The notes under the pieces were generated by a model. That model did no database searches and was not told where the DNA came from. It saw only the letters and a program-made list of their open reading frames with translations. From Coffea arabica (Eukaryota; Streptophyta; Magnoliopsida; Gentianales; Rubiaceae): a DNA stretch of 64,000 bases. The translations under genes were made by a program, and so were the position numbers. The stretch spans positions 9,424,001-9,488,000 of the forward strand of contig NC_092329.1 in assembly GCF_036785885.1 (NCBI RefSeq). Direction: 5' to 3'. Positions 1 through 64,000 of the stretch are shown one piece after another (positions within the stretch are counted from its first letter, which is position 1; every line of letters starts with the position of its first letter).

Positions 1-510
1 ATTCTATCCATATAAAATTTCACAATTATATTGCATACATTCTAAACCAAACATAAACGTCGCTTCCTGAAGAAAAAAAATTCTACATTTTCAACTTAAT
101 TAAACAATACTATGATCATCGTAATACATCCAAATTAGTAGTTGAAGCATAAGGTTATATATATATGTTGTAAACAGAATTGATAATATGTTTTCACTTT
201 GCTAGAAAGTATCTTCAATCTGACCGTTCCCCCTGCCACTGAATAAGTCGCTAAATAATAGATTTTGATCTCCTCATGGCTGTCAACAATCTAGTGGTTG
301 GCTCAGTGTGTCCATCATATCAGATACCCTGGTCAAATCAATTTGTTGGTTCACCTTTTTAAAGTATAACAATCACTTATACAGTATAGTCGACAAAAGT
401 CAATGTTTTGAATTTGAACCATTAATTGAACCGATAAAATAATCGGATCGAGGTTCAATCGATCAGATTGGTTCAACTCCGATTTGATGATACTTTATAT
501 ACATACATAC

Positions 511-543
<33 letters not shown>

Positions 544-1835
544 TTTGTGCACAGAAGACTGATATCCCCTGGACTAATTTAAGACATCATTTAATAAAAA
601 GTTAAATATTTTTAAACACAAATAAATTTTTAAAATTATAAATTAAAACAAATAAATTCATCTCAATTGTACCTACTTGGTAAAAATCTTAAATCGCACA
701 CAAACCACAACCATATTCTAAAATTAAACAAAATGCATTATAACTTTTGAAATTAAACAAAATCTAATAGAACTACAAAAGAAACGGCGATCTTTGAGTT
801 TGAGGGTGAAAAATATAGAGAGTTTGGTTACTCTTTTAGAAATTAGAATTGGGAACAAAAGATTCTATTGATAAGTTTTATTATGTTAAAAACTTTAGGT
901 TCAATTTAAAAAAAAAAAGATGGGAAAAATGAAAAAATCACGGTTCATGGTTCAATCCGGGTTAAACAGTCTGACTGGTTTTTTGCGCCTTTTTAAGCAT
1001 CAAATATACACTTCCTCGTACTTCTTGCGCCTTTTTACGTAGTGGCTGGAAATTCATGGATAGATGCCGCAGAAATGTCGTTTTTATATCGAAGTTATAA
1101 TATTATCCTTTCTACAGCAAACATAATCACTGAAATGAAGCACTTTCTTGATAAGCGAAAGCAGCGAAAGGTACTTCTGAAACTATATGGAGATTGGAGA
1201 ACCCCCAGACGAACAAAGCTACAGTTGCATTGCGTAGGAAAAACAGATGGGATGCTTTGATGATATTTATTGCAGACAAAAGGGAAACAAAGCTCTGAGG
1301 AAGAAGCGATTGAAAAGAGAAAAAGCATTCTTCCGTGATAGGTCCAAAATACATATTTTTGGAGCTAAAATTTCGTCGGTCCATAGAAGATTAATAGTCA
1401 CTGAAAAATGTTTGGGATTTTACACTGGAAGTTCACTAATTGATACTCTGCAGTTCCAAACTTGAGAAGGGAATTTTGATGCCCTGGACCAATCTCCACC
1501 TGATCAGCACTATCATTGACAATATGGTCCACTTCTTTATATTTATTAGCTTGCTTTACAGTACGAAAGTTGGAGTGAAAAATGCCTAGAGATTAATTAA
1601 TTTTGGACACTTTTCGTTTTCCTTTTTTTCTTTTTCCACTTTTAGGTATAAAACACTTATAGGATGTCCACTTCTTAAAACTCATCAACTAACGAAAACC
1701 AAAATGACTAGAGAAAAAAAAAAGAAAATTCTTGGAAACAGAAAAAGTTAAGATTCTTATCATCAAGAAGAATACCATGTATCCAAGAAATAATAATGAT
1801 TGGCCAAGCATAGATACCTCTTGCCAATTTTGAAA
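1..1835. other. AT-rich 5' intergenic flank, no gene recognised
   Basis: No recognisable protein was found on either strand; the open frames between 1042 and 1465 are short, overlap on both strands and match nothing I know. There is an (AT)n/(AC)n microsatellite near 505-543. Stretches near 410-490 and 930-985 contain 'ggttcaat' type words like those of dispersed plant MITEs, but I could not close a clean pair of terminal repeats. Confidence 0.5.
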
Positions 1836-1848
1836 TATATATAAATAG
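1836..1848 (+). promoter_or_regulatory. TATA box of the FT-like gene
   Basis: TATATATAAATAG lies 145 bases before the chosen ATG at 1993. A start of transcription about 25-32 bases downstream (about 1865-1875) would fall almost exactly at an in-frame upstream ATG at 1867. Seen directly; its use is inferred. Confidence 0.55.
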
Positions 1849-1992
1849 CGAAAGCCCGTGAACAATATGTGCACAACTAATACTTCTCCACTTCCCTCCC
1901 TCAAAGCATTGGCACCTTGGAGGAGAGAATTTGCTCCCATTTGCCGGGGGAGTCCAAGAGGGTCCGTTGTTGAGGTGGTTTCAACAGTGACG

Positions 1993-4900
1993 ATGTATAG
2001 GGGGGTAGATCCTCTAGTGGTTGGACGTGTGATAGCAGATGTTTTGGACCCCTTCAACAGGTCCATACCCCTTAGAGTTATCCATGGCAACAGAGACGTG
2101 ATTAATGGTTGTGAGTTTAGACCCTCTCAGGTCGTTAGCCAGCCTAGGGTTGAGATTGGAGGTGATGATTTTCGTAGCTTCTATACTCTGGTAAGTAAGC
2201 TTGATCATCTTCTCTGATTACCAAGAAAAATAAAAAGCTGATTATCATCATCACCATCACCATCATCGATGCACATTTTCAGTTTCCACCGGCCACTATT
2301 CCATTGAAAAGTTTTTGACTGTGGATATTAGTGTAAATCCCAGTACAATGTTGGAGCCTGAAATATTTTTTTCTTCTGGTTCTGTAAATAGTATGGGATA
2401 GCAACGATATGCATGGACATATATAATCAAAAAATGCTAATACAAGAGGATATAAAGAATTCACTAATACCCTACAACTTATTAAAGTATCAAGTTTTTG
2501 TATGTATAAAGATTGACTGGATTCCTTAAATCATTGAATTTGTATTTGTAATCATCATTAAAGTGAAACATTATTCGCATTACTTCTTTCTTTTGTTAAA
2601 AATTGTTATCAAATTACTCATAACCAGGTATACATTATTAGGGTAATCAAAAACAAAAGTTTGTACACAACCCGACATTTGAAATGTGCATTCTCCTCTG
2701 GTCAATGGGGTAGATCGATAATTAATAAGGTAAAAATATTTTTCGAAAGAAATTCTATGACCCGAGTTGCAATTTTTCTTTGGTTAGCGGGGGGCACTTT
2801 AGTCTGTAGGAGGATTTGTTTTTGTTCATTTTGGTTTGGTGCCTTTATTTGTTTGATTCATGAGTACTCCAGCCTGCTTTCTGAGCTAAAAAGTGCTGCT
2901 CAGTTGGAGGTATTCCTTTAGGATTTCACTCATTCAGCATGAAAACATATTTGACAGCTTTCATTGTTGTTTATGAAGGTGATGGTAGACCCTGATGCTC
3001 CAAGTCCCAGTAATCCAAACCTTCGGGAATATTTGCACTGGTGCGTACTCTCTAGAAATAGCCTTTCTCTCTCTCTCTCACTTTCTCTTCACATCTGGTG
3101 CATGCAGCCAAAAAAGAAAATGGCCTCTGTCATCTTGGACGTTTAGAAATGTCAACATCTGCTGCGTACTGGTCTGTTAAAAAATATGCAAGAAAACATC
3201 ATGCTGCTACAACTTTCTATTATACTATTGCATTGGAAACTTTTGAGACAACAACAAAGAACAGAGAGGGAGGAAAAAGAAAAATTGACAAAAGAGAGAG
3301 AGTAGGACAGGAGTGACGTGACAATGATGATCTATGAAATCTCTGTTAAAATACGGTAAAAATGGTGTGCAACATCCCGAGCCCATTGAGCTTGTGAGTT
3401 GAAATTATCAAATGGATGATCTAAAATTATTAGTAATTCAATGTGCGAGATGTTATATTTCATTCTTTTTCCCTTTCATTTTCTTTTTCCCCTTCATTTG
3501 CCGATGTGCGACATCTCACTCACCCCACCTCTAGGAAGGTAATGTCCTCGTCATGGAATCTACTCCCACATCTCACTCATCCCACCACCTCACCTTTATG
3601 AAGGTTGATCCTCATAAAGGATGATCATGGAGTTCACTTAATCGTGTGTGGATTTTAGATGTGGTTTGTATAGGTTCTAAAAGTTGCCCTCGTCCAACAT
3701 CTTACACACTCCACTTTTAAGAAGATTGTGTCATCGCAAAGACGATCATGGAGTCTCCTCCCACATATTTAGTCGTGCATGAATTCTAGATGTGGTTCAT
3801 ACAAGTTCTAGAGGTGACCATCGTCCAACATCTTACTCACCCCACTTTTTAGAAGATCGTATACTTGCAAAGGACGATCATGGAGTCCACTCCCACATCT
3901 AACGATGTGAGACATCTCATTTATCGCACCTTTACGAAGGTTGGGTTCTCTTCATGGAGTCTACTTTACGAAGGTTAGGTCATCGCAAAGGGGGATGATA
4001 GAGTCCACTTAGTTGTGCACGAGGACACACTCTAGAGGTAATCCTTATCCAATGTGGTACGGAAGTAGCTCGTAGGTCAATTGGCACGTAAGTGGCTCGT
4101 AATTAAGTCTAGTAGGTTTTAGAGGTGGTTCATACGGAATTGGCCCCGCACATGAAAATACAATCCCCTCCAATGTAGTACTTAGTTTTGCATATTCTAC
4201 GAGTGATTCGATTCGTACGGACCCTAAGACCAACATCACTGTGCGCCAAGCTTACCTTTCTCGTGCAAAGACCAAACGAGATTTTCTCTGATACCATTTG
4301 TAATGTTTTGAGCTTAGCCCAATAAATTTTTAGATTGAAACTGCAGGTCAAAATAATCAATCCAAAATTATATGCCAATAATACAACCCCCCCCCCCCTC
4401 ATCTGCCGATGTGGAACATCTTATTGGTTGAGCTGAACGAAAAGGTTGCAAGTAACAAGTACATACATGGTGTCGCGGGATCACATTGGACACGTAGTAG
4501 GAAGAAGAAAAAAACAAACAGTAATGTAGGCCACGTTGTCGACGTGTGAATATTTCAGGAATGCTTGAGTGAGATTCTGTTTCTTTTGGTAGAAATGAGA
4601 CCCTTCTGTACATCACTATATCTCCGCTTTATTTCATTTTCAAGTGATTGACCTGCACGTAACTTTTAGGCTCTCAGTCATGGACCATGTGAAAATATTC
4701 ATAGACCAACGAATTGTACCCTAGTATCCCTACGTGCTTCTAAAGCCGCTCTGTGGTCCTTACTTCAGAGCGCGCATTAAAAAGAGAGAAGTGGACCCGT
4801 TTGAATGGTGAGTATTTTGAGCGTTTCTATAAAAACTTTATTGTAGCTTATTATTTATTATAGAAATCGTAGAAAGCTTTCTTAGATTTGAGGGTTTTGA

Positions 4901-7364
4901 GAAAGAAATTCTTTTTTTCTTTAAGGAAGGAGGAGGAGAGGGGGAAAAAAAAAGAAAGGAGTTGTCAGCGCCAGCACCGGCGGTTGAGATGGGAAGAGGA
5001 AGAAGAAGAAAAAGAAAGGAAAGAAGTGAAATTTTTTGTGTATTTTGAGATATGTATTTTAAAATTTCGAAGAGTTTTTTGAGGTTCGTATGTATTAAAT
5101 ATTTTACTATAACAATAATGTAATTGAAAAACTTTTACTGTAGACGAGATTATTTTTTAAATTATTTTTTTTTTGTATTTTTGGTGTTTTTAAAGTTCTT
5201 TTTGATATTTTTTTTGTGTATTATTGTAGCATTGTAATTGAAAAACTTGTTTTTCAAAAATCTCCAATCCAAACAGAGTTGTCATTTCTTCTGTAATTCT
5301 GATTGAGAAATTTTCTTGACAAAGTATTGCAATTATTGTCAAGGCTGAATCCCTAATTCCATGCTTGATGATTCCATTTCACGCTTGTTGTCGAAATAGC
5401 ACATATGTCCTCATATTTGGTTTTTCCAATATTGTGCTAGCTTAGGAATTTATACGGTGGTAATACATATTGCTTTACTCATAATATCATGGGCTAAATT
5501 AAGCATATGTAATGTGACTATTCTTACTTTCAAGGTTCATTTACATATGCTGCTCATAAACCATTTACAGGTTGGTCACTGATATTCCAGCCACCACAGG
5601 AGCATCATTCGGTGAGTAGTTCATTTTTTCCCCTTTTTTCTTTTGTTTTTTGAAATTATTGGTGAGTATCTCTCTTTGTTCGTTTAAAGATTGGTTCGCA
5701 TATGTTTCTTACCATTTCTATCATCGCACAGATAATGGGATATGTATGTGTATGCATCTGGCACATGAATAAGGGAAAATGCTTTATCAAAAAAGAAAAA
5801 AGAAAAAAAGAGGCAAATAGAAAAAAGAATACTAGCCAGGACCATAGTATCCGAAAATGCTTTCTTTGGCCTTCTTTCCCCGGGTAATTTACAGATGACG
5901 TTCTTGAACTTTGTAACGGATTCTATTTGGATCTTTAAAGTTCAGAACTTATTAATTGGTGTAATTACTCAAATTTGCTCCCACTAACCTTGATTTTGTA
6001 TTGAAGATACGTTTGATTAAAGGAGTAAAAAGGGTAAATAGGCGAGACATCCTTAAGCTTGATTTTAATCTCTAAACTTCAAAATCCATTTAATCTATCC
6101 CCCTATTTCGCCATTATTAATTATATACTTTGGGAGATAAAATAGTGATTCACGTTATATGCACACTTTTACTAGGCGTAAGACATAAAATTGCAGGAAT
6201 TATAGGGAACATAATTCAAACAAATGTGAAAAATGGCTCATATGGACTACCTTAGCAAAACTTTCAGAGGATTAAGATTGAATTCTGATCAAATGTTGAA
6301 GGATATTCAATTACCCTTTATTTCCCACTAGATCTTGTCATGCACTAGTTCTTGGACGACAACATCACAGATCACACCATCCAAAAAGAAGGGATGAGCC
6401 GACCTGATCAGACTCACATGTTGATCAAATTAAAGCTGCGATGAATTTTGCTTATGTCTATCCGCTTTGATGCTTATACTTGTTTGCTTCTAATTTTCTT
6501 TTTCCTCTATTTCCATTTTTGAACAAACATTATCTTTTTAGGGCCTGACTAGACCCGAATCTCTAGCTGGAAAATTCGTTCTTTCTCCACACTTGAATTT
6601 TTTATCGCTCCCATTTCCATTCTCGGTGGCAGGCAATCTCCTTGATGGCTCAATCCACATGCTTGTCGAACTTCAGAAATGATGTTTTGGGTTCGACAAC
6701 TTCTGTTGATTTGTATAAGCGTGTAGCATTTGAATCAATAATTTTACCTGAATCACTCTCCATCTTTGCATGCTTTTCATTTGAGTACATATAGTCATGA
6801 AAGGATGTCTGAGTCAAGAAATATGTGATCATCGTTGCTCCTAGAAAGACGTTGACAGTATTTTATTGGTCAATAATTGCACTGTGGAATGAGAAATTGG
6901 TTGCATGAATATGTTTCTCAGGCATCCGGGTCCAATATAGTATTGGTTACCATTTTTTTTTTTTTCCTTTCCTGTGACAATTTTAATGTCTAACAGCTCC
7001 AAAACTCTGAAAATGTTACGTACCAAATGAAATGATACCCAAAAGATATTGGTAGTCATAGAAAACTGGTAAACCATAATTTTGCCAGTCATGTCTGCGT
7101 TGAGGGGATAACTCGCATTATGGTGATAAATGTGTAGGCCAAGAAATTGTGTGCTATGAGAGTCCACGGCCATCAATGGGAATCCACCGCTTCGTCTTTG
7201 CGCTTTTCCGACAGCTTGGGCGGCAGACAGTCTATGCTCCGGGGTGGCGCCAGAACTTCAGCACCAGGGACTTTGCTGAACTTTACAATTTAGGTTCGCC
7301 TGTTGCAGCAATTTACTACAATTGCCAGAGGGAAGGTGGATCTGGAGGCAGAAGATCGTCATGA
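1993..7364 (+). CDS. FT: FLOWERING LOCUS T-like PEBP protein (florigen), 4 exons, 175 aa
   Basis: Exons 1993-2190, 2979-3040, 5571-5611 and 7138-7364 join in phase. Their sizes (198, 62, 41, 227) match the classical FT layout and give 175 residues, the same length as Arabidopsis FT. The family is a mobile phosphatidylethanolamine-binding-like protein that moves from phloem to the shoot apex and acts with FD and 14-3-3 proteins to trigger flowering. Visible marks: [10 protein letters not shown] ligand-loop motif (residues 70-79), Tyr84 (FT Tyr85, the activator residue, where TFL1 has His), segment [10 protein letters not shown] with Trp137 and Gln139 (FT Gln140), and the C-terminal NCQRE. I therefore call it FT-type, not TFL1-type. 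Oddity: the usual LGLPVAA of segment C reads LGSPVAA (Ser154). The reading frame is also open upstream to an ATG at 1867, which would add 42 residues; I chose 1993 because family members begin just before DPLVVGR. Intron 2 is 2.5 kb and repeat-rich. Confidence 0.95.
3380..4460. repeat. Degenerate direct-repeat block in FT intron 2
   Basis: The motifs 'acatcttactcaccccac', 'gatcatggagtcca', 'cccacatct' and 'gtggttcatac' recur four or more times at irregular spacing between about 3500 and 4140. The block ends near a short C-run at 4387. It resembles a decayed dispersed transposon (possibly LTR or Helitron-like) rather than coding DNA. No terminal repeats or target duplication were resolved. Confidence 0.45.
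4794..5278. mobile_element. Probable MITE in FT intron 2
   Basis: The left end reads 'cccgtttgaatggtgag' and the right end, reverse-complemented, 'ctctgtttggattggaga', an imperfect terminal inverted repeat. The interior is AT-rich with repeated 'attgaaaaactt' and no coding potential beyond a K/E-rich low-complexity frame. Similar 'gtttggattg' ends occur at 49294-49435 and 63883-64000. No clear target duplication was found. Confidence 0.35.
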
Positions 7365-8990
7365 AAAGCCATCTGTACAATTAATGTTATGTTATTTTAA
7401 CATAACAGTGCAGGTGTGCTGATGATCACGTCTTTCATAATTGTATGCGTCAACAGTGGCTCCTTATCTACCTTTTGATAACTCGAACTCGTAGCCTCTC
7501 AATTATTATAAGTGAAGAGTTTTATCAGTTGAGCTGTACTTCACCTGAAAACAAGTAAAAATAAGTGTATCTTGCCACTCTTAGTACTACTTAGGTGATT
7601 TGTCGGGGCCACAGAGTCGTATCTGCTTTATTAATACTAGTAAGAAATGATCCCAATTTATTGCATCATGACCTCTTAGTGTTTACGGGGGATCACAATT
7701 ATACAGATGATCTATTTTACCTGTTACTCGCATGTCATGGGTATGCCCAAACACCTGAAGTTGAAGATGGTCGAGATGGAAGTTTACCCTTGGAACCCAT
7801 GTTGGCTTGGAACGGTTTCTAGCGTCAATCCCACTTATCATGTGAGGGTAGAAGAAATTTAAATAAACAGTATATGACAAGTTAACTAAACAAGATACTT
7901 GGCATAAATATAGAAGTGATATTGAGTTGTTACAGGAAAAGTGGTACTGAAGATCCCGTGTAGGCTTGGAAAGGTGTATTGTTCTTGAGGACCATTCACG
8001 GCTCAATCTGTGCACCTACAAAATTTCCAAGCCTGAGGAATGTTTCTCCTCAATTTATTGTTGGAATGAAACAGAGTTATTCGCAACTAAGTCATGACTC
8101 ATGATGATCAAATAAGCAAGCTACAAAATACAAGAAAATCGAATAGCTACTCTTGAGTATGTAATGACTCCACCAAGCATGGCCTAGAATATCCAGTTAA
8201 TCAATGGAATGATTGATCTAAGGACCATTATTTCTTAAGACATTTGAGTTCACAGATTTTCGCATCAGTTGGTACAGTGATTTTTATGTATTTATTTATT
8301 GTCAGAAGTTAAATAGTGAAATTGTACAAATGTAAGAGGAGATAAATAATGTACCAATGAGCCCAATGGACACATAGTACGTGCACTAACCGGCACTCAG
8401 TAGAGACAAAACCATTTGCAATCTAGTAATCAGGTAATGGATTTTCTGAAAAATGGCAGATAAGTATTCTTGTTTCAAGAACAACGAATTATAAGCATCT
8501 AGACAGGGTAGTCCATTCTAAGCAAATTTTGTACAGGTGAGAACCTTATAGTATAGACAGTAATTTCTGTTACCATTACTAGACTCGTGTTAATGAATCG
8601 AGGTGTTCAAGAACAAAGTCCAATTTGACTCAAATAAGTTCAATTTCAACTCGTTGGTTTGATTAAATTAATGGAGTTCGAACACCTAAACAAGCTCAAT
8701 CAATTAACAAGCAAACACGAACCTTTTGTTTTTGTGAGCATTAGTTTTTGTCTGCGAAACAATTGCTTCATATTATGCTATTACTTTTGTTTATGCTTTG
8801 TCAATCAATATAAGAGAGTTCTCAAGATTAAAAATAAGCTAGACTCTATGTTTTCAAAACATTTATATCGAAAATCAACTTCAAGCATGAATAGCTTATT
8901 TTTGTAAAATGAATTGAGCTCGAGATGATTTTAAACTTAGGTTATTCTTAAATTAGCCGAACTCAAACAATGATTTTATCTCATAAAATT
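7365..8990. other. Intergenic DNA downstream of FT
   Basis: This holds the FT 3' UTR and intergenic sequence. Short open frames at 7595-7822 and 7683-8015 lie opposite each other and match no family I recognise. I see no RNA gene or clear transposon boundary. Confidence 0.4.
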
Positions 8991-9020
8991 TTGAATGAGC
9001 TCAAAACAACAAATGAACAG

Positions 9021-9446
9021 TCATTGGGGTTGGCTGAATGGTCAGGGGAGGGCTCTTAAGGTTCTCTTGACTGCCAGATTTAGGGTTCGAATCCTGGGTT
9101 TGGCAGTTAGGGTTCAATTTCGAGGAAATGATGGATTGGATGGTATAAAGAGAAGGAGTGTAAGTAAAAGATTTTGGGTTGGACGGTACGGAGGGAGAAA
9201 GTGTAACTCAACTCGACTGATTGTAAAAGATAAGATATTCAACTCGAAGGAAAGGATGGGATGGGTAGTGCGAAGGGAAGAAGTGTAAATGAGAGATTTC
9301 AAATTTGAAACTTCCACTTATGTCAGAAAGAAAAAAAAAAGATGGAAAGGATGAGGTGGGTGGTGCGAACAGAAGGAGTATAAATGAAAGGTTAAAATTC
9401 GAAACCCCCACTTATGCCAAAAAGAAAAAGAAAAAGAAAAAAAAGA
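9021..9446 (+). repeat. tRNA-derived SINE and related repeat units
   Basis: An RNA polymerase III type A box (TGGCTGAATGG, 9031-9041) and a perfect B box (GGTTCGAATCC, 9084-9094) stand at normal spacing, followed by non-tRNA sequence. Downstream come three degenerate units of the 'gtgtaa(g/a)t(g/a)aaagatt' type, with A-rich tracts near 9330 and 9420-9446. A related unit is at about 26565-26650. The composition fits a plant SINE with fragments of relatives; exact ends and target duplication were not resolved. Confidence 0.6.
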
Positions 9447-9451
9447 CGTTC

Positions 9452-9681
9452 AACTCAACTCGGCTGCTTGTAAAAGTTTGGAGACTAAAACTATAGCACC
9501 ATGGTTACGATTCAATTTCTATACCTATAGAATCTCAACTAAAAAATCAAAATCAACATCAGCATAAACTCAACTCGGCTGGTTGTAAAAGTTTGGAGAC
9601 TGAAACGATAGCACCATGGTTACGATTCAATTTCTATACCTATAGAATCTCAACTAAAAAATCAAAATCAACATTAGCATA
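9452..9681. repeat. 115-bp tandem duplication
   Basis: Two nearly identical units (9452-9566 and 9567-9681) begin with 'aactcaactcggct' and end with 'agcataa'. Parts of the unit ('tatagaatctcaactaaaaaa') are present in reverse orientation at 23960-24060 and 26290-26330, next to the intact minus-strand XTH gene, so the unit belongs to a duplicated XTH upstream region. Confidence 0.8.
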
Positions 9682-10112
9682 AATCAGAAAACAACAAAAG
9701 ATTCGAAAAACACCCTATTTGGAATATCCATATCCTGAAAATTGTTATACTTATTATTATTATTATTTGTGTAAGTGGAAGGTTTTCAAAACGTCTTACT
9801 TATAATTTCTCCTCTTTTACCATCCAACCCAACCCTCTCCCAAATTGTTATACTTCTTGTCTACTTGTTGACCCTCACATATGAATTACACGAAGGATAA
9901 ACTCTAAAAGTAAAATTGTAACTAATATTTTAGTTTCATTAAATAGGGAAAACAATAGCATTCCCTTTATATGTTGTAACTAATTGTAACTAATCTTTTG
10001 GAGTAAACTCAATTACGAAATAAAAATCATGAACCATGTTTATCTATTAACTCAATCATGAGATTATTCTGACTTTCTTTTGATTTTCTCTGTCTTTTCG
10101 TGCAATTGCAAG

Positions 10113-10522
10113 CGGTTTGTGGATGCTACTCCAATTATGGTGTGGACAATACACAACTAGGAGTAGGATTCCCAACAGGACCAATGCATGTGGAGGGAAA
10201 CATTTGGAATCCAAGTTATCTTGGGACACCAGATTGGACACAAGGGCCATTCAAGGCTCACTATCAAGAATTTGGCAAGGATGGATGCCAACAAAAGGCT
10301 TCCAATCCGGGACAATGTTCCTTCCAATCCTAGTATTGGAATCAAAACAAGTATTGGCAACTTTTTTCTTTGTTCTTTGTTTTTTTGGTTGGAAAGAACA
10401 AGTATCGGCAACTAGACTCTGAGCAGCAATGCAGATTGCAAAATGCGAGGAAAAGTTATATGTATGGAGATTACTGTAAGGACCCAAAAAGGCATGGCCC
10501 AGATTGTGAAGTTAATCAATAG
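10113..10522 (+). pseudogene. XTH pseudogene A: isolated last exon
   Basis: This matches exon 4 of the intact XTH genes closely, from the WFVD-type start to the stop after the N-Q end. Exons 1-3 are missing: the upstream sequence (about 9850-9965) matches the promoter of the minus-strand XTH at 24508-26026, so promoter and last exon are now nearly adjacent. Disabling changes: the acceptor is altered (CAAG before CGGTTTG), a 4-base deletion follows the PIxVW codons, the codon before YWNQ is TAG, and about 51 bp including a poly-T tract are inserted between two copies of 'aacaagtatyggcaact' (10346 and 10397). Family: secreted xyloglucan endotransglucosylase/hydrolase, GH16. It is not expected to make protein. 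Confidence 0.9.
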
Positions 10523-10607
10523 AAAATAAAGTTCTTTTTTAGCTCCTTCCTTTTCATATTACAAATCAAATGCCCATGAATGATGGATGGTTCTTGAATA
10601 AGTTATA

Positions 10608-11845
10608 GGGATAATTTCAGAAGCCTCCCTTGAGGTTTTTCCTAATCACACCTAGCACTCCTAAAGTTTCTGAAATCATACTTAGCACCCTTAGAATGAC
10701 AACTTTTGTAACATATCACCTCCTTTAGGTAAAAATAGTATTAAAAAATGTACTTAGGAGAGAGACTATAATATTCTTCCACGTTTGCCCTTTTGCAAGT
10801 TGATTTTTGAAAACTTGAAGATGAAAATAAAAACAAGTTGATTCTTTTTAAGCCTTTTCCATATTTCTTATGTAGGAAAAGGCAAGAAAAAAAAGAAAAA
10901 ACATTTATGTTCGATTATATAAAAATAAAGTAACAAAAATGCCATAAAATATGGGCACATTTTGGGCGCTATTTTTTTTTTTTGCATATGCAATCGAATA
11001 TAGGTTTTGAAGTATTTAGACAATCTAAACATAGAAAATCAATTTTTTTTTTTAACTATGATTTTATCTTGTTATCTAGTTTAATCAGTAAGAGGTGAGG
11101 GAACAATAGGTTAAAATCATTCATTTGGTGAAAAAAAAGGCTGATGGCATATAGTTTTTTTTTTTTTAAACAATCTCTTTATTAATCAACTGCAATGAGG
11201 GAAAAAGAAACAAAATGCAAATTGCTACCTAACAAGCTAACAAAACTCTACTCCTACGAAGGCTCAGAACGCCCAACCGATCCAGAGTAATATCACCTCT
11301 CACCAGGCGAGGCAAGTCAGAGAACGAACCATACGTTGAATTAATCATACTGCTGGCATGTAGTTGAAATCATGAAAAAATGCATATTAAATATACCTAT
11401 AATAGTGTTCAATTATCAAAAACAAATTTTTTGAAAAATTGGTTAACAAACAGTATTTGTTGAACATAGTTTTGTGGTTTTCAAAAAAATTTTATTTCCT
11501 TTCTATCCAAAGCTTTGGCACAGATCTTATAATGGTCATATGAATCAATAAAAATTATATAATTCAGCAATTATTGTACTTACACCTCCTCAATTTTTAT
11601 GTAAATATTGCAATCCTATTTGTTTTTATTTTCATATTCTAAAATTCAAAAATCAACTTGCAAAAGGGCAAAATTGGAAGAATACTATAGTCCCTCTACT
11701 AATATATTTTTTAATATTATTTTTACATAAAAGGGCTGACATGTTACAAAGGTTGTCATTCTAAGGGAGTTAAGTGTGATTTTAGAAACATGAGGGGTGT
11801 TAAGTGTGATTAGAAAAAACCTCAGGAGGTTTTTGAAATTATCTC
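10608..11845. mobile_element. Mutator-like element MULE-1, about 200-bp TIRs, 9-bp TSD
   Basis: The ends GGGATAATTTCAG and (complement) GAGATAATTTCAA open inverted repeats of about 200 bp that run to 'aagttgatttttga' on both sides. They are flanked by the perfect 9-bp direct repeat TAAGTTATA (10599-10607 and 11846-11854). The element interrupts the 3' flank of XTH pseudogene A; the uninterrupted site is visible in reverse orientation near 24410-24440. It has no transposase frame and is non-autonomous. A 9-bp TSD with long TIRs is characteristic of Mutator superfamily elements. Confidence 0.88.
11156..11349 (-). mobile_element. Short poly(A) retroposon nested in MULE-1
   Basis: A poly-T tract (poly-A on the minus strand) is followed by about 175 bp of sequence lacking polymerase III boxes. 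A 15-bp imperfect direct repeat, CTGATGGCATATAGT (11141-11155) and CTGCTGGCATGTAGT (11350-11364), flanks it. It looks like the 3' end of a truncated LINE or a processed transcript inserted by target-primed reverse transcription. Confidence 0.65.
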
Positions 11846-12605
11846 TAAGTTATATGGACAATACCTTCCTGTTTAGACCTCGGTTTGATGGGACCATTTT
11901 CTTTTTTCAAAAATTAAAAAATTTCTCTAGCCAAAAAACTTGGGCACGCCAAAAAACTTAGGATGCCCATTCTCTAACTTACAAATGTGAAGAAACTATA
12001 CAATGTTTCTGTATAACTAGTTAATTACAAATAAATTTCATCCATTCTTCAATTTAAGAAATTGAGAAAAATTTTGTATTCTCTCTCCTCATAATTAGAC
12101 TTTTGAGAATCAATTACCAATATTTTTTTTAACAATCATGCATCCACATGTCAGTTATTTAGACATTTTTTTCTCTTATGAATTTTTGTTTATCAAAATC
12201 TTTTTTTGAACAATTTTCAAAAGATAATCATTTGTTAGTATATTCCCTAATGTATCCACCCTTTTCATGTGAAACTTTATCACCATCAATTAGAGTAGTC
12301 AAAATTGAATGACGGATTGAAATTGAAAAGAGGTACTTTTATCTCTTAGGGGATTAAGTGACACAAAATAAAAGTGAGGGGACAAAGTAAGAATCAGAGT
12401 ATACGTTAGGGAGAAAATTGGAAAAAAAATAACCCTAATGGAAAACTACCTGTTAGTTTAGAAAAAAAATAAAAAGATTTTTTGTGTCTAATTTTCTTAC
12501 ATGCTATATGTCTGTATGTATGTATGTATGTATATGTGTCTATATATATACAGAGACACACACACATACTTGGTTAAACTTCATGATTTTTAGTTTCTGT
12601 GGGCA

Positions 12606-15600
12606 GGACAATGCTTTAGTAACGATAGTTGTGGTAATGAAACAGTTTTTACCTAATATAATAGGTTGTTGCACTTTTAGCGACCATTTGATTATTTATT
12701 AGATCCATCCACCTAAATAAGATAACAAGTAAAAATATGGAAGTAAGTTTCCTATCTAAAATAGTAAGTTAACCTTAATAGATTAGTAATGTTAATACCT
12801 CAAAAGGTAAATTGGAATAAAAATTAAACTTACTTTTTAAATATATAAATTACTACTTTATATCCCAAACTTACTTTTTAGAGAGTAAGTTTAGTTCAAT
12901 TAACAGTAAGTTTTTATACATAAATAGTAATTCTTACTAATAACATGGTAAATTTGATTAATGATCAAAACTTACTGATTTTTGGAATACATGTACAATT
13001 TTACATTAAAAAATTATCTCAAACTAGTATTAGGAATTTTATTTGAAATAATGATAAGATATTTTCATGAATGATTAAAACTTAGTACCTTAGTTAGTAA
13101 GTACTCATAATATACCTGTATAATAAATGATTATAGGTATAATTTAAATTCTTTTTGTATTTATATATTTTTAAATACTATGAAAAGTACTTTCACTTTT
13201 GAAATAACCTTGTAAAATATGTAATAAAATTTTGTCATATTATAAGTTTTTAATCATTTTCGATTTTTGAGAAGTTTGAATATTTGGATAACAATAACAA
13301 CAAATCTTTCTAGTTATATATAGAATATCACTTGTTTATATATCACAATTTTTATAATTTAACACCTATGAATATAATAAAATTAATAAAGTTTTAATAA
13401 ATTTACATCTGGGACACAAGAATTAATAAGAGTTAAAGCCCAAACAAAATGAGAAATAGTATAACAATAAAAATGACAAAATTAGTATAACGGTTAATAT
13501 AAGAAAATCAGTATGATCTAGCCTTTTTCCTTGGGAGATTGTTCATAAAAATAACATCCAACAATTAAATGAAAATCACTTGCACATATAATCTATTGTA
13601 TAATTTAAACTAAATCCAGTTCAAGTATAAAACGGTCCAAAAATAATTAGCGCACTATGATACAATGTTATTTTAACAACAAAATTTTTTTACTAAAAGT
13701 CTCAAATATCCATGACATACATATGAGGGATATGTTACCATATTTGTATCTACCTATAAGCACAAATTTCGTTGCCGAAAATAAAATACATGAAAAGTTG
13801 CACAAATATCAAATTTATTAAATCAAATAATAAGAGAGTTACAATATCTAAAAATTCTTTTTTCTTTTGATAATTACAATCTCTAAAAATTCTTGAATCA
13901 AAGAAATTAATCCCCTAATTCCTCTCTTGAAAAGCACTCCTAATTAAAGCATAATAAAATCAAGCCTTTTTTTAACTTTTTAATGTAGCAGTTTTGTTTA
14001 CTAAAAAGTTAGTAAACCATCCTTACAATGCATTGCTTCTACCAAAAGTACTAATATTTTGTAAATAAATTGAAATAATTTTGTAAAAGATTTTATGCAT
14101 TTTCACTAATATAATCAAGAGAATTTTGCACCTTTAAAATATAAATAGAAAGAAAGGAAAGTGGTATGAGTCTAAAGGTGACCAAATAAAATATATATCA
14201 CATCATGTGTTTTGATATGATTTGTTAAGTAATCAGTAATTTAGTCCTGGTCAATATATGATGCATATTGATTTCTTATAAATAAAAATATAATTTAGCA
14301 ATTATGCACTAACATAATTCATAGTTTGAATGCAATCAATTGAGCACCTATTTCCTTTTTTTAAGTAGCTATTATTTATTTTATTACTTAGGTTATATAT
14401 TTACATGTAAAATAACAACAATAGCATGCCAATTCTCGGACCAACAGAACTTCAATTATTGTCAACTAAACTAATTTTACATTGATAAAAATTAGTCTAG
14501 AAAATGAAATGTTAATGGCAACAATTGGTAAAAATAGCAATCTTTTAATTTTGGGAAAATAAAAAATAATTTCCCAAAATATTTCACTTTTATTTTTTTT
14601 AAAAATCTCAACTTGTTAATTAAATTCAAAATGATTTTATTATAAAAAATATTCTTCCTCAAATTAACATCAATGATTAGACATGAGATACAAATATGGG
14701 AAAAAAGAGATAAAAATATGGTAAAATATCTCTCATACATAAATCATGGATATTGGAGACTTTTGGCAAACAAAATTTTTGTTGTTAAAATAATATGGTA
14801 TTGTAGTGTGCTAATTATTTTAAGATCATTTTGTACATGAACTAAATTTAATTTAAATTATATAATAGATTATATATGCATGTGATTTTTGTATAGTGGT
14901 TGGATCTTATATTTGTAATCTCCAGAGGAAAAATTTTCCAAATTATACTAATTTTGTTATACTAATTCTATTATTTTTATTGTTGTATTAATTGTTACAC
15001 TATTTCTTTCATTTTGTTAGGTCTATATTAATACAAGTTTAATTCTTATTATTTCTTGTGTCCTAGACAATAAATATATTAAAACTTTATCATCTTATTA
15101 TATTAATAGGTTTTAAATTATAGAAATTACATAGATAAGTGATATTCCATATATAACTAGGAAGATGTGTTGTTATTATTATCCAAACTTTTAAACTTTT
15201 CAAAAATTATTCAAAATTATAATACAGCAAAATTTTATTATTTTATAAGGTTAGGTGAAAGGTCATGTATTATACAAGTATATTACGAGTACTTACTAAC
15301 TAAGGTACTAAGTTTTAATCATTAATAAAACATTTTATTGTTATTTCAAATAAACTTCCTAGTATTGGTTTGGTATAAGTTTTGTAAGCAAAATAGTACT
15401 TTTGTGCCATATATTAGTAAGTTTTGGTCATTAATCAAATTTACTATGTTATAAGTAAGAATTACTATTTATGTATAAAAATTTACTATTACTTGAACTA
15501 AACTTACTCTCTCAAAAGTATGTTTGGGATACTCTTTAAAAAGTAAGTTTCATATTTATTTCAATTTACCTTTTAAGACACAAAAGTTACTAATTATTCG

Positions 15601-15768
15601 GTTAACTTACTATTTTAGATGAGAAACTTACTTTCTTATTTTTAGGCATTATCTTATTTAGGTGGATAGGTACAACAGGTAATCAAATGGTCACTAAAAA
15701 TATAATAACCTGTTATATCAGGTAAAAACTGTTTAATTACCATAACAATAGTTACTACAGTATTTTCC
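12606..15768. mobile_element. Foldback MULE-2: 3.2 kb with about 1.1-kb inverted arms, 9-bp TSD
   Basis: The perfect 9-bp duplication CTGTGGGCA flanks it (12597-12605 and 15769-15777). The left arm from 12606 to about 13760 matches, inverted, the right arm from about 14690 to 15768, sharing for example 'ccacctaaataagataa' and 'cttagtaccttagttag' with many point differences. The core of about 0.9 kb (13770-14690) is AT-rich and unique here. No transposase is encoded; the 82-residue frame at 14492-14740 is low-complexity. It is a non-autonomous Mutator-like or foldback element. Confidence 0.88.
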
Positions 15769-15777
15769 CTGTGGGCA

Positions 15778-16739
15778 TACCACTAACATTCCAAAGTCAT
15801 CCAACGGAACTACTAATTTGACAGTTTTCTCACAACAATCTTTTGCACAAGTGAACTTCCACCGCCCCCAAACCCCCCCCCCCCCCTTCTCTCTTATTGT
15901 TTGTTGGTTTCTTTAAACAATCTTCCTGTTGTTATTGGAGAGAAACTTTGCCTACAGTTCTTTTAAGAACTAAAACGAGAGGCTTAGAACGATGAACAGG
16001 ATTTAACGTAGCTTATATAAAAAAAGCCCTACTTTCTATAAAACAGCGGCCATTACACTAAAAATCACTGCAGAAGTGACAAACATGCTGCCTTGTTCAC
16101 CCAATCATTCACATAATCCAAGAAATCTTTCAATTTCCCACTTGTCACCCTAGCTAATGACTTGAACTCGTGATCTCTCGATTATAAGTATAACATTTTA
16201 CCAACGAAGTTTTGTTTCGTTGTACTTGACCTATAATATATCATACATGATATAATACAGATATGTACACAACCAATTACTCTCCACAAACAATTGCTAA
16301 CCAACATTTTATATTTCACTATCTTTCAATTTTACATACGTTACATTAGAAAAATGCTGTAACAAAAAAGACAATATTTTTATTTTCTATATTTTTTTTT
16401 GGTGGAGAACCTATATTCAATATTACAGAGAAACAAATTATTAGTTGCATTGTGTGCCACAAATGCCCTCTTATATACAAGTGCATGTCTACTATACAGT
16501 TGGTCAGTTAACTACGGATGTAATATTACCTTGGATGTGACATTGTAAATGTACGACTGATATAGACATGCATTACCATGTATGTAACAACGCAAATGTA
16601 TGTATACATAGCCAATGTAAAGATAAGAAACAGCAGTCTTTTGCTTCATCTGTTGAAATATTATATCTGGCTTAGCAAAACTGAACTTCATGCAACTATT
16701 TTCTAGTCATATTCATGTTGTTTCCTGGTCTAGCAATTC
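15778..16739. other. Spacer between MULE-2 and XTH pseudogene B
   Basis: There is a C-homopolymer (about 15 bases) near 15871-15886, a 'tgtatgtaacaacgcaaatg' stretch and no coding signal. It may contain the decayed promoter of pseudogene B. Confidence 0.3.
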
Positions 16740-18540
16740 AGTAGGCAAAAGGAGGTGGTGATAACACTTTTGGTCAAAACTACTAGCAAACATGGGGAGG
16801 CGATCATCTCACTGCCCTTGTTCATGGAAAAAGACGTTCATATATTCTACACACACATATATTGATATATATATACATACATACACATATTAATGACAAA
16901 CCGGAATATATTCTAATAGACACATTTACTCAATAGTCAACCGCGTAATGAATGCTCTTATATATGTGTCTCTTCAAAAGGTGCATGTATCATTTTTAGG
17001 TTTTCTATATCACGCTTAGACTTGAATTTCCATATAGCATCAGTATAAAATGTACTAGGAGTAAAACGCTTGAGAAATCTAGTAATTTCAGGATTTATGA
17101 AATAAATATAAATTTTTGGAATTTCAGTGTAAAAATGATAAATTATACTTGTAATTCACTAATTCTACATATAGCCATTTTAATTCCATTATAGCTAGCT
17201 ACCTATTCTATCCCTAATGGGTATTTTGGCTGGTTAGAAGCTGGATTCAGTTCAAAGAGCGAGTTTGGATCAGGCTATATATTTTGGCATGAAGGCAAAG
17301 GTAGCAGAGAAAAACAGCGAGGAAATCGACGCAGGATTTAATGTAAATGACAAACATATTTCGTTGAATAGTTGTACTATATATTTTTCCTTAAATCTTT
17401 ATTCGATCATATCATGTGTGATGAAAGTCAGTTCCGGCAGGACAACCTGTGCGGGGGGTGATGCATTATGAGCTTGACGTAGATTTTTTTGTGGAACCAA
17501 TGGTAATCCTCAAATGATAAGTACAAATGTCATCGAAAATCACACATGGGATGGGAGTTGGGGGCCGGGAGACAATTTTGTCTCTGGTTTGATCCTAAAA
17601 TGAATTTCCATCGCAAACGAGATTTTAAGGAACCAATGCCAGATTGTACGTGTAAGAAATCCCTTATCTTGTCTGCCAGAAACTCTTAATCAAATGCATC
17701 AGTCATTGTATATAACATTTCTATCTGTTCCTGGAACCCAATTCTATTAGACATTTCATACTTAGAAGGAAAGGGAAAAATAAAACCTTTTTACGAAATC
17801 GACTTCCAGCTAAAAAACCATTTGATTCATTTGGTTACCTAAAAAATTCTGTGTGAAAATATTGTCAGCTCTGTGGAAATATACAGAGCTTGGATTAGGT
17901 TCTCCAAAAAAAAGTGGGACTTATGCATGTGGTGGCAAGCATTTCGAATGCAACTTGGCTTGGAACCCCGGCCGTATTGGAGTGAAGGGCCATTCAACTT
18001 TCAAGACTCACTATCATGGATTTTTCAATGATGGTTGCCCTAATCACCAGAGTCCCAACCGATCAATATTCTTCGGAATCAAATTACTGGAATCAAATCA
18101 AGTATTGGCAACTAATTAGATCTGATCAAGAAAGTAAATTACAAGATATATAAAAGAGACAATCTATCCATGCCATATACTAGAATGGAGTCCTATAGGG
18201 TTGTAGTAGTTATTATTTCCAAAAATTGAAAATTTTGGAACATTTGCTCCTCCTTCAAATTTTGCTTAATTTTTGTTGTTGTGTTGAATGGGTAAAAACA
18301 AACTTATGTCCAAGAAGACATGCATTTAGCTTTTCCATTGTTCTTAATGAGGTTTTTGTATGAATGGGTATTTGATTCAGAAAAAGTATTCTAATTTAAG
18401 CTAAAATTCTGTAATCACGTTTAAGTTTCTCCACTTCTTTTACATTCAATAATCACGAATTACAAGTTAGCTATATGTAGTATACTGATTAATATAGCCA
18501 CACAAATAGGCATGGTCCAGAATGCGAAGTTAATCAATAG
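16740..18540 (+). pseudogene. XTH pseudogene B: all four exons as decayed remnants
   Basis: The exon 1 remnant at about 16745-16840 encodes an NY-stop-QTWGGDHL-type segment, with a stop inside the N-terminal domain. The exon 2 remnant (about 17230-17352) keeps the GFSS/FGSGY region but has indels. The exon 3 remnant (about 17430-17663) keeps VPxGQPV and HYELDVDFF, then shifts frame. The exon 4 remnant (about 17864-18155) has lost its start and is separated from its last codons (RHGPECEVNQ-like, 18494-18540) by about 340 bp of other sequence. The order and orientation match the intact gene at 20626, so this is an old tandem duplicate. Confidence 0.88.
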
Positions 18541-20470
18541 TAAAACTTTCTAGTGTGATGAAGGTTTATATGAGCTAAAATTAAACAACTAATTCCTCTA
18601 ATTTGTGGGGGAAAAATAAGATAGTATTCAAGTTTTTTTGGCTTCTTTTCTGAGTGAGCATAGTATCATATGCAATAGTATTTAAAAAAGGTAACTAAAA
18701 GAATTAAGGAAGTTAATTGTATAAATTGATTAAAGATAAAATTATGAAATCAGTACAGGCATCTAGCTGGAAATTAAGTATAATGGAAAGATTGATTGAA
18801 GATAAATGATTTCAAATCCTGTAATTAACTAATGTGTAAATTCACAATGTCTTTTAACTAATTCTGAAAGAATAATGAAGTAATCTTACCAAATTATGGG
18901 GGTCACATTTATTGTAGACAAATTAGACTCGGGATTTGTTCTCCTCAAAAAAAGAAAGGGAAAAAACAAAATATACTCGAAATTTGGATACAAAAGGGAA
19001 AAAATCTATTATCAAATTTCTGAGATAAAGATGGTGAAGAAACTGAGATGCAAAGTTCGGGTAAAATCATGTTGAATTCAAAGGGAACGATGAAATTTAA
19101 TATCAGAAACCAAATACTGGAATTTTTCCAATATTCACATTAGGAACTGCATCCAAGAGAATTTGAAGTGGTAAAAAATCATGGAATAAAACAGATAAAA
19201 TTTAGTCCAAATTAATGCGTTCACACGGCATTATATTTATATGAACTCTTCGAAGGTATCTTATTTACTTTTTTTTTTAAATGGTAGGTATCTTATTTCC
19301 TTAATTAGCATGATAAGAATTTAGTATCTTTTTAATGTGCATATCTTTGATATGATATGAAGCAGCACATTTCACGACTTGAATTAGGTGCCGAAGGAGA
19401 AATAAATATTATCTCAACTAGCATTCAATTCTTGTGTACATTTACATGCTAAAAGAAAAAGTAAGACACTAAGCATTGGCCTTGTTTGATAATTCAATTC
19501 AGTACTTAAATTTAATGAGATTAAATCTTAACATGTTTAACATGTTCAAACACGTTTCATGATAAACAAATAGAGTATTTCAATTAATTAAGTGGATTTG
19601 AATTAACTAGGCAAAACTTACTTCAAAAAAATAAGTAAAAATTCATTTACATATCACTTAATGCTGCAGAATACTACTCAAATGTTAGGATTTCAAGATT
19701 AAACAATTTTATAAATTAACCAATTAAGATTTTAGATTTTAGATTTCAGATTTTGTCACTAAACATACTTCTCATTGGCACCCCCAAGAATTGTGGAGAA
19801 GTAAAAGTAAGATGACCAGACATTGGATCTAGCAAGAAATATGTCGATCAGAATTTAGGGTAGTTTTGTTATATAGTTGCCTAGTTGGTACATTCTATAA
19901 AATAGCCGAATAATAATTGGGATCTTTACAAAAATCAAAACCAGAGATTTGGAAACTGAATATTTTGGAACCAACTCCAATTCTTGATACAAATAGTTTG
20001 ATTTTTCTTGTGAACCAAGTAAAGTATATATGTCTAACCTAATGTATATATAATCCGTTAACTAGAGAATTCTTTTGCCTGCTTGTTTGCATAAATTCCA
20101 TCTAGACAACAAGGAGGTCCTACGCGATTCTTGCAATAAAATCATGGCCATCCCCACAGGTATATCAGTGCTTTATCCTTGTCTTAGCAACACCTTTGTA
20201 TATGTCCTACAATGTTGCTACTCAGAATTTTTTTTTTTTTTTTTTTTTGTGAAGATTGAGAGACATTGGGACCATTTGTTTAGCATAATTTGAGAAAAAA
20301 AAAAGAATAAATATTATTCAACTTGCATGATAAATATAATTTTTAACCATTTTTTTATCTCACATTCGTTAGATACAATGTTATTCCAGATAATTGTTAT
20401 TTGCTAGTTGTGCAATTTTGCCTTCATATTAGCATCGAATAGAGTGATTGAAGGCTGGAATACGAGGAAC
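18541..20470. other. AT-rich spacer between XTH B and XTH C
   Basis: No gene, RNA gene or bounded transposon was recognised. The sequence is AT-rich with poly-A/T tracts, including a poly-T of about 24 bases near 20228. Upstream regulatory DNA of the XTH gene at 20626 must lie here, but I cannot point to sites. Confidence 0.4.
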
Positions 20471-20472
20471 TG

Positions 20473-20479
20473 TATATAA
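20473..20479 (+). promoter_or_regulatory. TATA box candidate of XTH C
   Basis: TATATAA lies about 150 bases before the ATG at 20626, with a (CA)n/(AT)n stretch in the presumed 5' UTR. Confidence 0.45.
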
Positions 20480-20625
20480 GCATCAAGTATGTAAATTGAA
20501 ATCTACAGAATTCGATCTATACAAAAATGTCACCTTGGTTCAGTAATTACAGTACATACACACACACACACACACATATATATGTATGTATAATACTAAA
20601 CTTAATAATCTATTTCATTAGCTTG

Positions 20626-21207
20626 ATGGAATTTTTGCTAGTTGTCTTTTCCTTGGTTCTTGTTCTTGCAACTAAAAATGCAAATGGCGGCGGTGGATTT
20701 TCCTTTGATGAGTACTACTATCAAACATTCGGAGGCAATCATCTTACCATCCTTGACCAAGGAAACGAAGTTCAACTTCTATTGGACCAATCTACAGGTC
20801 AGATTACACAAGTAAAAGATTAATGTTGGTTTTTGGATGTTAATTCTTTGAGTTTTGGCTGTTAAACTACATAATATTTCCACACATAAATCTTTGATAT
20901 ATTTCAGACACATGTAACATGTTATATGAACTTTTCCGTTCATATACTGAAAATATCTCCAAAAATCCAATCTACATTAGGTATAAAGCTACAAAGATAT
21001 TTTTCCTTTTTAAAAAACTTCTGGCAATACCTAATTGGTATTTTCTTGGTTATACATGTAGGTGCTGGCTTCAGTTCAAGAAGAGATTTTGGTTCAGGGT
21101 ACTTTGGTATCAGCATGAAGATACCAGACAAAAACAGTACAGGGGTTGACACATCATTTTATGTAAATCACTAGATTTTACATACTTTAATTAATGATTT
21201 AGTCTAC

Positions 21208-21291
<84 letters not shown>

Positions 21292-23643
21292 TGTCATAAT
21301 TAATCTTTTCTATGTTATGTCTGAATTAACAGCTAATTTCAGTTCCAGTAGGACAACCAGTTGGAGGTGTGAAGCATTACGAGGTTGACATTGAATTTTT
21401 TGGGACCAATGGTAATCCTCATGTGCTGAGTACAAATGTGTTCATGAATGATTTTGGTGGGAAGGAGCAATTATTTCATCTCTGGTTTGATCCTACGGTA
21501 GATTTCCACAAGTATGAGATTCTTTGGAACCAAAACCAAATTGTGTAAGAATTCCTTTACAAATTCAAACTCTTATATATGTACTATTTGCTTTTCCCAT
21601 CTATTCTTTCAATTTTGATTAATTAATTGGCTAAGCTTCTTACTTTCTTTTGTCAAGTTAACAAAATTCCTTGCTTTGCGATAATATTGTGAAGCTCTTG
21701 TTAAAGAACAAATAGAATTGGTTTTATGGGTATACAAATTCAAGAAAATAAAAACTTTTATATTTCTCTCAATGATAAATATTGGTAGACAGAAAAAGAA
21801 GCATAGATTCTACAGAATTAAAAGTATTTGAATAGAAGTCAGAAGTGATAATGATTAATGATTAATGTTGTTGATTGGAAATATCTTTAAAACATCCCTC
21901 ACATTTTGTAAAATAATTTTTCGTCCCTTATTTTAAAAATATAATTTTACGTCCCTTACAAATTCACATTGATCAAATTTGGTCCCTACTTAGGCTTCTG
22001 ACTAGTTTTTAGTCGGAATTCATCACGTGCCTTGCACGTGATCATATTTTAAGGGCAAAATTATCAAATCAAATTTTATATAATTCGATTCATAATCCCT
22101 TACATTTCACAAAATGAATTTTTTCATCCTTCACATTTTTCCAAATGAATTTTTTCATCTTTTTTTTTATCATGTACGTGAACAATTTTTTTTTAAATTC
22201 ATGTATGTATCTATTTGATTTCAACTGAACAGTACGAATAGCATGTGGAATCAAATAGAGATATATTACATACTATTCGTATTGCTCAAGTGAAATCAAA
22301 TAGATATATACATGGGTTTAAAAAAATTGTTAGTTTTTCACTTATATTCATTTTCTTTTACTCGAAATTTGAAAATAAAGAAGACATTTAATCCTAAATA
22401 TTATCAAGCGTTTAGATCGAATTAAATTTGGACAGAAAAAAATAAACAAAAGAAAGTATGACAAAAAAAAATAAGTGATTGGCATTTTCAAATTTTAAGA
22501 CAATCACAAGACAAGTAATTCAACTGTTGATCTTAAAAGTGTCGAGTAGAAATTTCATATTTAAACAAAAATTTGTTAGCATAATTATAGAATTCGAGTT
22601 AGGACCCATTAATTAGATAACCTTAGTATATAATTCAATAAATAAATTATTACCAAAAGAAAAATATCACAAATATTGAATAGGTTCAAATGGTGAAATC
22701 ATATAAATATATACATGGGTTTCAAACAAAATTATTAGTTTTAAACTTCTATATATATCTATTGAATAGCATGTGTATAACTACGATTAGCATGTTTAGA
22801 TGAAATCCAATAGAGATAAATTACATGTTATTCGTACTGTTCAGGTAAAATCAAATAGACATATACGTGGGTTTATAGAAAAAAAAACTATTCATACACA
22901 TGATCAATGAGGGATGAAAAAATTCATTTTAAAAAATGTGAGGGATGGAAAAATTCATTTTTTGAAATGTGAGGAGTGAAACAATTCATTTTGTAAAATG
23001 TTAGGGACGAAAAAATTCATTTTGTGAAATGTGAGGGACTATGAATCAGATTATGTCAAAATTTAATTTAACAATTTTGCCCTTAAAAAATGATCACATG
23101 CAAGTCACGTGGTAGATTCCAGCAAAAAACTAATCAGAAACCTAAATAGGGACTAAATTTGGTTAATGTGAATTTGTAAGGGACGTAAAATTACACTTTC
23201 AAAAATAAGGGATGAAAAAAGTGATCTTGTAAAATATGAGATACATTTTAAACGATTTTCCCTTGTTGATTTTTTGCAGGTGGTTTGTCGATGAAACTCC
23301 AATCAGAGTTTGGAAAAACATGTCAAATCGGGGAGTGGGCTTTCCGGCAGTACCCATGCATGTGGAGGCAAGCATTTGGAATCCTAATTGGCTCGGAACC
23401 ATAGATTGGAGACAAGGCCCATTTACGGCCCATTATCGTGAGTTTCCCATCAACGGTTGCCGCTACCAGGGTTCGAACCCACGGGACTGCTTTTCCCAAA
23501 ATTATTATTGGAACCAACCGCAGTACAGCCAATTAAGTCCTGATCAACAACGTAAGCTTCGAGAAGCCAGGAGAAATTACATGTTCGAGGACTACTGTAA
23601 TGACCCAATCAAGAAAGGCCAAGAATGCCAGTTTAATCAGTAG
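20626..23643 (+). CDS. Xyloglucan endotransglucosylase/hydrolase (XTH C), 4 exons, 282 aa
   Basis: Exons 20626-20797, 21062-21162, 21333-21544 and 23280-23643 (172, 101, 212, 364 nt) join in phase, and the lengths equal those of the neighbouring minus-strand copy. GH16 XTHs are secreted wall enzymes that cut and religate xyloglucan. The hydrophobic signal peptide covers residues 1-19. The catalytic motif is HYEVDIEFFG with Glu108, Asp110 and Glu112, so the ExDxE core is kept, but the usual DE(I/L)DFEFLG is changed to YEVDIEFFG. An N-glycosylation sequon is at Asn82 instead of the common one after the motif. HLWFDPT, VDETPIRVWKN and a four-cysteine XET_C tail (NYMFEDYC, QECQFNQ) follow. I chose this ATG because it starts the signal peptide; the frame is open further upstream. 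Intron 3 carries a 1.4-kb MULE next to the acceptor. The subfamily looks divergent; whether it is a transferase or a hydrolase cannot be told. Confidence 0.9.
21211..21285. repeat. (TA)n microsatellite in XTH C intron 2
   Basis: About 37 uninterrupted TA units make up much of the 170-bp intron between exons 2 and 3. The corresponding intron of the minus-strand copy has no such tract. It is likely length-polymorphic. Confidence 0.95.
21877..23262. mobile_element. MULE-3 in XTH C intron 3, about 430-bp TIRs, 9-bp TSD
   Basis: The inverted arms begin GGAAATATCTTTAAAAC and (complement) GGGAAAATCGTTTAAAA and share blocks such as 'ttacgtcccttacaaattc'. The perfect duplication TTGTTGATT flanks it (21868-21876, 23263-23271). 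Its right end is 17 bases before the first base of exon 4, so the acceptor region now reads TSD, TTTTGCAG, then exon. Without element and TSD the intron would be about 340 bp, close to the 269 bp of the minus-strand gene. There is no transposase; it is non-autonomous. Confidence 0.9.
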
Positions 23644-23752
23644 AATGATTTCTTGTTAGATAGCATCATGAACCATTTTTTTTATTTATTGAGAAATGAG
23701 GAATATTAGTTTATTGGAGTTTCTACATATTTTTTTTTTCAGAAGATGGTTT

Positions 23753-23853
23753 GGGAAAATAATTAACAGATAATCCATTAATACAAATAATCTAAGAATT
23801 GGATATAAATTAATTTTGCTAAAATACCTTTCAATACATACATACATACATAC

Positions 23854-23900
<47 letters not shown>

Positions 23901-24060
23901 GATGCAGGGGTTGTTATTGTTTTCTTTATAGAATCTTTTGTTGTTTTGTGATTTACATTAATGTTGATTTTGGTTTTTTAGTTGAGATTCCATAGGTATA
24001 GAAATTGAATCTTAACCATTAATGCTACATTTTCTGTTTTCAAACTTTTACAACCATTGG
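23753..24060 (-). pseudogene. XTH stub E: promoter plus first 26 coding bases
   Basis: This is a direct repeat of the promoter and start of the minus-strand gene at 26001-26340, including the ATG at 23778-23776 and codons for MDYLLIIFP, after which homology stops at about 23753. It lacks about 60 bp present in the other copy. It marks a partial tandem duplication of the minus-strand XTH. Confidence 0.75.
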
Positions 24061-24507
24061 ATTTAAGATGCTTCAAACTTAACCATTTATAAGAGGAAAA
24101 AAATGTCTAAATAACTGACATGTTGATGTGTGATTGTAAAAAAATATATATATGTAATTGATTTTCAAAAGTCTAATTAATTATGAGGAAATAGAATTCA
24201 AAATTTTTCTTAATTTCTTAAATTGAAAAAATAGATGAAATTGATTTGTGATTAACTAATTATACGGAAACATTGTATAGTTTCTTCACATTTGTAAATT
24301 GGAGAATGGACATCGTATTTTTGGGGTAGAGAAATTTTTTTTTTAATTTTTGAAAAAAGAAAACTAGATATGGCCCCATCAAACCGAGGTCTAAACAGAA
24401 AGGTATTGTCCATATATCTTATTCAAGAACCATCTACATATATATATCATTCATGAGCATTTGATTACTAATATGACAAGGAAGGAGCAAAAATGGAACT
24501 TCATTTT

Positions 24508-26026
24508 CTATTGATTAACTTGGCATTCTGGGCCATGCCTGTTTGAGTCCTTGCAATAATCTTTATACATATAATTTTTTCTTGCATTTTGTAATTTGCC
24601 TTGTTGCTTAGGGTCTAGTTGCCAATACTTGTTTTGATTCCAATAATAAGATTGAGAGGAACACAGGTCCTGCTTGGAACTTTGGTGATTGCATCCATCA
24701 ATGCCAAACTCTCTATAGTGAGCCTTGAATGGCCCTTGATACCAATCTGGTGTCCCAAGATAGCTTGGATTCCAAATGCTTGCCTCCACATGCAATGGTC
24801 CTGTTGGGAATCCTACTCCTAGTTGTGTATTGTTCTTCCACACCCTAATTGGAGTGTCATCCACAAACCACCTGCAATTGCACAAAAATACATCATAAAA
24901 TAATTTTAAAAGAAAGTTAGAACAATCCCTTTTATTTTATTAGTATGAAATATGTGGTAAAATTAGCTTTCTAGATTACATTATTGGTAACCTATAATGG
25001 ACAAGGGCAGATGCAAACTTGTTGAATTTTTTGAAGCTGCTTAATTTCAAGGATAAATAACACAAAGTTTATTGCTTTTGGGGTTAATGGACTCAGATGC
25101 CTTGAAACATGCCAAGAGTCCCAAGTAAAGAAATTCTTACACAATTTGGTGTTGGTTCCAAAGGATCTCATAAGTGTGAAAACCCTTGGTAGGATCAAAC
25201 CAAAGATGAAATTGTTGCTCCCTGTTTCCCAGATCATTTGCAAAGGCATTGGTGCTTATGATATGAGGATTACCATCAGTTCCATAAAACTCAATGTCAA
25301 ACTCATAATGCTTCACACCTTCTACTGGTTGTCCTACTGGAACTGAAATTAACTGCAACAACAAATTGACAAGGGGAACAAAAACTTGAGAAAGAGTACT
25401 ACAAGTGCTAAAATGATACTTAGGCAAATTAATGATTGTGTTTGTTTAGGTCATTTACATAAAATGATGTGATAAGCCCTTTACTGTTTTTCTCTGGTAT
25501 CTTGATCTTCATGCGAAAATAGCCTGATCCAAAGTCTCTTTTCGAACTGAATCCAGCTCCTACACCACCCAAGAAACCAAATATTAGAGACGCCATAACC
25601 TGTTTTTTGCATGAGAAAGTTGGTCTAATGTTATCTTTTACTTTTTCCAATACAGATCTTTATTGTAGTGTAATTTACAGATACTGATTTATACTATCTT
25701 GAATTTGATTAAAAACATTTTAGATTGATTTTGTCGAATAGAGTATCTTCAGCTTGATATCCAGTAGCCAAACACAATAGGTTTTTTTTTTTTTTTAAAA
25801 AAAAAAAAGAAAAAAAAAGAAAAGGCAGAAGACAAAATCCCTTTTACTGTTAACCTGAAGAAGAGTCCATTAGAAGTTGAACTTCATGTCCTTGATTGTA
25901 AACTGTGAGATGGCTACCTCCCCATGTTTGATAGTAGTTTCTATAAAATGGATCATCGCCATTGCCTTGGGCACAGTTAATCGCAGCAACAAAAACAATG
26001 GGGAAAATGATTAACAGATAATCCAT
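24508..26026 (-). CDS. Xyloglucan endotransglucosylase/hydrolase (XTH D), 4 exons, 282 aa
   Basis: On the minus strand the exons are 26026-25855, 25559-25459, 25352-25141 and 24871-24508 (172, 101, 212, 364 nt), the same architecture and length as XTH C, about 860 bp away and convergent with it. The signal peptide MDYLLIIFPIVFVAAINCA has a likely cleavage near residues 18-20. The GH16 motif HYEFDIEFYG places Glu108, Asp110 and Glu112 in the catalytic core; Tyr107 replaces the usual Asp. HLWFDPTKGFHTYEILW, VDDTPIRVWKNN and the four-cysteine XET_C tail (NYMYKDYC, PECQVNQ) are present. It lacks the NST sequon of copy C (NSK here). Intron 3 is short (269 bp) and free of transposons. It is expected to be secreted to the wall and act on xyloglucan. 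Start choice: the frame is open 33 codons further up, but only this ATG gives a signal peptide. Confidence 0.92.
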
Positions 26027-26360
26027 TAATACAAATAATCTAAGAATTGGATATAAATGAATTTTGCTAAAATACCGCACAACACATACATACATATAGA
26101 TGTAGGGGGTGTTATTGTTTTCCATATTTAATGAAATTAAATATTAGTTACAACTAATCTTTTAGAGTTTATCCTTCGTATAATTCATATGTGAAGGTCA
26201 ACAAGTGGACAAGAAGTATAAAAATATCCAAGGAGGGTGTTATTAGAATCTTTTGTTGTTTTCTGATTTATGTTAATGTTGATTTTGGTTTTTTAGTTGA
26301 GAATAGAAATTGAATCTTAACCATTAATGCTACATTTATTGTCTCCTAGAGGATCCCACT

Positions 26361-26531
26361 TTGAACTATTTTTTTTTTTTTTTTTTCAAATAACCTCCCA
26401 CCCCCTCCCTATATCCTTTCCAAGACCAACCACCAAGTTTAGAATTTGAACCCTAAACTTGTAAACATGGAGAACTTGACAATCGGGAGAACCTTAAGAG
26501 TTCTCCCCTAACCACTGAGCCAAATCCAATG
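26361..26531 (-). repeat. tRNA-derived SINE (minus strand)
   Basis: On the minus strand, an A box TGGCTCAGTGG (26522-26512) and a B box GGTTCAAATTC (26452-26442) are followed by a unique body and a poly-A tail (poly-T near 26361-26384 on the plus strand). This is a typical SINE layout. The 'gaactcttaaggttctc' part resembles the element at 9021. Flanking duplications were not resolved. Confidence 0.72.
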
Positions 26532-26564
26532 GGTGCTTATTTATTGTTTCCAGCTCATTCAAAT

Positions 26565-26650
26565 AGGGAGGGATAGGTGGGATGGTTTAGGGAGAGAGAG
26601 TGTAAGTGAAAGGTTTTGAATTTGAACCTTTCTACTTACATGTAAAAAAA
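26565..26650 (+). repeat. Fragment of the 9.0-9.4-kb repeat family
   Basis: 'gagtgtaagtgaaaggtttt' followed by 'gaatttgaacctttctacttac' matches the degenerate units at about 9130-9410, and an A-tract follows. It is probably a truncated SINE of the same family. Confidence 0.5.
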
Positions 26651-26691
26651 ATTATGAGATAAAATGGCTATTTGAATTCGGCTAGTTTAAC

Positions 26692-26941
26692 CATAGTTAT
26701 AAAACCCAACTTGGCCCAACGGTTAAATCATTCAAATTAGTGAATCAACTATAGGACTGGACTGGGTCACTAATTAGATCGGACAAGTAATAAATCAGTT
26801 GACCAATCAATGATCTGGTAGTTCAACCGGTGATTTTATTATTTTTGTAATTTAAAATATATTATTATATTATAACCGGGCACCAGTGGTTGAATCAGTC
26901 ACCTCTCCTGGCGGCGGTCCGGGCCAAGTTTTAAAACTATG
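26692..26941. mobile_element. hAT-type MITE, 250 bp, 8-bp TSD
   Basis: The terminal inverted repeats are CATAGTTATAAAAC...AACTTGGCCC on the left and, complemented, CATAGTTTTAAAACTTGGCCC on the right. The flanking direct repeats AGTTTAAC (26684-26691) and AGTTTTAC (26942-26949) agree at 7 of 8 bases. The size and TSD length fit a non-autonomous hAT element. Confidence 0.75.
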
Positions 26942-27045
26942 AGTTTTACAATAGCCTAAGTTTAAAATCATCTCAAGCTCTAACTTGAGGTCGCAATTGA
27001 TTTTCGATATAATTAACATTCTATCCAATGACTGCCCACTAACAC

Positions 27046-27170
27046 TAGGGATGACAATGAGGACGAGGGGCTAATGGGACCGGGGGGAATTCGCCCCCCT
27101 CTGGTTTAGAAATGGGGTGGGGTGCGGGGGAGTATACCCCAGCCTCATCCCCCACCCCGCCACCCATTAA
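27046..27170. repeat. G/C-rich dispersed-repeat end
   Basis: A purine-rich/C-rich segment beginning 'tagggatgacaatg' with a 'ccccacccc' tract stands out in AT-rich DNA. Sequences of this kind are common dispersed-repeat ends in plants (hAT-like by my memory). The other end was not found. Confidence 0.4.
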
Positions 27171-27759
27171 AAAAAATAAATAAATATGTATATAATTATA
27201 TATAATATTTAATTTAATTACTTACAAACTTATAATAATGATATTATTAGTTATATGTATTATATAATGCATATTAGTATATGTAATATAATTGATATTA
27301 TCAATTATACTAATAATTATATATGTCTACTAATAGAAATTATTAATTGGTTATACTAAATTTACTAATACATTAATACTAAATCCATAATCACACTTAA
27401 TACAAAAACACTTTTTTCTCAAAAAAAAAAGCACAAACACAATAATGAATTAGTGATTGTATTTGTACCAAAAGTGAAAACTTGACTATTTTAGTTGTAT
27501 TTATTTTATCATGTTGGATTGTATTCAAATAACTTTTGTTTGATTGTTTTTATGAGTTTCAATTATGAAATTACAATGAATAATAACTTGGTGATGTGTT
27601 GATATTTTAGTACTTGATTATTTGCTAAAATTTAACTATAATAAAATTATATAACAAATGCCATCCTTAACTGACACTAACACTTGTTGAAAAATATAGT
27701 TCAGCTGTTCATATTTTGGAAAAGTATAATTAATAAAAGAAAGTATTTATATGCAGGTA

Positions 27760-27941
27760 GGGTGATAGTTGGTACTTACTAATATGTGTATTCATATGGT
27801 AGATTGTGAGTTGTTTAAGTGTATTAATGAATACAAAAAAAAAAAAAAAAGAGTTTTTCTAACAGTTGCCGTAGGCATTCATTAACACACCTAACTTCAC
27901 CTAATCTACTATGTATATACACATACTAACAATTATTACCC
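27760..27941. mobile_element. Foldback MITE, about 180 bp
   Basis: The left arm GGGTGATAGTTGGTACTTAC pairs with the right arm (complement GGGTAATAATTGTTAGTATG), and both continue through 'gtgtattaatgaatac'-like sequence to an A-tract in the loop. No clear target duplication was found. Confidence 0.6.
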
Positions 27942-30900
27942 TCCATTGCATTTATATACTTTCCCTATTTAATCTTACCTACTCTCACTTGTATTTATTT
28001 ATTTTCTCTAAGTAATCTTATATTTCCAATAATATGACAACTGAAATCTATTTTAACAAGTGCTCCCGTTAGACCCAAAAAAAAAAAAATCTTATCATCA
28101 ATTGAAGCAAAGGAAAAGAAAGAAAAAAAAATCTAAGACCTAGAAAATTTATAAATCAATCTGTTCATACCTGGTGAAAGAACAATGAGAAGGGTTTTTT
28201 TTTTTTTTTGAAAAAGAACTTGAGCACAGAAATGATATAAATAACTTTGCCATCTTTAAGCACATCAAAAAGTATGCCGTTAAGTTCTTTTAATATACCA
28301 TTTGACAAACAGATTCAAGTAATTGTTTTCATATATGTTTTCATCAAAGTATAGTTTAATTTCCTAATCATGCAAGTACCACAAAAATTTCGACGGAAAA
28401 AAACATACAAAAAAGTGGCAAAGGTTTGAAAGACTACCTCAGGCAGTGAATAAGGTCTCTGGATTCCAAATCTTTTCCGAAATAAGATCAATAAGTAGTT
28501 TCCTCCAAAACACCAGTGAGATTGAAAGCTATGAATATGAGCTATTCGGTTTGGTGGATAATCGAATAAGTAGTTTGGTCATTTATAAATCAATATTGGA
28601 TGGTCCCTACTAAGACTAATCTGTAGATGCAGGATACTATTGCTTTGCATTTGCGAAAATAGGGATAATACATTGCAGTGAATCTGAGTATGATATATTT
28701 CTCTAGGTTGTTCCTAGCTATTGTTGAGTACTTCCTAAGTAATTGTCCTACAAATGCATTCCCACAAATGTATCAGAAATTTGAATCAAGTTCAAGCAAA
28801 TACTTAGATATTTTGTATAGAAAAACTTACTAGCCAACTAATCTCCTTTAGCCTTATTCTTGTAGTCAGCATCAAAGTGTGAGTTGTGTCTATTATTATT
28901 ATTATTATTTTATTTTGTCAACATCATATAATGGCTTTCTACAAATTATTAGAGATAAACATAATTTTTTTGAAAGAAAAAAAATCAATATCTAAAAAGA
29001 GTTTTTTCTTTGACTACTAGGGGTACAGTTAGAAATTAGTACGACAAAAATAGAACTTTCAAAAGTTCTGTACCTAAAAGCACAAATTTTCTTTGGCCGA
29101 TGGGGGCACCAAAGACTGGCTCCGCCCTGTCGGTATACATCTTATTCATCAAATACAAAAGAGTTACTTAATCTTATTGTGTTTCACATTCTTAGCTTGA
29201 AAGCTCTATTTCACATGTGCTCTTTTTATGTTATAACTAAAAATGTTAATCATGTTAATCCTAGAGTTGGTGATTATGCGTTAGACATTTTACACGATGA
29301 AAATGGATCAATCCTTTGTGCTGTTAAACACTTTTTGTATAGAAATGAGGAGCTCTTGCTCCAATTGTAAAGTTCAGTTGATAATCAATATATTACTAAT
29401 ATCGTTTAAACAAAAAAAAAAAAAATCTTATCCATTTGTGAATAGACCATATGAATAAATATATTAGCACCATATTATCATTCTATGCCTGTGATAATTA
29501 AATATAGTTCATTTGTCAATGGCACATGGTTCTTCACAATTACCAGTTTTTGGTCAGAGGTTAATTCAGAAAAAAAAATTAATTTTTTGGGGTTATACTG
29601 CATTAAATTACATAGTTCTTCCATTTAGTTCAATTTTCAGCTTGGCACAGAAATCATATTGTCGTGGAAGCCCAAACGGAAGTGATGAGGGAAACGTTCG
29701 ACTAAAAATGAAAAGGAAAAGGAAAAGGAAAAGGGCCTTTGGCCTTTTCTCAATGCTTCATTCAGATTGAAATACGAGGAGGTGATGTTCAAGATTTTGT
29801 TGAGAATTTTGTGGTGCTGTTATTGCTGTACATGAACATTACTGTTTCGTCCGACAATTCAATTGCAAAAGATAGGTGCCCAAAAATACATACTTGGTGA
29901 TCACATCGACATAATTTGTTTGGGATAATTTACTTTTTAACCTTCTATAAAGTGTCATGTGATAAAGTAATAAACTATCGTCGAGTAAAAGATAATTTGT
30001 CCTTTTTTTCCCAAACGATATGGAAATAATGTCAGATATGCTAACATTTATGATGTAAATGATGTTTCCCCAAGAGCTGATCACTAGTGTTACACAAAAG
30101 TCAGAATTTGGGATGGTAGATGATATTTTCAAAATGCCGACTTTTGAAGATTGTTCGGGGATTCAGGGTTTATAAACACAAAAGTCTGAGTTTCCTCAGT
30201 TTTGGTGAAAAAGATGATATTTTAAAAAATTCAGGGGATGCTAAGGGCATTGTTTGAAACGTTAGAAGAGGTTTCTGAAATTATCCTAGAAAACAAAAAC
30301 AAAAAACAAAAGACGAAAACCAAAAAGGTACTATTGGGTATGTTTCACGTGAAACATCTTGAAAACATATTTTGACCATATTCTCTAATGACGTCTCCAA
30401 ACTTTTTCCCCTCATATTCTATAATCACATCAGTATTTATCTCATAACTTTCTAATCATGATTGGTTTGTTCAAGTAACTCACACATAATTTATTACTTA
30501 AATTCACCTTGAAACATTTTCTTAATTTAACTTTACTATTCTAAAAGATTGACACGTAATATTTGTTTTAAGAAATGCGACTTCACATTCATCCGATAAA
30601 CTTTTTACAAAAGCGTTATAGCATTACTATTTTAAAGTTTCTAAATGCACCCAAGTTCTACTTAATTTATCATTTAAATACACATAGATAGAAAAAGCAT
30701 TGCTCATTTATTATGCTCTCAAATCCCTTTGTAATTCACAAATTATTAAATCTATTTAATTACTCAAAATAATTGTAAGATTACAAATTGAAATACCATC
30801 TAACTCACTCACACAATTTAAAAGATTTGAGAGAATTTCCAATATTTCATCAAAGCCCTCAATCTAAATTGTTAGCACCTAAAAATCGTACAACGAAAGT

Positions 30901-31297
30901 ATATTTGACACATATAAAAATGGGTGAGAGAGGAAAAAAAAAAACTAGAAGTATATCTGACTCTTATATTGAGAGTGATATAATATCAAAACAAGATTGT
31001 CCTTACAATAATCACGACTCTCTACAAGATTTCAGAATACAATACTAAATTACCTGTAGCATATAAGACTTGTTTGTATAATTGGGAAACTACTAAAACA
31101 AGAAACTATCAAGTAATTTCTTCAAATCTTAATCAAATAAACTACTAAAATTTGACTAGAATTAATGTTAATTTAGAAATAGTAGGAAATTTGGTTTAAT
31201 TATGCCGTTATAAGTGCATAGCTTTAGACACATTCCTGATTTAAATTCAACTCCTTTTCTTTTTTAAGGATGAAACTAACACCTTTAAAAGTTGCAA
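27942..31297. other. Gene-poor, transposon-derived DNA
   Basis: No family could be recognised in the short open frames here. Visible items are poly-A tracts (27835, 28078, 29410), a dispersed-repeat remnant containing 'gactggctccgccctg' near 29115, an 18-bp palindrome at 30340-30357 and a MULE-like end 'gaggtttctgaaattatcc' near 30268-30286. The sequence at 29180-29400 (open frame, then stop, then poly-A) may be the 3' end of a retroelement. Confidence 0.4.
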
Positions 31298-31383
31298 TAT
31301 AATCAGGCAGTCCAGCCAATTGATTAATCTTAAGCACTGCTATAATCAGGCAGTCCAGCCAACTGATTAATAATAAGCACTAG
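31298..31383. repeat. 43-bp tandem duplication upstream of AK-HSDH
   Basis: Two units (31298-31340, 31341-31383) start 'tataatcaggcagtccagcc' and end 'taagcact', followed by the first bases of a third unit that give a TATAATAAAA stretch at 31384-31393, which may act as the TATA region. It lies 130-215 bp before the start codon. Confidence 0.75.
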
Positions 31384-31514
31384 TATAATAAAACTAGTTC
31401 TACTATTTCCCTGCAGCCGCCAATTACTTAAGTAGCCGACTATCTGCCACTTCCCACTGCAACCGACCCCCTGCGGCTGACGGCTGTTAGTTCTCCTTCT
31501 TGGCAGCGGCGGCA

Positions 31515-34500
31515 ATGGCGTTGTCTTCTCCGATTTCCCAGCCATCTTACTTCCATAATATCACGTCTTCATTATTCTTCGCCGGCGGAGGCGTAAATGG
31601 GAATAGTAGCAATTGTGGTAGTAACAGGACCACAACACTGATGAGGAGCCGTGCTAATAACAACTATAGGAGCAAGAATTCTTCACTACTGCCCAAGATC
31701 TATCCTTGTTCTCCCCTTCTTCGCCAACATCCTAACGCTTTCTTTAGGTATTTATCTTTCCCTTCATTGTGCTTAGAGTTTCTTCTGTTTCGTTAATCTG
31801 GGGATGCCAATGTTTTGCATTTTATGTTAATTTGCTGTCCGACTTTTTCAGTGTCCGTAAGCTATTTGATTAAACTTTTTGCAAATGAGGGCCCAAGGAC
31901 TAAATTTAGCTGTTACTTTAATAATTATGCAGAATAAAGTATCACAAGAAGCCTATAGATTGAGAGTGGGGGAGAAAAACCAAAAAGTCTTTAATTTGAT
32001 ACAAAAGGGAATAGTTCTGCCTCAACTTCATCTTAAAATGAAGAGAAGGAGAGCGAAAATTCATTGGTACGGTAATTGGTTTCACGATACTGAAGTCAAC
32101 AACTGAAAATATTAGTATATGTTTTTCTCTTGTTTCAGCTCAGATTTCAATTTGAGATGGGGAAGAAGGGATTCGTCTACATCCAACATATTGGTTTCAG
32201 TAGCAAGCGCAGGTGTATAAAAAAATTATGGAGAATGTTAATCATAAATTTTTGGAGTTACTGAATAAGTTATTTACCTTTCTTTGGGTTATTGTTTCAG
32301 CTGATGTTTTGCTGGATGAAGCTGTAGAACAAGCTCAGCTTCCGAAGGGTGATACTTGGTCCATACATAAATTTGGTGGTACTTGTGTGGGAAGTTCAGA
32401 TAGAATAAAAAATGTGGCAGAGATAATAGTTAAGGATGAATCTGAAAGAAAGTTGGTCGTTGTCTCTGCTATGTCAAAGGTTACTGACATGATGTATGAC
32501 CTTATTAACAAAGCGCAGTCGCGTGATGATTCTTACATAACTGCACTTGATGCTGTTTTAGAAAAGCACAAGTTAACAGCTCTTGATCTGCTCGAAGGGG
32601 ATGATCTTGCTGGTTTCTTGTCTAGCTTGCGTGACGACGTCAACAACCTCAAAGCTATGCTTCGTGCAATACATATTGGTACCTTTCTTTGTTATCTGAC
32701 TCTTCTTCTTTTGTTTTTTGTTGTTTATTTTATCAAATTTGATATTAAAAATTTGGGAGTGCACCTTTCTACGGTGTGTGAGTAATACAGAACAGACAAA
32801 AGTACAAGTGGTTGAGAGAGATTAATTTGTACAAACTCACAAGCAGACTTGGTCGTTAAGTTGGTTTTCATAAGTATTCTGGAGGTTAATGGATGTTCTG
32901 ATTGAACTCAGATTGTATGTGATAATTTCTGATACTTCCTCCACCCCATTGGTACTGTCGTACTTTCCCTTTTGGGTTGTCCCAAAACTCATGTAACATT
33001 CCTAAAGTGGCAAGTACTTTTCAAATATTCTCCCGTCTATTCCACTCCTTTACCAGCCAGGATAATACTTTACAATTTCTCTCACTATAATGGACCCTCA
33101 GTGAAGTTTCATGTTCTGGTGCTGTTTCCTATAGAAAAATGTGCTTAACCGTGCATGGAATGGATTACTTGGATGCTTTCTGTGCAAGCACTCCTTTTAG
33201 AAACAACACTTAGTAAATATGTGACCCCGCCAACAAGATCTTATGAGAGGGGAATAGGAATGGAAAGCAGAGCAAAACAATTCAATTGTTGGTCACTTAC
33301 CGAAAAGCACAACATTCAAAAAGTCCAATAGTTATGGGATGGAGGGAGCATTGACTTGATTAGTAGAGTGCTAATAATGCATAGGAAAAGCCATATCATA
33401 GATTTTGAGTCCTACTTGCTAGGTGTTTGTTGTTGTTACTTTTGTTTTTTCTAACAACTCCTTGTTTTCCATTTTGAAGGAATTTGGCTTATAAATTAAT
33501 GGCTTACTGTATTGCAGCTGGTCATGCAACAGAATCTTTTTCGGATTTTGTTGTGGGTCATGGTGAGTTGTGGTCTGCTCAAATGTTGGCGGCTGTTGTC
33601 AGGAAGGTGGCTAATCCCTCAGTTACCTCTTTTTCATAGTGTGCATTGTTTGGGTTTTCCTTATACTATCTTCATTCAGCAAATACTTTTTCTATGATAT
33701 TTTATGTTCATTCAGCATATACTTTTTTGTGGTTTTTTCTATCCTTTTGTAGAATGGAGTTGATGCCAATTGGATGGACACTAGAAAGGTCCTCATTGTA
33801 ACTCCTACAAGTTCAAATCAGGTTGATCCTGACTATTTAGAGTCTGGGAAAAGACTTGAAAAATGGTACTCAGAGAATCCGTCCAAAACAATCATTGCTA
33901 CTGGTTTTATAGCTAGCACCCCACAAGATATACCTACAACTTTGAAGAGAGATGGAAGTGATTTCTCTGCTGCTATTATGGGTGCATTGTTTAGAGCAGG
34001 ACAAGTAACAATCTGGACTGATGTTGATGGCGTATATAGTGCAGACCCGAGAAAAGGTTTGTTTTGGCTCACTGAATTTGTCTGCTGATTGCCTCCACAG
34101 AAGCAGATTGTACTCTTCCTATTTTTCTCCACTTTGAGGCCATGTGATATGCATAGTTGTCAAAATCGCGATCCGAATCGTAGGATCGTACGATCCTACG
34201 ATCCGGATAACCAAAATCGATTCGGATCGTATGCAGAATCGCAAATCATATTAATCTTTGTAGGATCGCATAGAATCGTAGCAGGATCGTGTAGGATCGT
34301 AGGATCGGTAGGATCGTACGATCCTACAATTTTTTTATAAATTTGTGAAATACGAAGCTCCATTTTGCAAGTAAATGACAATATTTGTAGTATATTTGTA
34401 ATTTATCAAAGAATTGCAACCTTTAATTGCAATTAAGAGCTTTTGGTAGGATCTTACGATTCTACGATCCGATCCTACGATCCGATCCTGTGAAACTAAA

Positions 34501-37500
34501 ATCGATCCTATGTAGGATCCCGATTTTACAAACCTTGGTGATATGCAGAACATCAATCTTCCCTACATCTGTTGCCTGTAGTTGGATGCATTTTTAAGTA
34601 GATAAATCAGGATGCTTACCATTTCATTTGTACTGCATGATAAAATGCTGATCTCTTCTTTATTTTTTTTTAATCTTCGGTAGTCAGTGAGGCTGTGATC
34701 CTGGAGAAATTGTCTTATCAAGAGGCATGGGAAATGGTAAATGCACTGTGTCTGGTACTTGGAATACATTATAAGTCTGCTGATTAAATGCGTTTCTGAC
34801 AGCATAGTTTGAACTTGTCAACAGTCATACTTTGGAGCAAATGTTTTGCATCCTCGGACCATTATTCCAGTTATGCGGTATGACATACCAATTGTCATAA
34901 GAAATATCTTCAACCTTTCTGCTCCTGGAACTATGATCTGTAGGCCATTGGTCAGTGAGACTGAAAATGGTCAGAAATTGGAATCTCCAGTCAAAGGATT
35001 TGCAACAATAGACAATTTGGCCCTTGTGAATGTTGAAGGGTGCGATACTATATCATTATATTTAAGTATATTGTGACCTCTATGCTCCATCTAGCCTTAA
35101 TTGCGAATGCTTTCTGCAGAACTGGAATGGCTGGTGTTCCTGGTACAGCTAGTGCAATTTTTGGTGCTGTCAAAGATGTCGGAGCTAATGTAATCATGAT
35201 ATCCCAGGTATCTTTAATCTTGTCTTGTTTATGTATTTGTTAACTTGTGATTGTTGATCCTCCCAATTTGTCATTGTCACATTTTTGTTAATTAAAGTTT
35301 TCATTTAATACAAGTGCAGGCTAGCAGTGAGCATTCAGTATGCTTTGCTGTACCTGAGAAGGAAGTTAAGGCTGTTGCTGAAGCTTTGGAGGCTAGATTT
35401 CGTCAAGCTTTGGCTGCTGGGCGCCTTTCTCAGGTTTTTTCTATATTTCCAAGTGTTCACAGATCTTTTTTATTCATTTTTCTTAAATGCTGAAATGACT
35501 TGCTGACTGGTATTGATGCACTAACAGCTTGAGTACTAGAAATGTTGTGCCTTCTAATTGTAGAGCCATGATCATGATGACCATAAAATCAATTTATTTT
35601 AACCTGTGCTGATTCCTGCACTTATCTTGGTTTTCATTTTCTTTCTTCCTTGAGTACTAATGATGCTGTGATTGTACAAAGTTCGCTGCAAACTAGTTTG
35701 AAGGATTGTGTTGTCTTGTATGTGTTACTATTAATAAAAAAAGAGCATTGTGGAGTGCTGATTCAGAGAGGTATCCTGTGAATTATTATTACTTTTTTTT
35801 GGACAAGAGAGTTGTATGCTGCTGCATTATAGAGGAATTTAAATGAAAAAGGGGCAATTTTGAAGCTTGTGATTTCAGAAAATTTTTTTTTTTTAACTTT
35901 TGCTGGTGCAAGAATTATTGGAGTTGGGCGATCTGTCTACTCTAAAAAAGCATATTAATTTTGGAAACTTTTTATCCTACTAGTGACAGACCTATCGAAC
36001 CTGTGAATTTTTCCTTCTTTGCTTAACTATGGACCATGCGCTTTGTTCTAACCAGAATGCCTATTTTTATCAGCAAATGACAGTTTATAGCATATAAGAG
36101 ATGCTAGTACAAGAAATTGTACAATGATTGAATAGAATGCTTCATTTTGTATGCTTTTTCATTTCTGGTTTTGGTTTGTTAGCCGTGTTTTCATAGTTGT
36201 TTTGATTTTATCAGGCTTTGTTGAAATGACTTCACCGATGTCAGTGATGTCTGCACATAATTGCAATATAGCTATTTGATGAGTTTTACTATTTTTATTT
36301 GCTTGATTTCCACACTGAAATGAATGCAGTTATTTCCAGGTTGCTGTTATTCCAAACTGTAGTATTTTGGCAGCAGTTGGCCAAAAAATGGCAAGCACCC
36401 CTGGAGTTAGCGCTACTCTATTTAATGCACTTGCAAAGGTTGGGAACTTTTTTCTTGCTACTATATAGCACGCCCCCGCCCCCTCTGAAATTTATTTGAA
36501 AGGCATCTATTTGAGAACATTTTCTTCTTATTTCTTTTGGAATTTAACGTGTTTCTGCTGCATTGATTTGTGATTTTTATCATGGTAACTTAAAGATGAA
36601 AAAGATGGGTGTCTAATCTTTTCCGAGTAAGCAGTGAAAACTTCCTGTTTCTGTTGTAATCATGTTTCTGTACTTTATGGCATTCTTCTATGCTCTAATA
36701 TTGGGTTAGATGCAATAGCTCAAGATATTGTTTCCTGCTGTAACAATATTCTAAACTTCATGGCATTTTTCTGCAGGCTAATATTAATGTCCGTGCAATA
36801 GCTCAAGGTTGCTCAGAGTACAACATTACAGTGGTTGTCCGGCGTGAAGATTGTATAAGAGCTTTACGGGCTGTGCACTCTAGGTTTTATCTGTCACAGA
36901 CCACAATTGCTATGGGAATTATTGGTCCAGGGTTGATTGGTGGTACATTACTTGACCAGCTCAGGGACCAGGTAAATCCTGTGCTCTTTTGAGCTGCCTT
37001 GCACAAGTTCTGACCTGCAGAATGTAGGCGGGGCTAAGTCCCCTGGTGTATGCTCTGATGCTTATGTTAGTTTTTGCTGCAAGGAGATAGAAGTATGGAA
37101 TAAGAAAAAAGAAGTGTTAGAGAGAGAGAGAGAGAGAGTTTATTCAACCACGTTACCGTTGTCACTGGGCATCCATTTATAACGAGTTTATTATCTCTTA
37201 GTGGTAGAACACTGTTCATGAACAGTTTTACATTCAGTAGTACGAGCTCCAGCTTGAATGCATGTGTTGAGGTGCATGACCTGGACCATCCAGCACTTGT
37301 TTTATACTGATACATCTGGTGATGATCTGTCATCATATCATAGTGCACAACCAGGGACTTCTTCAATTTCCATTTTGTCTGATGATTAGGACATGCATCT
37401 AGGATTTCTTTACTTCATGTCCAGTATTTTATCAACTGAGTGTTTGTCTATCTTGTTAAACCGAGTTTGGCTTTTCACTATTACTTTAGAACCAAAAATT

Positions 37501-40500
37501 TTCAACCACTTTACATTGTATTATCTCCATATGTCCCTGTCAAACTTAGTTCAGGAAGTGATAAAATGAAATTTGCACTTAGGCAAGGTCTGCATCTAAT
37601 AAGTTTCAAAGATTTAACTCAACAATGTGTATCATCATCTGTGACTTCTGGCCCTAGCTGATATCCATTATTGACTTGTGCAGTAGATGTTGTTTACCAT
37701 TTCCCATATAATCATTTCAGCCTAACTTGAGACATTTAGGGGTTTCTCATTTTTCCAAGCAGCGCTTATAATTCCATCTGCTGTACCTACATCAATGGTG
37801 TTGATTTTCATGTAGTATACCTGCATGAAAGAGAAGTTAATCCGTGGAGTTATCCCAAAAATATTCTTTGTAGGTTTTTTGTACATTTTAAATTGAGACA
37901 GTTGGCCTGGGACCTAGGAACATAGTGCAACACATTGATTCTTTCTTTTTGGTTGTTTATTTTTCCCTTCTTTCCTGCTTCAGTTTTCATCCGTTGATTT
38001 GTTTTGTATTCATAGTTTTCTTCAAAATTTCCTAAAATTCTGAATTCCTTTGTTGATAAGAGTGATCTTTTGCTATTTGAAACACACCTTTTTTTTTTTA
38101 GTTTCTTTCACTTCTTTCCTGTATTAGTTTTATTCTTTGATTTGGTTTTATCCCCCCATTCCACACAGTTGTTTAAAAAGTGCCCTAGGCCTCTGGGTTT
38201 GTCACTGGTAGTGATGTTTCTGATACTCCATTGCTCGTGTACGGAAGAATGATTGGATTTTCTTGTTATCCTGTATTACATGTCTAACTGCCCCTATGTA
38301 TTGATAGCTTAGTACCTTTTGTGATCTCTATCTGCTGTGAATATGTGGCAGTATTCAGATGAGCATGCTTCTCTAACATTACTTTGAAACTTGATGATTA
38401 GCCATGAGTTTCTGCAACGGAAGGATGAATATGCCTGCATGTTATTAGACTGGTTTTCTTGTAATAAGAATTGATCTCATACTTTTCAATTGCATTTGTT
38501 ATCATACTGTATCGACGTATCTTTTAATGAAGGGGGATCTTTTTACAGAGAAGACATCAGTTGTTATAGTATATTACAATCTATAACCAGCACAAAGAGC
38601 AGCAATGCACTTAATTCAACTCAGTTGTTGTAATAGATCACAATCCTATGCAAGCATAATGAGCAGTAATTCAGTGGATTCAGATCTTTCTGCTTGTCTT
38701 GCGTATTTACTTTCTCCTTGTACTGCCTTCTGCTAGTTTCATTGAGGGATTTCTAAAGCATTTACCTTTTCCCTTTCTTCATGGATAACATGTAGTCTAT
38801 TGCTTTTTTTGCTGGTTTTAACTGATGTTTCACTTTTATGTCCACCGGGGGGGATAACTTATGCTATTTGTGTATTTGTTGATGGCAGGCAGCAGTCCTC
38901 AAGGAAAAGTTTAACATTGATTTGCGTGTTATGGGAATTACTGGATCAAGGAAAATGCTTCTAAGTGATAAGTAAGTTTGACATCCTCAAGTATGAATTT
39001 TAGTTGAAATTCTTTAGGACCTCATTGATCTTCACTGTATGTGGTCTTTTGGTTGTCTGGTCTATGTGAAAGGAGCGGAATATGAGAATGTGGGCTATTT
39101 ATTATGGCTTTGTAGTGTTTTAACATAGGTTGGCACCTAAGGAGATGCTGCATAGTGATGCGTTGTGGGAAAATGATTCTTGGTTATGGTGTTAAAACTG
39201 GTGTTACTATGTTAATTTGGGTGTGGATAAGATTTTATCAGATTTTTCTTCAGAACATTAAGAGGCTAGAATTTTGTGCTCAATTTTGTATATGATAATT
39301 ATCAGCTTAATGCTTCTCATGTGTATTCCATCGTTTATACCTGTTGGGTTGTGTTGTGCATCACTAGTAAGTCAACAAACCTCTTGAAATGTTAATTTGG
39401 ACCAGCTTAGTAATGACTTATTTATCTATGGGTAAGAAACCTCAGCAGCCATTAAACTATTGCTCGCGTTGACTTTTGACAATCAAACAATTTTTTGTCA
39501 CAAATTAGCCATTAAACTAACTAACCAGCACACCCGTGGCCATTTCGGCGATTATTGCTCATAATCTACAAAATAATTAGAATACGTGTCAAAACGCAAG
39601 GGTGTATTTGTCCACCATGGGTACTTTTTGTCAAAACAAGAGATTGATTATTTTGTAGATTAAGAGCAATAATCAGTGATATGGTCACGGGTGTGCTGAT
39701 TAGCTAGTTTATGAAAAATTGTTTGATGGTCAAAAATCGATGGGGGCAATTGTTTAATGGCTGCTAGGATTTTTTGCCCTTTATCTATTGGTATCTGCTT
39801 CTGTTAGTGTATAGGTACCATTTCAGTGGTAAATACAAGGCTTAATTTGTTGTTACTGGTCTTAGGGGCATAGACTTGTCTAGATGGAGGGAGCTTCAAA
39901 GTGAGCTTGGGGAAAAAGCTGACCTTGAGACGTTTGTTCATCATGTGCACGGGAAGCATTTCATCCCGAACACTGTTTTAGTGGATTGTACAGCAGACTC
40001 TGTAGTTGCAAGTCATTACTATGAATGGTTACGTAGGGGAATACATGTTGTCACCCCAAACAAGAAGGCCAATTCAGGACCACTTGAGCAGGTTAGTATA
40101 TATTTTAGAACAAATTTGCTTTGGTCAACAAAGGGTATGAAGCTTCTCGCACGAGGTGTTTTTTTTAGCAAGATCCGTGGTTATTTGCAGGAGATACCAT
40201 TGTTTCTATCAGCAGCGTCACTTTATTTTGTCTAAAACTTGTGGTTAAATCTTTCTATGATGTCAATAGTTATCTGGAAGGCGTGCTAATTTTTTTATTC
40301 ATCAATATTCCTCATTATCTGCAATTATATCTATCTTGACATACTGCCTTTCTCTTTCCAATCCGTCTCTCTGTCTCTTCCTCACACACACATTACATAC
40401 ACACTTTTTATTGTAGCATGTTCCATCTTGCTTGAAAAATCTCTTAATGATTCCTGCATATTTTTGCACTGAATGCAGTATCTGAAGTTGAGAGCTCTCC

Positions 40501-42509
40501 AACGTCGATCTTATACGCATTACTTCTATGAAGCTACTGTTGGAGCTGGTCTTCCGATTATTAGCACCTTACAGGGTCTAAATGTAACTGGTGATAAAAT
40601 ATTGCGTATTGAAGGCATTTTCAGGTTAGTAACACTATAAGGGAATCATCTATCGGAGTAGGCAAACTTTTCTATTATAAGTTTTTAGAGGATAACTCAG
40701 TCTCTTGAGTTATTTCAGAAAAGGAAATTAGCCATCCATCTCATCTTGGATGAGTGTACTTTAAGTGGTAAGTTGTACATCAAGTAGGCTACAACCTAAA
40801 GAATAGTATACTGACTGGGGAAAAAGAGAGAAAGTCACATGTTTGGTCTGCATGGGTTTCCAGGTAGACAGCCAACATTTTTGTCTTTTTCTAGTCACAG
40901 CTTAGTATGTGAACCAAGGATTGAGAAAATTTACCATTGACAAGTGAACAGAACTTGGGATTAAGTGAACTAGGCTATCTGATTTGTTATGGAATAAGTG
41001 TGAGATGCAATCCATTAAAATGAGTTATTTACACATTTTTTTCTACCTGTATGGACATATTGTATTGTTTTCTATCTGACCACATTGATTTGATAATTTC
41101 TAATTTCAGTGGGACTCTGAGTTATATATTTAACAACTTTGCTGGAGCACGAGCTTTCAGTGAAGTAGTGAAGGCAGCAAAAGAGGCAGGTTATACAGAA
41201 CCGGATCCCAGAGATGATCTTTCTGGAACCGATGTGGCTAGAAAGGTAGTATGTCTTGATTTAATGATATTGCTGTTCTGCATATTCCTTGTGCGATAAA
41301 TGTTCTCATACATGTGCCTGTGCTTCCAAGGTTAGAAGACGGTCCATTGACTCTTCTTTAGCATTTGTTATTTTCAGTCATCTATGCTGACATTCAAAGA
41401 CCCATTTGTTTCAATTTGGTCTCTGCTTGTGCGTTACTACACTGGTTTATTCTGTTTAAATATGCATGCCATATTTTCAGTCACATATAACAGTTTCATC
41501 AATTTTGGGTTGGTATTTCCTAACTGAGTAGCTTCAACATTACAGGTAATTATTCTTGCTAGAGAAGCCGGATTAAAGCTGGAACTCTCAGATATTCCTA
41601 TTGAGAACCTGGTGCCAGAACCTCTGAGGGTCAGAATTGTGCTTTCATCATCTTCTGCCAGCTCTAAGAGTTTAATATTCCTAGTCTGCTAATATTTTGA
41701 AGCTTGGCTTATCTTCGAAATGTTTATAATGTTGATGTTCAGGCTGTAACATCTCCTGAGGAGTTTCTACAGCAGCTGCCACAATTTGACCAAGATTTGG
41801 CAAAGCGAAGGCAGGAGGCTGAGGATTCTGGGGAAGTAAGTATTTTTCTAAAATGCATTCTCTGTGTAAATCAGGAGGCTGAGGAATTTGACGAAGGATT
41901 TGAAATCCTCTAGGTTGTCAGGATTACTTGGGAGGTAATTGGGTTTGTACTCCACCAATTATCTTAGCATTTAAATGTATTTAAATAATTGGTGGATTGC
42001 AAATCCAAATACTTCCCAAGTAATCCAAACAACCTAGAGGATTTGAGAGGATTTTAAAATCCTTTGTCAAATCCCTCAATTCAAATGCAAGGGATTTCTG
42101 TCTGGGAATTTTGCCTATCAGTACTCTCTGCAAATGGTCATGGGGGAACTTGGTTGCCCCATGCAACAGCAGTTTAGTTTGGAAGCTCAATTGATTGCTT
42201 AAGTTAACTTCTTTATCCGGCTTCGTTTGTTAAGGATATCTTGTGATTTTCACATATTTGAAGGTTCTACGCTACGTTGGGGTGGTAGATGTTGAAAACG
42301 GAAAGGGAACGGTAGAATTGCGAAGGTACAAAAAGGAAGATCCATTTGCACAGCTTTCAGGATCTGATAACATCATCGCGTTCACAACTGAAAGGTATAA
42401 GAAGCAGCCACTGATTGTCCGCGGCCCAGGTGCCGGAGCAGAAGTGACAGCAGCTGGAGTATTCAGCGATATACTGCGACTTGCATCGTATCTTGGTGCT
42501 CCATCATAG
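31515..42509 (+). CDS. AK-HSDH: Bifunctional aspartate kinase/homoserine dehydrogenase, plastid, 18 exons, 951 aa
   Basis: Exons: 31515-31747, 32139-32212, 32301-32678, 33518-33606, 33753-34056, 34684-34736, 34825-35039, 35120-35207, 35320-35433, 36340-36438, 36777-36971, 38889-38971, 39866-40091, 40479-40624, 41110-41245, 41546-41629, 41743-41835, 42264-42509; every junction keeps phase. The enzyme phosphorylates aspartate and later reduces aspartate semialdehyde to homoserine, feeding threonine, methionine and isoleucine synthesis in plastids. Residues 1 to about 100 are Ser/Asn/Arg-rich (transit peptide, about 35 residues longer than in Arabidopsis). The kinase begins with KFGGTCVG (126-133), with [17 protein letters not shown] and [10 protein letters not shown] following. 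Two ACT domains (about 440-600) carry GTGMAGVPG, for threonine feedback. The HSDH NAD site is [10 protein letters not shown] (596-605), followed by [10 protein letters not shown] and [14 protein letters not shown] (798-811); the protein ends YLGAPS. The start is the first ATG; the frame is open 5 codons upstream only through a TTG. Confidence 0.95.
34153..34537. mobile_element. hAT-like element rich in GGATCGTA words, AK-HSDH intron 5
   Basis: The direct repeat GTGATATGC (34144-34152, 34538-34546) flanks 385 bp with imperfect terminal inverted repeats (ATAGTTGTCAAAATCGCG; complement of right end CCAAGGTTTGTAAAATCGG). Inside, 'ggatcgtaggatcgtacgat' words recur many times on both sides of an AT-rich centre. 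The type cannot be fixed: the duplication reads as 8 or 9 bases. Confidence 0.7.
37121..37139. repeat. (AG)n microsatellite, AK-HSDH intron 11
   Basis: About nine AG units lie inside the long intron 11 (36972-38888). Nothing else recognisable was seen in that 1.9-kb intron. Confidence 0.8.
39430..39779. mobile_element. MULE-type MITE in AK-HSDH intron 12, 9-bp TSD
   Basis: The perfect direct repeat TTTATCTAT (39421-39429, 39780-39788) flanks 350 bp. The ends are GGGTAAGAAACCTCAGCAGC and (complement) GGGCAAAAAATCCTAGCAGC, continuing into longer inverted arms ('cattaaac', 'cacccgtg', 'attattgctc'). There is no coding capacity. It is non-autonomous, probably Mutator superfamily. Confidence 0.82.
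41878..42085. mobile_element. Foldback MITE in AK-HSDH intron 17
   Basis: Near-complete hairpin: the left arm 'gaggaatttgacgaaggatt' pairs with the right arm (complement 'gagggatttgacaaaggatt'), and both proceed through 'ctctaggttgt', 'ggattacttggga' and 'ccaccaattat' to a short loop near 41968-41990. No unambiguous target duplication was found. Confidence 0.75.
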
Positions 42510-43374
42510 TGTTAGTCAACTTCGAAACTGGTATAGCAAATTTTGTCTCCCCGAGCTTTTAAATTTTCTTCTCTGTTACCCCTAAATGTGGTTGTAGTAG
42601 ATACAAGGCTGGCTGAGATATGTCTGTTGGTTCATGCATAATCCTTTTGCTTAGCACTTCCGTGATTTGTTTTGTGCTCTTGGCACTGAGCACTATCGTA
42701 GTCGTTTGTAACGCTTTTTGTGACTCCTGCTATGTGTATCGCTCTAGTTAGAAGAGGTACAAGTTCCAGAAGGAAGCTATTTCGTAGCAAATTTCAAAGA
42801 GGATATTTCTTCATTCTGTTTTGTAATTGTATTTTCGTGGCAGGACTTTCAAATCAATCTTGTGGGAGGCTAAGGTTGAAAAAGTTGACCAAATTGGAGA
42901 CAAGACATGGATACAGTCGAGGCTATTGCAGACTCAGCTGTACTTGGGCACGTACGGCACAGCCACATAATCCTCAGCAAATTTAACCATGAGAAATCAA
43001 GAACAGAACGAAGACAAATTTAATTACTTCGTACTACAAGATGTTAAGCCCAGAACAGGAAAGCATCATGCCGACGTACATTAATTTTCATCATGCGATT
43101 AGTAAATGACAATTCAAAGCCCCCATTCCAACGTTTTTTACATGCAAATTTAAAAGCAACAAATGCAACGACTTGTATTTATACAGCAAACATCAGATAA
43201 CACCAGTTATCTGACCGTGAATTGAACAGAGAATAAAACCCTTTTTCAGGACAGCCGCTGTGCTACAGTTCTTTTTTAAGCATACTTATATACGAGTAGA
43301 ACTTAAACTAATCTCTGACACGACAAATTTGCCTCAAGGGATATCCAAAGTAAAGTTGAACTTCTAAGATGAAT
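42510..43374. other. Convergent 3' region between AK-HSDH and PTD
   Basis: These 865 bases hold the 3' UTRs of two genes that face each other. No additional gene or transposon was recognised. Confidence 0.5.
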
Positions 43375-46300
43375 CTAACTGATTTTGGGACCAAGATAAT
43401 AGCTTTGATCTCTGAAAAACCTTGTAATCGTCTCAGCTTTCTCCGCAGAAAGATCAGTATATTCCAAAATGTACTCCTTTGATGCTTTTGCAATTGCTTC
43501 AATTGAACCAACAGCTTGATTTAGCTGCAGAGGATATTCGTCAACCTTTGTTACTATTTTGCAGATATAAGAATATAAATGTCTCTAAACATTAGAGCAG
43601 CAGACTTTGTGGTTCAAATTGGAACAAAGAAATATTGCCAAATTTCACACCGCAGTCTTCGGACAAGATGTGCAGTTTCATACTCCACGCGGCAGTAATG
43701 AATGACTAAATCATTTTATGTTGTTTGAAAAATTTCTTAATAATAGCATAAGAATAATTAAAGTTCTCCCACCAAAGGAAAAAAAAAAATCCAAAAGTAG
43801 AAGATAACTCAGCCCATGATTATTATATGACCAAGAACATGTAGAGAATTTACAGAAATATATTGCTCAACAAGAGGAATGGTTCCCATGCCTCGCTGGA
43901 TGAGTCAAGTTCCGCCATAACCAGAGGTATGCTTAAGATAGTTGAGATGGTACAGCCATTATACATGTATGCAAATTTCTATATGCAAAAGAAATCATCT
44001 GGATCTTCAACTGCAGAAGGATTTAACAAATTGACTCTTCTCAACCCTACCCTTTTTGTCTCTTTCCACCAATACACAGGGAAGGGTAAGGCTGTAATAG
44101 AAGGAAAAATGAAAGCTAAGAATGTAATTGGTAGGAAGTTTTAGTACCGCATTTGCATCATGACTATCAATGCCTGGAATGGAGCTGACCACTCTGAGAT
44201 ACGCATCCATTGTTTGCACTGATCTTTCTCGCTGAAACCATGGAAAAAGGAATTGGCTACGCATCTAATGCAAAGAAGTGCACCAAGAAAACGGTAAGCT
44301 ATATCTCCACTTACATCTGCTTTTAGTTTTGATATAGCATCTTGTCGCTTAGCAACTGCATTGAGAATTGCTAAAGTCAAAATAAACTAACCAATTACAA
44401 ATTTATCAGCTGCATTAACTAAGAGTCTTACTCCCGCGAGCAAGTGCAATCTTCAAAATCTTCTCAAATCCCATCTCTATGTCCAGTACTGGCATAAATG
44501 TTGGCCTGCCAAACTCCATATCGGATCTTCAACAACATCCAAACAAATACCAAGTCCTTCATTTTGTACAGGGCCATTTTATGGCAAATGCAGTTCAGAC
44601 GGCAAAAGGGAAGAAGCTCACTTGAAATAAGAGCGAACAAAAGAATCATTCTGCTCCTCTGTTGGTAGATTGACAACCACATACAAGTGAGCAAACTGTT
44701 CTTTCAATTTCTGAACTCTGTGTAAAACAAATGATACCTGTTTAGATACATTAACAGAAACTTTGAATAGAATTAGCAAAAGACTGACCTTGTAAACACC
44801 GATGCAGTCAAGTTAGAATCCCAGTTAGTCACAAAAATGAAAGCTATGGACAAACCTCCACAGTTGAAAATGAAATCCTGCAAGCTAGGCATTTCAGAAA
44901 CTGCATGGAATCAACTCTAGAAATAAAAAATCAGACAAAATGGGTAATAACTGGAGCAATTGGCACAATGTTCAGACGGAAAGAATTTGCACTGAGGAAA
45001 CATGAGATGAAGTTGATGAAGGATGGCTGTTGTTCATCTCGCCATGCTGTGCTCATCATACAAACTCCACTGCTACCTGCAGAACGTTGAAATCTAGACT
45101 AATCAACCACTCCAAGAACCTTAAAATTGGCGAAGTATGATTCAGGTGGCAGCCTCAAAAATCTAAATTCAGGCATTCTACTGTATCCCTTCTTTTAGTT
45201 TCAGTGTCAACCATCCAGGCACATTAAAGTTCCTACATTAGATTTACATAATTAACATTCTATAGCTACAGATCGTACAGGCCGCAAAGGATGATATATA
45301 GAAAAGGCATAGTTAGTATCTGAAAAAATGTACCAACTCATTCTTTTTGGTAAACTGATCGACTCTATACTCTATCCCTACAATAGTTATATACATAAAT
45401 CCACATCAAATCCTTATTCTTTAGAGAGCAGTTTCTGGGGAAGCGACTTTCGTGAAATAAAAGAGGACTAATACTACAAGCAAGTTCCAAAAGCATGAGA
45501 AGTGTAATGCAGCATAGAGGTATCTAGATAGAATGGTCTTTCAGATTTTCTTTAACCTGGTATGCTTTAGAGAAGAACTTTTCATCAATAAATCATACAT
45601 ATGGTAACCAAGTCTTATTAAGGGCCAGATACATTCTTCTTGCTGAAAGAAGACAATTTAGGAGTAACCTTTTAAGAAAAAAAGAAAAAGATTAGTGCAG
45701 TGACTTAAATCCTGAAAAGTCTTTAAGTAATTAGGGATATAAAACCGGCTGTGTTCATTAAGGCACTGTGACTTAGGGATATAAAACCGGCTGTGTTCAT
45801 TAAGGCACTGTGACTTAGGGATATAAAACCGGCTGTATCTGACCCTAAGAGGCTTTTAAGCATTCTTCTTACTGTGTTCATTAATGACACTGTGACTGTA
45901 TAAAGCAACAAATATAAAAACCAGCTGGATAACTCGTGGAGGCTTTTAAGCATGTCAATCAAGTGCATAATGCATCAACACAAGCAAAAATCATTAACAA
46001 CAGTACAAAGTCAATGTCAATTCAACAGCAGACAATATAAATCAAGGAATAAATGTGTTGACGATTGATTACCAAGTTTCACTATTAGCTGGAAAGAAAA
46101 CAGCCACCTAAAAACAATCACTAGGATTTAGGACTTGGAGAAGATACAGCACAAAACTTTCTAATTGACATAAAAGCTAAACACAGATCTTGATTGGCAA
46201 TGATTCCTTTTCCCAAAAAAGGCAGCAAAATCTCAATTGTCCAAGTGCCAAGTAAATAAACTACTCCAATTGTAGTTGTACTATGTTTTAAACGTTCTCA

Positions 46301-47044
46301 ACATTTTACAAATTAAGAGATGCTCGATGAGCAGAACAGAATAACCTTAGCTGAAATGCAACTTAGTCAAAAATAAATGTCGAAGTCAAAAGAATATCCT
46401 GGTCAAATAGTATTGGGAATCACAAACAGAATTTAATATTATGAAACATAAGCAGAAGTCTCCTTAGAAGTCTGCTGCACCAATTTAATCCAAATCTATT
46501 CTTTAGCCAAATGATCACATCAAATTATACATCATAGTCACCAGTTTCAATTTTCTAAGACGAAATAGCAATTCAAGTACATTAGGAATAAAATTTTAAA
46601 TAAAAAACATATACGGGAATATATGTCGGCATATTGAAATTTTCTTTTGCCAGTACATAAACTGAAAAATGGAAGGAAATGAAAAAGGTCAGGTACATGA
46701 AATAATAAACTTCAAATCTGAAAACTTACAAAAAGAAGAACCAAATCTCGCCTTTTTTGTTTTTATCGATCTAACAATATAAATAATTACACAAATGTCA
46801 GCTGAATTGGATTTCTAAGTATATAGTAGAGAAAACTAATTAAATTAACCTAGATAATAACATACACTACAAACAATAATAATGCGAGAAATTGAAGAGA
46901 AAAACAAAAAACAAACATAAAAATCGCATAACACGAAAGCGCGAAGGAAGAACCTGAATTGGACAAGGCGATCGAAGAATTAGAAAGTGACGCAGTTGAT
47001 TCTCCTCTATACCGTCCAACTCCGGCTTGCCTCTTCATCATCAT
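43375..47044 (-). CDS. PTD: PARTING DANCERS-like meiotic crossover protein, 7 exons, 222 aa
   Basis: On the minus strand: 47044-46954, 44900-44789, 44717-44622, 44526-44432, 44355-44315, 44231-44148, 43524-43375; all phases fit. PTD is an ERCC1-like protein that pairs with the XPF-like SHOC1 and is needed for interference-sensitive (class I, ZMM) crossovers. Residues from about 38 to 130 form the degenerate nuclease-like core ([55 protein letters not shown]). The C-terminal part holds helix-hairpin-helix motifs: [13 protein letters not shown] and [15 protein letters not shown], ending [14 protein letters not shown]. No ERKxxxD nuclease motif is visible, as expected. Intron 1 is about 2 kb, so a further small exon there cannot be excluded. 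The N-terminal 30 residues ([16 protein letters not shown]...) are assigned by splice phase and are less certain than the rest. Confidence 0.85.
45731..45835. repeat. 42-bp tandem repeat in PTD intron 1
   Basis: Two full units (45731-45772, 45773-45814) and half of a third start 'ttagggatataaaaccggct'. Decayed pieces of the unit ('attaatgacactgtgact', 'aaaaaccagctgg') follow at about 45880-45930, which suggests an older, longer array. Confidence 0.9.
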
Positions 47045-47204
47045 CGTCTTCTAGGCTAGCGTTTATCTGACAGTGCGAGTTCTCTCCTTTCTCATGCGGT
47101 ACATGACAGATAAATTACTAGCCCACGTATCTTTTTACACATTTGTTCTGAATTTATAGTTATATTGTTATAAACTCATCTGGGTTTTTCTTCATTATTA
47201 GTAA

Positions 47205-47260
47205 TTCATGGCTTTTTTTTTTTTTTTGAAAGGGGGGGGGGGGGGGGGGGGGGCCGCCGG
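47205..47260. repeat. T16 tract followed by G22 homopolymer
   Basis: About 16 T and 'gaaa' are followed by 22 consecutive G (47232-47253), then 'ccgccgg', just upstream of PTD. Such a G run is very rare in an AT-rich plant genome and may be an assembly or sequencing artefact, or a transposon-tail junction. Confidence 0.85.
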
Positions 47261-48489
47261 AAGGGGAAGGGGTTATATGTATGTTTTTGATAGTTTGTTG
47301 AGAAATTGTATTGTAAATGGTGGTGCACCTAATTAGCATTGTACTAACATTCGTTATTCAGCTTAACATTTATTTTTTGGTAATTGCAGTTGGTATACTT
47401 TCTTCATTTTCTACTGCATGACATAGCTGTATTTGTAGAGATATTGAACACTCTTATTCACGTTTTAAACAAAAAATCTTTGGAAGTCGGCTCCTTTGAA
47501 ATCGTCTTTTATGTGTGGCATGTTATCTTGTTTTAACAAATGTGCCTAGCTATTTTAATTTGACTGACTATTGCATGTTAAATGAAGTAGCAATTTTTGA
47601 GCCTTTACTTCACAACCTATACCTAATGATTGACATGTTAAATTCATGCTGGAATGGATGATTACACCAAACAAATCTAATTTTAAGTGACAGCCTTAGC
47701 TGTATGGATTGAAAGAAAACTGATAATATGATTTTCTTACATATCTTGGATTAGAAGTAGAAAAAGGGGATTTTCTACCAGCACTTGGTTTTGAAGTTAT
47801 GCTTAATTTCTTTTAGACTAGCCGTGGATGCTAGAATCAGCAATTGAATATAAAACTATAGGTTCTTGATAGGGGAGCCTCCCTAATGTAAGAGAAATTA
47901 GACTTCATAGCATGTTTTCAGTAAGGACGATTTCGTTTGTAGGAACACCCCATGGCTACTTCTCAACTAACTGTGAAAGTATAACTTGTACATCCAGCAT
48001 GTTCAGGCGTTGAGATTCATTTATGTCACAGCAATCATGAACATGGTTACTTGCCTATGCCTTTGTAGCGGCTTAGGTTTGAACTACTCTGACATTGTTT
48101 TTCCATTTAATTTTCTCCTTGAGGTATGACATTTCATTTTGGTACATTTTTGTGCTGCATTTTACAGACATGGTAACCTCTGTGACACAGAATTGGCATT
48201 ACAGTTTGCTTTGGGCTTCATCTTGAGTCTTGCTAGTAGTTTTCTTTGTGCTTTCTTAGTTATTATACATCATTAGATTTATGATTGGTTTAGAGTGTCA
48301 AGCTGATAATTGTTTTCTTGATGCTTTGCTGAACCTGCTTTCTCTAGTGTTGTTCAAGTCTGGGAAGTATGAATTACTTGGCTTCTGTTAATGGACCTTT
48401 TTTGTTGATGTCTGTGATGATTTAAATCGTTAGAGTGATAAGTCTGCACCAATATAGTTGCTCATTGGGATATTTCTGATCTCTTGCAG

Positions 48490-48696
48490 ATCAACCTCAC
48501 TGCAACATCCGCTCTGCAACTTCTTGAGAAGCCAGACCTATTTACACCTGAAGCTCTGAAGTTAAAACTGAATGGTCAAGTGCAAAGAATTATATCTTGT
48601 ATGAAGAAACCACAGTTTGATTTGCCTATACTAAGGAGAAGTTCGACATTTTCATCTAATCCACAAGGAGAAAGAAATGAATTGCATAATGCATAG
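48490..48696 (+). other. Exon-like orphan ORF (68 residues)
   Basis: A pyrimidine-rich acceptor (CTCTTGCAG) precedes an open frame beginning INLTATSALQLLEKPDLFTP and ending in TAG at 48694. Its amphipathic, non-repetitive composition looks protein-coding, as for the terminal exon of a gene whose other exons I cannot find between 47100 and 48480. I do not recognise the family. It may be a gene fragment left by duplication. Confidence 0.3.
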
Positions 48697-49293
48697 CAGT
48701 CATGAGGACACTGACATTTGCTTTTGTACTCTAATATATTGTGTCTTCAAAGTATCAAAATTTGTTACAACTGACCACCACATGGTGCATTAGCTCATCC
48801 ATTTGCATTTTGGTTGGTTGCAGCAAAGCCCTATGCGATTTTAGAAGTTTCATCATGGATCGAAAGCGATGACTTGAGAATCCAGTAAAGTTCTACAGTC
48901 AGAATATTAGTTCATGAGTGATAAATGTTTCTGTTTTCTGATATAAGTTTTCCGACTGGAATAGCAGTTATTAGTAATGAAACGCAGTCTTGAGATAGAA
49001 TCTTGTTTGATTGTTGTATGAGACGTCTGATTTTCATCCCTCCACTTTTAACATGATTATGTTTTCTCCATATTGACTTGAAGTAGATCAAATCTTACTA
49101 ATTCTTCTCCTGCCATTTTCTCAAGGACTCAAAATTATACAATATACTACTATCAATGATGATTTATTTGGATGATATTAATGTTAATTTGCTGTACAGT
49201 TCTGCAAGGAGGTGCCTACGCATGGATTGAGGAGCTTCATTGTTCTTGCGTCCATCTTCAGCAGTACTTTTTAAAATCAGTTGTGTCCGGTAG

Positions 49294-49435
49294 CCTTGTT
49301 TGAACAGCAATTTTCCAAAGAAAACTTGCTAAGATTTTTGTGAATATATTTTTTAATTATTTTTTTATCTCACATATATCAAATTATTACAATAATTTTT
49401 TTAAAAAAAATTCAGAAAAATGCAATCCAAACGGG
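49294..49435. mobile_element. Short MITE, about 140 bp
   Basis: The left end is CTTGTTTGAACAGCAATTTTC and the right end (complement) CCGTTTGGATTGCATTTTTC. The interior 'ttttttatctcacatatatcaaattattac' reappears, inverted, at about 63920-63960, so this is a multi-copy family in the window. No clear target duplication was seen. Confidence 0.6.
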
Positions 49436-49562
49436 CCTAATTGCAACTCTAGTTTGATTGTTAATGTCGTCATTCATATACCAAGTAACACAATCTGAAA
49501 ATATAATTTTGGATGGTGTTTGTAGCAAGACTTTTACGTTTACCTGATTAATTGAAATTTGT

Positions 49563-49754
49563 ATGCTACAAGAGTTTTTGTGGGATACGAATCCTCCCCA
49601 TTTAGCAAAAGTTCGGACAGTTTATTCACCAAAGCTGTACCGTTCTCGAATGTTTCTATGCAGAGCAAAGCAAGAACCTGAAAACTGCTACAATACAAAA
49701 GAATGGGGAGAAGATTTCTTAGAAGCTAAAAGATCAACAAAAGAAGTACTAGGC
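49563..49754 (+). other. Exon-like orphan ORF before the VTT gene
   Basis: An ATG frame of about 64 codons with balanced composition (HLAKVRTVYSPKLYRS, KEWGEDFLEAKRSTKEVLG) ends at a strong donor-like GGC|GTACGT. No following exon was found before the gene that starts at 50038. I cannot assign a family. It could be a relic of a neighbouring gene or an unexpressed frame. Confidence 0.3.
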
Positions 49755-50037
49755 GTACGTGCTGCAATAATGGACACACACTTTCATGTGTCTTCAAACT
49801 TCATTTATCAAAGGGAAAAAAAAAACACCTTTCGACAATATTCCCCAATTAAATGGTTTGAACATATAATGAATTAAAAAACACAGTACATCCTGCAGAA
49901 TCTTTCGAATCCTCATGGCCTAAAATTAACATCTTCCTAGCCTCCAATCAGTGACCAGAACAAGGAAAAAGGAGCTAAAAGCTCTGTTCAGCTCCCTTTC
50001 TTCCCTCTTTATCCTTCAATTTCTGAACAAAATTAAA

Positions 50038-53000
50038 ATGCCCACCATTTCTAGATCACCACAATTACCACCACCACCACCAACTCCACTCTGCCTTACC
50101 CTCTCCTCACCCCTGCAGCAAAGACCCAGTTTTAATTTTTCCCTGTCAAACCCTTCTTCATCATCATCTTTTTCTTCTTCTTCCTCATTATTTCACTTTA
50201 AATTCAGACCAAAAAAGTCCCATTTCTTGAAGCCATGTTCTTCATTGAGGGAAACCAAGAAACAGCAGGAGCAACAAATGCTTGTTCCAAAGACTGCCCC
50301 ACCTCCTCAGGGACTGAGGAGACTCTTGAATTTGAGCCCAAAAGAGGATAATACCGATGATGGGGCTGATGATGGGGCAGTAGAGAGTGGTGGTGACGCT
50401 GCTGTTAAAGGCAGCATCTTGGCTGGTCTTTTGTTGGTTGGTGTCGTTGGAGGATTTGGAACAGTTGGGTATCTTTACAAGGACCAGATTAATGCTTTCT
50501 TGAATCAGTTTTCCGGGTTCATTGACGGTAATGTTTGATTAATTTTCACTGCCCATTGAACTTAATTTTATGTTTGTTTTAGAATTTTGATCCAATTCTT
50601 TAGTTTCTTGCAAGAATTACGTTTGCTGCTTCTAATTGGCTAGTAATTTTTGCTAAAATAATGTTCGATTCTAGTGGTTCATTAATTGATTTTGTAATTT
50701 AGTCTATGCTTAGTGAAACTTTGTCTGAAAAGATGAGATTTTTCAGCATAACTCAATAGTTTGAGCATTTAGATGAGTTATGTGCAGCATTTTAAATTTA
50801 CTCTTTGGTGCACCTTTATTGCATTTTTATTATTAGTTTAAGCTATGGGATTGGATGTCTTTGACACTATCTTTTCTGTGGTCACATTTTAGTACCTATT
50901 ACTCGAAATTAATGTCCACGACACTTTTACACTTTTTCAGACCTTTTCAGCCCCGGATTTTTCTACGAATTTTCTCTGGTTTACTAGACAAAGTTAACAG
51001 TTGTATGATATGCTGAGTATCATGTTGACAATTTACCTTTACTCAAAGTTCAGTACTAAGTTTTATAGCTGGCATTAGCATAATAATGGAGCTGCCATTA
51101 GCATAATATAATTTGCTTAGTATAATTTGGTGACACTGAGATTCTACCTTAAGTTCTTAGGAATGTTTCCCTTCATTGCGGGTATAAGGGCTATTACTAG
51201 CTCTTATTCCATCCTTTGTAACCTAGCTGAGAATTTCATTTCCCTTGGTCATCCTCATAATTATAATTTGTCCTAGTTCTTATCTTGCTACCATGTGAAA
51301 ACCTGAATTGACTGTACTAAGCAGACTGATAATAGAATGGTATACATCAGGATTTGTTGTGCTTGTCATTAATACTTTGTTTATTACTATCTTTGCAAAA
51401 GGTTTTTCTTCTTTGACTGAGAGACCTAGAAGAATAATAGTCCTTTGGGTTATCTCATACCAGTGAAGCAGGTGAACTCTTTAATCAGAGGATTCAAGAA
51501 AGAGACCAGTTTGGCTAATTTGGGTTGAGATTTAGATTAATAGTAGACTATTGATTATATGTTGCATATGTATATATCGGCTCTAATTGTATAGTACTTG
51601 CAACTTCCTTTTGGGTGTTATGTTTTGTTTGCTGCAGTAATTCCTCAACTCTTGGAAGGTAGTTAAAGTTTGACCAGGAAGATTAATAGCTTCTGTAGTT
51701 GTTTTCTCTGCACGAAATAGTAAATTACTTTTGTTTGGTCCCTTGAACTCCTTTAACTTTTCTATTCTGAGCAGGTTATGGGCCAGCTGGATATGCACTT
51801 TTTGTATTGGTCTATGCTGGTTTGGAAGTAAGTTTGACTTCTCTTTCTTGAGTTCATTGACTTAACCCAAAGCTATCTATGCTAATGACTGGTTTATATT
51901 TCCTTTTTTTTCCATGGATTATGGAGTTCTATCACTTATATGGCTGTTCTTTGTGAGAAAATTATTTATTCCACCTTAGAGAGGATACGGAGTTCAGAAT
52001 ATGCTGCTTTTTATTAGTTGCTGAATCTTTTGCATTTGGTGTATAAATTTTTGCGATTTCAAAGGAATTTCTTTTCAATGCTGATAGCTGCAGTAGTTAA
52101 CCTTGAAGCAATTTACTTTGCTTTTGCATATGATAATGGAATCTAAGAAAATGATTTGGCTAAGATTTCTTTTTGTGTTATTGTGGTAGGACAGGCAAAA
52201 ATTCCTAGAACAAGGCCACATTGGGATTTAGCTATTGGGATGGGTTTACCTTTTTTATGTTTTAGTAACTAAGTTTCTTTGCTTTGCATATAATATAGCG
52301 CTTCTCTGATGTAATTAAGTCTGCTGACCTTTGTACAGACTGACTTTGTTCATTAATTGAAAGTTAACATATGCTCAGCCAAAAAAAAAAGTTTTCTTTT
52401 CTTGATGGCAATATTGATCATTCTCTATGTTTAACTCTGCATTTACCAGAGTGCTTCGGATGCAATTATCTCTAGAGTAGATTAGTCATTAAGACTCATT
52501 AGTCATTCCATACTGATTACAGATGTTTATGCTCATGGCAGGTCCTTGCAATACCCGCTATTCCGTTGACTATGTCAGCTGGTCTGCTATTCGGCTCTCT
52601 GATTGGGACAATCATTGTCTCTATAAGCGGAACGGTAAGCTGATTTTTGCATCGAAAGAGTAAAAACAAGTCTTCAAAATTAAAGTGTATTTTCCTCACT
52701 CTTTTAGGTGGCAGCAAGTGTTGCCTTCCTAATTGCGAGATATTTTGCTCGTGAACGCATTCTTAAGCTGGTTGAAGGGAACAAGAAATTTCTTGCAATT
52801 GACAAAGCAATTGGGGAAAATGGTTTCAAAGTTGTCACTCTTCTCCGTTTGAGCCCTTTATTACCATTTTCTCTTGGGAATTATCTCTACGGACTTACTT
52901 CTGTCAAATTTGTGCCTTACGTATTGGGAAGGTGAGATTTGTTTATTCTTTTGATAATTTGGGAAGGTGAGATATAGATGTATAAATTTATGAATGAGTT

Positions 53001-54964
53001 TCTAATGTGTTACGGATATAACATGTGGATCTTTTTCTTAAGTTTACCTGTTTTTGGTTAACCAACTCTGTTTCTATGTTAAATTCTGTTTGACAATTCA
53101 TATCTTTTTCATCAAAATATTTGCGAATTGTGAGCATTTTTTGTGGATCATCATGGTTAACCCCAAGGATGGATGTATAGCATCATGCCTTGTAAAAGTT
53201 CATCAATATGCATATTGGCCAGAAACATAGGGATGTGCAAATTCTTGGAGGTTATAAAGAATGCTTTTCTAGATTAAAGTGTTTATTTAGCATGTTTACT
53301 GGATTGGATATGTTTTTATTATTATTTTTTAACTTTTTATGTATCTTGATTGAATTCCCTTTCCTTTCTTTTACTTGAATTGTCTGGTTCCAGAATCTTT
53401 GAAAAATACTGATAACAATTTTGTTTGGACAATCATTCTCCTGACCGCTGGGTAATTGAACGTGGACAATTAAAGCTTAAAATTTTTGGAGAGATTAATT
53501 CTCAAATTGGGTGGAACTAGATTTTGAACTTCACTTCATTAAATCACCTTCCTCAATTTGTCATGTTTGGCCCTGTTTGGAATTTGGGATCTTATGAGGG
53601 GAAGAAAATAAAAAACTAGGTGACCTTTTTCTTGATTTTCCAGTTAAGGAATCAAAGAAGAAATAAATATATTATTGATAAACAAAGGGAGTTGCTATTT
53701 TGGGATTAGTTACCTTTAAATTTTGAAATTTGTTCTCACATTGACAATGATCAACTACATAGAGCTTTTTTTTTTTTTTTTAAATCAAAGAGCTAAATTT
53801 CTACATTGAAAATATTACGTCAAGATTGAGCTGGATGGTAGTTTGTGTGAGAGTCGCAAACACAAGGGCGTGTAAGTTTGAAGTGTGTACGGTACTGTTT
53901 CATTCTTTGATTAATAGCTTCCAACTGATGTTGCTTCAACTACTATCTGCACGCAGTTGGTTGGGAATGCTCCCTGGAACTTGGGCTTATGTTACTGCTG
54001 GTGCGTTTGGTCGAGCAATTATTGTAAGTTATGACTGAACCATCTCAGAAAAAATGTCTGCTTTCTCTTTTCTTTTACCTAGATTTCCTGATTATGATTT
54101 GCTTGAGCGTTGTGGTCGAGAAGTACTTGACCTGTTTTTGCATATCCGGTGATTTTCAATTAATTCGAACTCTCAGAAGCTAGAACAAGCAATAGTGGTT
54201 AATTCTTGAAACCGAGTCAGATCTCAACCAATAATGTAATAAGCTTGTTAAATGAGAATCTCGTTTACTTGTTTCAGCTATCAAACAGGGGATTGATTTA
54301 GTAAATCTCTATTCAACCAAAGCCTGTTGATGTGCTGGCTGATATCTTGGCCAAGCATGTACATGCATTATGACATGTTGGAATCAGAATTGACCCAAGA
54401 CCCATGCTTAATAGTGTGCCTAGCCTTTCTGATCATGGTCACTGTAGGTTTGGATTTGCCAAAATTTTCCACTATTCAATTTAGTTCTTATAAACATACG
54501 TTAAACCGGTTATGTTTTTGGTTCACTTTTTATTAAATGATTTCTTCATAAGTTTGGTAGAGAATCCCCTTTTATGTTAAATTGATCTGATAGGTCTTAA
54601 TTTTCCGATATCTAGATCATATACGGAGCCATACCAGCAATCTGCTTCCAAAAGCTTGATCAAGCTGTTAGATTTGCTCATTCTTCTTCTTCTTAATTCT
54701 GACCTTTCAGCAAGATGAATCTGATGCTGGTTTACTGGGAGGAAATGGACAGCTGCTAACACTCGGATTGGGGCTGCTGTTCACTGCATTAGCTGCCACT
54801 TACGTTACCCGGTTAGCAAAGGTAAGCGAATTGCAAGCCAGGTGCTTATGATGAAATTGTCCTTGGCTTGATCATTGGTGTTTGCTTCTCTTTGAACTTG
54901 ATTGACTCTGGCAATTCTGTTTATTTTGCTTCTGGTGCAGGATGCTGTAAAAGATATCGAGTAG
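50038..54964 (+). CDS. Plastid VTT/DedA-type membrane protein (SNARE-associated Golgi family, TMEM64-like), 7 exons, 353 aa
   Basis: Exons 50038-50527, 51775-51827, 52542-52634, 52708-52931, 53957-54023, 54711-54821 and 54941-54964 join in phase. The first about 70 residues are Pro/Ser-rich with basic residues, a likely transit peptide. A hydrophobic segment follows at about 134-156 (GSILAGLLLVGVVGGFGTVG). The VTT domain spans about 163-310, with AIPAIPLTMSAGLLFG, a GxxxG-rich segment, FKVVTLLRLSPLLPFSLGNYLYGLT and GMLPGTWAYVTAG, the glycine- and proline-rich re-entrant motifs of this family. A last membrane segment is near 325-345 (LLTLGLGLLFTALAATYV). VTT/DedA proteins are linked to phospholipid scrambling or small-molecule transport; its plastid target is inferred from the N terminus and the cyanobacteria-like character of this subgroup. 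I take 50038 as start because upstream frame codons lack an ATG. Confidence 0.9.
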
Positions 54965-55512
54965 ATGGGGGCCTAGGGACTGCCCCATTGTAAAGCATAA
55001 CATAAGTGAGATCAACTCAACGACGCTGCAAATCCTTGTAAATCCAAATGTAGTTTAAGCAAGTTATATAGGAAATGTACCATCAATTTTGAACTGTAAC
55101 ATCCCTTCCTCTGCTAGATTGAAAGATGACATCTGATATGCATTCTTGTTCATCTTAGACTCTGTAAATTTGAGCATCAGAATGAGAAACTCTTTTTGGT
55201 CCAAAAAAAGGTGTACAATAATGCTTTGCAGAAGGACAATGCGCTCAAAAGGGTCATATTTTCTCTGAATAGAGATCAAGAAGTCGTTTACAGTCACCTT
55301 TTCTTGGCACGAACTACAGCCCCAAAAAGAATGAATCAATCAATAACTAAAATATGGGGGTGGGGAAGCTTTTACATCAGGGCTGCAAAACACATTCCCA
55401 TTTGCAGATCAAATTTCTGAAAAAATTAGCAAACTACCGAGTGAATAGATATTTTTTGAGCATATACTATTTTCTCATAAAAGATACGTGCTTAAATTTT
55501 ACTGCTAACGTG

Positions 55513-55670
55513 AAAGCTGTGTTGATAGATGATTTGTAAGCGATTTATGATTCAAAAACATATTGTGATTCACGGTGATGATCATAATGTGATAGTTATG
55601 TTGATAGATGATTTGTAAGCGATTTATGATTCAAAAACATATTGGGATTCACGGCGATGATCAAAATTGA
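55513..55670. repeat. 79-bp tandem duplication
   Basis: Two units share 'gttgatagatgatttgtaag', 'cgatttatgattcaaaaaca' and 'gattcacgg' and differ at a few bases. The repeated word starts at 55521 and 55600, a period of 79. Confidence 0.85.
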
Positions 55671-55743
55671 ACTCATTCAAATTTTTTTCTTAAAAAAAAA
55701 AAAAGGAAAATTACTTCTCTGCCCAAATGAAAAAATCTTATTA

Positions 55744-55916
55744 CACGTGACACAAAATTAATCATAGAAAAGAAGATCCACTTACGTGGACTGCCCCAAA
55801 CTTGCATCACATTACATGCAACTGTCGGCATTCCAGGTGTCCTGGCTACATCACTGTCAAGTTGACCTAGAAATTATAAAGTTCTTCTGAATTCTGTGTC
55901 ATCAGCAGCTCACGTG
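55744..55916 (+). promoter_or_regulatory. Cluster of ACGTG (G-box/ABRE-type) cores
   Basis: CACGTG at 55744-55749, ACGTGG at 55784-55789 and CACGTG at 55911-55916 lie 240-415 bp before the DUF1442 start codon. Such clusters bind bZIP/bHLH factors and often mark ABA- or light-responsive promoters. A TATA-like TTTATATATG is at 56047-56056. Response is inferred, not shown. Confidence 0.45.
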
Positions 55917-56157
55917 AATTGCTCAAGTGACGCCACGAATCAGCTCCCATGCAACTTTTCTTCCCCTCATTCTGCAAAAGTGCCAAGTGTCCTTGAACTA
56001 TAGGAAACTTTGACAACCTTTCATGAAATCACAAACGAAAATTGACTTTATATATGCGTAAGTTACCTTCAGTCCTTCCTTACCTAATATCTTTGAAGCC
56101 TGGATTTCCTCGAACGAACAGCTGCGAGTCCTCTGCAGACATTTTACTGCTTTTTCC

Positions 56158-57123
56158 ATGATGGAGTGGTGTCCTGAACATGCCATGAAAGCTTACTTGA
56201 AGACTTTACATCTGGTAAAATCCCGTTTCTTGCTTTCCTTTGCTCTTTCGTCGGATCCTTGAATGTTTATTTCGGTGCTGTTTCATTAGTTATAACCGTG
56301 GGTTTTGTACATCTGATCACTGAAAACCCCAGAGATTAATGCAAATCTTACGCAATAGTATGCATAAAATCTGCTCTAATCCCAAAATATGCATGTTTGT
56401 TTTCAGACTATGATGAAGTAACCAATGCTGTATTGTGGTAATAAATCTCAGCAAAAAATTGCGTTTTGAAGATTTATCTGACATTTTTCTTCCAACTTCT
56501 TGCAGCGTAAGAACTATTCTGATCGAACTAGCACTAGAGGAAGTCCAGAATTTGAGGAGCCTAAGATCATGGAGTTTTTATCAGCTTTGGCAGCTGGAAA
56601 CTGTGCTAAACTAATAGTTCAAATAACCACAGAGGGAGTGACGCCAGTAACACTTGCATTGGCCGTAGCTGCAAGACAGATAGGAGGCAAATTTGTTTGC
56701 ATAATCCCTCATGATCATGATGATGAAGAAGATATCAACAAATCTATCTGCACGCATCATCAGCTTAATGGCTGTGATCATCTCAAAGATGTAATACATA
56801 TTGTTGCAGGAAATCCTTGTGAAATTATTAAACAGTTCAAGAAAATTGACTTCATGGTTGTTGACTCAAAGGTTGGAGATCACTTGAAATTATTGAAGAC
56901 TGCTGATTTGAATTCAAAGGGATCTTTGATGGTAATGACCAATCTTTTCATCAATGGTCAAAAAAGGGCGTCACTGCGAGAGATACTCAAGGCCAAAGAT
57001 GGAGTTTACTGCAAGTCTGTCACCATTCCAGTAGGAGAAGGAATTGAGTTGACAAAAATTGTACCTTCCAACAAGCATGGCAGAAAAAGACGCACAAGAT
57101 TTCATGTCACTTATGAGAATTAA
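56158..57123 (+). CDS. DUF1442 family protein, 2 exons, 224 aa
   Basis: Exon 1 56158-56214 (MMEWCPEHAMKAYLKTLHL) joins exon 2 56506-57123 in phase. The family is plant-specific, about 210-230 residues, with a Rossmann-like, methyltransferase-resembling fold; its biochemical function is unknown to me. Visible features: the N-terminal 'AxxAYLxTL' helix typical of the family; EPKIMEFLSALAAGNCAKLIVQ; a VTPVTLALAVAARQIGGKFVCI nucleotide-binding-like segment; and IDFMVVDSKVGDHLKLLK. The C terminus is basic (KHGRKRRTRFHVTYEN). An HDHDDEED acidic insert is unusual. A second Met follows immediately at 56161 and could be used instead. Confidence 0.85.
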
Positions 57124-57658
57124 TCGATCTTGAATGGTTACAATGTTTTTTGCCTCCCCAGAAGAGAAACTAATATAGCTATGCTTTTATGCAGTTGCAT
57201 GTACAATTGTTACGTATGGTTAACAATGTACATAATTCGATAATGCAAAATATGAGCAGACCATCCAAATCAGGATGTGAACTTATTCATGTGGTTGAAC
57301 TACAATCAAATCTCCCTTTTTTTTTTTTTTTTTTGAAAGTGATTTAGATCTCTGATGAAGAATCAACAATCAACATCTGAATGCATCAAGTTGTCTAACT
57401 TGTCGGCCTGCAACACTACATCTTACTCATTAGTTCTGCACAACTAAAAGAGGTTAATTCCACTAACACTTTTTTACTTGTCAAAGAATAAAATAGAAAA
57501 TTATAGAAACAAATAGTTTTTCTTTTTTCTTTTCCTTATTTTTTGTTATCAAAATGTCAAATATAATGGGTAGTGGTCGTTTTTATCTTTACGAACACTC
57601 CTAGCTATATGGGTGAAGTCATCAAAATCATAACCTACAACATGCAAAATTTGAATGA

Positions 57659-57780
57659 TAGTATATACACTGTCAACGTTTGATGAAGGATAATTATGTA
57701 AAATTTAAATTTAAAATTTAACTTTTACACATATCATGAATTTAACGTAGAAATTTATACACTGTCAGTGTATATAATAT
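57659..57780. mobile_element. Small MITE-like inverted repeat
   Basis: The left end 'agtatatacactgtca' and right end (complement 'attatatacactgacagtg') form short inverted repeats about 120 bp apart, with AT-rich sequence between. Ends of this type recur in many plant MITEs. No target duplication was confirmed. Confidence 0.4.
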
Positions 57781-59047
57781 TTACTCTAACAATATATGCT
57801 ATATAAACATAATCAGTTACTGACAAATTTAATTTAGAACCATAGGACATAGGTTACTAACATTTCGATTCCAAAATATCATTCCATTGCCAATTACTCC
57901 AAAACCCTTGCATTTCCTCCCCATGTAACTGGTAACTTATGCAATTAATTTTATGTTAAATCTTAAATACTTTTGTTAGAGCACTCCAGCAATTCTTAAA
58001 ATCATTAATCTAGTAACTATAAGGTCATTTCTGCACATTTTAAGCTCCCTCCATTCCTATTTCCTCCTGTTAGGCTCGACATCTCCCTTAAAAGCACTAA
58101 AAGAAAAGCAGGATATAAATAGCTCACATGAGCAGGGTTATAAATCAGACCATCAGATCTGCCCTAACTTAGCATTCTAGTGGTGACAGCCGGACCAGCG
58201 GACCTCAAATCTTGGAAAGCCACCAAGTGTGTCAGAGGACAGAGATTATGGTACGGTTTAATGTATTAATGGTCCATATTCGGTGTTGGATTTGGATCTA
58301 AGGAGGGATTTAATAATGTACACTGCACAGTGGATTTGAAATCAATAAACTAACTCCAATTTGTTATTAATCCGAAACCCTTTTTTGGTAGGAAAATGAA
58401 TATAAATTTGATCAAAAAATTTTAAGTCCAAAATCTTTTTATTTGGTAAGCTTTACATCCAAATTCTGCTTAATTGTAGTCTTGTGCTTAAGCCCTCCAA
58501 TGAATAGGAAAAAGGGGAGAAATCTGGGAAAAGAATAGTTGAAAATATTGCTAAAGAATAATTCATAGTTGGAGAGTAACGTTCACAAAATGGACGGGAA
58601 TAGAAAATACAGTTGAACAGAAAGTCTTACCTTTATACTAGGTATTAGTCCCCTTATGGTCACTTTATTGGAGTCTTAAACCTTCGCTTGGCATAGATGC
58701 CATAACATTGTGCCTGCCAAGAGCCCGATATAGCTTATGATTCCTCACGCCTTCTTGGGTTTTCCGTTGAAGGCGTTCACTTATATGACTGATCCATCAC
58801 GCCTTTGTCCTGGTGCTGTGAACAAGGCGAGAAATAATAACATGTAACAACTGCCTCCTTGTATAGGAGATATGACTGTGAATGCATGAAAGAGCTTTCA
58901 TTTTCTTGATGCATTGCCTCGGCACTAAAGGTTAGTGAACTGGTGTAGCCGTACAACAATGAGAACACGCCTCTTCCTTGGGGTGGATATATGAAGGCGC
59001 AGTTAATTGTACAATCAATAGTTGACGCCTTAGTCGAGTTTGGGACT

Positions 59048-59317
59048 GAGTAAATTACTCGGATAGTCACTAAACTTTTCGAATGGTAGAGTTTTAGTTA
59101 TTTAACTTTTAAGAGTATGCATTTACTCCCTAAATTATTAAAAGGATAAATTTTGGGTCATTTCATTAGTTTCTACCGTTAAATCCAAATCAGGTAGATT
59201 TAACGGGGGAAGAGACGAAATGGTCAAAATTTACAAATTTAATAGTTTCATGGGTAAATACATACTTTTAAAAGTATACTGTTCAAAAAGTTTACTGACT
59301 GCTCGGGTAATTTGCTC
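59048..59317. mobile_element. 270-bp inverted-repeat element
   Basis: The ends are GAGTAAATTACTCGGATAGT and (complement) GAGCAAATTACCCGAGCAGT, continuing as arms of about 90 bp ('cactaaactttt', 'aagagtatgcatttac'). The centre contains a 'ccgttaaatc/gatttaacgg' hairpin. It looks like a non-autonomous DNA transposon. Flanking duplication is not clear. Confidence 0.65.
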
Positions 59318-60257
59318 GCTAGGGATTGAAGAGAGAAGCAATGCGCCTTCTAAATAAGGTGCAACCAGAGCCCGAATGCGTGGGATGAACCTTTTCTTTC
59401 TCCGGTATTTTTTCCGGGGACAGAATGAACTTGTAAGTTAAAGAATACGTGTAACTCACAATTTGGTGATCGGAAACGTCTTCTCCTTAAGTTACACCAC
59501 ACTGATGAATTATATGATTGCATCCAAAATAGGAAATTGAGAAGTTGTCTTGCATACGTGCTAGCCGGCTAGAGATCATGAAAATCTCTATGGCGGTGAG
59601 ATAAATAGGATAAGCATTTACTCAAGGAGAAAACAGTTCAAATCAGTGATAACTTGTGAATTCATCAACAACTGCATTGAGGAGAAAGAAAGGAAAGCGT
59701 TATTCAAAAGAATCACTTATAAAAGAAAAGAAGAATCAGTGAATCACGTACGCTTGTTGGGACTGTGATAGTAGTGAAGTTGTTGCTTTGCCACGTTTTG
59801 GACTTAGTTGATGGTCCATTAATTCCTTAGATGCACCAAAATAAAGAAAAAGAAACTAACACTTACCATTGATGTATTACCGTAGATTCAGGTGGCACTA
59901 TTTAGTGACATGAGTCCAACACTAGGAAAGCTTGTGAAAGATGAAAAGAGTGTCTTATTACTTATTATAAACATAAGGCATCATACATCGGCTAAAGTAC
60001 TTCTCGTGCTTCTTTTCTTCAAATCAAAACGAAATTCTTTGAAAATGGTTTTAGGGAGAATTTCTTCATATTGCTCTAGGAAAATTCTGTGTTGAATTTC
60101 TTAATCCAGGCTTTATATTTTGTTGTTTATAGTTTTGCTAATTGGCACTGATTACCAAAAATATTTGGGGGGGGAAGCTAGAACAGTTTTTTTGACAAGA
60201 TAGGTTACCATAACGTCTTGCAGGTAATGCACAATCAATAGTACTCTTCCTTAAACT

Positions 60258-60270
60258 CACGTGTATAAAT
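60258..60270 (+). promoter_or_regulatory. G-box abutting TATA box of the NPF gene
   Basis: CACGTG (60258-60263) is followed directly by TATAAAT (60264-60270), about 110 bp before the start codon at 60381. The spacing to the ATG is normal for a plant core promoter. Confidence 0.5.
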
Positions 60271-60380
60271 GCTGTCCAAGATACCCCAAAAGTGCACTAC
60301 AACCCAAGCTAGCGAACTTCATATTCCAGTCTTTTTCGAAGGAAAAAAAAAACTCCTATTAGCGTTTTGAAGTAGTGAAT

Positions 60381-62062
60381 ATGTCCTCCGAACCAAAATC
60401 TTCCAAGGGAGGAGGTTGGAAAGCTGCTATTTTCATGATCTGTTAGTAACCCTCCAAAAACGTCTAATCATCTCCTTATCCAAATTTCCTCCGCCCTGAT
60501 TTCTTTGCTTCTTCTCCTTCTTGGTGTATTGCTCCTAAAAAGTTGGTTTCTTGTTCAAATTATTGCAGGTCTGGAGGTGGCTGAGAGATTCTCCTACTAT
60601 GGGGTCGCTGGAAATCTTATCAACTACCTCACAGATGTTCTACACCAGCCCACAGCAGTGGCTGCCAAGAATGTCAACGTCTGGATTGGTGTGTCTTCAA
60701 TCTTCCCATTGTTAGGTGCCCTCGTTGCTGATTCATACATGGGTCGATGCAAGACTATTTACGTCTCATCCATCGTGTATCTTATAGTAAGTTCATCAAT
60801 CATCACTCAACTGATCAATTACGTAAATTCCCATGACTAACTATTCCAGTCTCCCTCGATATTGCATATCTCAGCAGCCATTGGGCTGGTTGACAGGATT
60901 GGTCTAATGTTTGTTTTCTAGTGCTACAGTGACTCTTGACAGGGATAATTCTATCTTATGCTAACCTCGTAAAAGCCACCTAGCATAAACAATTAACGAA
61001 TGTTGATTCATAGATTTTTAAAGAGTTGTACCATTATATTATGATTTGTATGATCTTCTAGAAAGGTAAAAATATTTAAAACATAGTGGTCTACAAGATC
61101 AAGCTTTATCAATAATTTCCTAGAAAGGAAAATATAATCCTTAAGTCAAGGGTATTTGACAAATGAGGTTACATGAGCACGCCTATGGCAGTGATAGAAT
61201 TGCTAGGACTGCTTAGCATGGAATTTTCCCTTTAGATTAGACGTATGCATTTATAACATTTATAGTTCTTGCAATTTAATCCAAAGATTCTGTTCAGGCT
61301 CTTTATCAACTGTGAACTCATATCCAAATTATGCTAAATCAAACTTGAATGTTTGGTGGCAGCACTTTTTATTATCTGTACATTACACCACCCCCCCCCC
61401 CCAAAAAAAAAAAAAAAAAAAAAAGAGGAGAGGGAGAGAGAGAGAGAAGTTGAGGAGACACACACAAGGATTCTGATTCTATCTAATCAAAATACACAGG
61501 GTTTAGTGGCATTAACCATCACAGTTTCAACAGTTCCATCAAGTGCTCGCGAAGCAATCTTCTTGACATCACTTTACATAATGAGTGTGGGGGAAGGCGG
61601 GCACAAGCCATGTGTACAAACATTTGCAGCAGACCAATTCGATGATGAAGTTGCTGAAGAGAAGGAAGCCAAAAGCTCGTTTTTCAATTGGTGGTATCTG
61701 GGGATTGTGTCTGGTGCCACTGCTGCAATTCTCGTTGTGATCTACGTGCAAGAATATGTAGGGTGGGGCATTGGGTATGGAATGCTAGCAGGGGCTCTGG
61801 CCATAGCACTTGGGATGTTTTCTATTGGAAGTTGGACGGGTAATTATCGCCTGCAAGCTCCAATTGGGAGCCCATTTACGAGGGTGGCTCAAGTGTTTGT
61901 AGCAGCTGCTAGGAAACGACGTTTGTGTGATCAGAGGGTTGATGATGGTGGCCATAGTGGTGGATTTTTTGGCCATGAAAAAAAGGTTAGATGTCGGAAT
62001 AATGGAACAGACGAGGTAGATGGATTCAGAGTTCGTGCATTGGCTCGCACACCTCAATATCG
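60381..62062 (+). CDS. NPF (NRT1/PTR) transporter, N-terminal half, 3 exons visible, partial
   Basis: Exons 60381-60441, 60569-60786 and 61500-62062 join in phase to about 280 residues. The family are 12-helix proton-coupled transporters of nitrate, peptides, hormones or glucosinolates. Visible: GGGWKAAIFMI, the EVAERFSYYG (ExxER-like proton motif) of helix 1, NLINYLTDVL, GALVADSYMGRCKTIYVSS, and the family signature in GEGGHKPCVQTFAADQFD followed by FFNWWYLGI. It resembles the NPF5 group. Exon 3 ends ARTPQYR at CG|GTAGG, a donor; unspliced it would hit TAG at once. The expected next exon (FLDKA...) and helices 7-12 are not seen in the remaining 1.9 kb, so the gene either continues beyond 64000 through a long intron or is truncated. 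Confidence 0.8.
61388..61440. repeat. C/A homopolymer pair and (AG)n in NPF intron 2
   Basis: About 13 C are followed by about 22 A and a GAGAGA stretch, 60-110 bases before the exon 3 acceptor. Length polymorphism is likely. Confidence 0.75.
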
Positions 62063-63562
62063 GTAGGTTTTGTTCTATTCCATGCACCTCTTATTTGGTT
62101 CCAATAGTGGCGATCACATCACATCATATCATATCAGCATGTGTATGCAGTACTTTTTGGGGTTTGCTAGGTACATGGAGAAAAGCTTGTCAAAATATGT
62201 GCACATTAGTTAGGTTATCCCCAATTGGAGAATGGTTGGTTTCACTGCAAAATGAATGGATAAAGATAAAACGAGTAGAATAAATAAGTAATTGAAAAAA
62301 CAGAGTTAAATAGGTAAAATAAGTAATATATGAACACGGATGGCCTTGCTTTATAATTATTAGAGTCATTGAAATAAACAAATATCCGATAATGTGAGGC
62401 AATAACTATATGCGACGGTAACCAATTCTCCGACTTACAATTTCTTCTATCTTATCATTCACCTGATCGAATCTTTCAGAAAAAATAAATTACATTTTTT
62501 TGCATAATTTTTTTCTTTCTTTCCCTCCCCCCCTCCTTTTTTTTTTAAGTGGGATGTGTTGAACATGAAACTTCTTATATACAATCCTTTTCAACTTACT
62601 ATCAAATCCAATCCCCTATCTCTCTCTCTCTCTTTTTGTATAGTTGGCCTTTTTCTTTTTCTTCTGTATGTGCTTACTAATGTGAGTGGCTAACTGAAGA
62701 CTTGAGCATTTTTTTCCCTGGAGTCTAGTTACCTTGCCGTGATAGGACATAGAAGACATGGAGTTGCCTACACTCCAAGGATTTCCATATGTAACTATTT
62801 GCTGGTCATCATAAAAGTCTATAGCCTTTATAGCCTGCGTCGGCACATTTCAATTCAAGCAAGACGAAAAAAGAGAAGAAAAGAAAAACGAGATTTGACT
62901 TATCTTAGTCTTTAATATATTATTCTTAATTTTTAGTGATTAAATTTAAAGACTTCAGGAATTTCTACTGCTCCCCTACTTTAAAAAAAAAATGCCATTC
63001 TTAAATATTCTTAATTTGAAATTAATTTAATTTAATTATTAGTTGAAACATATTATTGCAGACACATATTATTGAAACATATTAAACATCTTCGTTTTGA
63101 GTTTAACAAAGACTAATTAAAGATTATTGAGTCGGTCAGTGCTCTATTAGTAAGTATTAGTATCACTTAATGGAGATAATCATAACATGACAGAAAGTGG
63201 GATTAAAGCAAATTGCATTAGCAGCACAAAAGTCAACAATCCACTATTTCACAAAAGAAAGTGGGCAACTAAAGATTAAAAAACAATACCAAGTAAGGTA
63301 AGTCACTAGCAAGGAATACGTAGCCAGTCGCTTATCCCCAAGGTACATGCACCATTTCAAGTAAAGGTTGACATGAAAGTTCCATTAGAGAACTTGACAT
63401 GACTAGAGTCTCAACATAGGGAATGTTTTGCCCGAATGGAGGGGGGAAAATGTCATGTCAAGGGGCTTTGAGTCTTGTATCTCAATTTTAACCATTCATT
63501 GTGATCTACTAATTCATAAATTGAGGCATTTGGTACAAGATATATAAGAGAAGTGTCAAATC

Positions 63563-63720
63563 TCTTTTTTTTTTTTTTTTTTTTTAATAAAAAACATCGT
63601 CGTTCATTCATTGAATTTGCAGTAACCATAGAAATTACATCAGTCATACACAGATACAAACAGAATTGAAAAACAAAACTAAATACTATAGACCTGAAAA
63701 GGTAAGGGAACATTACATAT
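63563..63720 (-). mobile_element. Probable poly(A) retroposon, minus orientation
   Basis: A T-run of about 21 bases is followed by 'aataaaaaacatcg', which on the minus strand reads as a transcript end with poly-A tail. The composition is like the nested insert at 11156-11349. Ends are uncertain. Confidence 0.4.
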
Positions 63721-63882
63721 TGTGAACTTTGAAAAATACTTGAAAGATAAAATATTTATAGTCTCACAATTATTTGCATGTGTTTCTAACCGTATTGTTT
63801 GCTTTCTCAAGAATCTGCCAATGAATTGATTTAGGTTTAGATGTTAATGTGAGATCCGACGAAATTGATCTAAGAAATAACT

Positions 63883-64000
63883 CGTTTGGATTGCTATTTT
63901 TAGAAGATTTTATAGAAAAATAAATTGTAACAATTTGATATATGTGAGGTAAAAAAGTGATTGAAAAATGTAACAATTTTATAGTTTTCAACACTTTATT
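63883..64000. mobile_element. MITE copy, cut by the window edge
   Basis: It begins 'ctcgtttggattgctatttt' and continues with 'gtaacaatttgatatatgtgaggtaaaaaa', the inverted relative of the element at 49294-49435. The other end lies outside the window. Confidence 0.55.

Follow-up and report, generated by a model that had tools for sequence, protein, structure and literature searches.

In intron 3 of an XTH gene of Coffea arabica we found a Mutator-like element (MULE), which occupies the same site in a second copy of the gene; the exons are intact and constrained in both copies. The account that we consider probable as a whole is that of an old insertion, with one end of the MULE serving as a new half of the acceptor region and splicing still taking place at the original acceptor. 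A non-autonomous element would have entered the intron before the two C. arabica ancestors separated, splitting it 17 nt ahead of exon 4 while the U-run and the GCAG acceptor stayed in place. The element's end, a pyrimidine-rich and AG-free stretch, would then have become the upstream half of the acceptor, also supplying a degenerate branch-point-like TTTTRAAC whose A is 27 nt away from the end of the intron. Removal of intron 3 would still use the old acceptor, with the protein unchanged. Judged from sequence, the insertion looks like a tolerated one, neither fresh nor damaging, and the gene has apparently been working with the element for millions of years.

The window (the whole stretch of 64,000 nt that was analysed; NC_092329.1, positions 9,424,001 to 9,488,000) carries the gene on its forward strand. 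Exon 1 (20626..20797), an open frame with a GT border, encodes the N-terminus and the start of the Pfam GH16 domain; it is followed by exon 2 (21062..21162), exon 3 (21333..21544) with the active-site stretch HYEVDIEFFG, and exon 4 (23280..23643), the last coding exon, with the remaining part of GH16, the XET_C domain and the stop. As the first-pass annotation had stated, the four exons are open and in phase: joined, they encode in frame a protein of 282 aa, with GT/AG borders throughout. Pfam matches in this protein were PF00722 (7.8e-43) and PF06955 (5.3e-08, 33 bits with a cut-off of 31.3), the GH16 match covering residues 28-202. In the best solved relative, 1umz, to which residues 26-271 were aligned, HDEIDFEFLG stands opposite the exon 3 stretch (HYEVDIEF versus HDEIDFEF); E-x-D-x-E, which we take to be the XTH active-site motif, is kept. 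By its GH16 and XET_C domains and this site the gene is classified as an XTH, with enzyme activity predicted.

Intron 3 (21545..23279, forward strand) is 1735 nt long; subtracting the element and one copy of the duplication that flanks it leaves 340 nt. Its GT/AG borders and phase are as required in the window copy and in the second copy alike. Retention of the intron would lead to an immediate stop (...NQIV*, 162 aa). Exon skipping, earlier offered as an outcome of the insertion, does not apply to a terminal coding exon; as exon 4 is the last one, failure of splicing would mean retention or use of a cryptic site.

The element itself, 1386 bp at 21877..23262 (no strand assigned), has the boundaries proposed earlier: it is flanked by two copies of the 9-bp target site duplication TTGTTGATT, at 21868..21876 and 23263..23271, which are the only occurrences of this sequence on the forward strand of the window, and it ends 17 nt before the start of exon 4 (23280). 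Its terminal inverted repeats occupy 21877..22157 (left arm, forward strand, 281 bp) and 22977..23262 (right arm, reverse strand, 286 bp, 83% to the left arm); 21877-22157 and 22977-23261 are 83% complementary over 286 alignment columns. There are 31-bp tandem subrepeats inside the arms, and the longest ORF entirely within the element has 54 aa. No second copy was detected in the window, where the one other match was of 28 bp. Searches in Rfam at gathering scores and exact-pattern scans of viral and prokaryotic contigs with a stretch of the arm gave no match.

A chance direct repeat was rejected on the basis of controls. Among 3000 randomly drawn anchor pairs, an exact duplication of at least 9 bp occurred in none within ±2 of the anchors and in 0.27% within a wide search box; with spacing fixed at 1386, 9/9 matches appeared in 4 of 200,000 draws; and the element scored 323, while the top score among 957 draws away from it was 277, a value due to further inverted repeats near 10.5 kb in the window. 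Among 21 inverted pairs of <8 kb in the window, the three with long arms had a duplication of at least 7 bp (exactly 9 bp in each) and the other 18 had none.

The search of the genome with the right arm yielded 2682 first-look candidates, of which 40 were scored; 39 places other than the query matched at 88-91%. Both ends were present, 1331-1468 bp apart, in 30 of the 39 fetched places, while nine did not qualify as having both. At these 30 places the duplication had 9 bp in 23 cases, 10 bp in six and 8 bp in one, lengths of 8-10 bp being sought; it was exact in 21 cases, with one mismatch in seven and two mismatches in two, these nine being candidate duplications. A few of the 30 (e.g. L014, L020, L022) are of low complexity. 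One of the 30 places, L010, is the second copy of the same insertion described below; we dropped it as an independent nearest copy.

With an exact 9-bp duplication (9-11 bp being expected of a MULE), terminal inverted repeats of 281 and 286 bp at 83% (typically 100-500 bp), a dispersed repeat family and no ORF of at least 60 aa inside, the element is, on sequence features, a non-autonomous MULE as this class is defined in the introduction of PMC3310237. The MULE identity assigned at first pass is thus borne out by the ∼285-bp arms, the duplication and the other places with both ends. The condition named earlier as refuting an insertion, namely that the segment is ancestral intron, was checked and rejected given the duplication and the dispersed family; in the intact paralog of the gene intron 3 has only 269 nt. 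We also sought a clean empty site in this paralog and two pseudogenes and did not find one, because intron 3 barely aligns between paralogs.

The paralog (24508-26026, minus strand) faces the focal gene and has amino-acid identity to it of 65-73% in exons 2-4 and 52% in exon 1; its copy on contig C19 (L058) carries one extra residue (CKEDSN) in exon 4, in frame. Pieces of XTH pseudogenes with stops or frame breaks were seen at 7770-8076, 10160-10519 and 16697-18147, and in L050 at about 5695-5974. This is a decaying XTH tandem array, with two intact members found in the window. The second long-arm element (10608-11845) has the exact 9-bp duplication TAAGTTATA; the region flanking the intact paralog on its 3′ side shows the empty site of this element, with one target mismatch, at about 24405-24421 on the minus strand. 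The third (12606-15768, 3.2 kb) has the exact 9-bp duplication CTGTGGGCA. Upstream of the window there is a ∼537-bp relative of the focal element's arms (L053, C20 about 9419716-9420252), for which a narrow search gave no 9-bp duplication at up to one mismatch.

The left part of intron 3 matched at 98%, in two pieces, a region of C19 (8072900-8073595) that directly adjoins L010. The C19 gene and its element align in order with the window copy (C20), with the element at the same site and the left duplication identical (TTGTTGATT); the right duplication in C19 is TTGTCCATT, with two changes. The C19 copy alone has an extra insert of ∼312 bp in intron 3 (L010, C19 about 8073153-8073465), the flanking query pieces overlapping by 3 bp. 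We infer that the C19 copy is a homeolog of the C20 gene rather than an allele. The dS between the two genes (0.029-0.042) is near the value of 0.026 given for C. arabica in PMC9040051, under a heading that we take to denote subgenome dS. As the same insertion is present in both copies, it is older than their split; if the copies are homeologs, it would predate the separation of C. canephora and C. eugenioides, which PMC11018527 puts at 4-6 My.

Arm-arm divergence and identity of the duplications were dropped as uninformative for dating. Bracketing with L028, the nearest other sampled copy, places the insertion at ∼0.023-0.039 substitutions per site if equal rates are assumed, a rough figure given three sampled sequences in the subfamily and unequal branches (43 versus 21 changes, p=0.008). 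The first-pass annotation had the insertion either tolerated or recent, and its second option did not survive. That the insertion is recent, so that the gene had no time to decay, agrees with the identical duplication copies of the window, but the C19 copy shares the insertion at an element divergence of 4.5% and carries two changes in its right duplication. Only a homeologous exchange that brought the locus to C19 would save this reading, and noncoding divergence of 3.85% speaks against a recent exchange; we consider a recent insertion extremely improbable.

Tolerance, the other option, finds support in the constraint on both genes. Between C19 and C20 we counted 10 differences at 849 coding sites (seven synonymous, three amino-acid changes, no indels) versus 115 at 2990 aligned sites of flanks, introns and element (3.85%), with 22 indel events; the noncoding count excludes 26 sites with two changes, namely both duplications and the final 8 nt. 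The contrast holds for substitutions (p=4e-5) and for indels (0/849 versus 22/2990, p about 0.008). The dN/dS values were 0.0045/0.042 by NG86 and 0.005/0.029 by YN00, and the probability of at least seven synonymous changes among ten under neutrality is 0.005. Exon 4 alone, with 4/364 substitutions and no indel, evolved more slowly than noncoding sequence (p=0.004) and the MULE (p=0.002); exons 1-3 had 6/485 (p=0.002). By these sequence measures both XTH copies are intact and under constraint. The dN/dS of the paralog pair (0.231/1.09 by NG86; exon 4 dS of 2.98, near saturation) is uninformative about the period since the insertion and was set aside.

In ordinary expression exon 4 enters the protein only with intron 3 removed, because retention stops translation after residue 162. 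Provided that the element was present in both copies all along, selection worked on a gene needing splicing across it. Intron 3 is probably spliced efficiently. An ORF of 135 aa (23236-23643) has its ATG within the MULE end and continues in frame across exon 4. A transcript started in the element could encode the C-terminal part of the protein, and the constraint on exon 4 could partly reflect such transcripts.

One may suppose instead that the insertion damaged splicing, much of the pre-mRNA retaining intron 3 or using cryptic acceptors and the gene persisting with reduced output or a truncated 162-aa product. The branch-point candidates available today are indeed weaker than those of the inferred empty site, and an intronic MULE was described as lowering expression of CsMYB60 (PMC6305189). 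Yet exon 4 is conserved as well as exons 1-3 (4/364 versus 6/485), and neither XTH copy has a frameshift or stop. We regard such damage as very unlikely, though output may be reduced, and return to the preferred account, in which the acceptor would still function with the end of the element.

A usable branch point is expected about 18-40 nt from the acceptor. Candidates were scored with an ad hoc, crude measure that counts pairing to U2. The inferred empty site offers five candidates at 4.0, from -19 to -33, i.e. more and better ones than today. The native branch-point-like stretch (21851..21867, forward strand), which is so called by the U2-pairing score only, has two TTAAT, at -26 and -19 in that site, and one 7-bp unit fewer in C19. 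Among today's candidates in range the best is the TTTTAAAC of the MULE end TTTTAAACGATTTTCCC (23246..23262, forward strand), with the A at 23252 (-27) or 23251 (-28) scoring 3.5 each, in front of a pyrimidine-rich end. The counterpart in C19, TTTTGAAC, sits in the same place and has 3.5 at -27. The element is followed by TTGTTGATTTTTTGCAG, with the remaining native acceptor TTTTGCAG (23272..23279, forward strand) unchanged in C19, and no AG occurs between the MULE-end candidate and GCAG in either copy.

That splicing relies on the MULE end or the duplication for its branch point, as suggested at first pass, is plausible from the sequence, and the two places differ in merit. TTTTRAAC, with its A at -27 in both copies, is the better candidate. 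TTGAT in the duplication scores 4.0 but is an unlikely branch point, since it is 10 nt from the intron end (-10) and reads TCCAT in C19. The score of the MULE end is not special, because 40% of random sequences from the window, put in front of the same 17 nt, attain 3.5 (and 22% attain 4.0). In its favour, the intact paralog has no AG-free candidate above 3.5 in its introns 1 and 2 either. When the 62 ends of 31 copies of the element were placed before the same 17 nt, 60 gave an AG-free end of at least 20 nt, one of the two short ones being the focal element's own left end, reversed; 53 had a candidate of 3.5 and the rest of 3.0. This test shows compatibility of MULE ends with acceptor use, not function. 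In the paralog and one pseudogene the acceptor is preceded by CTAAC/CTGAC at a distance of 45/41 nt; assigning the native branch point by homology to these was abandoned, as there is no counterpart near the focal acceptor and a short match at ∼21637 is too weak. Among the literature matches listed we found no paper on MULE ends as branch points, which is no proof of absence.

The adenosine may also be the native one, if the arms pair in the pre-mRNA and loop the element out so that native TTAAT (A at 21865) becomes usable again, ∼28 nt from the acceptor across the base of the stem by hand count. In the predicted minimum-energy fold of intron 3, 220 of the 281 left-arm bases are paired with the right arm; the stem is closed at 21877-21892 with pair probabilities of 0.81-0.98, except at 21882, which has no partner. 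Next to the base of the stem A21865 sits in an open loop, with a probability of 0.99 of being unpaired, and the bases of the MULE-end candidate (23249-23252) take part in pairing. A similar fold, with 216 bases, was obtained for the C19 intron. Still, such folding is to be expected of every element that has long inverted arms, and we know of no plant intron that has been shown to work by a looped-out stem. Selection on the stem is not visible: 16/440 stem sites changed versus 46/946 others (p=0.33), and among 15 changed stem pairs four were broken, 10 kept by a one-sided change and one by a two-sided change. Within the arms paired sites did change less (20/482 versus 11/85 unpaired, p about 0.009), a comparison biased by taking the structure from one sequence. 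Stems that shorten the distance from branch point to acceptor are described for yeast introns in PMC12350175. Renewed use of the native TTAAT across such a stem strikes us as rather unlikely on this modelling, and the idea that the transposon's arms make a self-looping intron insert, letting the spliceosome use the old branch point, as unlikely. If it were true, long-armed MULEs would be systematically tolerable beside acceptors, in either orientation.

Under the account that we favour, with the MULE end as the new half of the acceptor, the gene amounts to a natural experiment that asks how much native sequence a plant 3′ splice region needs at the least: a 17-nt remnant plus a transposon end was apparently sufficient in two lineages since before their split. 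If the copies are homeologs of one allotetraploid, the question of the branch point can be tested in a single plant.

Insertions of this kind are already known; closeness to the acceptor, age and two constrained copies make this one a good test case. Like the plant non-autonomous Mutator-like elements (TIR-MULEs) outlined in the introduction of PMC3310237, the coffee element has a 9-bp duplication, ∼285-bp arms, no transposase ORF and many copies of similar length; it differs in family-specific sequence only, its arms having the 31-bp subrepeats. In yeast introns, according to PMC12350175, a stem could shorten the effective distance as it might here, whereas in our case, a plant intron, the stem would consist of the arms of a transposon and its use is predicted only. 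The cucumber CsMULE (PMC6305189) is likewise an intronic MULE, located in intron 2 of CsMYB60 and having a 9-bp duplication; it has 6994 bp and its own transposase, is polymorphic among lines and lowers expression, whereas the coffee element is non-autonomous, common to two gene copies and only 17 nt from the acceptor.
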